Below, one piece after another: positions 1 to 51,659 of a DNA stretch of 51,659 nt (position 1 is its first letter; each line of letters begins with the position of its first letter). The position numbers were made by a program, and so were the translations under genes. Source of the stretch: Nitrospirota bacterium (GTDB lineage: Bacteria; Nitrospirota; Thermodesulfovibrionia; Thermodesulfovibrionales; UBA6898); NCBI GenBank assembly GCA_021783515.1, contig JAJXTV010000028.1, forward strand, positions 1 through 51,659, read 5' to 3'. A model generated the notes under the pieces. The model searched no databases. It saw only the letters and a program-made list of their open reading frames with translations, and was not told the origin of the DNA.

Positions 1-21
1 GAAGTGAAGGTCAAAGGCTAA
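1..21 (+). CDS. C-terminal tail of an upstream gene (partial)
   Basis: Reading from base 1, the codons encode EVKVKG and then stop with TAA at 19-21. Only seven codons are visible, so the product cannot be named. The idea that this is a real gene end rests on the strong rho-independent terminator about 70 bases downstream on the same strand. Another frame or no gene at all is possible. Confidence 0.3.
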   Translation, partial: EVKVKG

Positions 22-43
22 GACCATACATAAAGGATTGCAG

Positions 44-63
44 GGGCGTATCACGATACGCCC
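44..63. repeat. Short perfect hairpin repeat
   Basis: GGGCGTATC and its exact complement GATACGCCC are separated by two bases. Compact GC-rich hairpins of this GGGGCGTA/TACGCCCC type are common as dispersed intergenic repeats, so this may be a remnant of one. It lies between a gene end and a terminator and may instead be part of that 3' untranslated region. Confidence 0.5.
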
Positions 64-91
64 AATAATTGCCTCTTTGTTACCTCCCCTC

Positions 92-128
92 AGGAGACCC
101 TGCTTGACCAGGGTCTCCTCTTTTTTTT
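92..128 (+). terminator. Rho-independent terminator
   Basis: An 11-base stem (AGGAGACCCTG at 92-102 pairing with CAGGGTCTCCT at 109-119) encloses a six-base loop and is followed by C and eight T residues. It ends transcription coming from the left edge and insulates rnr from it. Confidence 0.9.
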
Positions 129-165
129 CAATGCTCTTTTTAACGGTCTCACAATAGTCCGTACA

Positions 166-241
166 TAACCCCTCCTCACCCCCCTTACCTTAATGGGAGG
201 AACCGTTCCCCCTCTTAGGTTAAGAGGGGGCGAGGGGGAGT
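166..241. repeat. MITE-like C-rich/G-rich inverted repeat
   Basis: A C-rich left arm (CCCCTCCTCACCCCCC) and a G-rich right arm (GGGGGCGAGGGGGAGT) form an imperfect long inverted repeat. Internal arms around TTACCTTAA and TTAGGTTAAG continue the pairing. This is the look of a small non-autonomous repeat element in the rnr upstream region. No coding sequence is seen, and no second copy was noticed in this window. Confidence 0.5.
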
Positions 242-382
242 CAGCAGAGTAATATTATTTTGAGACTATTGAATAATCTTGTCGTTGCATATCTCCTTCT
301 GCCATATCACCCTAATCTTTGAATACCCCAAGAATTGGTGCTAACATAGGAGCTGAAGATATATGATCGGCGGGATAAGCGG

Positions 383-2479
383 ATGAACAAAGAGACGGTT
401 GCGGCATTCTTCAAGGAAAAGACCGGCAAGCCCCTTTCCTTCAGGGAGCTGCTGTATCTCCTCGGCCTCAGCAAGGCCGAGGGCAGGGCGCTTAAGAGGG
501 CACTGAGGGAACTGGTGGCCGGCGGGCAGATCGTGCGCACCAGAAAAGGCCTCTACGGCCCGGCGGAAGACATGAGCCTCCTGACCGGCTACTACGAGGC
601 GCATCGGGACGGCTTTGGCTTTGTCATCTCCGAGAAGCCGGGGGAGAGGGACATCTTCATCCCGCCTGGCCAGGCGATGGGCGCCATGAACGGCGACAGG
701 GTCATCGCGAGGGTCGAAAACGTGAAGCGAAGGGGCGGCAGGGTCATACGGATACTCGAGCGCGCTCTGGCCCGGGTGGCCGGGAAGCTTGACGTTACAA
801 AAACTGCGATCTATGTCCGGCCGAAGGGCAAGACGATCCCCTTTGACATATATATTTCTCCCAAGGACAAGGGGAAGGCAAAGCATGGCGATCTCGTCAT
901 CGCCGAAATTATCGATTATCCCACTGACAAGCGCCCGCCCTCCGGCAAAGTGGTGAAGATTATCGAGCAGCCCGACGACCCGAAGTCCGAGATAGAGGCG
1001 ATCGTCGATGAATTCAGCCTGCCGAGGAAGTTCCCCAAGCAGGCGGGCGACGAGGCGAAGACGGTCGCGGCCGGTCCGGCCGGAGATTTCGGCGCGGAAA
1101 AGAGAAAGGACCTGAGGGGCCTCGCGACGGTGACGATCGACGGGGAGCGGGCGAAGGACTTCGACGACGCGGTGTCGGTACGCCGTACCGGGGACGGCTA
1201 CCGGCTCTGGGTGCATATCGCCGACGTTGGCTTTTATGTGTCGTGGGGATCGGCGCTCGATATCGAGGCGAGAAAAAGAGGGACGAGCGTGTATTTCCCC
1301 GACAGGGTGATCCCGATGCTTCCGAAGGAGCTTTCCGAAAACCTCTGCAGCCTCCGACCCCGCGAGGAGCGGCCGGCCTTTACGGCCGAGATGGACTTCG
1401 ACGGCGCTGGGACGAGGACCGCTGCAAAATTCTATCCGAGCCTTATCAAAAGCGACGAGAGAATGACCTACACCTCGGTAAAGAAGATCGTCGTCGACCG
1501 GGACGAGGCCGAGCGGGTCAAATATGCCTCACTCCTCGGCGACTTCGATCTGATGGAGGAACTCTGCGGTATTCTGAGGGAGAAGAGGCTCGCGCGCGGC
1601 AGCCTCGATTTCGACCTTCCGGAACCCGAGATCCTTCTCGATCTCCAGGGGCATCCGGAGGCGATATTGAAGGCCGAGAGAAATTTCGCGCATATGATCA
1701 TCGAAGAGTTTATGATAGCCGCAAACGAGGCGGTGGCCGAGTATCTCGAAGGCCATGTAGTGCCGAGCCTCTACCGTATACACGAAGAGCCCGACCCGAT
1801 GAAACTCGAAGAGGTCCTCAAGGTGGTGAGGCCTTTCTGGAGGACGCCGCGGAAGAACCTGCGTCCGAAGGATTTCTCGGACCTTCTTGCTTCGATCAAG
1901 GGGACTGCAGGAGAAGAGATCATCAATTATGTTGTGCTGAGGAGCCTCAAACAGGCGAGATATTCTCCGGTCAACGTCGGCCATTTCGGACTTGCCTCGG
2001 CCTGCTATACCCATTTCACCTCGCCGATACGCCGCTATCCCGACCTCGTCGTTCACCGGATACTCAGGGAGGCGATCGCGAAGAAACGCATTTCGGACAC
2101 GAGGATGAAGGAGCTGGAATCCATGCTGCCGGACATCGCCTACAGCTCTTCACGCACCGAGCGGCTCTCCGATACCGCCGAACGGGCGGTGGTGGCCGCG
2201 ATGAGGGCGTGGTTCATGAAGGACAAGGTGGGGCGGGAATTCGACGCGAAGGTAGTCGGGGTGACGCCGTTTGGGGTGAGGGTGAGGCTCCGCGATTATT
2301 ATGTCGAGGGGTTCCTCCACGTCTCCCATATGACGGACGATTTCTATCAGTATAACGACTCCAACATGACGCTCTACGGAAGGCACAAGAAGAAGACGTT
2401 CAAGATAGGACAGGAACTGAGGCTGCGGCTCGACAGGGTGGATATGGAGGAGCGGGAGGTGGTCTTCGGGCTCGTGTGA
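383..2479 (+). CDS. rnr: Ribonuclease R
   Basis: This is a processive 3'-to-5' exoribonuclease of the RNase II/R family that degrades structured RNA in the cytoplasm. The 698 residues show, in order, an N-terminal winged-helix segment (about 1-60), cold-shock/OB domains (about 65-200), the catalytic RNB domain (about 240-570), and a C-terminal S1 domain (about 615-698). The metal-binding cluster IDGERAKDFDD spans residues 252-262, with Asp253, 259, 261 and 262. HFTSPIRRYPD, the RNB signature, is also present. The length is slightly shorter than the E. coli enzyme and lacks its long basic tail. The ATG follows GGATAAGCGG, a modest ribosome site; a TATGAT box lies at 362-367. The gene converges on kup with only eight bases between stop codons. 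Confidence 0.95.
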   Translation: MNKETVAAFFKEKTGKPLSFRELLYLLGLSKAEGRALKRALRELVAGGQIVRTRKGLYGPAEDMSLLTGYYEAHRDGFGFVISEKPGERDIFIPPGQAMGAMNGDRVIARVENVKRRGGRVIRILERALARVAGKLDVTKTAIYVRPKGKTIPFDIYISPKDKGKAKHGDLVIAEIIDYPTDKRPPSGKVVKIIEQPDDPKSEIEAIVDEFSLPRKFPKQAGDEAKTVAAGPAGDFGAEKRKDLRGLATVTIDGERAKDFDDAVSVRRTGDGYRLWVHIADVGFYVSWGSALDIEARKRGTSVYFPDRVIPMLPKELSENLCSLRPREERPAFTAEMDFDGAGTRTAAKFYPSLIKSDERMTYTSVKKIVVDRDEAERVKYASLLGDFDLMEELCGILREKRLARGSLDFDLPEPEILLDLQGHPEAILKAERNFAHMIIEEFMIAANEAVAEYLEGHVVPSLYRIHEEPDPMKLEEVLKVVRPFWRTPRKNLRPKDFSDLLASIKGTAGEEIINYVVLRSLKQARYSPVNVGHFGLASACYTHFTSPIRRYPDLVVHRILREAIAKKRISDTRMKELESMLPDIAYSSSRTERLSDTAERAVVAAMRAWFMKDKVGREFDAKVVGVTPFGVRVRLRDYYVEGFLHVSHMTDDFYQYNDSNMTLYGRHKKKTFKIGQELRLRLDRVDMEEREVVFGLV

Positions 2480-2487
2480 CGCCGCAG

Positions 2488-4302
2488 TTACATCCCCACT
2501 TTCGTGAGCACCCCGTGGAGTTTCTTCGGCGGGAATTTGTAAAACTGGATGAACGTCGGCGTCAGCCGCTTGATCACGGCGAAGGACTTCCAGACCACGT
2601 TTCGGGTCGTGATGTCCTCGAGTCCGTAAAAGACGACACGCTCGTCGATCCCGGCCTCGCGCAGGATCTCCTCGACGTCGATCACTTCCATGTACCCCAT
2701 CTGGATCTCGAAGACCCGCAATCCCTTCGCGAGGTCATCCTTGAAAAACCCGATGATGCCGTAGGGGTCGTCGCGTTTGATGACCGATACGAAGATATTG
2801 TCCTCGTAGATAATTCCGTGGTAGAACATCGTCTGGGTGATATAGAAAGGGATCTCCTTGACGTCCTTCAGGAGAAACAGCACCGTCCCCTTTATCTTTT
2901 CGCCCGTTTCATAGACCCGGTTGAACTTGAGCAGGAAATCTTCGAGCGGCATGAAATCCATCATCCGGTAGAGCCGCTTCTGCCCCTGGGTATACAGCAC
3001 GATCGTCACAAGAGGGATCGAGGCGATGATCAGCGACCAGTAGCCGCCGTGGGGTATCTTGTAGAAGTTGGCGAACAGATAACTGGCGTCGATGCCGGTC
3101 ACCACAGCCGCCAGCGCGACGAACCAGGGCTGCTTCTTGAGCGCGAAGATCATTATCATCATGATCCCGGTCAGCGTCATCGTGCCTGTGACCGCGAGAC
3201 CGTAGGCCGCCGCCAGCCGGCTAGATTCCTCGAATTCGAGCATGATAAACAGGACAGCAAGAAGGAGGAACCAGTTCACCGAGCCTATGTAGATCTGCGA
3301 CCTCCTTTCTTGGGAGGTGTAGTCCACCTTGAACATCGGCATTACCCTGGTGTTGATGCCCTGATACACGATCGAGAACATGCCGCTGATCATCGCCTGC
3401 GAGGCGATAATCGTTGCGGCGATGCTGAGGAGAAGAAAGGGCACGTACAGCGGCCGCGCGTAGTGAATGATCATCTCGAACAGGATATTCCTCGCCCCGG
3501 GATGCTGTAACAGGAACGCCGCCTGTCCGAGGTAGTTCAGAACGAGCGCCACAAAGACCCCCGCCCAGGCCTGCCTGATCGGTCCGCTCCCGAGATGGCC
3601 CATATCGGCATAAAGGGCCTCGCCCCCGGTTGCGCAGAGGATGATCTCCCCAAGAACGATAAACCCCTTGAGCCCGTTGTCAATCAGGTATTTGATCCCG
3701 TACCAGGGGAAGAGGGCCTTCAAGACCTCCGGGGAGTCCGCAATCGAAAAAATGCCGCTCAGGCTCAGCGCCACAAACCAGAGTATCATGATCGGCCCGA
3801 AGGCGCCCGCGACTTTTTCGGTGCCTTTGCTCTGGACGGCGAAGAGGACCACGGCGATCGCCATCGAGGTGAGCACGATCACGGTCTTGGAGAGATGCTC
3901 GAACCCCGGTATCAGCACGGCGCCTTCCACCGCGCTCAGGATACTGATCGCCGGGGTGATAACGCCGTCGCCCATAAGAAGTGAGATGCCGATGAACGAC
4001 AGGATCGACACGAAGATGACCGCTTTTCTCGACTTGAGCGTCGAGGCAAGTATCTCTCTCAGCACGATCGTCCCGCCTTCTCCGCGTCTGCTGAGGTTCA
4101 TGGCGATCCATGCGTACTGGACCGTGACCAGGGCGACGAGCGTCCAGACGACGAGCGAGACGACCCCAAGGACGTTCTCCTCGCTCCTCGCAAGGATCAT
4201 GAAGACGACGGTAAGCGTGTAGATGGGACTTGTGCCGATGTCGCCGAAGACGAGACCGAGCGATCTCGTCACTGCCTTCATTGAAGTCTGTTTTTCTCGC
4301 AT
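2488..4302 (-). CDS. kup: KUP-family potassium uptake permease
   Basis: This is a 604-residue inner-membrane potassium transporter of the KUP/HAK/KT family, working as a proton-coupled symporter in described members. The N-terminus carries the family hallmark GDIGTSPIYT near residue 20, followed by about 12 hydrophobic segments up to about residue 430. A soluble C-terminal domain of about 170 residues follows. The ORF starts MREKQTS; an internal ATG seven codons later (MKAV) is nearer the family start and is an alternative. A TATAAT box lies about 30 bases upstream on the minus strand. The gene stands alone, divergent from the LOG-family gene and convergent with rnr. Confidence 0.93.
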   Translation of the reverse strand: MREKQTSMKAVTRSLGLVFGDIGTSPIYTLTVVFMILARSEENVLGVVSLVVWTLVALVTVQYAWIAMNLSRRGEGGTIVLREILASTLKSRKAVIFVSILSFIGISLLMGDGVITPAISILSAVEGAVLIPGFEHLSKTVIVLTSMAIAVVLFAVQSKGTEKVAGAFGPIMILWFVALSLSGIFSIADSPEVLKALFPWYGIKYLIDNGLKGFIVLGEIILCATGGEALYADMGHLGSGPIRQAWAGVFVALVLNYLGQAAFLLQHPGARNILFEMIIHYARPLYVPFLLLSIAATIIASQAMISGMFSIVYQGINTRVMPMFKVDYTSQERRSQIYIGSVNWFLLLAVLFIMLEFEESSRLAAAYGLAVTGTMTLTGIMMIMIFALKKQPWFVALAAVVTGIDASYLFANFYKIPHGGYWSLIIASIPLVTIVLYTQGQKRLYRMMDFMPLEDFLLKFNRVYETGEKIKGTVLFLLKDVKEIPFYITQTMFYHGIIYEDNIFVSVIKRDDPYGIIGFFKDDLAKGLRVFEIQMGYMEVIDVEEILREAGIDERVVFYGLEDITTRNVVWKSFAVIKRLTPTFIQFYKFPPKKLHGVLTKVGM

Positions 4303-4366
4303 CTCGGGTCAATCTCTCAGGGCTTCTATTATACATGACGGACGTTCTCACAACAGGGAAATAAGT

Positions 4367-4392
4367 CCGGGCTTGACAAAGACAAGTCCCGG
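4367..4392 (+). promoter_or_regulatory. Promoter region with overlapping inverted repeat (LOG gene)
   Basis: TTGACA at 4373-4378 is followed 17-19 bases later by GATACA/TACAGT. The -35 box sits inside an imperfect inverted repeat, CCGGGCTTG with CAAGTCCCGG, whose second arm has one extra base. This could be an operator. A leader of roughly 70 bases would precede the start at 4470. Confidence 0.45.
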
Positions 4393-4469
4393 TTTGATAC
4401 AGTAAACCACGCCGAAACGTTGAGAAGGGACGCCGCCGGCAGTCGTGCCGCGGCACGGGAAATGATCCT

Positions 4470-5501
4470 ATGAGCCTCCATTTTACGAGAACAAATGACC
4501 AGGTAGACGAAGCAATCGACCGGCTGATGGAGTTTGCCGGCAACGTACACCATTCCGAGATCGTGCGGGAGATGATTGTGGCCGCGCTGAAGGCCGGTCT
4601 CGAAGACGAAGAGAGGGCCGACCTCAAGCTGATGAATTCGACGCTCAAGGAGATGCGGTTTACGGCCAAGATCTTCGGTCCTTATGCAAAGGTCAGAAAG
4701 GTGACGGTCTTCGGTTCCGCGCGGACGAAACCGAAGGAGCCGGTGTATATGATGGCCCGGCAGCTCGGCAAGGACCTCGCCGCCGCGGGGTATATGGTGA
4801 TCACCGGGGCAGGCCCCGGCATCATGCAGGCGGTCAACGAAGGGGCAGGCCCCGAGCACTCGTTCGGGGTGAATATACGGCTGCCGTTCGAGCAGAAACC
4901 CAATCCGGTGCTCGAAGGGAACCCGCGGCTTATCACGTATAAATATTTTTTTAACAGGAAGGTGGCCTTTCTCAAAGAGGCGCATGCGATTGCCCTCTTC
5001 CCCGGGGGGTTCGGTACGCTTGACGAGGCGATGGAAACGCTTACCCTGGTGCAGACCGGCAAGCGCGACCCGCTCCCGCTTATCCTCGTGGACGAGCCGG
5101 GAGGAGAATACTGGGTGAAGTGGCTCCGTTTTTTCGAAGACGAGCTGTTGGCCCAGGGCTATATCGCCCCTACCGATTTCAATCTCTTCGAGCGCGTCGA
5201 TTCGGTAGGCGGCGCCATCGAGAGGATCGACCATTTCTATCGCCGCTATCACAGTCTCAGATATGTGAAGAAACGTCTTGTGATCAGGATGACCTCTACG
5301 ATCGCTCCCAAGGCCGCGAGGGAGCTGGACCGTCTTTTCCGCGATATCCTTACGCCGAGCGGCCAGATCGTCCTATCACCTCCTCTGCCGGAGGAGGCGG
5401 ACGAACCCGAACTTGCCCATCTTCCGCGGCTTGTCCTGGACTTCAGGCGGAGAGATTTCGGTCGGCTGAGGAGCCTGATCAATATGATCAACGATTACTG
5501 A
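4470..5501 (+). CDS. LOG-family (TIGR00730-like) nucleotide phosphoribohydrolase
   Basis: This cytoplasmic Rossmann-fold protein resembles the Lonely Guy family, which releases the base from nucleoside 5'-monophosphates. The signature PGGFGTLDE is at residues 178-186, and a TGAGPGIM nucleotide-binding stretch is near 112-119. At 343 residues it is longer than minimal LOG proteins (about 180-200). It has an extra N-terminal helical segment (1-70) and a C-terminal extension (about 250-343) that I do not recognise. The stand-alone setting does not reveal its substrate. The ATG at 4470 lies 12 bases after a perfect 14-base palindrome (4444-4457). Confidence 0.8.
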   Translation: MSLHFTRTNDQVDEAIDRLMEFAGNVHHSEIVREMIVAALKAGLEDEERADLKLMNSTLKEMRFTAKIFGPYAKVRKVTVFGSARTKPKEPVYMMARQLGKDLAAAGYMVITGAGPGIMQAVNEGAGPEHSFGVNIRLPFEQKPNPVLEGNPRLITYKYFFNRKVAFLKEAHAIALFPGGFGTLDEAMETLTLVQTGKRDPLPLILVDEPGGEYWVKWLRFFEDELLAQGYIAPTDFNLFERVDSVGGAIERIDHFYRRYHSLRYVKKRLVIRMTSTIAPKAARELDRLFRDILTPSGQIVLSPPLPEEADEPELAHLPRLVLDFRRRDFGRLRSLINMINDY

Positions 5502-5547
5502 GGAGGGACGATGAGGCGGGCAGTACGGTTGCGGTCTTATCCCCGGG

Positions 5548-7116
5548 TCAGCGGCGACCCTTCCCCGGAATCTCTGCTGAGACCCCGAAACGCTCCCTGT
5601 CCCATGCGTCATGCCGCTGCCATTCCTCTCCCCTTTCCTTGAAATCGGTCCTGTAATGGGCCCCGACGCTCCCTTTCCTATGGAGCGCCGCCTCCACGAT
5701 AAGGGCGGAGAGCAAGATCATGTTCTTCAGTTCGAGTTCCGGCCTCGTGAGAAAGGTCTGCCGCGATATCCTCTGCCAGCGGCGGATTCCCTGACGCGCT
5801 TCCCCGAGCGATTCCCCGCAGCGTATGATGCCCGCCTTCTCCCACATCAGCGTTCTCAGCTGCAGGCGTATCGCCTCGCATTCCCCGATCGTGTCTGCCC
5901 CCCCTCCGGAGGCGGCAGACTGTTTTGGGACCACAGTCGACGTCAGTGCCGCCCTGCCGGCCCTCGCCCCGAAGACCAGCCCCTCAAGCAGGCTGTTGGA
6001 AGCGAGCCTGTTTGCTCCATGCACCCCCGTGCAGGCCACTTCGCCCGCCGCGTAGAGTCCCTTGATGTTCGTCTCGCCCTGGAGGTTTGTTTTGACGCCG
6101 CCCATGATGTAATGGGCGGCCGGCGAGACGGGGACGAGATCCGCAGTGATATCCACGCCGTAGAGCAGACAGGTTGAATATATCCGCGGAAACCTGTTTT
6201 TTACGAATTCCCTTCCCATATGCCTGAGGTCCAGGTACACATGATCGCTTCCGGTCTTCACCATTTCCGAAATGATCGCCCGGGACACGACGTCCCTGGG
6301 GGCAAGTTCCGCCATCGGGTGGTAATCCTCCATGAATCCCCTCCCGTGAACGTTCAGCAGCCGCGCCCCTTCCCCCCTCATCGACTCGCTCAGGAGAAAG
6401 TGCGGGGCCGAGGGGAGGAAAAGGCTGGTCGGATGAAACTGCACGAACTCCATGTCCTCGAGCAGGGCGCCTGCCCTGAATGCGATCGCCATCCCGTCGC
6501 CGGTCGATACCAGAGGGTTCGTCGTCCTGGCGTAGATCTGTCCGGCCCCGCCTGTTGCGAGCAGTGTCGCCTTTGCGTGGAGGGCGGTCACTTTCCCTTC
6601 CCGCAGCACATAAGCCCCGTGGCATTCTCCGCCGTTCATCACCAGGTCCGTGGTAAGGGCGAAGGGATATTTCCGGACCGAGGGCATGGAGCGAACCTTG
6701 GTGAGAAGGACCCGTTCCAGTTCTTTCCCTGTCGAATCGCCGTGCGCATGCAGGATCCTCCTGCGTGAATGGGCCGCTTCGAGGGTGAGCGCGAGCTTCA
6801 GTCCCTCGCGGTCGAATTCCGCGCCCCAGGATATCAGCTCCATAATCCTCTCCGGGCCTTCCTCAACGAGCGTTCTGACGGCGTTTTCCCTGCAGAGGCC
6901 GTCCCCCGCCTTGAGCGTGTCTTCAAGGTGGATGCCCACCTGGTCCTCGTCGCTGATCGCCGCGGCGATGCCTCCCTGGGCGTATTCGGTGCTGCTTTCG
7001 GAAGGCTTGTCTTTTGTGACCACGAGGACGGAGCCGTGGGGCGCCAGTTCGATGGCAGCCCTGAGTCCCGCGACTCCGCTTCCGATGATGAGAAAGTCGA
7101 CTGTTTCGGTAAGCAT
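5548..7116 (-). CDS. nadB: L-aspartate oxidase
   Basis: This FAD enzyme oxidises L-aspartate to iminoaspartate, the first step of de novo NAD synthesis. The N-terminus shows the dinucleotide-binding motif IIGSGVAGLRAA, followed by EYAQGGIAAA of the succinate dehydrogenase/fumarate reductase flavoprotein family. The C-terminal helical domain is complete, giving 522 residues. I place the start at 7116 (MLTETVDFL), although the frame is open up to 7371. Upstream lies TTGATT, an 18-base spacer and TATCCT, with only six bases to this ATG. The mRNA would then begin at the start codon; an in-frame ATG at 7137 lies inside the promoter. No nadA or nadC is adjacent. Confidence 0.92.
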   Translation of the reverse strand: MLTETVDFLIIGSGVAGLRAAIELAPHGSVLVVTKDKPSESSTEYAQGGIAAAISDEDQVGIHLEDTLKAGDGLCRENAVRTLVEEGPERIMELISWGAEFDREGLKLALTLEAAHSRRRILHAHGDSTGKELERVLLTKVRSMPSVRKYPFALTTDLVMNGGECHGAYVLREGKVTALHAKATLLATGGAGQIYARTTNPLVSTGDGMAIAFRAGALLEDMEFVQFHPTSLFLPSAPHFLLSESMRGEGARLLNVHGRGFMEDYHPMAELAPRDVVSRAIISEMVKTGSDHVYLDLRHMGREFVKNRFPRIYSTCLLYGVDITADLVPVSPAAHYIMGGVKTNLQGETNIKGLYAAGEVACTGVHGANRLASNSLLEGLVFGARAGRAALTSTVVPKQSAASGGGADTIGECEAIRLQLRTLMWEKAGIIRCGESLGEARQGIRRWQRISRQTFLTRPELELKNMILLSALIVEAALHRKGSVGAHYRTDFKERGEEWQRHDAWDRERFGVSAEIPGKGRR

Positions 7117-7122
7117 ATAGCA

Positions 7123-7152
7123 AGGATACAGGGACATGACGGGCGAAATCAA
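7123..7152 (-). promoter_or_regulatory. nadB promoter giving a leaderless message
   Basis: On the minus strand TTGATT (7152-7147) and TATCCT (7128-7123) are separated by 18 bases. The -10 box ends six bases before the nadB ATG, so transcription should start at or next to the start codon. No Shine-Dalgarno sequence is present. Confidence 0.5.
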
Positions 7153-7199
7153 GTGGCTGCGGGGAGAAAGGAAAAAGCCCCGCTTACGACCGGCCGGGC

Positions 7200-8168
7200 C
7201 TACAGGTCGAGGATCTTTCTTCTGAGGATGACGATCTCGAAACTGTAAGACGCCATCGTCACGAGGGAATTGATGTAGGTAAGGCTTGCATCCATGACCG
7301 CCGTGTTGCCGTTGTCCGCGTACAGGAGGCCGATGGTCTTGTCCCTGATCTGGATAGGGAGCAGGAGGCAATCCTGAGGGGTCCCGCCCACCGCTGCAAT
7401 CAGTGGATCATTGGCGGGTATCTTCAGAAGGGGCCCCCGGTAGTAATTCTTCCGCTCGATTACCTCCGAGAAGACGGAATTGGGCGCCACGGCGATGTCG
7501 AGATTTTCGACGTCCAGCCCGCGGGCCTTCCAGCCCGTCACTTTGGCGCCCTTCAGAATGAAGATCGCTGCTCGTGAGGCGATCTTCTTCGACTCGTTGA
7601 GCAGGATGCCGATGATCTCCTCTTTTTCCCTTGCGTTGGCAAACTGCTCCTTCACCTTCATCACCTGCTCTTTGGTATCCTTCTTGGGCGTTTCCTTTTC
7701 TTCTTCCTTCCCGAAGATGCTGATATAGCGCAGGTCTCTCTCTACCCCGTAGAACTTTTCGAGGGCATAGAGGAATCGCAGTTCGGAGATGCTGTACTGA
7801 ATGACTTCATAGCCGGTGATAAAGCGTATTTCGTCGACGCTCTGCATCGAACGCGGGTCGAGCATCGCCACATGGAGCCTGTTGCGGTCCTTCCTAAACG
7901 GCACGACCTTGTATTTCTCGGCCAATTCCCGGCTTATGCATTCGATCACCTCCGGGTCTACCGAGGCGATCTGCGCGGGGGCCACGGCCGGGATTTTGAA
8001 GAACCGGCTCAGAAAGGCCGACAGGTCTTTTTCCGTTAGTATGCCGAGCTCCACGATGTTCGTGCCTATCCTTCCCCCGAAGATGACCTGTCTCTCGAGC
8101 GCAAGCTTCAGCTGTTCGCGAGTGATCAGACTTTCTTTTACCAGCGCCTCTCCGAGTTTCAGAGCCAT
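7200..8168 (-). CDS. Stand-alone MshEN (GspE N-terminal)-GAF protein of the pilus operon
   Basis: The 322 residues contain an N-terminal T2SSE_N/MshEN domain (about 1-145). Two KLG/RIG...LxxALxxQ repeats in it match the N-terminus of PilB in the same operon. A charged linker (about 150-185) and a GAF-like sensory domain (about 190-320) follow. There is no ATPase domain. In described MshEN proteins this fold binds cyclic di-GMP. Here the first repeat has Ser where Gly is usual, so binding is uncertain. The start overlaps the pilR stop as TAATG, arguing for translational coupling. The frame is open upstream to 8348, but that extension lies inside pilR. The role is likely regulatory toward pilus motors or PilS/PilR, by inference. 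Confidence 0.75.
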   Translation of the reverse strand: MALKLGEALVKESLITREQLKLALERQVIFGGRIGTNIVELGILTEKDLSAFLSRFFKIPAVAPAQIASVDPEVIECISRELAEKYKVVPFRKDRNRLHVAMLDPRSMQSVDEIRFITGYEVIQYSISELRFLYALEKFYGVERDLRYISIFGKEEEKETPKKDTKEQVMKVKEQFANAREKEEIIGILLNESKKIASRAAIFILKGAKVTGWKARGLDVENLDIAVAPNSVFSEVIERKNYYRGPLLKIPANDPLIAAVGGTPQDCLLLPIQIRDKTIGLLYADNGNTAVMDASLTYINSLVTMASYSFEIVILRRKILDL

Positions 8169-9547
8169 TATTTGATCCCGTATTTCGAGAGTCTGTGCCT
8201 GAACGAACGGAAGGAGAGGCTCAGGGTCCTGGCGGCTTCGGTCTTTACGCCCCGCGATTTTTCGAGGGCCTTGAGGAGGTAGTCTTTCTCGATCCGTTCG
8301 AGCAGGTTTTCGAGGTCGAAGCCTTCTTCGTCGAGATCGGGAAGACACCCGAGATTTCCGGCGGTCTGGAGGATTTCCGGCGGCAGGTCTTCCGGACCGA
8401 TAGTCTCCCGGTCCGAAAGCAGGACGACCCGCTCGATAATGTGCTCGAGCTCCCGCACATTTCCCTTCCAGTGATAGTTCATCAGAAATTCAAGCGCCTC
8501 GGGAGTCACCCTCTTGGGGGACTTCGAATACTTCAGGAGAAAATGGTCCACCAGGAGAGGGATATCCGGGCGGCGCTCTCTGAGGGGGGGGATCTCGATC
8601 GGCACGACGTTCAACCGGTAGTAAAGGTCTTCCCGGAAGCTTCCGGCCGCTATCGCCTCGGCGATATTCTTGTTGGTGGCAGAGATCACTCTGACGTTCA
8701 CGGTGATGTCACTTGTTCCGCCGACCCTCCTGAACGTCCCGTTTTCGAGCACCCTCAGAAGTTTCGACTGGAGCGACAGCGGCATCTCTCCGATCTCATC
8801 GAGAAAGAAGGTGCCGCCGTCGGCGATCTCGAAGAGTCCGGACTTGCTGAATACCGCGCCGGTAAAAGACCCCTTCATATGGCCGAACATCTCGGATTCG
8901 AGAAGCCCCTCGGGGAAGGTGGCGCAGTTGATCGTGACAAAATTCTTGTCTTTCCTCGGGCTGAGGTTATGGAGAGCCGATGCGACGAGTTCCTTGCCGG
9001 TGCCGCTCTCTCCCGTAATCAGCACTGTCGAGCTGCTGTTTGCGACCCGGGGAATCAGCTGGAACAGTTCCATCATCCGCGAGCTCTTGCCGATGATGTT
9101 CTCGAGGCGGTATGACGTATGGAACTTTTCGCGGAGAAGCGAGAGTTCCTCGCTCAGGTTCTTTTTCTCAAAGGCCTTTTTTACGATCAGCCGGATTTCG
9201 TCGATCTTGAAAGGCTTGTGGATGTAATCGTAGGCCCCCCGTTTCATCGCTTCGATCGCAGACTCGGTCGTCCCGAAGGCGGTCACCATGATCACGATTG
9301 TCGACGGTGCGATTTCCTTTGCCTCTTTCAGAATCGCGAAGCCGTCCGCCTTAGGCATTTTGATGTCCGTAATGATGACGTCGAAGATATTGCTGCGGAT
9401 ATAGTCGAGCCCCTCCACCCCGTCAGTCGCGGTGGTGACGTCGTATGATTCCTCTTCGAGAAGGATCTTGAGCACCTCGCGCATGCTCCGCTCATCCTCG
9501 ATGATGAGTATTCTACCCTTGGAGCTTTCCATCTTCGGGCTTTCCAT
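8168..9547 (-). CDS. pilR: Sigma-54-dependent response regulator PilR (NtrC family)
   Basis: A 459-residue regulator with a receiver domain (about 10-125; phospho-acceptor Asp in IITDIKMPK) and an AAA+ sigma-54 interaction domain. The latter shows GESGTGKE as Walker A and GSFTGA as a variant of the GAFTGA loop. A C-terminal Fis-type helix-turn-helix ends in SFRSFRHRLSKYGIK, typical of PilR. It should activate sigma-54 promoters, classically the pilin gene, when phosphorylated by the adjacent PilS. Its start overlaps the pilS 3' end by about 35 bases; a second in-frame Met (MESSKGR) is an alternative start. No pilA is in the window. Confidence 0.9.
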   Translation of the reverse strand: MESPKMESSKGRILIIEDERSMREVLKILLEEESYDVTTATDGVEGLDYIRSNIFDVIITDIKMPKADGFAILKEAKEIAPSTIVIMVTAFGTTESAIEAMKRGAYDYIHKPFKIDEIRLIVKKAFEKKNLSEELSLLREKFHTSYRLENIIGKSSRMMELFQLIPRVANSSSTVLITGESGTGKELVASALHNLSPRKDKNFVTINCATFPEGLLESEMFGHMKGSFTGAVFSKSGLFEIADGGTFFLDEIGEMPLSLQSKLLRVLENGTFRRVGGTSDITVNVRVISATNKNIAEAIAAGSFREDLYYRLNVVPIEIPPLRERRPDIPLLVDHFLLKYSKSPKRVTPEALEFLMNYHWKGNVRELEHIIERVVLLSDRETIGPEDLPPEILQTAGNLGCLPDLDEEGFDLENLLERIEKDYLLKALEKSRGVKTEAARTLSLSFRSFRHRLSKYGIK

Positions 9548-11126
9548 CTTCCGCGTTTAGTATAATCTCAAAGACGGTTTTTATTCCAGGAACGCTCTTG
9601 ACGGAAAGCCTTCCGCGGTGCTCCTCGATGATCCGATAGGCGATCGACAGTCCCAGCCCGGTGCCCTCATCCTTGGTGGTAAAAAAGGGATAAAAGATCT
9701 TTTCGGTCTGCGAAGGGGGGATCCCGGGTCCGGTGTCGGAAAAAGAGATGCTGACCGACTTCTCTCCCTTCTTTGCCGACACCACCAGCTCCCCGCCGTC
9801 CTTCATCGATTCGATAGCGTTGATACCAAGGTTCCAGAACACCTGTCTGATCTTCTGCGGATCCACCCGCGCATAGAGCGGCCCCTCAAAATCTCTTCTG
9901 ATCCCGATATTCCCCATGTTCTGCTCGGCGTTTTTGAGCAGGGAGAGGGTTTCGTCGAGGAGAAGGTGGAGGTCGACCCGCCTCGGCTCGATGGGGCGGG
10001 GGCGGGAATAGGTGAGGAAGTCCGTAATGATGTTGTCGAGCCGCTCCATCTCCTTCAGCGCGATCCCCATCAGCTTTTCCTTGTGTTTGAGCGGGATCCT
10101 GTCGTCCCTGATCATCTCGATAGACCCTCTCATCGACGCCAGCGGATTCCTTATCTCGTGTGCGATGTTGGCGGAGAGTTCTCCGATCGCGGCCCATTTT
10201 TCCTTCTGCTTGATTTCAGCCTCGAGGGCCTTAAAAGGCGTCAGGTCCTGAAAGATGCCGATGAACCCGGTCTCCTGCCCGCCTGCGTCCTTCAGTCCGG
10301 AAACAGTCATGCCGAGTATCTTTCCCTCGCCGTTTTCCGTAGGCATCAGCTCTTCACGTCGGCCTTCCCGGAAGGGGAAGGTAAGGAAGGGGAGCGCCTC
10401 GCTTATGCTTCCGCCGATTACGCGGTCTTTCCCGACGCCGGTGATCTCCTCTGCCGCGCGATTGAAGACCAGTACGTTGCCATCCCGGTCGCTTGTAAAA
10501 AGGCCGCTCGGAAGGCTCTCGATCACCTTTGTATTGAACAGCTCGAGTTCCTTGAGATGGGTATCCCTTTCCTCGATCGTCTGCGATGCCTTTTCAAGGC
10601 TTGCCGAAAGATATCCGCCGAGGTAGGCGGTAACATAGAGCGAAAGGATATGCACGAAAATGTTGTAAAGAAACTCCCCTTCACGGGTCACAATCTCATG
10701 GGCTATAGGGAGGACGCCATAATACTGCAGGTCGAGAAGCGCTCCGTAGAGGATGCCGCTGACGCTTGCAATGATATATCCGGCCGTTCGGTTAAGGACG
10801 ATGCTCGACGACAGCACCGTCAGTATCAGGATAAAAGAGAACCAGCTCTCCACCCCCCCTGTCATCGAGATGAGCGCAATCTCGGCGATGACGTCGATGA
10901 GCAGCTGGACATACGTGAATAAGACGATGTTCCTCACCTTCCCCAGAAGGAGAGAGTAGACGATCGTTAGCGAATACAGACAGACGATCAGATAGGAGAG
11001 CGACTGCGGCTGATCGTAGAAGTAATCGATCCTGAAGAGAAACGAGGCGCCGAGCAGCAGCGTGACGAAGACGGCCCTGAAGCTGATCAGGGCCTTCACC
11101 CTTAAGGAAAGCGCATCTTCCGGCAT
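9513..11126 (-). CDS. pilS: Sensor histidine kinase PilS
   Basis: This 537-residue membrane sensor has about six transmembrane helices (20-180), a coiled segment and a PAS domain (about 205-310). A HisKA dimerisation box with the phospho-acceptor His in NIAHEIRNPLAS follows, then a HATPase domain (DTGPGIPPS, GTGLGLSI). The arrangement of an N-terminal helix bundle without a large periplasmic loop, then PAS, fits PilS. It phosphorylates PilR, encoded immediately downstream with overlapping ends. Transcription is likely shared with pilB-pilT-pilC, which lie just upstream. Confidence 0.9.
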   Translation of the reverse strand: MPEDALSLRVKALISFRAVFVTLLLGASFLFRIDYFYDQPQSLSYLIVCLYSLTIVYSLLLGKVRNIVLFTYVQLLIDVIAEIALISMTGGVESWFSFILILTVLSSSIVLNRTAGYIIASVSGILYGALLDLQYYGVLPIAHEIVTREGEFLYNIFVHILSLYVTAYLGGYLSASLEKASQTIEERDTHLKELELFNTKVIESLPSGLFTSDRDGNVLVFNRAAEEITGVGKDRVIGGSISEALPFLTFPFREGRREELMPTENGEGKILGMTVSGLKDAGGQETGFIGIFQDLTPFKALEAEIKQKEKWAAIGELSANIAHEIRNPLASMRGSIEMIRDDRIPLKHKEKLMGIALKEMERLDNIITDFLTYSRPRPIEPRRVDLHLLLDETLSLLKNAEQNMGNIGIRRDFEGPLYARVDPQKIRQVFWNLGINAIESMKDGGELVVSAKKGEKSVSISFSDTGPGIPPSQTEKIFYPFFTTKDEGTGLGLSIAYRIIEEHRGRLSVKSVPGIKTVFEIILNAEDGKPEDGKLQG

Positions 11127-11140
11127 CAGCCCATGCTTCG

Positions 11141-12352
11141 TTATTTGATGAGCGTAATGAGTTTGAAGATCGGCAGATACATCGCGACGACGATGAATCC
11201 GACCGTGCCGCCAAGGAACACCATCAGCATCGGCTCCATCATCGCTGTGAGGTTCGCAACGGCGTTGTCCACCTCGTCGTCGTAAAAGTCCGCGATTTTG
11301 CTCAGCATCGCATCGAGCGCGCCGGTGGATTCGCCGACCGCGATCATATGGGTCACCATCGGCGGAAAGACCTTCGATTTCAAGAGGGGTTCCGCGAGCG
11401 TTTTTCCTTCCGAAACGGCGGAACGGACGTCCATGACCGCATGTTCGATAATTTTGTTCCCGGCGGTCTTTGCCGTAATTTCGAGACCGTCGAGTATCGG
11501 GACGCCGCTGCTGATGAGGGTGCTCAGCGTCCTCGTAAACTTCGCCACCGCGACTTTCCTCAGCAGGAGGCCGAAGATCGGCAGCTTCAGGAATATCCTG
11601 TCCGTAATGATCCTGCCTTTTTCCGTCTTTCTGATCTGGCCGTAGACCACGATCAGGACGACGATCGTGAGGAATGACAGAAGACCTCCGAGACCGGCAA
11701 GAAAATTACTCAGCTTGATGATGAGCAGGGTAGGAAGAGGGAGCGTGCCGCCGAGAGTTGCGAACATCTTCGAAAAGGTCGGAACCACGAAGATCATGAT
11801 GATCGCGATGACGAGGACGGCGATGCAGGTGACGACTATCGGGTAGGTCATCGCCCCTTTGACCTTCTTCTTCAGCTTCATCGATTTTTCAATATAGGCG
11901 GCGAGACGGTTCAGGATCGTGTCGAGTATACCGCCGGCCTCACCCGCGGCGACCATGTTCGCGTACAGGTCAGTGAACACCTTGGGGTGCTTCTTCAGCG
12001 CATCTGCGTAGGTCGAGCCGGATTCGACATCCCCCTTTATGGTGACGAGCGTTTTGGCAAGAAACTTGTTTTCGACCTGCGTCGAAAGAATCTCGAGCGC
12101 CTGCACGAGCGGCAGGCCTGCATCGATCATCGTAGCGAACTGCCGGGTAAAGACGACGATGTCCTTGTCCGTTATGCCTGTGCCGAAACTTATCTGGGAA
12201 AGACTCTTTTTCTCCTTCGGTTTCACGATCGTGGGGACGATGTTCTTTTTCCGGAGCTGGGCGATCACCTCTTCCTTCGAGCCGGCCGTGATTTCTCCGG
12301 TTTCAATAGTCCCCCTGCTCGTCTTCCCGGACCATTCAAACACGTTAGCCAT
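11141..12352 (-). CDS. pilC: Type IV pilus inner-membrane platform protein PilC
   Basis: A 403-residue GspF/PilC-family protein that anchors the extension and retraction ATPases in the inner membrane. It has the typical duplicated cytoplasmic helical domains (about 65-190 and 270-390), each followed by hydrophobic helices near 170-245 and 370-400. The N-terminal segment MANVFEWSGKTSRGTIETGE is standard for the family. It is separated by 7 bases from pilT and 14 from pilS, so all belong to one leftward operon. Confidence 0.93.
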   Translation of the reverse strand: MANVFEWSGKTSRGTIETGEITAGSKEEVIAQLRKKNIVPTIVKPKEKKSLSQISFGTGITDKDIVVFTRQFATMIDAGLPLVQALEILSTQVENKFLAKTLVTIKGDVESGSTYADALKKHPKVFTDLYANMVAAGEAGGILDTILNRLAAYIEKSMKLKKKVKGAMTYPIVVTCIAVLVIAIIMIFVVPTFSKMFATLGGTLPLPTLLIIKLSNFLAGLGGLLSFLTIVVLIVVYGQIRKTEKGRIITDRIFLKLPIFGLLLRKVAVAKFTRTLSTLISSGVPILDGLEITAKTAGNKIIEHAVMDVRSAVSEGKTLAEPLLKSKVFPPMVTHMIAVGESTGALDAMLSKIADFYDDEVDNAVANLTAMMEPMLMVFLGGTVGFIVVAMYLPIFKLITLIK

Positions 12353-12359
12353 GTGTTCC

Positions 12360-13451
12360 CTACCTTCCGCGTCCAGACGGCGCGTTCGTGAGCCTCTGGA
12401 GCATTGTGATTAATTCTTCTGGCACCGGCGATCTGCCTATTGCGTCCTCATAAGAAAGATGCCCTTTGGAGTATAGCTCGATCAGGGACTGGTTCATCGT
12501 CTGCATGCCGAATTTCGCCTGTCCGGTCTGCATCATGCCGTAGATTTGGTGGATCTTGTCCTCCCGTATCAGGTTTCTGATGGCCGGGTTCGGAATCAGG
12601 AGCTCTATTGCGAGCACGCGCCCCTTGCCGGTTTTCTTCGGGATAAGCTGCTGGGCGAGTATTCCTTCGAGCACGAAGGAGAGCTGCACGCGTATCTGCT
12701 CCTGCTGATGGGGCGGAAAGACGTCGATGACACGGTTTATCGTCTGCACTGCCGAGTTGGTGTGAAGGGTCGCAAGTGTCAGATGACCGGTTTCCGCCAC
12801 GGTGAGCGCCGCCTCGATCGTCTCGAGGTCGCGCATCTCTCCGATTAGCACGACGTCGGGGTCCTGTCTGAGCACATATCTCAGCGCGGCCCGGAAGGAC
12901 GTGGTGTCAGCATTCACCTCCCGCTGGTTGATCAGGCATTTCTTGTGGCCGTGAAGGTACTCGATAGGGTCTTCCACCGTGATGATATGGTCGTATCGTT
13001 CAGAATTGATCCGGTCGACCATGGCCGCGAGCGTGGTGGATTTGCCGCTTCCGGTGGCGCCCGTCACCAGGATCAGCCCCCTGGGCTTCTTCACGAGCTC
13101 ATTGACTACTTCGGGAAGCCCGAGGTCCTGAAACGTCTTGATCTCGAAGGGGATTGTCCGGAAGGCCCCGGCGACTGCGCCCCTCTGCATAAAAATGTTT
13201 CCCCTGAACCTGCTCAGCCCCTTCACCCCGAACGAAAGATCGAGTTCATTATTCTCCTCGAATTTATGCTTCTGGCTGTCGGTAAGGATGCTGTAACAGA
13301 CCGCCTTGGTCTCCGCCGGGCTGAGTGCCGGCAGATCAAGGGGGATCAGCTTGCCGTCGACCCGCAGCCTCGGGGGGCTGTTGGTGGTAATATGCAGGTC
13401 CGAAGCGCCCCGCTCGATCATGGTTTTCAACAGGTCATAGATGCTTGCCAT
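12360..13451 (-). CDS. pilT: Pilus retraction ATPase PilT
   Basis: This 363-residue hexameric ATPase powers pilus retraction and twitching. The N-terminal PAS-like domain is followed by Walker A (GATGSGKST), the Asp box and Walker B (DVVLIGEMRD). The HLTLATLHTNSA histidine box that marks PilT and not PilB is also present. Full length and all core motifs are intact. It lies 14 bases after pilB and 7 before pilC. Confidence 0.95.
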   Translation of the reverse strand: MASIYDLLKTMIERGASDLHITTNSPPRLRVDGKLIPLDLPALSPAETKAVCYSILTDSQKHKFEENNELDLSFGVKGLSRFRGNIFMQRGAVAGAFRTIPFEIKTFQDLGLPEVVNELVKKPRGLILVTGATGSGKSTTLAAMVDRINSERYDHIITVEDPIEYLHGHKKCLINQREVNADTTSFRAALRYVLRQDPDVVLIGEMRDLETIEAALTVAETGHLTLATLHTNSAVQTINRVIDVFPPHQQEQIRVQLSFVLEGILAQQLIPKKTGKGRVLAIELLIPNPAIRNLIREDKIHQIYGMMQTGQAKFGMQTMNQSLIELYSKGHLSYEDAIGRSPVPEELITMLQRLTNAPSGRGR

Positions 13452-13465
13452 TCATTATCTCCTTA

Positions 13466-15292
<1,827 letters not shown>

Positions 15293-15298
15293 ATCACT

Positions 15299-15327
15299 AA
15301 AATATATGAAATTACAATTATTGTCAA
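15299..15327 (-). promoter_or_regulatory. Promoter of the pil operon
   Basis: On the minus strand a consensus TTGACA (15327-15322) is followed after 17 bases by TATTTT (15304-15299). The pilB ATG is at 15292, so initiation would occur at or beside it. No Shine-Dalgarno sequence is visible. Confidence 0.55.
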
Positions 15328-15480
15328 TAAATCCTAACGCGGGGAAGTCTTTGATTTCGGTAGATATTCCGGCCCCGATTGTTTTATCATAAAAACAGCT
15401 CCTCAATGGACGACCGGGGTGGAGGCCGATCGTAGCGGAAACGGAGAAATTGTCGGGAAATCAGAGGGTTATCGGGAACT

Positions 15481-15909
15481 ATGCTCAACACGAGCAAGAA
15501 AATGCCTTCACCGGATGATATCGAGAGAGCCGGACGGCTCAGGGAGGTGCTGGAAGCCCTCGCCGAGGTGAATAAGAGGGTCCCGGTTATCGTCGAGGGC
15601 AAGAGAGACGCCACCGCATTGAAAACACTCGGCTTTTCCGGGGAGGTAATCACGCTGCATGGCGGCAAGGGGATCTATGAGTTCTGCGAGGACATTGCAG
15701 AACGGTATCCGAAGGTGATGCTATTGCTCGACTGGGACGACAAAGGGGAAAAACTTCACAGTTCGCTTTCGGGGAACCTCACGGGACAATGGGAGGAGTT
15801 CTCGGCGTTCAGGGGCATACTCAAGGTCCTTTGCCAGAAAGACATCAAGGACATCGAGGGAATACCGAAGCTGCTGGAGCGGCTCGAGGGCAATGAATAC
15901 CCTCGGTAG
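15481..15909 (+). CDS. Small TOPRIM-domain protein
   Basis: A 142-residue protein that is essentially one TOPRIM domain. The conserved glutamate lies in VIVEGKRD (Glu39) and the DxD-type metal motif in LLLDWDDKG (Asp84, Asp86, Asp87). Such stand-alone TOPRIM proteins, best known from archaea (UPF0292-like), resemble the catalytic part of primases, topoisomerases and RNase M5 but have no settled function here. Its 3' end overlaps yraN by 17 bases, so the two are co-translated. It diverges from pilB. Confidence 0.75.
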   Translation: MLNTSKKMPSPDDIERAGRLREVLEALAEVNKRVPVIVEGKRDATALKTLGFSGEVITLHGGKGIYEFCEDIAERYPKVMLLLDWDDKGEKLHSSLSGNLTGQWEEFSAFRGILKVLCQKDIKDIEGIPKLLERLEGNEYPR

Positions 15910-16240
15910 GGAAGGGGAAGAGCTTGCCGTCCGGTTTCTCAGGAAACAGGGATTCAGGATCCTCGAGAAAAACTACCGGACCCCTTTCGGAGAGATCGAC
16001 ATCGTAGCCGATGACCAGGGAGTGCTTGTTTTTATCGAGGTGAAGACCAGGCGCGGCGATTCCTTCGGCTATCCTTTCGAGGCGGTTGACCGGAGAAAGA
16101 GGGACAAGATAAGGAAGGTGGCCCTCAGCTACCTTAAGAAGATCAGGAAGGAGCCGCCGGCCAGGTTCGATGTCCTGAGCATAGATTTTGAGGGCGGGAG
16201 AAAGAATATCGATCATATCAAAGACGCCTTCGAAGTCTGA
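15893..16240 (+). CDS. yraN: UPF0102/YraN family endonuclease-fold protein
   Basis: A 115-residue protein matching the YraN family throughout. GREGEELAVRFLRKQGF at the N-terminus is followed by GEIDIVADD...LVFIEVKTRR, the PD-(D/E)xK-like core (Glu, Asp, Glu, Lys). The family has a restriction-nuclease fold and is suspected in DNA processing or repair, without a firmly assigned substrate. The start lies inside the 3' end of the TOPRIM gene. Confidence 0.9.
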   Translation: MNTLGREGEELAVRFLRKQGFRILEKNYRTPFGEIDIVADDQGVLVFIEVKTRRGDSFGYPFEAVDRRKRDKIRKVALSYLKKIRKEPPARFDVLSIDFEGGRKNIDHIKDAFEV

Positions 16241-16245
16241 AAATG

Positions 16246-16275
16246 TTGACTTTGTTTTTTTAATGATGCTATTCT
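16246..16275 (+). promoter_or_regulatory. Promoter of tRNA-Ala
   Basis: TTGACT and TATTCT are separated by 18 bases. The first base of the tRNA is 16 bases after the -10 box, giving a short 5' leader. Confidence 0.6.
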
Positions 16276-16290
16276 CAAGTTTACCGAAAT

Positions 16291-16366
<76 letters not shown>

Positions 16367-16491
16367 TTAAATCACAAGGGGTTAGGTCATCCCCGCCCCC
16401 CTGCTCATATGGCATTACACACCTGATTGTCTGGTTTTTGTCTGGTTGGATGCCTTAGACTGTCAACCACAAACCGCAATTTTGACAGTAG

Positions 16492-16728
16492 TTGTCACTT
16501 GCTGAGACTTCAGCCATGCAGTTTCTACAGATGACCTTTGACTTCCTGAAAATGATGGAATGGCTGCGAATGATCCGCGACCATATCGTGAACTCATTTT
16601 ATATGGAACGTGAGGACCTTGAGCTCTCGCCCTTCAATGCAAACGGCGGACTTGGGAAGATGTGGCAGCTCTTCGGGGAAGAACTCGACCTATTGATCCA
16701 GGAGATGAATGAGGCGCTAGTGGCGTGA
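16492..16728 (+). pseudogene. Remnant: C-terminal end of a type I restriction HsdR
   Basis: The 70-odd codons up to the stop read like the extreme C-terminus of EcoEI-type HsdR subunits. The markers are WLRMIRDHI, then acidic residues, SPFNANGGLGKMWQLFGEEL and LLIQEMNEALVA. The nuclease and helicase parts (over 800 residues normally) are missing, and stops lie immediately upstream in this frame. The apparent start is an accidental TTG (16492) or ATG (16516). It belongs to a different HsdR lineage from the intact hsdR at 18722, so it is the stump of an older system. Its stop is followed directly by the toxin-antitoxin promoter. Confidence 0.75.
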
Positions 16729-16732
16729 CGGG

Positions 16733-16782
16733 TTGCAATAATTTGCCCGGTAACGTAAAATACAGTACCTAATAGAGTACTG
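16733..16782 (+). promoter_or_regulatory. Promoter and operator of the toxin-antitoxin pair
   Basis: TTGCAA (16733-16738) and TAAAAT (16756-16761) are 17 bases apart. Directly after the -10 box lies an inverted repeat, CAGTAC and GTACTG with an eight-base spacer (16763-16782), placed where the antitoxin would repress. AAGGAG follows just before the ATG. Confidence 0.6.
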
Positions 16783-16796
16783 AAAGGAGCATCTCA

Positions 16797-17063
16797 ATGA
16801 ATACCGTAGCTGCACAGGAAATCAAGAGAAAGGGAATTTCCGCAGTAGATGAAGCGCTCAAGAATGGGCCTGTTCATGTTATCAAGAACAACCAGCCGCA
16901 ATATGTCGTGATAACAGAGACGCGGTATCGCGATCTCATCGAGGCTGAGGACGAGGCATTCAGCGAGCGCATCAAAAAGTCCCTGAAAGATGTGAAGGCA
17001 GGGAAGGTGCGACGTTTCAAGTCTGCGGATGAACTATTGAAGGCGATTGAGGAAGCGGGATAG
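16797..17063 (+). CDS. Phd/YefM-type antitoxin
   Basis: This 88-residue protein has the Phd/YefM DNA-binding fold at its N-terminus (IKRKGISAVDEAL, then VIKNNQPQYVVITETRYRDL). A charged, probably disordered toxin-binding tail (about 55-88, KKSLKDVKAG...) follows. It should neutralise the toxin encoded next to it and repress the shared promoter through the inverted repeat just upstream. AAGGAG precedes the ATG at good distance. Its TAG overlaps the toxin GTG by one base (TAGTG). Confidence 0.85.
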   Translation: MNTVAAQEIKRKGISAVDEALKNGPVHVIKNNQPQYVVITETRYRDLIEAEDEAFSERIKKSLKDVKAGKVRRFKSADELLKAIEEAG

Positions 17064-17338
17064 TGTACGCTATCTTAACTTCCGATTACTTCTTGAAACG
17101 AGCAAATAAATTCTTCAAAAAACATCCGGACTTAAGGGACCGATTCGCCCGCGTAGTCGATGACCTGAAAAAAGACCCATTTCAGCCGCGACTTGAATTG
17201 CATAGCCTCGGTGGGCAGTTAAAAGATATATGGGCAGTCAGTCTTTCACATGGCTACCGCATCACATTAAAAATAATGATCACGGAGAAGGAGATCCTGC
17301 TTCTCGACATCGGCAGCCATGACGAGGTCTATCGGTGA
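17063..17338 (+). CDS. RelE/YafQ-type mRNA interferase toxin
   Basis: A 91-residue RelE/ParE-superfamily toxin. Helices in KRANKFFKKHPDLRDRF are followed by a beta-sheet with LHSLGGQLKDIWAVSLSHGYRITL and a final LLDIGSHDEVYR, close to the YafQ/RelE signature (Arg in YRI, His in SHDEVY). Members cleave mRNA on the ribosome. The frame is intact, so the pair may be active. The stop TGA overlaps the GTG of the HsdS remnant (GTGA), showing that the module once led directly into a specificity subunit gene. Confidence 0.85.
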   Translation: MYAILTSDYFLKRANKFFKKHPDLRDRFARVVDDLKKDPFQPRLELHSLGGQLKDIWAVSLSHGYRITLKIMITEKEILLLDIGSHDEVYR

Positions 17339-17463
17339 AGGGTGAAAGGGATTTGCCGGAGGGGTGGGTTGTTGCCAAGTTGCCTGAGATTGCCAATATC
17401 GTAATGGGTCAATCGCCACCCTCACCGACATATAACACTGAAGGAAGGAGAATCTGTATCTGA
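17335..17463 (+). pseudogene. Remnant: N-terminal end of a type I specificity subunit HsdS
   Basis: From a GTG overlapping the toxin stop, 42 codons read LPEGWVVAKLPEIANIVMGQSPPSPTYN before an early TGA. This is the characteristic start of an HsdS target-recognition domain (LPxGW...GxxPxxxxYN). The remaining several hundred residues are gone; downstream sequence is unrelated AT-rich DNA. Together with the HsdR tail at 16492 it marks a deleted type I system. Confidence 0.75.
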
Positions 17464-17494
17464 ATGTTAAGCTCTACAAATTGCTCTCACAGTG

Positions 17495-17587
17495 ATATGT
17501 CGATGTTTTCGACATATAGATTTAACGTGTCGCTATTTTGCTGATATTTCGACATATCATGGAAATATGTCGATGCCGTCGACATGT
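17495..17587. promoter_or_regulatory. Cluster of TGTCGA inverted repeats (putative operators)
   Basis: Two 23-base sites have the same plan. ATATGTCGA, five bases and TCGACATAT lie at 17495-17517; ATATGTCGA, five bases and TCGACATGT lie at 17565-17587. Their centres are 70 bases apart. A further half-site TCGACATAT at 17549-17557 pairs with the second site to give another inverted repeat. This looks like a cooperative operator or protein-binding array. The cognate regulator is unknown. Confidence 0.55.
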
Positions 17588-17721
17588 CCATAGAACACGA
17601 TTATTTGGACACGTTATTGGGATATGTACATGACGTGGCCATGAGAAAAGAAGTCGCAGGGCTTATCAGGAAGATTTTTATGGCTTTCATAAGCAGCTCA
17701 CGTTCCCCTTTGCAATCCCCT

Positions 17722-17772
17722 GAGCACCACGAGCACATGGAGCACGCTTGAGCACAAAGAAACCATGAGCAC
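17722..17772. repeat. Five GAGCAC repeats with 9-10 base spacing
   Basis: GAGCAC starts at 17722, 17731, 17740, 17750 and 17767. The first three are spaced exactly nine bases apart. No function can be assigned. Confidence 0.5.
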
Positions 17773-18076
17773 TACGCCTTGGTGCCCAACTATTGGATAT
17801 TACGTCCTTAATAAAAAAATATTTGCGATAATCATTGCAGTTTAAAATATTAAGTTGTAATATTGATTGCAACTCATCTATAACGTAAGCTTTGAGATTG
17901 CAGATCGCAAGAAGCCTTACAGCATAAAAGTCCTTAATATTAAAGGCTTTTTTGGCTATGATGTAACTGTAGTTGGTTTGAGAGATATGTCTTCCGGTGG
18001 CATATTCAGCTTGAGCCTCCAAAACTCTGCCTCTCAAGCCAGCTATAAAAATTGTAATGGATGACGGAGGATCATT

Positions 18077-18598
18077 ATGAATATAAAACAGACCAGAGTC
18101 CGGGCTTCTAAAATCAAATCAAAAAACCTCGCATTAAGAAAGCAGCTATGGCCGAAGCTTGATTCTGATCTCCTGTGGGATAGAACTCAACAGAAAGGGT
18201 TTACGACCATACCGCGACCAATGCCTTATATTTTACAGATTATGGACCAATTAGCCCCTAAGGGCAAGCCTGTATCCGAAACGTATTTGAGCCTGTGGTG
18301 TCGGGTATTTGATGAATCATTAGTAGTGATTCAGAATCCTGCTGAACTTGCCTTTGAATCGGGATTCAGTGGACAACGTGCGGTGACTACCTGGGCGTCA
18401 AGGATGAGTTCTCTGGAATCCATGGGCTTTATTTCTACAAAAGAAGGTGCTTCTGGCAGATATAACTATGTATTGCTTTACAATCCCTATATTGCAATAA
18501 AAAAACAACGTGCTGCAAAGAAAATTCAGGATACTCAGTTTAATGCTCTATTTGCACGAGCTCAAGACGTTGGGGCAACTGACTTGCTGGAGGATTAG
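18077..18598 (+). CDS. Hypothetical winged-helix-like protein upstream of the type I system
   Basis: The 173-residue protein starts after a clear GGAGG. The N-terminus is basic (1-25). The middle reads TTIPRPMPYILQIMDQL...SETYLSLWCRVFDES, then SGFSGQRAVTTWASRMSSLESMGFISTKEGASG. The latter has the pattern of a winged helix: a recognition-like helix followed by a hairpin with Gly. I recall similar uncharacterised proteins on plasmids and islands but cannot name a family. A DNA-binding role, perhaps controlling the neighbouring R-M genes or acting at the TGTCGA sites upstream, is an inference. Confidence 0.7.
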   Translation: MNIKQTRVRASKIKSKNLALRKQLWPKLDSDLLWDRTQQKGFTTIPRPMPYILQIMDQLAPKGKPVSETYLSLWCRVFDESLVVIQNPAELAFESGFSGQRAVTTWASRMSSLESMGFISTKEGASGRYNYVLLYNPYIAIKKQRAAKKIQDTQFNALFARAQDVGATDLLED

Positions 18599-18721
18599 CG
18601 ACAAAGAAGAAAATTCAGGCTATTAATTCACTCAGCTATGAAGATTGTGAACTATAAATGAAACCGATAAGGGGAAAAGAGAGAAACGAACTGATTGCCC
18701 TCGTTGAGGCAGAGGCCGCTA

Positions 18722-21064
18722 TTGGATAATATCAACAAGAAAGAACTCAGCGAAACAGATATCTGCGATCTGTTTATAACTCCAGCTATTAAGAATTCCG
18801 GCTGGGATCCCATCAAGCAAATCAGACGCGAAGTAACGCTGACGCCCGGCCCTGTCGTTGTAAGGGGAGAGATGTCGTCCCGCAATAAGAAAAAGAAAAA
18901 GTTTGCGGATTATGTGTTACATAAAGAACCTGGAGTGCCGGTTGCAGTAGTAGAAGCGAAAGACAATAACTGCACGATCAGCCAAGGGCTGCAGCAGGCT
19001 CTGGGTTATGCAGAAATACTACAGGTGCCAAGTGCATTCAGTTCGAACGGCGACGCCTTTGCCTCTCACAATAAAGTACCCGCAAAGGGTGAAGACATTG
19101 AAACGCAGTTGCCGCTCGATTCATTCCCGCCCCCTCAAGAGCTATGGGAGCGATTCAAGACTTTCCGTGGCATTGAAGATAAAGAAGAAAGCCTTGTGTT
19201 GGAGCCGTACCACTTCGACAGCTCAGGCAAGGAGCCCCGCTATTATCAGGTAGATGCCATCAACAGGACTGTTGAAGCAATAGCAAAAGGACAGAAGCGG
19301 GTTCTTCTCGTCATGGCCACTGGCACCGGGAAAACCTATACAACATTTCAGATTATCTGGCGTCTCTGGAAGGCAAAAGTTGTAAAAAGAATCCTTTTCC
19401 TGGTTGATCGGAATATTTTGGCCGATCAGACACTCGTGAATGACTTTAAACCCTTCGGCTCAGTAATGGCCAAAGTCAAGAACCGAAAGATCGATCCAGC
19501 ATATGAGATTCACCTTGCCCTTTATCAGGCCATAACAGGCCCGGACGAGGCTGACAAGATATTCAAAAGCGTTTCGCCTGATTTCTTTGATCTTATTGTC
19601 ATTGACGAGTGTCACAGAGGCAGCGCTGCAGATGATGCGGCATGGAAAGAAATCCTTTTGTACTTTTCAAATGCCATTCAGATTGGCATGACCGCGACTC
19701 CGAAAGAAACAAAATACGTTTCGAATATCACCTATTTTGGTGAGCCTGTCTACACCTATAGCCTTAAGCAGGGGATAGAGGATGGCTTTCTTGCGCCTTA
19801 CAAAGTCGTGCGCATCGACATCGACAAGGATATTCAGGGTTGGACTCCGCCACCCGGCATGAAAGACGACCTCGGGCAGGAGATCGAAGGCCGAACCTAT
19901 AACCAGAAAGATATGGATCGCATACTCGTGCTCAATCAGCGCACAAAGCTGGTTGCAAGGCGTGTAATGAAGCTGCTCAACGCAACTGACTCTTTCGCAA
20001 AAACCATAATCTTTTGTGAAGACATCGATCATGCCGAGAGGATGCGTTCAGCAATCGTTAATACCGCTGGACAGATTGCCATTGATAATCCCAAATATGT
20101 TATGCGCATCACTGGAGATAGCACGGAGGGTAAAGCCGAGCTTGATAACTTTATCGACCCTGAGAGCAAGTTCCCCGTCATTGCCACTACATCTGATCTG
20201 CTGACCACAGGCGTCGATGCGAAGACCTGCAAGCTTATCGTTCTGGATAAGACCATAACATCAATGACCGTGTTTAAGCAGATAATCGGGCGGGGTACGC
20301 GCATTGACGAGGAGTACAAGAAGTACTTTTTCACTATCATGGATTTCAAGAAAGCTACGGAACTTTTCAGAGATCCTGCCTTTGACGGCGATCCGGTTGT
20401 AATCTACGAGCCCGGCGATGATGATGACCCTGTTCCTCCAGACCCAGACGAACCTGATGGCGATGATGATGGCGAGGATGGTGAACCGCAGTATAAGATT
20501 GTTGTAAGCGGAGTGCCGGTCCAAATTGTTGCTGAGAGAGTGGAGTATTATGGGCCTGAAGGCAATCTGATTACTGAATCCTACCAAGACTTTACCCGTA
20601 AACAGATCAAGACAGAGTTTGCATCGCTGGATGAATTCCTGAAGCGTTGGAACACCGAGAAGAAGAAACAGACGATTATTGATCTGCTGGAAGAGCACGG
20701 AATAATACTTGAAAACCTCGCCAAAGAAGTCGGCAAGGACTATAGCGACTTTGATCTGATATGTCATATTGCATATGATCAGCCCCCTCTAACCAGAAAA
20801 GAGCGGGCTAATAATGTCAAAAAAAGAAACTACTTCACAAAATATGGGGATCAGGCAAAAGCAGTCCTTAACGCTCTGCTTGATAAATATGCCGATGGGG
20901 GTGTCGGTGCGATCGAAAATGCCAAGGTGCTAAAGCTGAAACCATTCAGCAGCATAGGAACCCCGATGGAAATTATCAATAATGTTTTTGGTGGCAAAGA
21001 CAATTACGAAACAGCAGTTCAGGAATTGGAACAAGCACTGTTCTATAAGGAAAAGTCAGCATGA
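18722..21064 (+). CDS. hsdR: Type I restriction enzyme subunit R (HsdR, EcoEI type)
   Basis: This is the motor and nuclease subunit of an ATP-dependent type I R-M complex. An N-terminal PD-(D/E)xK nuclease (Asp63, Glu78, Lys80 in ADYVL...VVEAK) is followed by superfamily 2 helicase motifs. ATGTGKT lies at 199-205, DECH at 295-298, TATPKET after it, and IIGRGTRIDE as motif VI. The C-terminus (FSSIGTPMEIINNVFGG) is complete. There is no early ATG. I prefer the TTG at 18722 because homologues begin about there (NINKKELSE) and a purine-rich GAGGCAGAGGC precedes it; the frame stays open to a TTG at 18695. The product is 780 residues. ATGA overlap with hsdM-S shows coupling. Confidence 0.9.
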   Translation: MDNINKKELSETDICDLFITPAIKNSGWDPIKQIRREVTLTPGPVVVRGEMSSRNKKKKKFADYVLHKEPGVPVAVVEAKDNNCTISQGLQQALGYAEILQVPSAFSSNGDAFASHNKVPAKGEDIETQLPLDSFPPPQELWERFKTFRGIEDKEESLVLEPYHFDSSGKEPRYYQVDAINRTVEAIAKGQKRVLLVMATGTGKTYTTFQIIWRLWKAKVVKRILFLVDRNILADQTLVNDFKPFGSVMAKVKNRKIDPAYEIHLALYQAITGPDEADKIFKSVSPDFFDLIVIDECHRGSAADDAAWKEILLYFSNAIQIGMTATPKETKYVSNITYFGEPVYTYSLKQGIEDGFLAPYKVVRIDIDKDIQGWTPPPGMKDDLGQEIEGRTYNQKDMDRILVLNQRTKLVARRVMKLLNATDSFAKTIIFCEDIDHAERMRSAIVNTAGQIAIDNPKYVMRITGDSTEGKAELDNFIDPESKFPVIATTSDLLTTGVDAKTCKLIVLDKTITSMTVFKQIIGRGTRIDEEYKKYFFTIMDFKKATELFRDPAFDGDPVVIYEPGDDDDPVPPDPDEPDGDDDGEDGEPQYKIVVSGVPVQIVAERVEYYGPEGNLITESYQDFTRKQIKTEFASLDEFLKRWNTEKKKQTIIDLLEEHGIILENLAKEVGKDYSDFDLICHIAYDQPPLTRKERANNVKKRNYFTKYGDQAKAVLNALLDKYADGGVGAIENAKVLKLKPFSSIGTPMEIINNVFGGKDNYETAVQELEQALFYKEKSA

Positions 21065-23421
21065 GTAACGTTTCAGGAATCATAAAGTCAATTCAAGATA
21101 TCATGCGCAAGGATGTCGGCGTAGACGGTGACGCCCAACGCATAAGCCAGTTGGTCTGGATGTTCTTTCTTAAAATCTTCGATGACCGAGAAGCAGAACT
21201 TGAACTGCTCGAAGACGACTACAAATCCCCCCTGCCTGAGCATCTGCGCTGGCGATCCTGGGCGAAAGACCCAGAAGGGATTACCGGTGAGCCTTTGGCC
21301 GACTTTGTAAACATGCAGCTCTTTCCTACATTGAAGGAAAAACTCGTCACGCATGGTCCGGCAGGCGAGCGCGCCCGAGTAGTGCGCAACGTGTTCGAGG
21401 ATGCATACAACTACATGAAGTCCGGCACGCTGATGCGTCAGGTCATTAACAAAATCTGCGAAATAGACTTCAACAACACAAGCGACCGTCACACATTCGG
21501 CAGCATCTACGAGCAGATACTCAGAGACCTTCAGAGTGCAGGTAATGCCGGCGAGTTTTACACCCCGCGTGCTGTTACCCGTTTCGTTGTCAACCGCATA
21601 GACCCAAAGCTGGAAGAATCAGTGCTCGATCCGGCCTGCGGCACTGGCGGCTTTTTGACATGTACCATTGATCACAAGCGCGAGCAGTATGTCAAAACCA
21701 GGGATAACGAGGAAAAACTTGTCGCGTCGCTTTATGGCGTCGAGAAGAAGGCCCTGCCGCACATGCTGGCGGTCACGAACATGATCCTGCATGGCATAGA
21801 CACGCCCACAAATATTAAACATGACAACACCTTGAGCCGTCCCTTGCGTGACTATACCAATAAAGACCGCGTTAATATCATAGTCACCAATCCGCCTTTC
21901 GGAGGTATGGAAGAGGACGGTATAGAAAACAACTTTCCGGCAACTTTCCGGACCCGTGAGACTGCAGACCTGTTTGTGACGTTGATTATTCATTTGCTCA
22001 AGGATCAGGGCCGTGCCGCCGTGGTCCTCCCGGATGGCTTCTTCTTTGGTGAAGGCATGAAGACCCGGCTCAAGGAAAAACTTCTTGAGGAGTGCAACCT
22101 GCACACTATCGTCCGGCTCCCAAACGGCGTCTTCAACCCATACACAGGCATCAAAACCAACATTTTGTTCTTCACCAAGGGCAAACCTACAGAGCACATC
22201 TGGTATTATGAACACCCTTATCCAGAAGGCATGAAGAGCTACAACAAGACCAATCCAATGCGCTTTGAGGAGTTTCAGCCTGAAATCGACTGGTGGGGAA
22301 GCGAGGCTGATGGCTTTACCTCAAGGGTTGAAACAGAACAGGCCTGGAAAGTTTCCATTGACGAGATCAAAGCGCATAACTATAACCTCGACATGAAGAA
22401 CCCTTATGTAGGGGAGCAAATCAGCCATGATCCCGATAAACTACTAAGAAAATATGCTGGGCATCAGAAAGAAATAGCCAAACTGTACAACCTGATAAAT
22501 AATAATCTTGTCGAGGCTCTTGAGAAAAATTCGGCAAAATCAATTGTGGAGTTGACAACAGAAAGTCTTGATATTTGGACAGCTGCACAAACTGCCAAAG
22601 CCACCGCTGGCCGTGGCAGCAATGGCAAGCAGGAAAGCTACGGCATAAGTAAGTTACGAGAGCTGATAATGGGAATGGCGCTGCGCGGGCTATTTGAAAA
22701 GGAAAACGAATCTCTAAAGGAAACTATTGATAGAGATATTAGCAATGCAAGAAATGCATACTTCAAGTCAATTCGAAAAAAGCCCAAAGAAATAAAATAT
22801 GGTGCCACCCTACTTAACGAATTCAAGCTGCCGGTGGGTTGGGCATGGAAGCGTGTCGGAGAATTATGTGACCTACAAACGGGAGCAACACCAAATACTC
22901 TTAAGCAAGAATATTTCGGAGGTGAAATTCGTTGGCTTGTTTCAGGCGATATCAATCAAGGAGTCATAGCAGATTGTGAAGGAAGAATTACCGAGGAGGG
23001 ACTTGCCAATAGCAACTGCAAAGTCTTGCCGCCCAATACAGTGTTGATTGCACTAAACGGGCAGGGCAAAACAAGAGCTTCAGTAGCACTGCTAAAAGTG
23101 CCTGCTGCATGTAATCAGTCGCTTGTCGGGATGATCCCATTCGACGAGAGTATTATCGCCCCAACATTCTTACTGCTTTCGCTCAAATATCGATACTATG
23201 AAATACGAGACATAACGGGCCAAAATCAGCGTCGCGGTCTGAATATGGGGCTGGTTTCGGAGCTGTCAATACCGCTAGCGCCCCTCACTGAACAACATCG
23301 CATTGTTGATAAAGTCGACAAACTCAGCGCCCTGTGCGATGAGTTAAAAGATCGAATTAATGAGACCCAAGATATTCAGGTCCAACTGGCTGACGCCATA
23401 GTTGAAAAGGCCGTGGGATAG
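21061..23421 (+). CDS. Fused type I methyltransferase-specificity protein (HsdM-HsdS)
   Basis: One 786-residue frame joins an N6-adenine methyltransferase to a half-size specificity subunit. The HsdM part (about 1-475) has the N-terminal helical domain, FYTPR (166-170), SAM motif DPACGTGGF (190-198) and catalytic NPPF (277-280). The HsdS part (about 525-786) begins with the helix SKLRELIMGMALRGLF. It has one target-recognition domain (about 590-745, LPVGWAWKRVGELCDLQTG...) and ends in a distal helix (LTEQHRIVDKVDKL...). Classical HsdS has two such domains. A dimer of this protein could supply both half-sites, giving a symmetric split recognition sequence (inference). It is coupled to hsdR by ATGA. 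Confidence 0.88.
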   Translation: MSNVSGIIKSIQDIMRKDVGVDGDAQRISQLVWMFFLKIFDDREAELELLEDDYKSPLPEHLRWRSWAKDPEGITGEPLADFVNMQLFPTLKEKLVTHGPAGERARVVRNVFEDAYNYMKSGTLMRQVINKICEIDFNNTSDRHTFGSIYEQILRDLQSAGNAGEFYTPRAVTRFVVNRIDPKLEESVLDPACGTGGFLTCTIDHKREQYVKTRDNEEKLVASLYGVEKKALPHMLAVTNMILHGIDTPTNIKHDNTLSRPLRDYTNKDRVNIIVTNPPFGGMEEDGIENNFPATFRTRETADLFVTLIIHLLKDQGRAAVVLPDGFFFGEGMKTRLKEKLLEECNLHTIVRLPNGVFNPYTGIKTNILFFTKGKPTEHIWYYEHPYPEGMKSYNKTNPMRFEEFQPEIDWWGSEADGFTSRVETEQAWKVSIDEIKAHNYNLDMKNPYVGEQISHDPDKLLRKYAGHQKEIAKLYNLINNNLVEALEKNSAKSIVELTTESLDIWTAAQTAKATAGRGSNGKQESYGISKLRELIMGMALRGLFEKENESLKETIDRDISNARNAYFKSIRKKPKEIKYGATLLNEFKLPVGWAWKRVGELCDLQTGATPNTLKQEYFGGEIRWLVSGDINQGVIADCEGRITEEGLANSNCKVLPPNTVLIALNGQGKTRASVALLKVPAACNQSLVGMIPFDESIIAPTFLLLSLKYRYYEIRDITGQNQRRGLNMGLVSELSIPLAPLTEQHRIVDKVDKLSALCDELKDRINETQDIQVQLADAIVEKAVG

Positions 23422-23445
23422 CGCAGCAATGATAAGAATGGCACC

Positions 23446-23574
23446 ATGCAACTGAAGAGTATATATAGAGACGGATACAAGAATCTCATTCAAACAACCA
23501 TCGACTTTCAGTCGACAGACATCCCACTTACCATTATCGGCAATAATGGCACCGGCAAGTCAAACAGCAATTAA
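23446..23574 (+). pseudogene. Remnant: N-terminus of an AAA/ABC-type ATPase (OLD/RecF-like)
   Basis: Forty-two codons read MQLKSIYRDGYKNLI...IDFQSTDIPLTIIGNNGTGKSN and then stop. This is the beta-strand and Walker A start of an OLD/RecF-like ABC ATPase of the kind found in many defence operons. Everything after the lysine-serine of Walker A is missing. About 60 bases further an open acidic stretch (GKPDDDWGYDDDE, ending at the TAA near 23650) could be the surviving C-terminus after an internal deletion. It lies between the R-M and McrBC modules. Confidence 0.65.
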
Positions 23575-23706
23575 TGTTTTTCAGAAGGCTCTGAAGCGAC
23601 GGATGGCAAGAAGGCAAACCCGATGATGACTGGGGGTATGATGACGACGAATAAAAAGGAGACTTATAATCAATTTACCTGAAGACTGAAATATTTGGAG
23701 GGCTTT

Positions 23707-26064
23707 ATGGCTTTATATCTAGGCAAGTTCAGCAGTAAATATCCTGAACAGATAAAAGAAAGGTTCTACACTGCAGGGCCTGAAGGTGCAGAATGGTATG
23801 GAGGGATTACTTCTGGTGACTATGTTTATCCGATCTTTGAAGGGAAAATCGGGAGTCTTTGGAGGGTACGGGAATATGGGCAGAAACCCAATTCCATCCG
23901 TAAAGAAGATTCTGGAGTTGTATTCTTTGATGAAATCAAGACGTTCGATCCGCCAATCAGACTTAGTGATGAATTTTTGCGCTATCGGTTTTTTGAGCTT
24001 GATCTGAATTTATTGAATAAAAGTTCAAAAAGCGTTAAGAAATGCGGTTTTCATAAAATCACAACCAGCGCTCGTTGTCCGGAGCCTGAGGCAATTGACT
24101 TCAAGAATATTCGTAATATCTTTGTTACGGTTCAAAATTACAGCAGAGAGTATAGCGAGGGCGATGTCAGAGTTGTAATCAATGATTCTGAGAAGATTGA
24201 AATAATTTCGATTGAAATTATGGACGGCGGCAATTTGAAGTCATACGAAACACTCTGGAACTTATACGCCGAAAAGAATGACGCGGAAGAACGGTACAGT
24301 CTGAAAAAGCTTCTTGAGTATGCTAAAGAAGACAAAGCGAGGAAGAAAGAGGCGTATCTAACGTCTGTTTTACAGGCACTTGCTGAGTCCGGGTTTTATA
24401 CGGTGACTAACCCCATAGCCCTTTACGACAACATTCTGGTAGGTCGTAAGAGATACTTCGCATCTGGCACGCGAACAGCAGTAGGTGAAACCGGTGAGGC
24501 ACCCGCCGGGACTGATAATGATGGGCCGGATGATGATGAAGAGCTGGCAGAATATGATAAGTATGCCAATCTCCTCAAGTTTAATCCTAACCTCATTCTC
24601 TACGGCCCACCTGGAACAGGAAAAACCTATGCTGCGATGAGGATAGTTGAAAATTATGAAAAAATGAGCAATGGTGGTGTTGTCAAAAAGTTTGAAGAAA
24701 TAACAAATACAGGAAGAGTAAAGTTCATTACTTTTCATCAATCCTATTCATACGAAGAATTCATTGAAGGTATAAGGCCTGTAGTAGAATCCGCCTCAGC
24801 AGGAGAAGACTCCCCTGGTCATGTTGCATACAGGATCGAACCTGGCATTTTGCTCCAACTCGTCAATGCCGCATCTGTTCAGGGCCTTAAATCTGAAATT
24901 AAGAGCGATGTGATCAGCAATATTAATGATTCCAGCCGTATATGGAAGGTTTCTCTTGGAAGACGTTGGGGCGATGAAAATATCTACGACTCCTGCAAAA
25001 AGAGTAAGGAAATTGCAATCGGGTGGCTTGAGGATAAATCACTAGAAGGTAAATCTTACGAAGAAATATATTCAATGCTTAAAGAGGAAAGAGAAGAAGG
25101 CGGGGCAACACCGACAAACGATGCAAGCTCTATTAATGCCTTGGTAAACGAAATGAAGAAAGGTGACATAGCCCTTATCTACGACAGCCCTACCACCATT
25201 CGGGATATAGCAGTTATCGATGATGACGAATATTATTATCAACCCGCTGATAAGGATAATCCCTATCCACACCGAAGAAAGGTTGTTTGGATCAAAGAGT
25301 TTGACAAACCCTGTGATGTTTATGAGCTCAACGGCAAAACACGGCTTACAATGAAGACTATATACGAACTTGATCGCATCAATTTTGCTGACATTAAGAG
25401 ATTAGCACAAGATAATACTTCTGTCGTGAAAGCCGCAACTATTAAAACAAACGCTGAACCTTATTATCTGATTATTGACGAAATCAACAGAGGAAATATC
25501 TCGAAAATATTTGGTGAGTTAATTACTTTGGTCGAGAAAGATAAAAGGGAAAAGATTAGTTGCGAATTGCCATATTCGCGCAAACAATTTACCTTACCGG
25601 CGAATATATACATCATCGGGACAATGAATACTGCGGATCGGTCGATTGCCATTTTGGATACGGCATTACGACGCAGGTTTACATTTGTGGAGCTTGAACC
25701 GGATTTGAACATCTTCGATAATGCCAATATCGTGCCGGCTCCGAAGGTGAATAATAATGTTGACCTTCAGAAGCTCTTGGCCCGTTTGAATGCCAAGATC
25801 GCGACTAAAATCGATCGCGATCATAGAATAGGACATGCTTATTTCCTTGATGTTGCGGGCAGCCACGATTTGTATCATGTGTGGTACTACAAGGTGCTGC
25901 CTCTTTTGATGGAATATTTTTACAATGATGTCAAATCCATTAAGGATGTTATTGGCAATGCATTCCTTAATGAGGATGGCAGTATAAATTTCATAAGTGA
26001 CAAAGATATGGTCGGCAATGTATCCCGATTTGAAAATGAATTAATGAAAATTTATTCGAGCTAG
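23707..26064 (+). CDS. mcrB: McrB-family GTPase with inserted EVE-like domain
   Basis: The NTP-driven motor of a McrBC-type modification-dependent restriction system, 785 residues. The N-terminal region (about 1-150; GGITSGDYVYPIFEGKIGSLWRV) looks like a PUA/EVE-type reader. The AAA+ core has GPPGTGKT (300-307), IIDEINRG as Walker B (589 onward) and the McrB signature MNTADRS (640-646), followed by LRRRF. Between Walker A and B sits about 140 residues (about 410-550) with EVE features: WKVSLGRRWGDE, GWLEDK, KKGDIALIY and YPHRRKVVWI. EVE domains bind modified bases. GGAGG five bases before this ATG fixes the start; an in-frame TTG at 23695 overlaps that site. Confidence 0.88.
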   Translation: MALYLGKFSSKYPEQIKERFYTAGPEGAEWYGGITSGDYVYPIFEGKIGSLWRVREYGQKPNSIRKEDSGVVFFDEIKTFDPPIRLSDEFLRYRFFELDLNLLNKSSKSVKKCGFHKITTSARCPEPEAIDFKNIRNIFVTVQNYSREYSEGDVRVVINDSEKIEIISIEIMDGGNLKSYETLWNLYAEKNDAEERYSLKKLLEYAKEDKARKKEAYLTSVLQALAESGFYTVTNPIALYDNILVGRKRYFASGTRTAVGETGEAPAGTDNDGPDDDEELAEYDKYANLLKFNPNLILYGPPGTGKTYAAMRIVENYEKMSNGGVVKKFEEITNTGRVKFITFHQSYSYEEFIEGIRPVVESASAGEDSPGHVAYRIEPGILLQLVNAASVQGLKSEIKSDVISNINDSSRIWKVSLGRRWGDENIYDSCKKSKEIAIGWLEDKSLEGKSYEEIYSMLKEEREEGGATPTNDASSINALVNEMKKGDIALIYDSPTTIRDIAVIDDDEYYYQPADKDNPYPHRRKVVWIKEFDKPCDVYELNGKTRLTMKTIYELDRINFADIKRLAQDNTSVVKAATIKTNAEPYYLIIDEINRGNISKIFGELITLVEKDKREKISCELPYSRKQFTLPANIYIIGTMNTADRSIAILDTALRRRFTFVELEPDLNIFDNANIVPAPKVNNNVDLQKLLARLNAKIATKIDRDHRIGHAYFLDVAGSHDLYHVWYYKVLPLLMEYFYNDVKSIKDVIGNAFLNEDGSINFISDKDMVGNVSRFENELMKIYSS

Positions 26065-26083
26065 TGCCGGGTTCCGAGCGTTA

Positions 26084-27400
26084 ATGAAACAACGATTGAT
26101 CTCGATATATTCGGATATACAGAATCAAGTTTTGCCAAAGCTTTCGTCGGAAGAGCAGGGTAATATCTTAGCATTAAAGGACCTGCTTGGCAGTCAGAAT
26201 GTAACATTACAGGCAAATGATGTCTTGTCTATAAAACACTATGTTGGCTTCATTGCTCGTGGCGGAACCAGGCTTCAGATCTTGCCAAAAATATATGCAG
26301 ATTTTGCCTCGATAGATGCTGAAGAAGAAAAGAATGCCTCGATATCTCTTTTGCTTCGCCTGCTTTCCTATTCGGACTATTTGGGTTACAAGGAAATCCC
26401 GGATCCTCAATCTATTAAGTCATGCGACAATGATCTGTTTGAAATATTTATCAGTATTTTTGCATCTCGCTTCATGGATGTCGTTAAAAGAAATGTTCAC
26501 CGCGCGTATGAGCCATTCGAAGAAAATAGGCAATTTATCAAAGGTAAAATACTATTCCATGAAACGATTCTGAAAAATTCATTTCGAAAAGATAGGCACT
26601 ATGTCCGCTACGATGCATTTACCGAAAACACACTATTAAACCGGATTTTTAAGACGGTAATCCTGCACCTATTATCCGAAACAGGCCTAAGCGAAAACAA
26701 AAAGAAATTGAAATTGGCGCTCAATCATCTTGAAGAGGTTGAGCCTGTTCGATTGTTTAATGGTATTTTCGATAGGGTAATTTTTAATCGAATGACTGAG
26801 GTATATCGGCCTGTTTATGCTATGGCCAAACTACTCTATTACAACAGACAGCCGGGCTTTTCAGACGGGGACGAGTATACCTTCACATTTTTAGTGCCAC
26901 TGAATAAACTATTTGAATACTATGCATATAAACTGATAGATAATTATGGCTTTGACACAGGATTCTACGTCCGCTATCAAGGGCCGGAAAGATATTTGGC
27001 AAAACAGGGAGCTGCGAGTCAGTTTCCTTTGTACCCCGATATTACGATATTTCGAAAAGAAGAAACATCGCCAGGATATATTGTTGATGCGAAATTCAAA
27101 AATCCGTTTAATGGTGCTGAACAAATAAACCTAACGTCAACGGATATCTATCAAATCGTTACCTATGCAATTTGTTATCAGTGTAAAAATGTATTCCTTT
27201 TGTATCCGCGCTTCAAGGGTCAGCCTGAACGCGGCTGCTTGCTCGCAACCTACAACATTCCTACTGAAACAGGGCAAATCAGTTTGAAGATTCTGCAGAT
27301 TGATATAATGGATGCTGACAATAATAAAATACAGCAGCAACTCGTCAGCAACATTCTTGATATGCAACCTGTGAATCAGTTCTCAGTTGTGTCATCATGA
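26084..27400 (+). CDS. mcrC: McrC-family nuclease subunit
   Basis: This 438-residue partner of McrB cuts DNA containing modified bases. The N-terminal region contacts the McrB ring. The C-terminal nuclease has the PD-(D/E)xK pattern in YPDITIF ... YIVDAKFKNP ... QIVTYAICY (Asp, Asp, Lys, Gln). It starts 19 bases after mcrB, so the two form an operon. GC content is as low as in mcrB and clearly below the core genes. Length and motifs look intact. Confidence 0.88.
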   Translation: MKQRLISIYSDIQNQVLPKLSSEEQGNILALKDLLGSQNVTLQANDVLSIKHYVGFIARGGTRLQILPKIYADFASIDAEEEKNASISLLLRLLSYSDYLGYKEIPDPQSIKSCDNDLFEIFISIFASRFMDVVKRNVHRAYEPFEENRQFIKGKILFHETILKNSFRKDRHYVRYDAFTENTLLNRIFKTVILHLLSETGLSENKKKLKLALNHLEEVEPVRLFNGIFDRVIFNRMTEVYRPVYAMAKLLYYNRQPGFSDGDEYTFTFLVPLNKLFEYYAYKLIDNYGFDTGFYVRYQGPERYLAKQGAASQFPLYPDITIFRKEETSPGYIVDAKFKNPFNGAEQINLTSTDIYQIVTYAICYQCKNVFLLYPRFKGQPERGCLLATYNIPTETGQISLKILQIDIMDADNNKIQQQLVSNILDMQPVNQFSVVSS

Positions 27401-27659
27401 AGGCCATATGCCTGGAATCGTTCTCGTCCTGTCCCTGGGCGGCCCTGAGAGTGTCAATAATAATGACACTGCCCGGCGGCAGAGCCTTGTAAAGGTGCCA
27501 TTCAGCTGAGTCAAGTCTGGGCGGCCTCACTTGATTGTTCGAAGCATGCCAAAAAAGGACATCTTCGATCCCTATTCTCTTGACTCTGTCAACCAGCACC
27601 GGGAGGGAGTTCTCGAAATCGACTACGACTACCGGTAGCTGCCGCGTTTCAAGCCCCAT
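27345..27659 (-). pseudogene. Remnant of a RepA/AAA_25-type helicase ATPase
   Basis: On the minus strand the stretch from 27659 to about 27400 reads VVVVDFENSLPVLVDRVKRIGI ... VLFWHASN ... PPRLDSAEWHLYKALPPGSVIIIDTLRAAQGQDEN. This is the central Walker B region of RepA-like hexameric ATPases used by plasmids and phages. The Walker A half is absent upstream, and the frame runs into the end of mcrC, where homology stops. It is a fragment of a mobile-element replication gene whose other end was probably lost when McrBC arrived. Confidence 0.6.
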
Positions 27660-27780
27660 GAACGGCTTCCCCGTGCTTTAGCCGAGTTCTCTTATGGCCG
27701 GAGCGATGATAGGTCACGTCAAGCATTTTTATGGCAACGACATTCAAGTCGGGAATGATAGATATTTCAAAAACCATTAT

Positions 27781-27809
27781 TTGACTTTTGTCCCCAAAAG
27801 TAATAATGT
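27781..27809 (+). promoter_or_regulatory. Promoter with embedded operator for the 27816 module
   Basis: TTGACT (27781-27786) and TAATGT (27804-27809) are 17 bases apart. The start codon begins seven bases after the -10 box. The spacer contains the perfect inverted repeat ACTTTTG-TCCC-CAAAAGT (27784-27801). A wider pair, GACTTT/AAAGTC (27783-27788 and 27810-27815), surrounds it. A bound regulator would block polymerase directly. Confidence 0.5.
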
Positions 27810-27815
27810 AAAGTC

Positions 27816-28223
27816 ATGGCGGAGAGCGATATAGATTTGATTTTGGCAAGAGTATTAGGGGCATCGGAAGAGCCCTCAATACAGCAACTGGCCTTATACA
27901 TTCCGAATAAAGACAAAAACGGCAAACAGATAAAGAATTATGACCGGTGGGTGCAGGCGGCTGAAGGAATCCTGGCTCGTATAGGAGGCGGGGCAACGGC
28001 GCTGCCGCCCGCAGACGGCACATGGTTGAATCCTGAAAACGGTGATATTGTCCAGGAGAAGACGAAGATAATCTATACATACGTCTATCCTGAGAAGTTC
28101 GAGGAAAATATTGGATTGCTCAGAGAATTCCTGCATAGATTTGGCCGGGAAACAAATCAGGGAGAAGTGGTGATCGAATTCGACGGCCGATTTTACAGGA
28201 TTCGAAAATACGATGTGCAATGA
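27816..28223 (+). CDS. Uncharacterised protein, first gene of a two-gene module
   Basis: A 135-residue soluble protein with no recognised domain. It begins with a helical part (MAESDIDLILARVLG) and continues through YIPNKDKNGKQIKNYDRWVQAAEGILARIGGGATALPP. It ends in a conserved-looking block, LREFLHRFGRETNQGEVVIEFDGRFYRI. I recall similar unnamed proteins in scattered bacteria, but no function. There is no Shine-Dalgarno sequence; a promoter with an embedded inverted repeat ends just before the ATG. The partner gene follows after 23 bases. Small size, pairing, an operator and an island location would suit a toxin-antitoxin or similar module, by inference only. Confidence 0.7.
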   Translation: MAESDIDLILARVLGASEEPSIQQLALYIPNKDKNGKQIKNYDRWVQAAEGILARIGGGATALPPADGTWLNPENGDIVQEKTKIIYTYVYPEKFEENIGLLREFLHRFGRETNQGEVVIEFDGRFYRIRKYDVQ

Positions 28224-28246
28224 AACAACAATAAGGAGCAAGTAAC

Positions 28247-28633
28247 ATGGCAAGGAAAATCAAGGATACAGGGAAAACTCAGAGACGCGTCAATCCTAAG
28301 CTCGTTGCAAAAGCATTGGGCGCCGAGGACATAGGGGTCGAAATAGACACGAGGCAAGGCCCGATTTCTCTGTTAACGCTGCGGCAGTTTCTTCTGGGGA
28401 AGCTGTCCTCTACGGGAGGGCGGCCTCGCTTGCGGGGAACGAGAAAGACACGGAGCAAGATATCCTTCTTCGATGAGGATTGGGAAAAGATTGAGATGCT
28501 TTCGAAGTATTATCGTGAGGAAGAAGGCATTAACGTAACTTCGAGCCAAATTGCGTCCGCGCTGCTGCATGCGGAAGTGTCGAAGATAGATACTTCGGAG
28601 ATAAAATTCAAAACACATTCCGCTTCGAAGTAA
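28247..28633 (+). CDS. Uncharacterised protein, second gene of the module
   Basis: A 128-residue basic protein. The N-terminus is Lys/Arg-rich (MARKIKDTGKTQRRVNPKLVAKALGAE). A middle TLRQFLLGKLSSTGGRPRLRGTRKTRSKI is followed by the helix DWEKIEMLSKYYREEEGINVTSSQIASALLHAEVSKI. The charge and the Thr-Ser-Ser-Gln-helix pattern suggest nucleic-acid binding, but no named family is recognised. AAGGAG precedes the ATG. It is a candidate for the factor acting on the inverted repeat in the promoter upstream of its partner. Confidence 0.7.
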   Translation: MARKIKDTGKTQRRVNPKLVAKALGAEDIGVEIDTRQGPISLLTLRQFLLGKLSSTGGRPRLRGTRKTRSKISFFDEDWEKIEMLSKYYREEEGINVTSSQIASALLHAEVSKIDTSEIKFKTHSASK

Positions 28634-28656
28634 GTGCGCTTCATCTCTGAAATTGC

Positions 28657-29037
28657 TCAATCACCCAAGAACGCCTGTTTGATTCTTGCCGGCGTCAGGT
28701 TCGCCGCTATATCAGTTAGGACCACTTTCCCCAGTCTCAGGGCATAAGCCCTGTCAGCTATTTCGAGCACGCTTTTTACGTTCTGTTCCCCAATGAGTAT
28801 GGATGTCTTGAATTGTGTGGAAATATTCTTTATCGTCTCGAATGATTTCTTCACCGCCTTAGGCGATAGGCCAAGGGATGGCTCGTCGAGAAGAAGGACT
28901 TCAGGCCTCAGCATCAATGCCCGGCCGAGGGCGAGCATCTGCTTTTCCCCACCGCTCAAATTCCCGGCGTCTGCACCCTTCCGCTTTCCGATCTCAGGGG
29001 AAAGGTCATAGAAATGAACCGGAAATATACCGTGCAA
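28657..29037 (-). pseudogene. Truncated livF (branched-chain amino acid ABC transporter ATPase)
   Basis: The C-terminal half of a LivF-type ATPase is preserved. The ABC signature NLSGGEKQML, Walker B with EVLLLDEPSLGLSP, the LivF hallmark IGEQNVKSVLEIADRAYAL and the end LTPARIKQAFLGD are all present. The Walker A half is missing; homology begins near 29010, and the preceding codons are unrelated. With no ATP-binding loop it cannot work. It is the broken edge of a core operon at the right border of the island. No other liv genes are near. Confidence 0.8.
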
Positions 29038-29088
29038 TATAACGGTGCGCCGGTTAATACTCTCGTGATAGGGCCATAGGGCGCGTTA

Positions 29089-29117
29089 TTGACATTATTC
29101 CGAACAAGGAATACGCT
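29089..29117 (+). promoter_or_regulatory. Promoter of the DUF2845-like gene
   Basis: Consensus TTGACA (29089-29094) and TACGCT (29112-29117) are 17 bases apart. The ATG at 29124 starts six bases after the -10 box, so the message should be leaderless. Confidence 0.5.
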
Positions 29118-29123
29118 ACAGAC

Positions 29124-29555
29124 ATGATATCGTCTCACTCAAGAAGCCTTCTCAAGGGCCGCCGCCTCGGGTCAATTTATTCGGGGTTGCTTGGGTTTGC
29201 TATTCCGCTCCTTGCGGCCGCTCCGGCCGACGCCGTCTGCATGAGCTGCCTCTCCCACACCGGCAACAGCTATACCGAGCAGGCCTGCGACGGCGATTCC
29301 AAGTTCGACGTGGTCCGCAAATGCGGCAAGCCCGACTATGAGGAGGAAAGCGGCCAGGTGACGACCGGCGAATTCGGATCCTTCCGTCAGAAGGGGACGA
29401 AAGAGGGAGGGTTCGCCACGTCGACCGAAAAGATTGAAAAGCTCTACTACAACTGCGGACAGGGGAGGTTTATCAAGGTCCTCACCTTCAGGGGCGGGAC
29501 TCTTGCCACGATCGAAATCGGAGACCGGGGTTCGGGGGAGCAGAAGTGCTGGTGA
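29124..29555 (+). CDS. Secreted DUF2845-like protein
   Basis: A 143-residue exported protein. After a basic start (SRSLLKGRRL) a hydrophobic signal segment (about 18-37, GLLGFAIPLLAAAPADA) ends at a likely Ala-x-Ala cleavage site. The mature part contains CDGDSKFDVVRKCGKPDYEEES and ends with YYNCGQGRFIKVLTFRGGTLATIEIGDRG, the DUF2845 pattern of about 100 residues. Cysteines may form disulfides in the periplasm. The function of the family is unknown. It is the first intact core gene to the right of the island. Confidence 0.75.
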   Translation: MISSHSRSLLKGRRLGSIYSGLLGFAIPLLAAAPADAVCMSCLSHTGNSYTEQACDGDSKFDVVRKCGKPDYEEESGQVTTGEFGSFRQKGTKEGGFATSTEKIEKLYYNCGQGRFIKVLTFRGGTLATIEIGDRGSGEQKCW

Positions 29556-29617
29556 GGACGGTGCTCCATACGTCGCCTCCGTTCTGATTTTCTCCTCGCC
29601 CGAATGGCGTTCCGTCA

Positions 29618-29647
29618 TTGATTTTCACCCGTCATAACCAATACAAT
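29618..29647 (+). promoter_or_regulatory. Promoter of the RACo-like gene
   Basis: TTGATT (29618-29623) and TACAAT (29642-29647) are 18 bases apart. Seven bases separate the -10 box from the ATG at 29655. No ribosome-binding sequence fits in between. Confidence 0.5.
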
Positions 29648-29654
29648 TAGAGCT

Positions 29655-31520
29655 ATGCAAATTCGAATAATGAACGGAAAAACCGTCTCTGCCGACCCGG
29701 GGAAGACCCTCTATGAGGCGCTGAAGGCAAGCGGCGTCTATCTTGTCGCCTCATGCGGCGGCAAGGGCGTTTGCGGGAAGTGCCGCGTGAGACTGCTGGA
29801 GGGCAGCGCAAAGGTCGAGGCGACGGGCAAGCTTCTTAAGAAAGAGATCGAAGAGAAATTCGTGCTCGCCTGCAAGACCGTGCCGGAAGGCGATCTCCTT
29901 ATCGAGGTCCCTGAGGAATCGAAGCTGATCATCGGGGACAAGATCGCGGTATCGAAGACGAAGGACCTGCTTCAGTATCTGCAGTCCGTCGAACCTGAAC
30001 TCACCCCCGCCGTCCGCCGGATCGTCCTGAAACTGGATCCCCCGTCGATCCAGGATAACACCGGCGACCTCGAGCGGCTCAAGGCGGCCCTGGACGCGCA
30101 GGACATCCGGGACATGGATTTTTCGCACCCTTTCATTCTTGCGATGTCAATGGCCTTGCGGGGCGCCGCCTGGGACGTATGCCTTTCCTACACAGAAAAG
30201 CACGAGGCGATCGGTCTTTCGGCGGTATGCAAGGCGCACCACTACGGGCTTGCGGTCGATATCGGCACCACCACGGTCGTCGTATACCTGGTGAACTGCG
30301 CCGACGGGACACTCGTCGATTCGGGAATTACCTATAACTCCCAGATGCGCTATGGAGACGACGTGATCACGAGGATCGTGTACGCGACTGAGGGCGGCGG
30401 CCTTCAGGCCCTGCGGGACGCTATCGTGCACGACATCAACGACCTCCTGGCGCCGATGATCGAAAGAAACGGGATCGACCGCGAGGACATCGACTCCGCG
30501 GTGGTCTCCGGGAACACCACGATGTCACAGCTCTTCTGGGGGCTCGATCCGGCATCTATCAGGGAAGAGCCTTATATCCCGACCGTCAACTACTACCCGG
30601 TCTGGCGGGCCGGTACGAGCCATCTGAAGATCAATTCTCAGGGGCCGGTATATACGATGCCGAGCGTCGGGAGCTATGTCGGCGGAGACATCGTGGCGGG
30701 GGTGCTCGCGTCGAAAATGTACAAGAACCCCGAAGTGGCGCTCTTCATGGACATCGGGACGAACGGGGAGATCGCCGTCGGCAACAGCGACTGGATGATG
30801 ACCGCCGCCTGTTCGATGGGCCCCTGCTTCGAGGGCAGCGGGATTCGCCACGGCATGAGGGCGACCGAGGGGGCGATCGAATCGATCAGGATAGATCCGT
30901 CGAGTTTCGAGCCTTCCCTCGGGGTGATCGGTGATACCCCGCCTTCGGGCATATGCGGCTCTGGTATGATAGACGCCATCTCGGAACTCTTCGTGGCGGG
31001 CGTGATAGACCAGAAGGGCAAACTCAGAAGTGACCTCTCCACCGACAGGATAAGGACCGGAGACGAGGGGCCGGAGTTCGTCCTGCACCGCGGGGAGAGG
31101 AAGGACATCGTCCTGGCCGAGGTGGACATCGAAAATGTGATCAGGGCGAAGGCCGCGCTGTATGCCGGCGTCTCCGTCCTGCTGAAGGAGGTCGGCCTCA
31201 CGCTGGAGGTCGTGGAGCGCATTTATATCGCCGGGGGGTTCGGAAATTACCTCAACGTCGACAAGGCGATCATGATCGGCATGCTGCCGGACCTTCCCAA
31301 GGAGAAGTTTTCCTTTATCGGGAATACTTCCATCGCCGGGGCATATCTCTGTCTGCTTTCAGCGCAGATGAGACAGGAAGCGGAGGAGATCGCGCGAAAG
31401 ATGACCTATATGGAACTCTCGGTCTCGCGGGGCTTCATGGATGAATATATGTCGGCCCTCTTTCTTCCACATACCGACTTCAGTCTCTTTCCGACCGTTC
31501 AGGCGCTCTACGGGAAATAG
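29655..31520 (+). CDS. RACo/RamA-like reductive activator of corrinoid protein (2Fe-2S + ASKHA)
   Basis: This 621-residue protein has an N-terminal plant-type ferredoxin domain with Cys34, Cys40, Cys43 and Cys73 ligating a [2Fe-2S] cluster. A linker follows, then a large DUF4445/ASKHA ATPase domain from about 200 (LAVDIGTTTVVVYL, MDIGTNGEIAVG). Characterised members use ATP to re-reduce inactive Co(II) corrinoid proteins, for example the corrinoid iron-sulfur protein of the acetyl-CoA pathway. No corrinoid or methyltransferase gene is in the window, so the partner must lie elsewhere. The protein is full length. The -10 box lies seven bases before the ATG. Confidence 0.85.
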   Translation: MQIRIMNGKTVSADPGKTLYEALKASGVYLVASCGGKGVCGKCRVRLLEGSAKVEATGKLLKKEIEEKFVLACKTVPEGDLLIEVPEESKLIIGDKIAVSKTKDLLQYLQSVEPELTPAVRRIVLKLDPPSIQDNTGDLERLKAALDAQDIRDMDFSHPFILAMSMALRGAAWDVCLSYTEKHEAIGLSAVCKAHHYGLAVDIGTTTVVVYLVNCADGTLVDSGITYNSQMRYGDDVITRIVYATEGGGLQALRDAIVHDINDLLAPMIERNGIDREDIDSAVVSGNTTMSQLFWGLDPASIREEPYIPTVNYYPVWRAGTSHLKINSQGPVYTMPSVGSYVGGDIVAGVLASKMYKNPEVALFMDIGTNGEIAVGNSDWMMTAACSMGPCFEGSGIRHGMRATEGAIESIRIDPSSFEPSLGVIGDTPPSGICGSGMIDAISELFVAGVIDQKGKLRSDLSTDRIRTGDEGPEFVLHRGERKDIVLAEVDIENVIRAKAALYAGVSVLLKEVGLTLEVVERIYIAGGFGNYLNVDKAIMIGMLPDLPKEKFSFIGNTSIAGAYLCLLSAQMRQEAEEIARKMTYMELSVSRGFMDEYMSALFLPHTDFSLFPTVQALYGK

Positions 31521-31521
31521 G

Positions 31522-32370
31522 CTACGTATTCACCAGCATGTTGTCGATCAGCCTGGCGTTGCCCAGCCTGACGGCCACGGCGAGAAGCACCTCTCCCTTT
31601 ATCTCGGCGGCCGGGTCCAGCGTTTGGGGATCATAAACGCCCGCATATTCTACCGGGGCGATCAGCGGTTCTGCGGCCAGTATGTCCTGCATCATTTCCC
31701 TGACAGTTTCTGCCGTGCGCGTCCCGGAAAGCATCTCCTGTGACGCTGCCGTGAGGCAGCGGAAGAGGGCCGTGGCGGCCTTGCGCTGCTCTGCGGTAAG
31801 ATAGGCGTTTCTCGAGCTCATGGCAAGTCCGTCGTGCTCCCGTATCGTGGGGCAGACCACCACTTCCGTCCCGAAGTTGAGGTCCTTTGCGAGCCGCCTG
31901 ATAACCACCGTCTGCTGAAAATCCTTCTGGCCGAAATATGCCCTTGTGGGGAGCGTGATATTGAAGAGCTTCGAGACCACTGTTGCGACCCCCCTGAAAT
32001 GGCCCGGCCTGAACGCTCCGCAGAGCTTCTCCGAGATCTTTTCGACATCAAGGAACGTGCAGAACCCCGCCGGATACATCGCGCGGTCATCCGGCAGAAA
32101 GAGGACATCCGCCTCCAGTTCTCCTATCTTTTTCGTGTCTCCCTCGATGTCCCGCGGATACCTGCTGAGGTCTTCCGAAGGCCCGAACTGCGCGGGGTTG
32201 ACGAAGATGCTGACTGCGGTCACGTCATTTTCGGACCGCGATCTTCTGATCAGGCTCAGATGTCCCTCGTGAAGCGCGCCCATCGTCGGCACCAGGCCTA
32301 TCGTGCGCCCCTTCTGGAGGTGTTTTCTGCAGGTGTCCTGCATGATTCGGGGTATCCTGATAAGCTCCAT
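31522..32370 (-). CDS. panC: Pantoate--beta-alanine ligase
   Basis: This ligase makes pantothenate from pantoate and beta-alanine with ATP, in coenzyme A synthesis. The 282 residues carry the PanC signature VPTMGALHEGHLSLI (ATP-binding HxGH), FVNPAQFGPSEDL and the YFGQKDFQQ motif. The start is supported by AAAGGAAC and a TACAAT box 18 bases upstream. It converges with the RACo-like gene, stops nearly touching, and other pan genes are not adjacent. Confidence 0.95.
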   Translation of the reverse strand: MELIRIPRIMQDTCRKHLQKGRTIGLVPTMGALHEGHLSLIRRSRSENDVTAVSIFVNPAQFGPSEDLSRYPRDIEGDTKKIGELEADVLFLPDDRAMYPAGFCTFLDVEKISEKLCGAFRPGHFRGVATVVSKLFNITLPTRAYFGQKDFQQTVVIRRLAKDLNFGTEVVVCPTIREHDGLAMSSRNAYLTAEQRKAATALFRCLTAASQEMLSGTRTAETVREMMQDILAAEPLIAPVEYAGVYDPQTLDPAAEIKGEVLLAVAVRLGNARLIDNMLVNT

Positions 32371-32485
32371 CAGCGTTCCTTTTCGGGTATTGTATCACAA
32401 ACGCAGACGGGCCGGAGGTTGACTGATGCCGGGTTCCATGATACATATGGTGCAAGATCAATGAAGAAAATTCAGGAGGTGGAAT

Positions 32486-32914
32486 ATGCCGGTGCGGAAG
32501 GCGGAGGCGGTGTGGGAAGGGAATCTTATCAAGGGGAAAGGCACGATGAAGCTCGGCAGCGGGGCCTTTACAGGGGCCTATTCGTTTTCTTCCCGCTTCG
32601 AATCAGGGACGGGAACGAACCCTGAAGAGCTTATCGGAGCGGCGCATGCGGGCTGCTTTTCGATGGCCTTTTCGCTCTTCCTCGAAAAGGCCGGGTTTGC
32701 TCCCGAGCGCATTCATACCCAGGCGAAGGTGCATATCGACAAGGTGGGCGACGGATTCAAGATTACGGTGATCGAACTCGATACCGAAGCGAAGGTCGCC
32801 GGGATCGATGAAAAGAGATTTCAGGAACTGGCGGAGGCGACGAAGAAGGGCTGTCCTGTTTCGGTCGCGCTGGCGGCCACCGAGATCAGGCTGAAGGCGA
32901 GACTGGCCGGCTGA
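32486..32914 (+). CDS. OsmC-family peroxiredoxin
   Basis: A 142-residue OsmC/Ohr-fold protein that likely reduces organic hydroperoxides with a Cys pair. The first Cys is in IGAAHAGCFSMAFS and the second in KKGCPVSVAL. AGGAGGT six bases before the ATG gives a strong ribosome site. Its stop lies 29 bases inside the convergent 3' end of the universal stress gene, so both stress genes have overlapping tails. Confidence 0.9.
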   Translation: MPVRKAEAVWEGNLIKGKGTMKLGSGAFTGAYSFSSRFESGTGTNPEELIGAAHAGCFSMAFSLFLEKAGFAPERIHTQAKVHIDKVGDGFKITVIELDTEAKVAGIDEKRFQELAEATKKGCPVSVALAATEIRLKARLAG

Positions 32915-33788
32915 TATCCTGCTTCGCGCAGGGTTTTCCGATCAGCACGGATGATTGGGAGTTGCCCAGTATCCTTCTGGAGACGCTCCCCATCATCCCT
33001 TTTATCCCCCGGAGGCCTCTGCATCCCACGACGATCAGATCGGCCTCAAGTGCCCTCTCGGCCGCGAGTATCTCGCGCGAGGGGTCCCCGCTCCTGAGCA
33101 GGTAATCGACCTTGGAGAAACCTCCCAGATCCCTCCGGGCCTCCTCAAAGATCCGCTCCGATTCCCTGAAGGTGGAGGGCTTCAGGGTGATCTCCTCGCC
33201 GATTTCCTTAATGTATTTTTCGGGGATGTCGGCTACGAAGGGGAATGCGATATGTATTACCGTCACCTCCGTATCGGCCGGCAGCGGGAGGGCGGGAAGG
33301 AACTTTCCGGCGGCTTCCGCCGTAGCCGATCCGTCCGTCGCGAAGATAATCTTCATTGTTTCCGACTCGTTCCAGGGCGGGCGCTTGAATACGAGGACCG
33401 GGATCGTGGAGTTGATCGTTACCGCCCGCGTCGCGCTGCCCAGAAACAGTATCTGGACCCCCTTGACACCCCTGGCGCCCATGACGATGAGGTCGGCGCC
33501 GTAATCGGCCGCTTTCTCGATGATGGTCGTGTCGGGATAGCCTTCTTCTTCAGCCGTTTCGATCCTGACGGGAAGGGGCTTCAATATCTCGGTGCAGGCA
33601 TGAAGGATCTTCGGTGCGACCTTCTTGATTACCCTCCTCACCTGCGCGCTATAGTCGTCTTCATAGGGGATTTCGCTTATCACGTGCAGGACGCGGATTT
33701 CGTCCTTCTTCGAAAAAGCGAACCGGGTGAGAAACCTCGCCGCCCCCTCCGAATACTCCGATCCGTCCGTAGCAAGTAATATCTTCAT
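32886..33788 (-). CDS. Tandem universal stress protein (two UspA domains)
   Basis: The 300-residue protein contains two UspA domains (about 1-143 and 150-290). Each has an ATP-binding G-x2-G-x9-G-S/T pattern: GARGVKGVQ...GSAT and GCRGLRGIKG...GSVS. Such tandem proteins support stress survival, and many bind ATP. I place the start at 33788 (MKILLATDGSEYSEG), where the domain begins, although the frame is open to 33842. The convergent 3' overlap with the OsmC gene could cause antisense interference. Confidence 0.9.
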   Translation of the reverse strand: MKILLATDGSEYSEGAARFLTRFAFSKKDEIRVLHVISEIPYEDDYSAQVRRVIKKVAPKILHACTEILKPLPVRIETAEEEGYPDTTIIEKAADYGADLIVMGARGVKGVQILFLGSATRAVTINSTIPVLVFKRPPWNESETMKIIFATDGSATAEAAGKFLPALPLPADTEVTVIHIAFPFVADIPEKYIKEIGEEITLKPSTFRESERIFEEARRDLGGFSKVDYLLRSGDPSREILAAERALEADLIVVGCRGLRGIKGMMGSVSRRILGNSQSSVLIGKPCAKQDISRPVSPSA

Positions 33789-34555
33789 TCCTATCTTTTT
33801 CACCCCTTGAGAACATCTTAGCATGGAATAAAGAAGAGGCAAGCGAGATTCGAAGTCAGTGCGGGGTTACAGAGAGGAGGCCCTTGCGAGCGTCAGGACG
33901 GCCACCTCGGAAGCCCCCGACCCGAGCAGCTGTTTTGCACACTCGTTCGCGGTCGAGCCGGTCGTCATCACGTCGTCGACAAGCAGTACTCGGCAGCCGT
34001 CAAGCCGCTTCGGGGCCTCGAAGGCTCCCTTCAGGTTCTTCGCCCTTTCCGCGGCAGACAGCCCGATCTGGGGTTTTGTTTCCCTGCATTTCAGAAGTCC
34101 GTCCAGGACGAGCGGAACATTCTTCTGGTCAGAGAACACCTTCGCGAGGAGAAGCGACTGGTTGAAGCCGCGGCTTCTGAGTCCCGCGAGGCTCAGCGGG
34201 ACCGGGACGACAGCATCGATCCCCGCCGAGTCGAAGTCAAGGAGGAAGGCGGCAAGCGGTTTCGCGAGCCTTCTTGCCCCGTGGAACTTGTAGAGGTTGA
34301 TCGCCTCGGCAAGGACTCCCTCGTAGATCCCGAAACTTGACGCGTGAGAAAAAAGCGGCGGCTTCCTTATGCAGTCCGAGCAGACGACGGCATCCTCCGA
34401 TGCAAAGGGCGTTGCGCATATCCTGCAGGAAGGGCCGCGGTATTTCCTGATGCCCGACCAGCATTTCCTGCAGATGGGGGCATGGGAAACGCTGTCGGTC
34501 GCGCAGTTGCAGGAGGGGCAGACGGACGGGAAGAGGAGCTGCAGGATCCTTGCGA

Positions 34556-36360
<1,805 letters not shown>

Positions 36361-36384
36361 TCATGGGTTGATTTCTTTCCGGCA

Positions 36385-37965
36385 TCAGAGACTTATATGC
36401 TTTACGGAAAGTATGTTCGGCATCTTCTTGATCTCGGCGATCGTCTCCTCGGACGGGGTTGAATCGATGCTGACTACCGAGATCGCCTTCCCCCCCGCGG
36501 TCTCTCTTCCGAAGTGCATGCGGGCGATATTAATGCTGTTTTTGCCAAGGAGCGTGCCGATATTGCCAATCACCCCGGGCTTGTCGTTGTTGTACATCAG
36601 GAGAAGTTCGCCCTCCGGCACGATCTCGACCTTGAAGCCGTCGATCAGCACGATCCGGGGGTCTTTCTTGCTGAAGAGGGTGCCGGCGACATAGCTCTCC
36701 CGGTCCTTGGCCTTGATCCGCAGCGCGATCATGCTGTTATAGTCCCCGGCGTCGCTGCTCTTGATCTCCTTCACCTCGATCCCGCGCTCCTTTGCGATGA
36801 TCGGGGCGTTGACGAAGTTGACCGTTTCGAGGAGGACCGGTGAGAGGAACCCCTTCACTGCGGCGATTGTCACGGGCGCCGTGTTGATCTCCGCCGCCGT
36901 CCCCCGGTATTCGATGGTGATCTCGGTGGTGCCGCCCTCGAATATCTGGGCCGAGAACCCCCCGAGCTTTTCGGCGAGATTGATATACGGCTGGAGCCTC
37001 GGCACCTGCTCGTTCGGTATGGACGGGAAGTTCACCGCGTTTCTGATCACCCCGAAGACGAGATAATCGGCGATCTGCTCCGCGACTGCGACGGCCACGT
37101 TTTCCTGCGCCTCTTCCGTCGACGCCCCGAGATGAGGCGTGCAGACGACGTTATCGAGGGTGAGGAGCGGATTGTTTTCCGGAGGCTCTTTTTCGAAGAC
37201 GTCGAGCGCCGCAGCGGCCACCTTGCCGCTCTTGAGGGCCTCGTAGAGGTCGGCCTCGTTGATGATGCCGCCGCGGGCGCAGTTGATGATCCGCACGCCG
37301 TCCTTCATCGTGGCGATTGTCTTTGCGTTGATCACGCCCTTCGTCTCGGCCGTCAGCGGCGTATGGATCGTGATGAAATCGGCCTCGACAAAGAGCTCCT
37401 CTAGCGATACCTTCCGGATTCCGGCCGCCTGCGCCTTGTCCTCGTTCAGGAACGGATCGTAGGCAATCACGTGCATCTCGAGCCCCTGCGCCCGTTTGGC
37501 GACCTGGCCGCCGATGTTCCCGAGGCCGACGATGCCGAGCGTCTTATGGTAGAGCTCGACGCCCATGAACTTTTTCTTCTCCCACTTCCCGCCCTTCATC
37601 GACGCGGTCGCCTGCGGTATCAGGCGCGCGACCGAAAAAAGCATCGCCATCGCGTGCTCTGCCGTGGTGATCGTGTTGCCGCCGGGCGTGTTCATGACCA
37701 CGACGCCTTTTTTCGAGGCGGCGGCCTTGTCGACGTTGTCGAGGCCGGAGCCGGCCCTGCCGATCACCTTAAGGTTTGAGGCGGCCCCGAGGATCTCGGC
37801 GGTCACCTTGGTCGCCGAACGGATGACGAGCCCATCATATTCGCCGATGCATGCCTTCAGTTCCTCCGGCTTCATGCCCGTTTTTACGTCGACCGCGAGG
37901 CCGGCTTTCTTTAGAATGTCAACTCCCTTGGAGGAGATGTTGTCGCTGACAAGAACCTTTTTCAC
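36385..37965 (-). CDS. serA: D-3-phosphoglycerate dehydrogenase (long form with ACT domain)
   Basis: This catalyses the first step of serine synthesis, oxidising 3-phosphoglycerate with NAD. The 526 residues show the NAD fold GLGNIGGQVAKRA and catalytic features in RGGIINEADL and PHLGASTEEAQ. An intervening allosteric-substrate-binding domain (about 315-450) and a C-terminal ACT domain (LLMYNNDKPGVIGNIGTLLG) follow. The ACT domain suggests feedback control by serine. It is 12 bases downstream of the aminotransferase, which probably supplies the next step. Confidence 0.96.
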   Translation of the reverse strand: MKKVLVSDNISSKGVDILKKAGLAVDVKTGMKPEELKACIGEYDGLVIRSATKVTAEILGAASNLKVIGRAGSGLDNVDKAAASKKGVVVMNTPGGNTITTAEHAMAMLFSVARLIPQATASMKGGKWEKKKFMGVELYHKTLGIVGLGNIGGQVAKRAQGLEMHVIAYDPFLNEDKAQAAGIRKVSLEELFVEADFITIHTPLTAETKGVINAKTIATMKDGVRIINCARGGIINEADLYEALKSGKVAAAALDVFEKEPPENNPLLTLDNVVCTPHLGASTEEAQENVAVAVAEQIADYLVFGVIRNAVNFPSIPNEQVPRLQPYINLAEKLGGFSAQIFEGGTTEITIEYRGTAAEINTAPVTIAAVKGFLSPVLLETVNFVNAPIIAKERGIEVKEIKSSDAGDYNSMIALRIKAKDRESYVAGTLFSKKDPRIVLIDGFKVEIVPEGELLLMYNNDKPGVIGNIGTLLGKNSINIARMHFGRETAGGKAISVVSIDSTPSEETIAEIKKMPNILSVKHISL

Positions 37966-37977
37966 CCTTTTGTCCTC

Positions 37978-39117
37978 CTAGACCATTAATAGTTCCTGGG
38001 CAACGGCGACGCCCGTCCCGAGCTTCAGGGGATGTCCCATGCCTTTCAGGACCATCTCGACTCCGGCGATGGCGGTGATCACGTCGAAGGCACCGGCATA
38101 GCCGAGATGGGCGATCCTGAAGATCTTTCCCTTCGCCTGTCCCTGGCCGCCCGCAGCGGTGATTCCGTATTTCACCCGCAGGTTTTTATAGATCTCCTGG
38201 CCGTCGAAGCCCGCCGGCGCATTGATGGCGGTAACGGCGAAACTCGGCGATTCCTTCGTAAACATCTCGAGGCCGAGCGCCTTCACCGCCTCCCTGGTGG
38301 CGCGGGAAAGCCTCTCGTGCCGGGCAAATGCGTTTTCGAGCCCTTCCGCCTGAAGCAGCTTCAGGCTTTCGTTCAGGCCGATGATAAGCGTGACGGGCGA
38401 AGTGAAGTTCGTCTGATTGTCCTTAAGCTTCTTCCTCTCCGCCGTGAAGTTGAAATAGAATTTGGGAGAGGTCGCCTTGTCGGCGAACTTCCATGCTTTT
38501 TCGCTCACGCCGACGAAGGCGAGCCCCGGGGGCAGCATAAGCCCCTTCTGCGAGCCGCCGATCAGCACATCGATCCCCCAGTCGTCCATCCTGAGGTCGT
38601 GGGCGACCAGCGCCGATATCGCATCGACGACGAAGATCGTGTTTTCATATTTTTTGACGATCGAGGCTAGCGCCTTTATATCATGGTAGACCCCCGTCGA
38701 CGTCTCGGAGGCCTGGACGAAGACGCCCTTTATGGAGGGGTCCTTCTTCAGGGCCTTTTCGACGTCCTCGGGTCTTACCGCGTACCCCCAGTCTACCTTG
38801 ATCTCCTCGACGGAGAGGTTGTAGGACTTGCAGATCTTCGTCCAGCGTTCGCCGAAGTTCCCGCCGTTGATGACGAGGGCCTTGTCGCCCGGGCTGAAAA
38901 AATTATTGACCGAGCCGACCATTCCGCCGGTGCCGGTGGAGCAGAGGATCAGCACGTCGTTTTTCGTCTGGCAGAGCCACTGAAGACCTTTTTTGGCAGA
39001 GTCGAGCACCGGCAGAAAGTCCGGCGAGCGGTGGTGTATGATCGGCATCGCCATCGCGAGCAACGCTTCGGGCGGAACAGGGGTCGGCCCCGGGGCCAAG
39101 AGATAACGTTTCAACAT
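37978..39117 (-). CDS. Class V aminotransferase (AGAT type), probable phosphoserine/serine transaminase
   Basis: This 379-residue PLP enzyme belongs to the alanine-glyoxylate/serine-pyruvate aminotransferase group. LLAPGPTPVPPE starts it; the PLP lysine lies in IGGSQKGLMLPPGLAFV, with VVDAISALVAHDL before it. Such enzymes replace SerC in some thermophiles and methanogens, and the immediately following serA makes a phosphoserine aminotransferase role likely (inference). An alternative is serine-glyoxylate transaminase in one-carbon metabolism. A strong AAGGAGGT precedes the ATG at 39117. A leader of about 100 bases with a stem-loop precedes it, and the promoter is back-to-back with htrA. Confidence 0.88.
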   Translation of the reverse strand: MLKRYLLAPGPTPVPPEALLAMAMPIIHHRSPDFLPVLDSAKKGLQWLCQTKNDVLILCSTGTGGMVGSVNNFFSPGDKALVINGGNFGERWTKICKSYNLSVEEIKVDWGYAVRPEDVEKALKKDPSIKGVFVQASETSTGVYHDIKALASIVKKYENTIFVVDAISALVAHDLRMDDWGIDVLIGGSQKGLMLPPGLAFVGVSEKAWKFADKATSPKFYFNFTAERKKLKDNQTNFTSPVTLIIGLNESLKLLQAEGLENAFARHERLSRATREAVKALGLEMFTKESPSFAVTAINAPAGFDGQEIYKNLRVKYGITAAGGQGQAKGKIFRIAHLGYAGAFDVITAIAGVEMVLKGMGHPLKLGTGVAVAQELLMV

Positions 39118-39168
39118 CAAAAACCTCCTTACGCGCTATCAGGGATTACGTGAGGACTGATCAAGACC

Positions 39169-39211
39169 GAGAGCCGGACTTCAACCCCTTCTGCTGGATT
39201 ACGAAGCTCTC
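39169..39211 (-). promoter_or_regulatory. Stem-loop in the aminotransferase-serA operon leader
   Basis: In the minus-strand transcript GAGAGC (39211-39206) pairs with GCTCTC (39174-39169). An inner CTTC/GAAG continuation and a loop containing AGAAGGGG are enclosed. It lies between the promoter and the ribosome site. The sequence is faintly like half of a glycine-type aptamer, but the fit is poor. A regulatory role is only a possibility. Confidence 0.3.
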
Positions 39212-39222
39212 CCGAGCCTTGA

Positions 39223-39252
39223 AAATTAGCATTAGAGCGGCTTTTTTGTCAA
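39223..39252 (-). promoter_or_regulatory. Promoter of the aminotransferase-serA-purA operon
   Basis: On the minus strand TTGACA (39252-39247) and TAATTT (39228-39223) are 18 bases apart. It is ten bases from the oppositely directed htrA -35 box. Confidence 0.5.
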
Positions 39253-39261
39253 GAACAGCTC

Positions 39262-39291
39262 TTTACAACTTCTCAGTCTGATTATTATAAT
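39262..39291 (+). promoter_or_regulatory. Promoter of htrA/degQ
   Basis: TTTACA (39262-39267) and consensus TATAAT (39286-39291) are 18 bases apart. The ATG is at 39301, leaving at most a few untranslated bases and no ribosome site. Confidence 0.6.
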
Positions 39292-39300
39292 GAAACAGCC

Positions 39301-40770
39301 ATGAAAAATAAAATAGTTGTCGGTATTGCAACGCTTCTCGTCGGCTTCCTCCTCGGAGGGATCGCCTTCTATCTCCTGGGCGAGTACGCGGGGAGGCAGA
39401 GGGGATATGTCCCGGCCGTCGTCCCGAACGTGCCGAAGCAGGTGATCGAGACGAGCAAGGCCTTCACCGAAATCGCGCGTTCGGTCTCTCCCGCAGTCGT
39501 CAATATCTCGACGACGAAGGTCATGAAGCGGGAGGCAAGCCCTTTTCTCGAAGACCCTTTTTTCGATTTTTTCAGCCCGTTCCGTGAGTTCAGGGCACCC
39601 AAGAAATGGAAGGAGCAGAGTCTCGGGTCCGGGGTGATCGTCTCCCCCGACGGCTATATCATCACCAATAACCACGTAGTCGAGCAGGCCGACGAAGTGA
39701 GAGTGACGCTTCTTGATACGCGTTCTTTCAAGGCGAAGGTGATAGGCGCAGACCCCAAGACCGATGTTGCGGTCGTCAAGATCGAAGCCCGGGACCTGCC
39801 GACGATCCGCTGGGGCGACTCGGACAAGCTCCAGGTCGGCGAATTCGTCCTTGCCATCGGCAACCCCTTCGGACTGAGCCATACGGTAACGATGGGGATC
39901 ATCAGCGCGGTCGGCAGGGCGAACGTCGGCATCGCGGACTATGAGGATTTTATCCAGACCGATGCCGCCATCAACCCGGGGAATTCCGGCGGGCCGCTCG
40001 TCAACATCCGGGGAGAGCTGATTGGCATCAATACCGCGATTTTCTCGAAGTCCGGCGGGTACCAGGGCATCGGGTTTGCCGTCCCTGCCAATATGGTCCG
40101 CCTGGTCATGGACCAGCTCGAGCAGAAGGGAAAGGTGACCCGTGGTTGGCTCGGGGTGACAATCCAGGAGCTCACGCCGGAGCTTTCCCAGAAGTTCGGG
40201 CTCGGAAACGGGAAGGGCGCCCTTGTGGGAGATGTCGCCAAGGGAAGCCCCGCCGAGAAAGCAGGCATACGGAGGGGCGACATCATCCTAGAATATAACG
40301 GCAAGCAGGTGAGTGATGTCGGCAATCTCAGGAATATGGTGGCCCAGAGCAGGGTGGGGAGCGAAGCGAAGGTCACGATCCTGAGGGGCGCCAAGGAATA
40401 TGCGTTCAGCATCGTCATCGCGGAGCTCCCGAAGGACGTTGCCGACGTCACGCCCGACAATGCGCCGGGGGATTCGGCGGAGGAGGGGCTGGCGGGACTA
40501 AGCGTGATGGAGCTCACGAAAGAGGGGGCGAGACAGCTCGGCCTCCACAAGGAAGAAAGGGGAGTCGTCGTTCTTCGGGTCGAAGCGGGAAGCAACGCCG
40601 AGGACGCCGGCATCAGGAAGGGAGACGTCATCCAGGAGATCGACCGGAAGAAAGTGGAGACCCTCGACGACTACAACAGGATCTCCGCCGGCATAAAGGG
40701 GGGCGAGACGGTCCTCCTCTTCATCAACCGGGGCGGCAAGAGATTTTACGTTACGCTGAGAACGTCCTGA
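39301..40770 (+). CDS. degQ: HtrA/DegQ-family periplasmic serine protease
   Basis: A 489-residue envelope quality-control protease. An N-terminal hydrophobic helix (about 4-28) acts as signal or anchor. The trypsin-like domain has the triad His125 (ITNNHVVE), Asp155 (KTDVAVVK) and Ser229 (NPGNSGGP). Two PDZ domains follow (about 270-375 and 395-489), the first starting near GWLGVTIQELTPEL. It degrades or refolds damaged exported proteins. A strong TATAAT lies just upstream with no ribosome site, suggesting a nearly leaderless message. Whether it is DegP, DegQ or DegS in role cannot be read from sequence. Confidence 0.92.
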   Translation: MKNKIVVGIATLLVGFLLGGIAFYLLGEYAGRQRGYVPAVVPNVPKQVIETSKAFTEIARSVSPAVVNISTTKVMKREASPFLEDPFFDFFSPFREFRAPKKWKEQSLGSGVIVSPDGYIITNNHVVEQADEVRVTLLDTRSFKAKVIGADPKTDVAVVKIEARDLPTIRWGDSDKLQVGEFVLAIGNPFGLSHTVTMGIISAVGRANVGIADYEDFIQTDAAINPGNSGGPLVNIRGELIGINTAIFSKSGGYQGIGFAVPANMVRLVMDQLEQKGKVTRGWLGVTIQELTPELSQKFGLGNGKGALVGDVAKGSPAEKAGIRRGDIILEYNGKQVSDVGNLRNMVAQSRVGSEAKVTILRGAKEYAFSIVIAELPKDVADVTPDNAPGDSAEEGLAGLSVMELTKEGARQLGLHKEERGVVVLRVEAGSNAEDAGIRKGDVIQEIDRKKVETLDDYNRISAGIKGGETVLLFINRGGKRFYVTLRTS

Positions 40771-40853
40771 CGCCCTCCTGCGGGCCGCGCCGCGAGGTAT
40801 CGCTTGTAATCGGACTTTTTTCCCTTATAATTTAATTGGAAAGGGGTGAGCGG

Positions 40854-41858
40854 ATGATCTCGGGCTTCAGGGTCGGCGTTTTTCTGTTGTTCACGGTCTG
40901 CGGGTATTTCCTCGGCGCACGGTACGCGGCCGATTATCCCGGCATTATTCTCGGCGCAGCAGCCGGGCTCATCACGGTTTTTTCGGACCGTATCCTCAGA
41001 AAAGTCAACGTCGGCACGATCATCGGCGGGATTGCGGGGCTCGCCGGGGGAGTGCTTTTTGCCGAGCTTTTTCTTGTCCCCCTGCGGTTCCTGATGGGGG
41101 AGCACGCGGCGGAGGTCTCGTTTGCCTTCAAGGCGATATTCGGATATGGAGGTCTCGTCATCGGGCTGAGCAGGGGGAAGGGGATGACGATGCCGGAAAT
41201 CTTCAGGCTTTTGAGGGGGCAGGGGTATGAGGAGAACCTCAAGGTTCTCGATACGAGCGTGATCATCGACGGCCGGATTTCCGACGTCTGCGAGGCGGGC
41301 TTTCTCGAAGGCACGTTTATCGTCCCTCAGTTCATCCTGCAGGAGCTCCAGTATATCGCCGATTCGCAGGACTCCACCAAGCGTGCGCGCGGCAGACGCG
41401 GGCTCGACATTCTCCACAAGATCCAGAAGATGTCGAACATCACCGTGCGGATCATCGATGAAGACTTTCCGAAGATCAAGGAGGTCGACTCGAAGCTGGT
41501 CGCCCTCGGCAAGATGATGAGCGCCAAGATCATCACGAATGACTTCAACCTCAACAAGGTGGCGCAGCTGCAGGGCGTGGCGGTGCTCAATATCAACGAG
41601 CTGGCGAATTCGCTCAAACCGGTGGTCCTTCCCGGAGAAACGATGCGGGTCTTCGTGCTGAAGGAGGGGAAGGAATACAACCAGGGGGTCGCGTATCTTG
41701 ACGACGGTACTATGGTCGTGGTAGAAAATGGCAGAAAGTTCATGAGCCGGAATATCGAGGTGGTGGTGACGAGCGTGCTCCAGACGACGGCCGGACGGAT
41801 GATATTTTCGAGACCGAAAGAAGACTATGAGAAGGAAGAGACGAAGGCTGCACGATAA
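40854..41858 (+). CDS. PIN/TRAM-domain membrane protein (YacL family)
   Basis: A 334-residue protein with three to four N-terminal transmembrane helices (about 3-105). A PIN-like RNase domain (about 125-240; LDTSVIIDGRISDVCEAGF, VPQFILQEL, IITNDFNLNKVAQ supply the acidic residues) and a TRAM domain (about 260-325) follow. PIN domains cut RNA; the family's substrate is unknown. The start at 40854 is chosen because AAGGGGTGAGCGG precedes it and the membrane segment begins there; a TTG at 40836 is possible. It leads into ispD-ispF with short gaps. Confidence 0.87.
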   Translation: MISGFRVGVFLLFTVCGYFLGARYAADYPGIILGAAAGLITVFSDRILRKVNVGTIIGGIAGLAGGVLFAELFLVPLRFLMGEHAAEVSFAFKAIFGYGGLVIGLSRGKGMTMPEIFRLLRGQGYEENLKVLDTSVIIDGRISDVCEAGFLEGTFIVPQFILQELQYIADSQDSTKRARGRRGLDILHKIQKMSNITVRIIDEDFPKIKEVDSKLVALGKMMSAKIITNDFNLNKVAQLQGVAVLNINELANSLKPVVLPGETMRVFVLKEGKEYNQGVAYLDDGTMVVVENGRKFMSRNIEVVVTSVLQTTAGRMIFSRPKEDYEKEETKAAR

Positions 41859-41879
41859 TGTTGCAAGGCATGCCGGCCG

Positions 41880-42578
41880 ATGAAGGGTAAGGTGACAGCC
41901 ATCGTCCCGGCTGCGGGACTCGGCAAGAGGTTCGGAGAAAAGGCGAACAAGCCGTTCGTGAGGCTCTCCGGCAAACCGCTCCTCGTATGGGCACTGGAAG
42001 TGCTCGAAGCAATGCCCGAGGTCGGCGAGATCATTCCGGTTCTCAAGGACGGCGATATGGAAGCCGGGGTGGAGATCCTCGATGCGGCCGGAATCACGAA
42101 GGCCAGACGCATCGCCCCGGGAGGGAGGGAGCGGCAGGACTCGGTATTTCACGGGCTCAAACTGGTCGACGACAGAAGCGGCATCGTGCTGGTTCACGAC
42201 GGCGTCAGGCCTCTGATAGAGGCGTCGGTCATATCCGGCGCCATTCGACAGCTCAAGGACTGCGACGGGGTCGTGGTCGGTGTGCCGGTGAAGGATACGA
42301 TCAAGGAAGTGGCCGGCGGTGAGATCCTGAAGACCCTGAGCCGGGATGCGCTCTGGGCGGTGCAGACTCCCCAGGTGTTTCGGTGCGATCTCCTTTTCCG
42401 GGCATACGAGAAGGCGATGAAGGACGGGTTCTATTCGACGGACGATTCCGCGCTGGTCGAACGGTACGGCGGGAGGATCAGGATGGCGGCCGGCTCCTAC
42501 CGGAACATCAAGATCACGACACCCGAGGACCTGCAGGTGGCCGATATGTTCCTCTCACTGAAAGGGAAGGCGTCGTGA
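41880..42578 (+). CDS. ispD: 2-C-methyl-D-erythritol 4-phosphate cytidylyltransferase
   Basis: This is the third enzyme of the non-mevalonate isoprenoid pathway, transferring CMP to methylerythritol phosphate. The 232 residues start with VTAIVPAAGLGKRFG, the nucleotidyltransferase loop. VLVHDGVRPLIEAS, VPVKDTIKEV, WAVQTPQVFR and the end KITTPEDLQVADM also match. It overlaps ispF (GTGA), the usual ispD-ispF pair. Confidence 0.95.
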   Translation: MKGKVTAIVPAAGLGKRFGEKANKPFVRLSGKPLLVWALEVLEAMPEVGEIIPVLKDGDMEAGVEILDAAGITKARRIAPGGRERQDSVFHGLKLVDDRSGIVLVHDGVRPLIEASVISGAIRQLKDCDGVVVGVPVKDTIKEVAGGEILKTLSRDALWAVQTPQVFRCDLLFRAYEKAMKDGFYSTDDSALVERYGGRIRMAAGSYRNIKITTPEDLQVADMFLSLKGKAS

Positions 42579-43045
42579 GGGTCGGCTTCGGATATGATTC
42601 TCACCGGCTCGTCGAGGGCAGGAAGCTGATCATCGGAGGGGTCTCGATCCCTTTCCCGAAGGGGCTGGGGGGACATTCGGATGCCGACGTGCTCTGCCAT
42701 GCGATTGCGGATGCGATTATCGGCGCGATCGGCCTCGGCGATATCGGCACTCATTTCCCGGACACCGACCCCCGCTGGAAGGACGCGGTGAGCATCGAGA
42801 TCCTGAAGTATGTCATCGAGCTGGCCAGGATGAACGGCTTCAGGGTAGCCTGGATCGATACGACGATCATCGCGGAGCGGCCGCGTATAGCGCCGTACGT
42901 CGCGCAGATGAAGGACGCGCTTTCAGAAACCGGAATACCCCCGGGCGCCATCAACATCAAGGCGAAGACAAACGAAGGCATGGGTTTCATCGGCCGCGGC
43001 GAAGGCATCGCCGCGTACGCCGTCTGTCTGCTCGATAAGATATAG
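42575..43045 (+). CDS. ispF: 2-C-methyl-D-erythritol 2,4-cyclodiphosphate synthase
   Basis: This enzyme cyclises CDP-methylerythritol 2-phosphate, the step after IspE. The 156-residue trimeric enzyme has zinc ligands in GYDSHRL and GHSDADVLCHA, and GDIGTHFPDTDP and KAKTNEGMGFIGRGEGI near its end. The start is a GTG overlapping the ispD stop; the open frame upstream to 42383 lies inside ispD and is not used. Confidence 0.95.
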   Translation: MRVGFGYDSHRLVEGRKLIIGGVSIPFPKGLGGHSDADVLCHAIADAIIGAIGLGDIGTHFPDTDPRWKDAVSIEILKYVIELARMNGFRVAWIDTTIIAERPRIAPYVAQMKDALSETGIPPGAINIKAKTNEGMGFIGRGEGIAAYAVCLLDKI

Positions 43046-43121
43046 GTCTTCCCTTTCGTTTCAGATCACTGTAATATTATGATGAGTGTTCCGGAAGGGG
43101 CGCCGGCGCAAAGGAGGGAAC

Positions 43122-43844
43122 ATGGACATCGTCGGGATTTTCAAAGAAGGCGTCGAGGTATCGAAGAAGAATTATATTATCTTCGTCCCTACCGTCGCGG
43201 TATCGGTCGTGGTCGGGGTTCTCATGCTCGTCCTCGTCGGAGCGGGCTTTATGTCGGCAGGACTGGCGGGAGGGATGCATGTGGGGGCGGTCCTGCCGCT
43301 TCTGGGAGCGATGGTGGGCGGGATTGCGGTCGTTGTCGTCATAGGGATGATGCTGGGGCTTGTCGCTCACGGGATGACCGTCGGGATGGCGAAAGAGGCC
43401 CTCGATACGGGGAGCACCTCCTTTCAAAGCGGCCTTTCGATCGCGCTAAGCCGCCTCGGCCAGCTTATCGCCGCATCTGCGCTTGTAGGGATACTCGTGT
43501 CCATCGGGTTCATGCTGCTTATCGTACCCGGTCTTGTCGCCTCTTTTTTCCTGATGTTTACGTTCGTCTCGGTGATCGTCGACAACGCAGGCCCAGTCGA
43601 GGCGATGAAAAAGAGCTATGAGATTGTCAGGACGAACCTGAACGACGCCGTGGTCTTTTACATCGCGATGATCGCGGTAGGCGCAGTCTTTTTCATTGCG
43701 AACGTGATCCTGGGCGTCATCCCCATCCTGGGGCAGATCGCCGGCGTCGCCCTCATGGGTGTCTTCGGCGGGTACGCCTCAGTGGTGATCGTGAAGGTAT
43801 ACACCGAGATGGAAAAGGCGGGCGGGCAGGCGACGAAAACGTAG
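43122..43844 (+). CDS. Multi-pass membrane protein
   Basis: This 240-residue protein has about six hydrophobic segments (about 20-45, 55-85, 120-150, 150-165, 185-210, 210-230). The cytoplasmic stretch EAMKKSYEIVRTNLNDA is typical of DUF975/GPDPase-membrane-domain-like proteins. The N-terminus DIVGIFKEGVEVSKKNYIIF precedes the first helix. AAGGAGGG stands before the ATG at 43122, so I do not use the earlier in-frame start at 43086. No enzymatic motif is seen. Confidence 0.75.
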   Translation: MDIVGIFKEGVEVSKKNYIIFVPTVAVSVVVGVLMLVLVGAGFMSAGLAGGMHVGAVLPLLGAMVGGIAVVVVIGMMLGLVAHGMTVGMAKEALDTGSTSFQSGLSIALSRLGQLIAASALVGILVSIGFMLLIVPGLVASFFLMFTFVSVIVDNAGPVEAMKKSYEIVRTNLNDAVVFYIAMIAVGAVFFIANVILGVIPILGQIAGVALMGVFGGYASVVIVKVYTEMEKAGGQATKT

Positions 43845-44200
43845 AACTCAACCGGGCGCCCCAGGCGGCCCGCACTGGAGCTGAAGATCGAGCCTGCCGG
43901 CGGGACTGCTCGCACCTGCCGGAATTCTTGCGCGATGCGATTCGTGAACCCGACCGGTTCGGCCTATGCGCTATTCTTCAGGCAATTCCGAACCTGGAAA
44001 TTTCCTTCTGCCCGTCCGATAATCCCCATCGTCCGGAGGTTCCTTGTTATCGACAGGGATCTCCCTTGGGAGCCTGCAGCGGCATCATCATTCCTGTAGC
44101 AGCGATCTTGAATAATCTGTCCGGTTTCTGTAAATTACATCACCTGCATAAAAGATCCGGAAACGGCTGACGGGCGCAAAAAAGCAAAAGGAGAATCGCG
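43845..44200. other. Intergenic region
   Basis: No gene is supported in these 356 bases; the one short open frame has no ribosome site or family resemblance. The right part carries the promoter of the next gene. Confidence 0.6.
44108..44136 (+). promoter_or_regulatory. Promoter of the SNase-like gene
   Basis: TTGAAT and TAAATT are 17 bases apart, giving a leader of about 58 bases to the start at 44201. Confidence 0.4.
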
Positions 44201-44734
44201 ATGTTCAAGAAATCTTTGTTTGCGCTGTTCATGATAGGACTGGTCCTCCCGTCAATTTCCTTCTCATGGGAGGGAAAGGTGATCGGCCTCAGGGGCTGCC
44301 GAGCGGTCATCGTCTTCGACGGGAAGAACTTCCCCGTTACCGTCTTTCTCCGGGGAGTGGACCCGGCAAAGACCTGCCCTCAGGGAGCCAGGCAATTTGT
44401 CTCGGGCGCCGTCTTCGGCAAGCAAGTCGAAGTGAAGGACGAACAAAAGACCGAAGGCGGCGTGGCAGCCGAAGTGGTGATGGAGGACGGGAAGAGCCTT
44501 AACAAAGAACTGCTGAAACAGGACTTCATGCGGAATGCGGCCCCGATAAAGATGTCGGAGAAGGTCCCTTCTGCATCAAGGGCGGAAGCTTCTCAGCCTT
44601 CTCCCCGATCCGCAAGAAAAGCTCCTTCTTCGGCCGTCCAACAAAGCGGTGAGCTGTCCGCTGCTCCCGGCGTGCGCAAATGGAGAGATAAAGACGGCAA
44701 TATCCATTTCTCCGGCATCGCGGGCAGAAAATAG
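44201..44734 (+). CDS. Secreted protein with degenerate nuclease-like OB fold and DUF4124-like tail
   Basis: A 177-residue exported protein with signal peptide (about 1-22, FALFMIGLVLPSISFSW). The central part (about 23-110) resembles the staphylococcal nuclease OB fold: VIGLRGCRAVIVFDGK, VFLRGVDPAKTCPQGARQFVSGAVFGKQVEVK and LNKELLKQDF. The expected catalytic Asp-Gly-Asp-Thr and Arg/Glu pattern is not conserved, so nuclease activity is doubtful. A Ser/Ala/Pro linker leads to VRKWRDKDGNIHFSG, similar to the start of DUF4124. AAAGGAG precedes the ATG. Confidence 0.65.
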   Translation: MFKKSLFALFMIGLVLPSISFSWEGKVIGLRGCRAVIVFDGKNFPVTVFLRGVDPAKTCPQGARQFVSGAVFGKQVEVKDEQKTEGGVAAEVVMEDGKSLNKELLKQDFMRNAAPIKMSEKVPSASRAEASQPSPRSARKAPSSAVQQSGELSAAPGVRKWRDKDGNIHFSGIAGRK

Positions 44735-44739
44735 GGCCT

Positions 44740-45498
44740 CTATACGTAAATCATCTTTCTCGACATCCCTCCGTCGATGACGAAATCTGCGCCGGTGATG
44801 AACGAGGCCTCTTCGGATGCGAGATACGCGACGAGCGACGCGACGTCTTCGGGCCTGCCGACACGGCCGACGGGATGCTGCGAATGGTCTTCCCTGGTAA
44901 GGCCCGGCTCATGCCGTTCGCCCTTCTTTTTCCATTCTGAAGTGTCTATCCATCCCGGGCTGATGCAGTTGACGCGGACCGCCGGCCCGAGACTTATTGA
45001 AAGGGCATGGGTGAGCGCGACGATGCCTCCTTTCGAGGCGGAATAGGCCTCTGTATCCCGTTCGGACATGGATGCCCTCGTCGAGGCGATGTTGACGATC
45101 GAGCCGTTTGACTCCCTGAGGTAAGTCGAGAAATGTTTTGCGCAGAGGAAGGCGCCGGTGAGATTCACCCCGAGCACCCTGTTCCATTCGTCGAGAGACA
45201 GCTCGGCGACCGGTCTCCTGAGGAAGAGGCCGGCATTGTTGACGAGAAGATCGACATGATCGAAGTTTCTCCTTGTCTCCCTCGCTGCCTTTCTGACGTC
45301 CTCCTCGTTCGAGATGTCGGCATGGAGACAGATCACTTCCCCCTTGCATCCGAACTCTCTTTCGATCTCCTGCAGCGCTTCCTTACAGCTATCGGCTATC
45401 GCCGCTTTCATCCCGTCCTGAAGGAGTCTTTTTGCGATAGATTTGCCGATCCCCTGTGCCCCGCCCGTGATGACCGCAACCTTTCCCTTGAGCCCCAT
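44740..45498 (-). CDS. Short-chain dehydrogenase/reductase
   Basis: A 252-residue SDR of the classical type. The NAD(P) motif TGGAQGIG is near residue 12, NNAGLF mid-chain, and the catalytic Ser/Tyr/Lys in NIASTRASM ... YSASKGG. The C-terminus ITGADFVIDGGMSRK is characteristic. The Asn-Asn-Ala-Gly and complete triad indicate an active oxidoreductase. The substrate cannot be told; glucose dehydrogenase-like or FabG-like enzymes share this pattern. AGGAGG supports the start at 45498 over 45519. It converges on the SNase-like gene. Confidence 0.88.
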   Translation of the reverse strand: MGLKGKVAVITGGAQGIGKSIAKRLLQDGMKAAIADSCKEALQEIEREFGCKGEVICLHADISNEEDVRKAARETRRNFDHVDLLVNNAGLFLRRPVAELSLDEWNRVLGVNLTGAFLCAKHFSTYLRESNGSIVNIASTRASMSERDTEAYSASKGGIVALTHALSISLGPAVRVNCISPGWIDTSEWKKKGERHEPGLTREDHSQHPVGRVGRPEDVASLVAYLASEEASFITGADFVIDGGMSRKMIYV

Positions 45499-45594
45499 GT
45501 GGAAGCCTCCTGTCACCATGTGTGATATTCAAAGTGTATCAGCAAATAACAGTGGGGTGAACAGAAGAAAAAAAAGGGATGAGGATGCGGCCCG

Positions 45595-45999
45595 CTATCG
45601 CTGCCGGATCTCCTCTATTGCCTCCCGGGCGATGAGTCTCACGTTGGGGTCTTCATCGGTCAGTGCCTTCCCGATGGCCTGCAGCAGGGTTCTGTCGCCG
45701 ATAATGCCGAGGATATTCGCAGTGTCGCCCCGCACCACCGGATTATCGTGGCCCAGCAGCGGAAGCAGCACCGGTACTGCCGCAGGAACGTTGGCACGGT
45801 CGAGGTTTCTCAGCTCCTCCATCATCGCGGTGATCCCGACCCGTACCCGTACCCGTTCGTCCTGTATCAATTCTCCGACGAACCGGTAGAGGCTGCTGTC
45901 GTGCCGGAACATGTCGATGATGTTTTCGAGAAAGCCGTTTTCCATGTAGTCGGCGATCATCGGTCCGAGGCCGGCGCTGCCGTCGTAGGGTGCATCCAT
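45595..45999 (-). CDS. HEAT-repeat protein
   Basis: A 134-residue helical protein. Residues about 50-134 form HEAT/PBS-lyase-like repeats: AAVPVLLPLLGHDNPVVRGDTANILGIIGD and QAIGKALTDEDPNVRLIAREAIEEI. This is usually a protein-binding scaffold. I take the ATG at 45999 (MDAPYDGS); the frame is open to 46272, but a TATAGT box at 46006-46011 ends six bases before this ATG, placing the longer start upstream of transcription. Confidence 0.75.
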   Translation of the reverse strand: MDAPYDGSAGLGPMIADYMENGFLENIIDMFRHDSSLYRFVGELIQDERVRVRVGITAMMEELRNLDRANVPAAVPVLLPLLGHDNPVVRGDTANILGIIGDRTLLQAIGKALTDEDPNVRLIAREAIEEIRQR

Positions 46000-46064
46000 C
46001 CGTTTACTATACCCTAAAGCCTGTCGGGAAGGACAGCGGAACAAGAAGGCCGGAATAAGGTAAA

Positions 46065-46472
46065 ATGATACTTGTGGACTGGATAAGGACTGCCGATACA
46101 ATGCCCGAAAAGGGCGAAAGGGTGCTTGCCTGGCATCCCGACAGGGGATTTGAGATCGGATGCATCGACGGGGCCGGGGTGTGGTGTGGACCCGACGGGG
46201 AATACCGCGTCGAACCGACCCATTGGCAGTTGCTTCCGGCCCCCCCCGCCGATCGGGGGAACGAGGAAGCAACTGCGGGGATCAGCGGCGAGGTCGTCGA
46301 CGGCCGCCTGAAGCTCGACATCGACGCAGACAAGGGGACCGCTGCTGTATTGATGCAGCATTACATACGGGGCGATGCCGCTATCGTCAACGGCGTGCGC
46401 TGCTTCATCGTCGATATGAAGAATGAGCTGATAGACGGGAAAATGGTCTCGGTCTTCTTCCTGAGGGAATAA
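46065..46472 (+). CDS. DUF551-like protein
   Basis: A 135-residue protein. The first 65 residues (WIRTADTMPEKGERVLAWHP ... VEPTHWQLLPAPP) match the DUF551 pattern, best known from phage and enterobacterial proteins. The remaining part (about 75-135, ending FIVDMKNELIDGKMVSVFFLRE) is not recognised. No function is known. It lies divergently from the HEAT gene, with starts only 65 bases apart. Confidence 0.65.
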   Translation: MILVDWIRTADTMPEKGERVLAWHPDRGFEIGCIDGAGVWCGPDGEYRVEPTHWQLLPAPPADRGNEEATAGISGEVVDGRLKLDIDADKGTAAVLMQHYIRGDAAIVNGVRCFIVDMKNELIDGKMVSVFFLRE

Positions 46473-46540
46473 GGGCTTCTGCTTCTCCGTCTGCCCGCAA
46501 CGCGCAGCTGCACGGCGCATTCGGCCGCCGCCTTTTGGTG

Positions 46541-46546
46541 TATAAT
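46541..46546 (+). promoter_or_regulatory. -10 box of cysE-cysS
   Basis: A consensus TATAAT lies 12 bases before the ATG at 46559. It also overlaps a GTG (46535) in the same frame, which therefore cannot be the start. No clear -35 box is seen. Confidence 0.45.
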
Positions 46547-46558
46547 ACCTTAATTATC

Positions 46559-48682
46559 ATGGGGTTTTGGGGCGACATAAAGAGAGATTACCGGGCCGTG
46601 TTCGAGAGAGACCCCGCGGCAAGAAGCGGCCTCGAAGTGGTGCTGGCCTATCCCGGCTTTCATGCGATATTCTGGCACCGGATAAACCACCGCCTCTGGG
46701 CCCTCGGGGTCCCGGTCTTCCCGCGCCTCCTTTCGCACATCTCGCGGTTTCTGACGGGCATCGAGATCCATCCTGCCGCGAAGATAGGGCCGGGACTCGT
46801 GATCGATCACGGGATGGGTGTGGTGATCGGCGAGACGGCAGAGGTGGGAGAAAACTGCCTTCTCTATCAAGGGGTGACCCTCGGCGGGACCGGCAAGGAA
46901 AAAGGAAAGCGCCATCCGACGCTGCTGAGCAACGTTGTCGTCGGCTCCGGCGCCAAGATTCTCGGGGCGATAACGATAGGGAATAATGTTATTATAGGTG
47001 CCAATTCGGTCATCCTGAAGCCGGTCCCGGACAATGCGATATGTGTCGGCGTCCCCGGCAGGATCACGAGGAAGAAGATCGTCAGGATGACGACCGAGGA
47101 CGGCATGGTCGAGGTGATGGATTACTTCCCCGACCCGATTGTCGAGAGGCAGAAGGAGCTGGAATCGAGGGTCGATGAGCTGACGAAACGGCTCGACGCC
47201 TTTGAAAGGAAGAGAGAAAGAGGAGGACGGATGAGGATCTACAACACCCTGACCGGCAAGAAGGAGGAGTTCCTTCCGGTCGCCGAGGGGAAGGTCGGCA
47301 TGTATGCCTGCGGCGTAACGGTATACGATCACTGCCACATCGGCCACGCCAGGAGTGCGGTCGTCTTCGACGTGATGCGGCGGTATTTGATCTATAAAGG
47401 CTATGAGTTCAAATATATACGGAATTTTACCGACATCGACGACAAGATCATCAACAGGGCGAAGAAGGAAGGCACCACCTGGGACGCGGTCGCGAAGAAA
47501 TATACGGACGAGTATTACCGGGACATGGACCGTCTCGGGGTCGGCAGGGCGGACGTGGAGCCGAAGGCGACCGAGCATATCCCCGAGATCATCGGGATCG
47601 TGAAGGGGCTGGTCGATAAGGGCTTTGCCTATGAGGTGGACCGGAGCGTCTATTTCGAGGTCGGGAAGTTTGCAGGGTACGGCAAGCTATCGAAACGCGA
47701 CCTGGAGGACATGATGGCGGGGGCGCGCGTCGAGGTGGATGAAAGGAAGAAAAGCCCGATGGACTTTGCCCTCTGGAAGGCGTCGAAGGAGGGGGAGCCG
47801 ACATGGGACAGCCCCTGGGGTCCCGGCAGGCCGGGCTGGCATATCGAGTGCACCGCCATGTCGCTGAAACATCTGGGCGAAACCTTCGATATCCATGGCG
47901 GTGGCGCTGACCTTATCTTCCCTCACCACGAAAACGAGATCGCCCAGTCCGAGGCGTTCACCGGAAAACCCTTCGTGAAATACTGGGTCCATAACGGGTT
48001 CATCACGGTGGACAAGGAGAAGATGTCGAAGTCGCTCGGCAACTTCTTCACGATCCAGGAAATCCTGAACAAGTTCGACGCCGAGGCGGTGAGGTTCTTT
48101 CTCCTTTCGACCCATTACAGAAGCCCGATCGAATTTTCTGACGAGCAGCTGCGAGAGGCCGAGAGCTCGATAGACCGCTATTACACGACCGTTCTTCGCA
48201 TTCGCGACTTCCTTTCTCAGGACAACGCAAAGGAGAAGGCCGGTTCCGACGAGAAGGCGCTCGAGGAGATGCTGGGGAGGTTTATCGATCGTTTCAAAGA
48301 GGCGATGGACGACGACTTCAATACCGCCCTTGCGATCGGGACTGTCTTCGAGTTGGTCCGCCTGCTGAACAAATATATGGACGGCAGACCGTCGGGGAAG
48401 AAGGCGGTGGAGCTGATCGGGAAGGCAGACGGGATGTTGAGGGAGACAGGAAACGTGCTCAACCTCTTCCATCGGACGCCCGAGGAGTGGTATAAGGCCC
48501 TGATGGCAACAAAAGAGATCGGTCTTTCAGAAGAGGAAATCCTCGGCCGGATCAATGCGCGAAAAGCGGCGCGTGAGACGAAGAATTGGGCCGAGGCGGA
48601 CAGGATAAGGAAGGAGCTCGAAGAAAAGGGGATCCTTCTTGAAGACCGCAAAGACGGGACCGGCTGGAAGGTGAAGGTCTAG
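46559..48682 (+). CDS. cysE-cysS: Fused serine O-acetyltransferase / cysteinyl-tRNA synthetase
   Basis: A single 707-residue frame contains two complete enzymes. Residues 1-about 200 are CysE: an N-terminal helical domain, then a left-handed beta-helix with VIDHGMGVVIGETAEVG, HPTLLSNVVVGSGAKILG and NVIIGANSVI. It makes O-acetylserine. A helical linker (about 200-224, RQKELESRVDELTKRLDAFERK) leads without a stop into CysS (225-707). This part has CGVTVYDHCHIGHARS, GGGADLIFPHHENE and the KMSKS loop, and it charges tRNA-Cys. A strong GAGGAGG precedes an in-frame ATG at 47231, so free CysS (483 residues) may also be made. The fusion or overlap ties cysteine synthesis to its use. Confidence 0.92.
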   Translation: MGFWGDIKRDYRAVFERDPAARSGLEVVLAYPGFHAIFWHRINHRLWALGVPVFPRLLSHISRFLTGIEIHPAAKIGPGLVIDHGMGVVIGETAEVGENCLLYQGVTLGGTGKEKGKRHPTLLSNVVVGSGAKILGAITIGNNVIIGANSVILKPVPDNAICVGVPGRITRKKIVRMTTEDGMVEVMDYFPDPIVERQKELESRVDELTKRLDAFERKRERGGRMRIYNTLTGKKEEFLPVAEGKVGMYACGVTVYDHCHIGHARSAVVFDVMRRYLIYKGYEFKYIRNFTDIDDKIINRAKKEGTTWDAVAKKYTDEYYRDMDRLGVGRADVEPKATEHIPEIIGIVKGLVDKGFAYEVDRSVYFEVGKFAGYGKLSKRDLEDMMAGARVEVDERKKSPMDFALWKASKEGEPTWDSPWGPGRPGWHIECTAMSLKHLGETFDIHGGGADLIFPHHENEIAQSEAFTGKPFVKYWVHNGFITVDKEKMSKSLGNFFTIQEILNKFDAEAVRFFLLSTHYRSPIEFSDEQLREAESSIDRYYTTVLRIRDFLSQDNAKEKAGSDEKALEEMLGRFIDRFKEAMDDDFNTALAIGTVFELVRLLNKYMDGRPSGKKAVELIGKADGMLRETGNVLNLFHRTPEEWYKALMATKEIGLSEEEILGRINARKAARETKNWAEADRIRKELEEKGILLEDRKDGTGWKVKV

Positions 48683-48766
48683 CGATTTCAGGCATTCAGG
48701 CGGCGAGACATATTCCGCCCCAAAACTGCGCACTTGCGATTCAAAAATATAGGCAGCTGCCGTTTC

Positions 48767-49582
48767 CTAGCTTGCATTTTGCTTTTTCGCGGATCTCTTC
48801 AGCCTATAAAAAGAACCAAATCCCGCCATCAGCGCGAAAATTACTATCCCCCATGGGTTAATGGCCGGCACCGCTTTCACCGCAGTCACTGTAATGAGCG
48901 CCTGGATATCGGCATCTGAAAGCGCTTGATCATAGATACGTACATCGTCAACGAGTCCGTGGAAAAACTCACCCCCGGCAGTTCTTGCGCCGATTGTCAG
49001 ATTGCCCGATGGGACATTAGGGGTTGCAGTATTGGCGGAGGTGACATTCTGTTGGACGCCATCAAGATAAATCAGCCACGTTCCGCTATTTCTTTCGGCT
49101 GCAAGGTGGTGCCACTTATTATCGACTGTAAGCGTAATGTCTGTCCCGATGAAGGTAACGCCTCCGGTAAGAATTGAAACAGTGCCATCATTGCCCATGT
49201 AAATGCCATATCCGCTGGTGGCAGTGTCGCCGTTATAAACGACTGCCTGTATCCCTGCAGCATTGTTGGGGCCTTGCCATTTTACCCAGGCAGCGAGCGT
49301 TACGTTGTCAGTTGCAGTAGTCACGACTCCATTTCTGAGGATATAGTCGTCAATTCCATCAAGGGAGATTGAGTGCAGGTTCGTAAATGGCACAACGGGT
49401 ACATCGCTGCTCCAGGTCCCGTCGACAAGAGTTGCGTCATTGCTCCCGACCGAATCCGCAACGGTAGCGCCTGAGCCCTCGTCGAATTTCCAGTATGCTA
49501 TGGGCGCAGGGGCAGCAAATGCCTGCCCTATTGTAAGTAACACTCCAATGGAAATGAGAAGTAAGATTACGTTACGTTTCAT
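48767..49582 (-). CDS. Exported LamG-domain protein with IPTL-CTERM-like sorting tail
   Basis: A 271-residue surface or exported protein. A signal peptide (about 1-23, ending QAFAAP) is followed by one LamG/concanavalin-like domain (about 28-225): AYWKFDEGSGATVADS, ISLDGIDDYI, LAAWVKWQ, WHHLAAERNSGTWLIYLDGV and GLVDDVRIYDQALSDADIQAL. The end reads VPAINPWGIVIFALMAGFGSFYRLKRSAKK. This Pro-x-x-x-Trp-Gly, hydrophobic helix, basic-tail layout resembles IPTL-CTERM/PEP-CTERM sorting signals, with Asn in place of the usual residue. AAGGA precedes the ATG. It probably binds glycans at the cell surface. Confidence 0.82.
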   Translation of the reverse strand: MKRNVILLLISIGVLLTIGQAFAAPAPIAYWKFDEGSGATVADSVGSNDATLVDGTWSSDVPVVPFTNLHSISLDGIDDYILRNGVVTTATDNVTLAAWVKWQGPNNAAGIQAVVYNGDTATSGYGIYMGNDGTVSILTGGVTFIGTDITLTVDNKWHHLAAERNSGTWLIYLDGVQQNVTSANTATPNVPSGNLTIGARTAGGEFFHGLVDDVRIYDQALSDADIQALITVTAVKAVPAINPWGIVIFALMAGFGSFYRLKRSAKKQNAS

Positions 49583-49970
49583 TTCAGTCCTTTCATGTTA
49601 TTCTCGTTCACTGCCATACAAGAAGGACTAACAATCCCTCCCCCCGACCTTTTCATAGCCCCGTAAGTGAAAACTTTGCTGCGGGCAAATCCAAAATATA
49701 TTAGCGGAAGTGCACCAAAAAAACAACGCGCCCGAACTCGGCTAATATTTCCCGATCAAGAAGTCTCAAGCGATGCTTCTTTCCGGCGCTGCATTATTGC
49801 CGGAAGCGAGGGTCCCTCAACTTTAGTCAGCGTGAGGGTTAGTCGGAGAAGCCGTGATCACTCCCGGCAGGGAATCCTCCGAAACCGCGGATTTGTCGGT
49901 GGCGCCCCATGTTTTATATGCGCATTTTATTGATAATAATTGGTTCCGGGCGGTAAGATAAAGGCTTAAC
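49583..49970. other. Intergenic region between the divergent LamG gene and rlmB
   Basis: No gene is supported in these 388 bases. The sequence is of mixed composition with short inverted arms (CCGGCGCTGCATTATTGCCGG near 49780). The rlmB promoter is at the right end. Confidence 0.55.
49930..49959 (+). promoter_or_regulatory. Promoter of rlmB
   Basis: TTGATA and TAAGAT are 18 bases apart. The leader to the ATG at 49971 would be about five bases. Confidence 0.45.
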
Positions 49971-50801
49971 ATGATAAACAGATACGGACATAAGAAAGAC
50001 CGTGAAGGCGGTGGGGCGGACCATCGCCGGCCTGAGGGCCGCCGGGCCCGGGAAGAATGGATTTACGGGCTCAATCCGGTCCTTGAGGCGATAAGGTCTG
50101 GCAGAAAGATCAAGTCGGTCTTCCTCTCGCGCTCCCGGAGGGAGGGGCTTGCCGGTATCGAGGAGGAACTGCGATCCAGGGGCATCGCCCTTAAGAAGGC
50201 CGACCCGTTCTTCTTCGACAGCAGGTTTCCCAAGGGCCACCAGGGCATCGCAGCGGCAGTTGCTCCGAGGGAATATGCCGACCTCGACGCGATGCTGGAA
50301 ATTCCTTCGCAGAGAAGCGAGCCGCCTTTTTTTCTTGTTCTCGACTGCGTGGAGGACCCGAGAAATTTCGGGGCGATACTCAGGACGGCCGATGCCGGCG
50401 GGGTTCACGGCGTAGTGATACAGTCACACCGATCGGCGACGCTCGTGCCCGAGGCGGTTAAGGCCTCGGCGGGAGCTGCCGAGCATATCCCGGTCGCCAT
50501 GGTTGCCAACATCAAAAACGCAATCAGGGATATGAAGGAGATGGGCTTGCTGATTGTGGGGGCGGAGGCAGGGGCGGACCGCGCTGTCTGGGACGTCGAT
50601 CTGGCGGGGCCTCTGGCGCTGGTGGTGGGCTCCGAGGGGAAAGGGTTGAGAAAGACGGTGAGGGAAGATTGCGACATGCTGGCGAGCCTTCCTATGAAGG
50701 GGAAGGTCGGGTCGTTAAACGTCTCAGTTGCGGCCGGGGTCATGATTTATGAGATTACCCATCAGAGGATCAGGGCAAAAGGCCGCGAATTTAAAGTGTA
50801 A
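49971..50801 (+). CDS. rlmB: 23S rRNA guanosine-2'-O-methyltransferase (SpoU family, RlmB-like)
   Basis: This 276-residue SpoU/TrmH enzyme has an N-terminal substrate-binding domain (about 20-100; EEWIYGLNPVLEAIRSGRKI, FPKGHQGIAAAV). A C-terminal knotted methyltransferase domain follows, with LDCVEDPRNFGAILRTADAGG, LVVGSEGKGL and LPMKGKVGSLNVSVAAGV. These three SpoU motifs are intact. RlmB methylates G2251 of 23S rRNA; other SpoU members act on tRNA or other rRNA sites, so the exact target is inferred. It sits just before a tRNA block and tuf, a translation neighbourhood. Confidence 0.9.
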   Translation: MINRYGHKKDREGGGADHRRPEGRRAREEWIYGLNPVLEAIRSGRKIKSVFLSRSRREGLAGIEEELRSRGIALKKADPFFFDSRFPKGHQGIAAAVAPREYADLDAMLEIPSQRSEPPFFLVLDCVEDPRNFGAILRTADAGGVHGVVIQSHRSATLVPEAVKASAGAAEHIPVAMVANIKNAIRDMKEMGLLIVGAEAGADRAVWDVDLAGPLALVVGSEGKGLRKTVREDCDMLASLPMKGKVGSLNVSVAAGVMIYEITHQRIRAKGREFKV

Positions 50802-50836
50802 TTGTTTAAGACTCGTTTCGGCTTGTTTTTTTATTC

Positions 50837-50866
50837 TTGACCATAGTATACTATTTCCTTTATATT
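50837..50866 (+). promoter_or_regulatory. Promoter of the tRNA-tuf operon with a palindrome in the spacer
   Basis: TTGACC (50837-50842) and TATATT (50861-50866) are 18 bases apart. Within the spacer lies the perfect 12-base palindrome ATAGTATACTAT (50843-50854), beginning right after the -35 box. The first tRNA starts at 50920. Confidence 0.55.
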
Positions 50867-50919
50867 ATTAAGTTTCGAGAAATCCGAAGGATTACTGTTG
50901 TCTTTTGAGGCAGGATTGG

Positions 50920-50995
<76 letters not shown>

Positions 50996-51066
50996 TAAAG
51001 GGCAGTGAGGAGTGATGGACGGGGCGGGCATGAAAGTCTCGTCCCGGCACGCACGATAGTACGTTT

Positions 51067-51151
51067 GGAGAGGTACCCGAGTGGCCAAAGGGGACGGGCT
51101 GTAAACCCGTTGGCATCGCCTACGGAGGTTCGAATCCTCCCCTCTCCACCA
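51067..51151 (+). tRNA. tRNA-Tyr (anticodon GTA)
   Basis: An 85-base class II tRNA with a long variable arm. The acceptor is GGAGAGG/CCTCTCC, discriminator A, and the CCA is encoded. The anticodon arm ACGGG-CTGTAAA-CCCGT gives GTA. Confidence 0.97.
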
Positions 51152-51156
51152 TAGAT

Positions 51157-51227
51157 AGCTATCAGCAATCAGCTGTCGGCGTAAGACTTATGAATTACCG
51201 TCTGCTGAAAGCTGATGGCCGATAGCG
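51157..51227. repeat. Imperfect inverted repeat between tRNA-Tyr and tRNA-Gly
   Basis: Arms at 51157-51180 and 51204-51227 match in 19 of 24 positions when folded (core CTATC...ATCAGC). They surround a 23-base loop. This GCTGAT/ATCAGC-rich hairpin is a common style of dispersed intergenic repeat, and it could also be an RNA-processing site between tRNAs. Confidence 0.6.
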
Positions 51228-51236
51228 CGGTTGAGT

Positions 51237-51311
51237 GCGGGAGTAGCTCAGTGGTAGAGCGTCAGCCTTCCAAGCTGAGGGTCGCGGGTTCGAATCCCGT
51301 TTCCCGCTCCA
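51237..51311 (+). tRNA. tRNA-Gly (anticodon TCC)
   Basis: A 75-base cloverleaf with acceptor GCGGGAG/TTCCCGC (one G-U pair), discriminator T and encoded CCA. The anticodon arm TCAGC-CTTCCAA-GCTGA gives TCC. Confidence 0.97.
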
Positions 51312-51373
51312 TAATGGCGGCAGAACAGGGAAGATGTTCAGCCGTGGAAACACGGGCTGGACGAAGGGTGAGT

Positions 51374-51449
51374 GCCCATGTAGCTCAGTCGGCAGAGCAC
51401 ATCCTTGGTAAGGATGAGGTCACCAGTTCGATTCTGGTCATGGGCTCCA
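51374..51449 (+). tRNA. tRNA-Thr (anticodon GGT)
   Basis: A 76-base cloverleaf with acceptor GCCCATG/CATGGGC, discriminator T and encoded CCA. The anticodon arm CATCC-TTGGTAA-GGATG gives GGT. It is followed 94 bases later by tuf. Confidence 0.97.
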
Positions 51450-51542
51450 TGAAACGATGGAGTCTGAGCTTGCGTTTTTCGTAATGTGCAGGGAAAATTT
51501 GTTGGTGGCGATAAACTACGATAATTCTTTGTAGGAGGCGAG

Positions 51543-51659
51543 ATGGCAAAGGCAAAATTTGAGAGGACGAAACCGCACTGCAACGTAGGGACGATCGGGC
51601 ATGTCGACCACGGCAAGACGACCTTGACGGCGGCGATCACGAAGGTGCTGGCGTTTCGG
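51543..51659 (+). CDS. tuf: Elongation factor Tu (partial, N-terminus)
   Basis: The first 39 codons read [32 protein letters not shown], the EF-Tu start with the GTP-binding P-loop GHVDHGKT, before the window ends. GGAGG stands seven bases before the ATG. EF-Tu delivers aminoacyl-tRNA to the ribosome. The order Thr-Tyr-Gly-Thr tRNAs then tuf equals the thrU-tyrU-glyT-thrT-tufB operon of enterobacteria, so co-transcription is likely. Confidence 0.97.

Follow-up and report, generated by a model that had tools for sequence, protein, structure and literature searches.

Two small genes of no recognised family stand one behind the other near the putative edge of a genomic island, preceded by a promoter that seems to carry its own operator. 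What does such a pair encode, and why should it regulate itself? The question arises from a stretch of 51,659 nucleotides from a Nitrospirota bacterium (contig JAJXTV010000028.1; hereafter the window), in which a first-pass annotation based on the letters alone had proposed a two-gene unit with its own operator, possibly a toxin-antitoxin or anti-phage pair. Both frames, here ORF1 and ORF2, were found at the positions given there (Table 1), and an operator is kept upstream of distant ORF1 genes as well, so this part of the proposal stands. The two genes are separated by 23 bp, share the one promoter ahead of both, and occur once each in the 3.16-Mb genome. The open frame of ORF1 extends only 3 codons 5' of its ATG (138 versus 135). 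Judged from the comparison of the window with genome G100, purifying selection acts on both genes (dN/dS of 0.13 for ORF1 and 0.07 for ORF2).

Table 1. Positions of the gene pair, its control region and the neighbouring frames in the window
Feature	Position	Strand	Description
Two adjoining small frames	16797-17338		by eye an antitoxin/RelE-type pair
HsdR	18695-21064		type I restriction system
HsdM-HsdS	21061-23421		fused in one frame (N6_Mtase + Methylase_S)
104-aa frame	27345-27659	-	AAA_25, E 1e-6; overlaps the end of the McrC gene
Promoter with built-in operator	27781-27815	+	from sequence; conserved between genomes
-35 box TTGACT	27781-27786	+	from sequence
Wider frame, left arm GACTTT	27783-27788		putative outer repeat
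Operator dyad ACTTTTG-TCCC-CAAAAGT	27784-27801	+	inverted repeat
Hexamer TAATGT	27804-27809	+	from sequence; spacing of 17 from the -35 box
Wider frame, right arm AAAGTC	27810-27815		putative outer repeat
ORF1	27816-28223	+	135 aa; SAM-lyase-like, PII-type ferredoxin fold (predicted)
ORF2	28247-28633	+	128 aa; probable ribbon-helix-helix repressor
126-aa frame	28657-29037	-	only the last part of ABC_tran

The pair is a conserved two-gene unit with a patchy spread, as judged from profile searches. In the window's phylum, phrog_3543 used as a query matched 2 of 295 genomes, and a five-sequence ORF1 profile then matched 6 of 395; the sixth match was weak, contained an internal stop and was dropped, leaving the pair in 5 genomes. 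In the reciprocal search, an ORF2 profile strongly matched the same 5 genomes, adjoining ORF1 each time, and its own sixth match, weak and inside a 528-aa frame, was dropped too. Across the 392 genomes of the planctomycete phylum, ORF1-profile matches were found at 17 places in 9 genomes. An ORF2-like gene lies directly downstream at 7 of these, in 6 genomes (two loci in G568 and one each in G404, G681, G724, G441 and G485), another small coupled gene at 8 (group B; five in G441, two in G485, one in G657), and 2 weak places were dropped; the weak matches left out of our counts are those in G237, G482, G793 and G188. ORF1 comes first in every pair. The copy in G100, a genome of the same order and another family, is 84% (ORF1) and 90% (ORF2) identical to that of the window, and the copy in a planctomycete metagenome-assembled genome (L003, G404) is 69% identical for either gene. 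DNA similarity among these three copies runs from the promoter TTGACTT to the ORF2 stop. A search of 101 genomes returned the pair only from the window's genome and G100; it was absent from the 4 congeners among them, two of which are incomplete.

Group B (L047-L054, on planctomycete contigs) forms a parallel two-gene architecture, with up to five copies in one genome. Here the ORF1-like gene ends in a stop codon that overlaps the beginning of the second small frame. In 7 of 8 cases the product of this second frame is a short protein, rich in Lys/Arg over part of its length; the eighth frame runs off its contig.

The operator dyad begins within the -35 box and occupies most of the spacer. Taken alone, its perfect repeat is weak evidence of an operator: when the 156-bp intergenic stretch was sampled 2000 times from a Markov model, 12% of the samples contained a 7-bp perfect repeat with a loop of up to 12, and for the 35-bp promoter stretch the figure was 1.7%. 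We nevertheless consider the dyad real, because it is conserved upstream of distant ORF1 genes. In leave-one-group-out matrix scans, to which five divergent groups contribute, a 21-bp site overlapping the -35 box was the top 21-mer of its locus at 8 of the 12 pair loci, ranking first among 8,770 to 103,278 positions (the site in G267 ranked second, behind its own reverse strand). The sites were initially chosen by eye in the upstream stretches, and that of G441, noticed last, was excluded from every training set. The scan detected no site at the other 4 loci (G568:C51, G681, G724 and G485). Of its 9 symmetric positions the site retains 6-7. In G160 and G318, C-G stands in place of a symmetric T-A pair, the kind of paired change expected if a dimer binds the dyad. 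The inverted repeat singled out by the first-pass annotation has thus gained weight as an operator; the wider repeat proposed to frame it is present in the window and G100 and was not kept in the planctomycete copy.

At up to 3 mismatches the 21-bp site occurs a single time in the 3.16-Mb genome, which leaves the module itself as the apparent target. The message of ORF1 is probably leaderless, since the ATG, judged by spacing, sits about where transcription should begin. The distance from promoter to ATG is identical in G100 and G267, and the operator site of G160 lies 87 bp upstream of ORF1. The exact promoter pattern matched 0 viral contigs, and a looser operator pattern matched 36 stretches; in the DNA searched around these, no frame resembled ORF1 or ORF2 (E up to 0.1).

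If the operator serves the module, which product binds it? ORF2 consists of an N-terminal part, a GRP motif at residues 58-60 and a strand-helix-helix at about residues 70-112, with GRP preceding the strand-helix-helix in 9 of the 12 copies. The operator is present with 8 of these 9 and with 0 of the 3 that lack GRP. Compared with 30 RHH_1 segments from related genomes, the ORF2 profile gave P 0.0017 at an hhalign probability of only 15.7, in an alignment spanning exactly the strand-helix-helix. Its score of 20.02 was reached by none of 100 column shuffles (best 15.96), and the reversed profile gave P 0.13. Pfam returned no ribbon-helix-helix match for ORF2, and the PDB profile search with ORF2 returned no ribbon-helix-helix chain, which counts against the hhalign result. 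The AlphaFold model, with helices at 76-93 and 99-108, is too poor (pLDDT 42.8) for a fold search to be of value. A palindromic operator as putative binding site, a feature of ribbon-helix-helix repressors, accompanies the gene at 8 of the 12 pair loci. Taken together, ORF2 is likely a ribbon-helix-helix repressor on evidence of moderate strength, and the earlier description of a nucleic-acid-binding-like second protein may be narrowed to this type by the profile comparison.

For ORF1, we found no family in Pfam, NCBIfam or PADLOC, and no known toxin family among the matches. Its confident AlphaFold model, built from 22 sequences (pLDDT 88.1, pTM 0.81), has the phage SAM lyase Svi3-3 (6zm9), an enzyme that destroys S-adenosylmethionine (SAM), the methyl donor of the cell, as best solved match in Foldseek (E 6.3e-6, probability 1.00, TM 0.56), followed among non-lyases by a NIF3-related protein (E 1.6e-3), with the first CutA at E 2.5e-3. 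VIA-align also placed Svi3-3 first (Z 7.5), tied with a designed ferredoxin fold (7.3) and with CutA near (6.6). The PDB profile search agreed, with Svi3-3 on top at E 0.0032 and the next match at E 0.31. In BFVD, the best matches of the model were uncharacterised phage proteins, and annotated SAM hydrolases followed at ranks 36 and 46. Membership of ORF1 in the CutA/PII proteins was considered and rejected: they are neighbours in structure only, and none was among the 14 PDB profile matches (E up to 10).

The predicted fold and the size of ORF1 resemble those of Svi3-3 and the T3 SAMase, and although sequence identity to SAM lyases is very low, the ligand contacts of Svi3-3 recur: the profile alignment pairs its Gly56, Glu69 and Gln104 with G68, E81 and Q115 of ORF1. 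We followed these positions through a selection of 33 ORF1-family proteins, comprising 10 of the 12 pair proteins (the G318 and G485 fragments excluded), 6 of 8 from group B, 15 from the 24 viral loci (duplicates and near-duplicates excluded) and 2 from four annotated phage or plasmid regions. G68 and Q115 are invariant in all 33, and the position of E81 holds Glu in 21 and Asp in 12. Only four columns are identical throughout (P30, G59, G68 and Q115), and a further five are conserved in class, among them W70 and E81. Unlike Svi3-3, ORF1 has Trp for Tyr58 (W70; aromatic in 33 of 33) and Gly for Glu105 (G116; Glu or Asp at this site in 18 of 33), so the two residues that enclose the ligand in Svi3-3 are not kept in it.

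In PMC7877911, Gly56, Glu69, Gln104 and Tyr58 are named as conserved SAMase ligand contacts and three residues are called strictly conserved in SAMases. On our reading these three are Gly56, Glu69 and Gln104; if Tyr58 were among them, ORF1 would miss a defining SAMase feature. The same paper reports that E69Q and E69A nearly abolish the activity of Svi3-3, and that Y58F and E105Q cause 5- and 3-fold losses.

Direct comparison with nine T3-type enzymes gave weak profile-profile signals, at P 0.0077 (probability 5) for the phage relatives of ORF1 and P 0.039 (probability 1) for phage relatives and pair proteins combined, and hhalign found nothing with the pair proteins alone (P 0.73). In the T3 alignment, the Gly and Gln are in register, but E81 is paired with T3 E67, the residue that precedes the catalytic E68. 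Plain HMM scoring did not lift the T3 enzyme above shuffles in either direction, and in the reverse HMM search ORF1 proteins were not separable from shuffles. The nearest enzyme was that of Vibrio phage ICP3, for which the shuffles that scored as well numbered 5 to 8 of 2700 under the combined profiles, 37 under the phage-only profile and 313 under the pair-only profile. The SAM-lyase assignment of ORF1 therefore draws on the fold, the Svi3-3 profile match and the active-site conservation taken together, from which we infer that the protein most likely binds and cleaves SAM or a SAM conjugate. As an aside, the T3 SAM lyase (L109 901-1359) is labelled 'SAM-dependent methyltransferase' both in its record and in PHROG (phrog_2226).

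Where else does ORF1 occur? It matches phrog_3543 (E 1.9e-7), and its remote relatives are found in phages of Bacillus and Lactobacillus and in Bacillus-group plasmids. Single-sequence matches to these relatives are weak (E 0.04 to 0.9), but with the pair profile each of the 28 phage, plasmid and viral loci reaches E 2.8e-19 to 7.7e-6. The ORF2 profiles detected no ORF2-like frame (E up to 1) in the roughly 1 to 4 kb searched to either side of these loci. In the window's phylum the two genes are strictly co-located, the same 5 genomes holding both; at 28 of 28 phage and plasmid loci the ORF1 relative stands without an ORF2-like gene. Searches with tblastn for ORF1 and ORF2 in phages and plasmids gave no relatives at E 0.01, nor did three scans of viral contigs. 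Seven of the eight plasmid relatives are annotated as DUF3574; ORF1 itself does not match DUF3574 (PF12098), and two of four phage and plasmid relatives score 13-15 bits, below the cut-off of 25. In two solo relatives (L062 and L009) the N terminus is hydrophobic, which may mean that part of the family is exported or sits in the membrane.

In the window, the module follows a type I restriction system and McrBC. G+C content is 44-45% in the island, 57-58% in the flanks and 48% in the pair. No exact repeat of the tRNA-Ala end of at least 12 bp was found between 16.5 and 30.5 kb, and the island edge is putative. Several frames nearby deserve mention in their own right: the type I methyltransferase is fused in one frame to a single specificity domain, the 104-aa frame beside the McrC gene looks like a remnant, the 126-aa frame downstream of ORF2 is as expected of a truncated gene, and the two adjoining small frames that look like an antitoxin/RelE-type pair had no Pfam match at 1e-5.

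The first-pass annotation saw in this setting a fit to a new toxin-antitoxin or anti-phage pair. The idea that the pair regularly lies near defence genes was dropped after we inspected 10 neighbours, drawn from 6 of the 11 pair loci outside the window, which did not bear it out. They comprise a sigma-54 regulator with a TPR protein (G160), a sigma-54 regulator with a Y1 transposase (G267), a Panacea-type antitoxin (G318), a TPR protein and one protein without family (G568), an amine oxidase (G724), and a DnaB-type helicase with one protein without family (G404). PADLOC matches among them arise through common AAA, HTH and TPR domains, and none is clearly a defence system. From these neighbours, the pair seems to be tied to mobility rather than to restriction.

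The reading that we favour, at a probability of about one half, is a mobile, self-regulated two-gene cassette in which a SAM-lyase-like ORF1 and a ribbon-helix-helix repressor ORF2 share one promoter. It joins what can be read directly from the sequences (the pair and its operator are conserved, the active-site residues line up with those of Svi3-3, selection is purifying and the spread patchy) to predicted folds, and from these we infer activity, substrate, repression, timing and role. ORF1 would be a trimeric PII-type SAM-lyase-like protein yielding methylthioadenosine (or a conjugate of it) and homoserine lactone, and ORF2 would bind the promoter dyad and shut off both genes. In a cell without ORF2, the unrepressed promoter would allow a burst of ORF1, SAM would fall, and SAM-dependent restriction would be blunted while the element settles; ORF2 would then build up and stop ORF1. 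Phage SAM lyases are reported to neutralise restriction and BREX (PMC12255297), and the T3 SAMase to be toxic at higher expression (PMC7877911); these two properties suggest a cassette that becomes active ahead of its own repressor. As ORF1 resembles the SAM lyases with which phages counter restriction, we consider a role against defence to be no less likely than one in defence. Only tentatively do we go further and regard the pair as a new mobile module that sets a SAM-destroying lyase under a ribbon-helix-helix repressor, and as either the first SAM-depletion type of toxin-antitoxin or a zygotically induced anti-restriction cassette.

The main rival, which we hold to be rather unlikely, is a type II-like toxin-antitoxin system with the toxin first, ORF1 acting by SAM depletion and ORF2 being antitoxin and autorepressor at once. 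Two small adjoining genes in a tight operon with their own operator have the expected layout at the sequence level, and the reported T3 SAMase toxicity (PMC7877911) is in line with such a toxin. The pattern of gene damage is compatible with a gene that is costly without its partner: ORF1 is damaged and ORF2 open at 3 of the 12 pair loci, namely G404 (no usual start codon and an in-frame stop), G318 (N-terminal half missing) and G485 (only a C-terminal piece), the reverse holds at one (G441), and 8 look intact. This 3-to-1 difference is, however, one of small numbers from draft genomes. No toxin family was matched in Pfam, NCBIfam or PADLOC, and the phage and plasmid loci all carry an ORF1 relative with no ORF2-like gene nearby, which speaks against a toxin-antitoxin pair in the strict sense, albeit through distant relatives.

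Less probable still is a small regulatory circuit in which ORF1, as a PII-type protein without catalysis, senses SAM or a related nucleotide and thereby adjusts how ORF2 binds DNA. The next structural neighbours of ORF1 include CutA and PII folds, the interface concerned is also where PII proteins take up their ligands (PMC7877911), and the two genes are inseparable in the window's phylum. Against a sensor, the operator occurs once in the genome, so that no other target is apparent, the catalytic position is acidic throughout the 33 family proteins, and the phage forms that stand solo would have no partner. Another catalytic reading makes ORF1 a SAM-AMP lyase acting on a type III CRISPR signal, as an anti-CRISPR or an off-switch. 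SAM-AMP lyases, known from a bacterium and a phage, resemble ORF1 in its predicted PII superfamily fold and in the Glu and Gln that are catalytic in them, and they belong to CorA/Cas10 systems (PMC12255297). The window's genome, by contrast, is 98.7% complete and contains no match to the Cas10 palm, which makes SAM-AMP lysis the least likely activity in this genome, and we consider this explanation very improbable. Among the 11 pair-bearing genomes, a Cas10 palm match exceeds the family cut-off in 3 and falls short of it in 3 others; the family is not specific, because E. coli in the control set also matches.

How does the favoured cassette compare with known systems? BrnTA-type modules have a toxin-like gene first, a ribbon-helix-helix-type antitoxin second and the operator in the shared promoter, and BrnT has an RNase-like fold. 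Gene order and operator placement are alike in our pair, whereas the predicted fold of ORF1 is PII/SAM-lyase-like instead of RNase-like. The T3 SAMase is an early phage gene; ORF1, in contrast, belongs to a chromosomal pair with a probable cognate repressor. Likewise, the examples of phrog_3543, phrog_31027 and DUF3574 that we saw are single genes without an assigned function, while ORF1 is paired and without a Pfam match. In the open-licence PMC literature, we found no description of a SAM lyase combined with a ribbon-helix-helix protein, no mention of phrog_3543 and nothing related by title for DUF3574; none of the matches listed ties a SAM-lyase-like gene to a repressor and operator of this type. 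The components thus have known kin, and the combination of a SAM-lyase-like gene with its own ribbon-helix-helix-type repressor and operator is the element that appears new relative to the literature searched.

So far, SAM lyases have been described in phages, and those of the SAM-AMP type in CRISPR systems. If our reading is correct, a chromosomal, mobile and self-repressed relative would show how cells or plasmids can carry such a costly activity. It would also suggest a likely function for phrog_3543, a phage family without one, and place the DUF3574-annotated plasmid relatives in the same frame.
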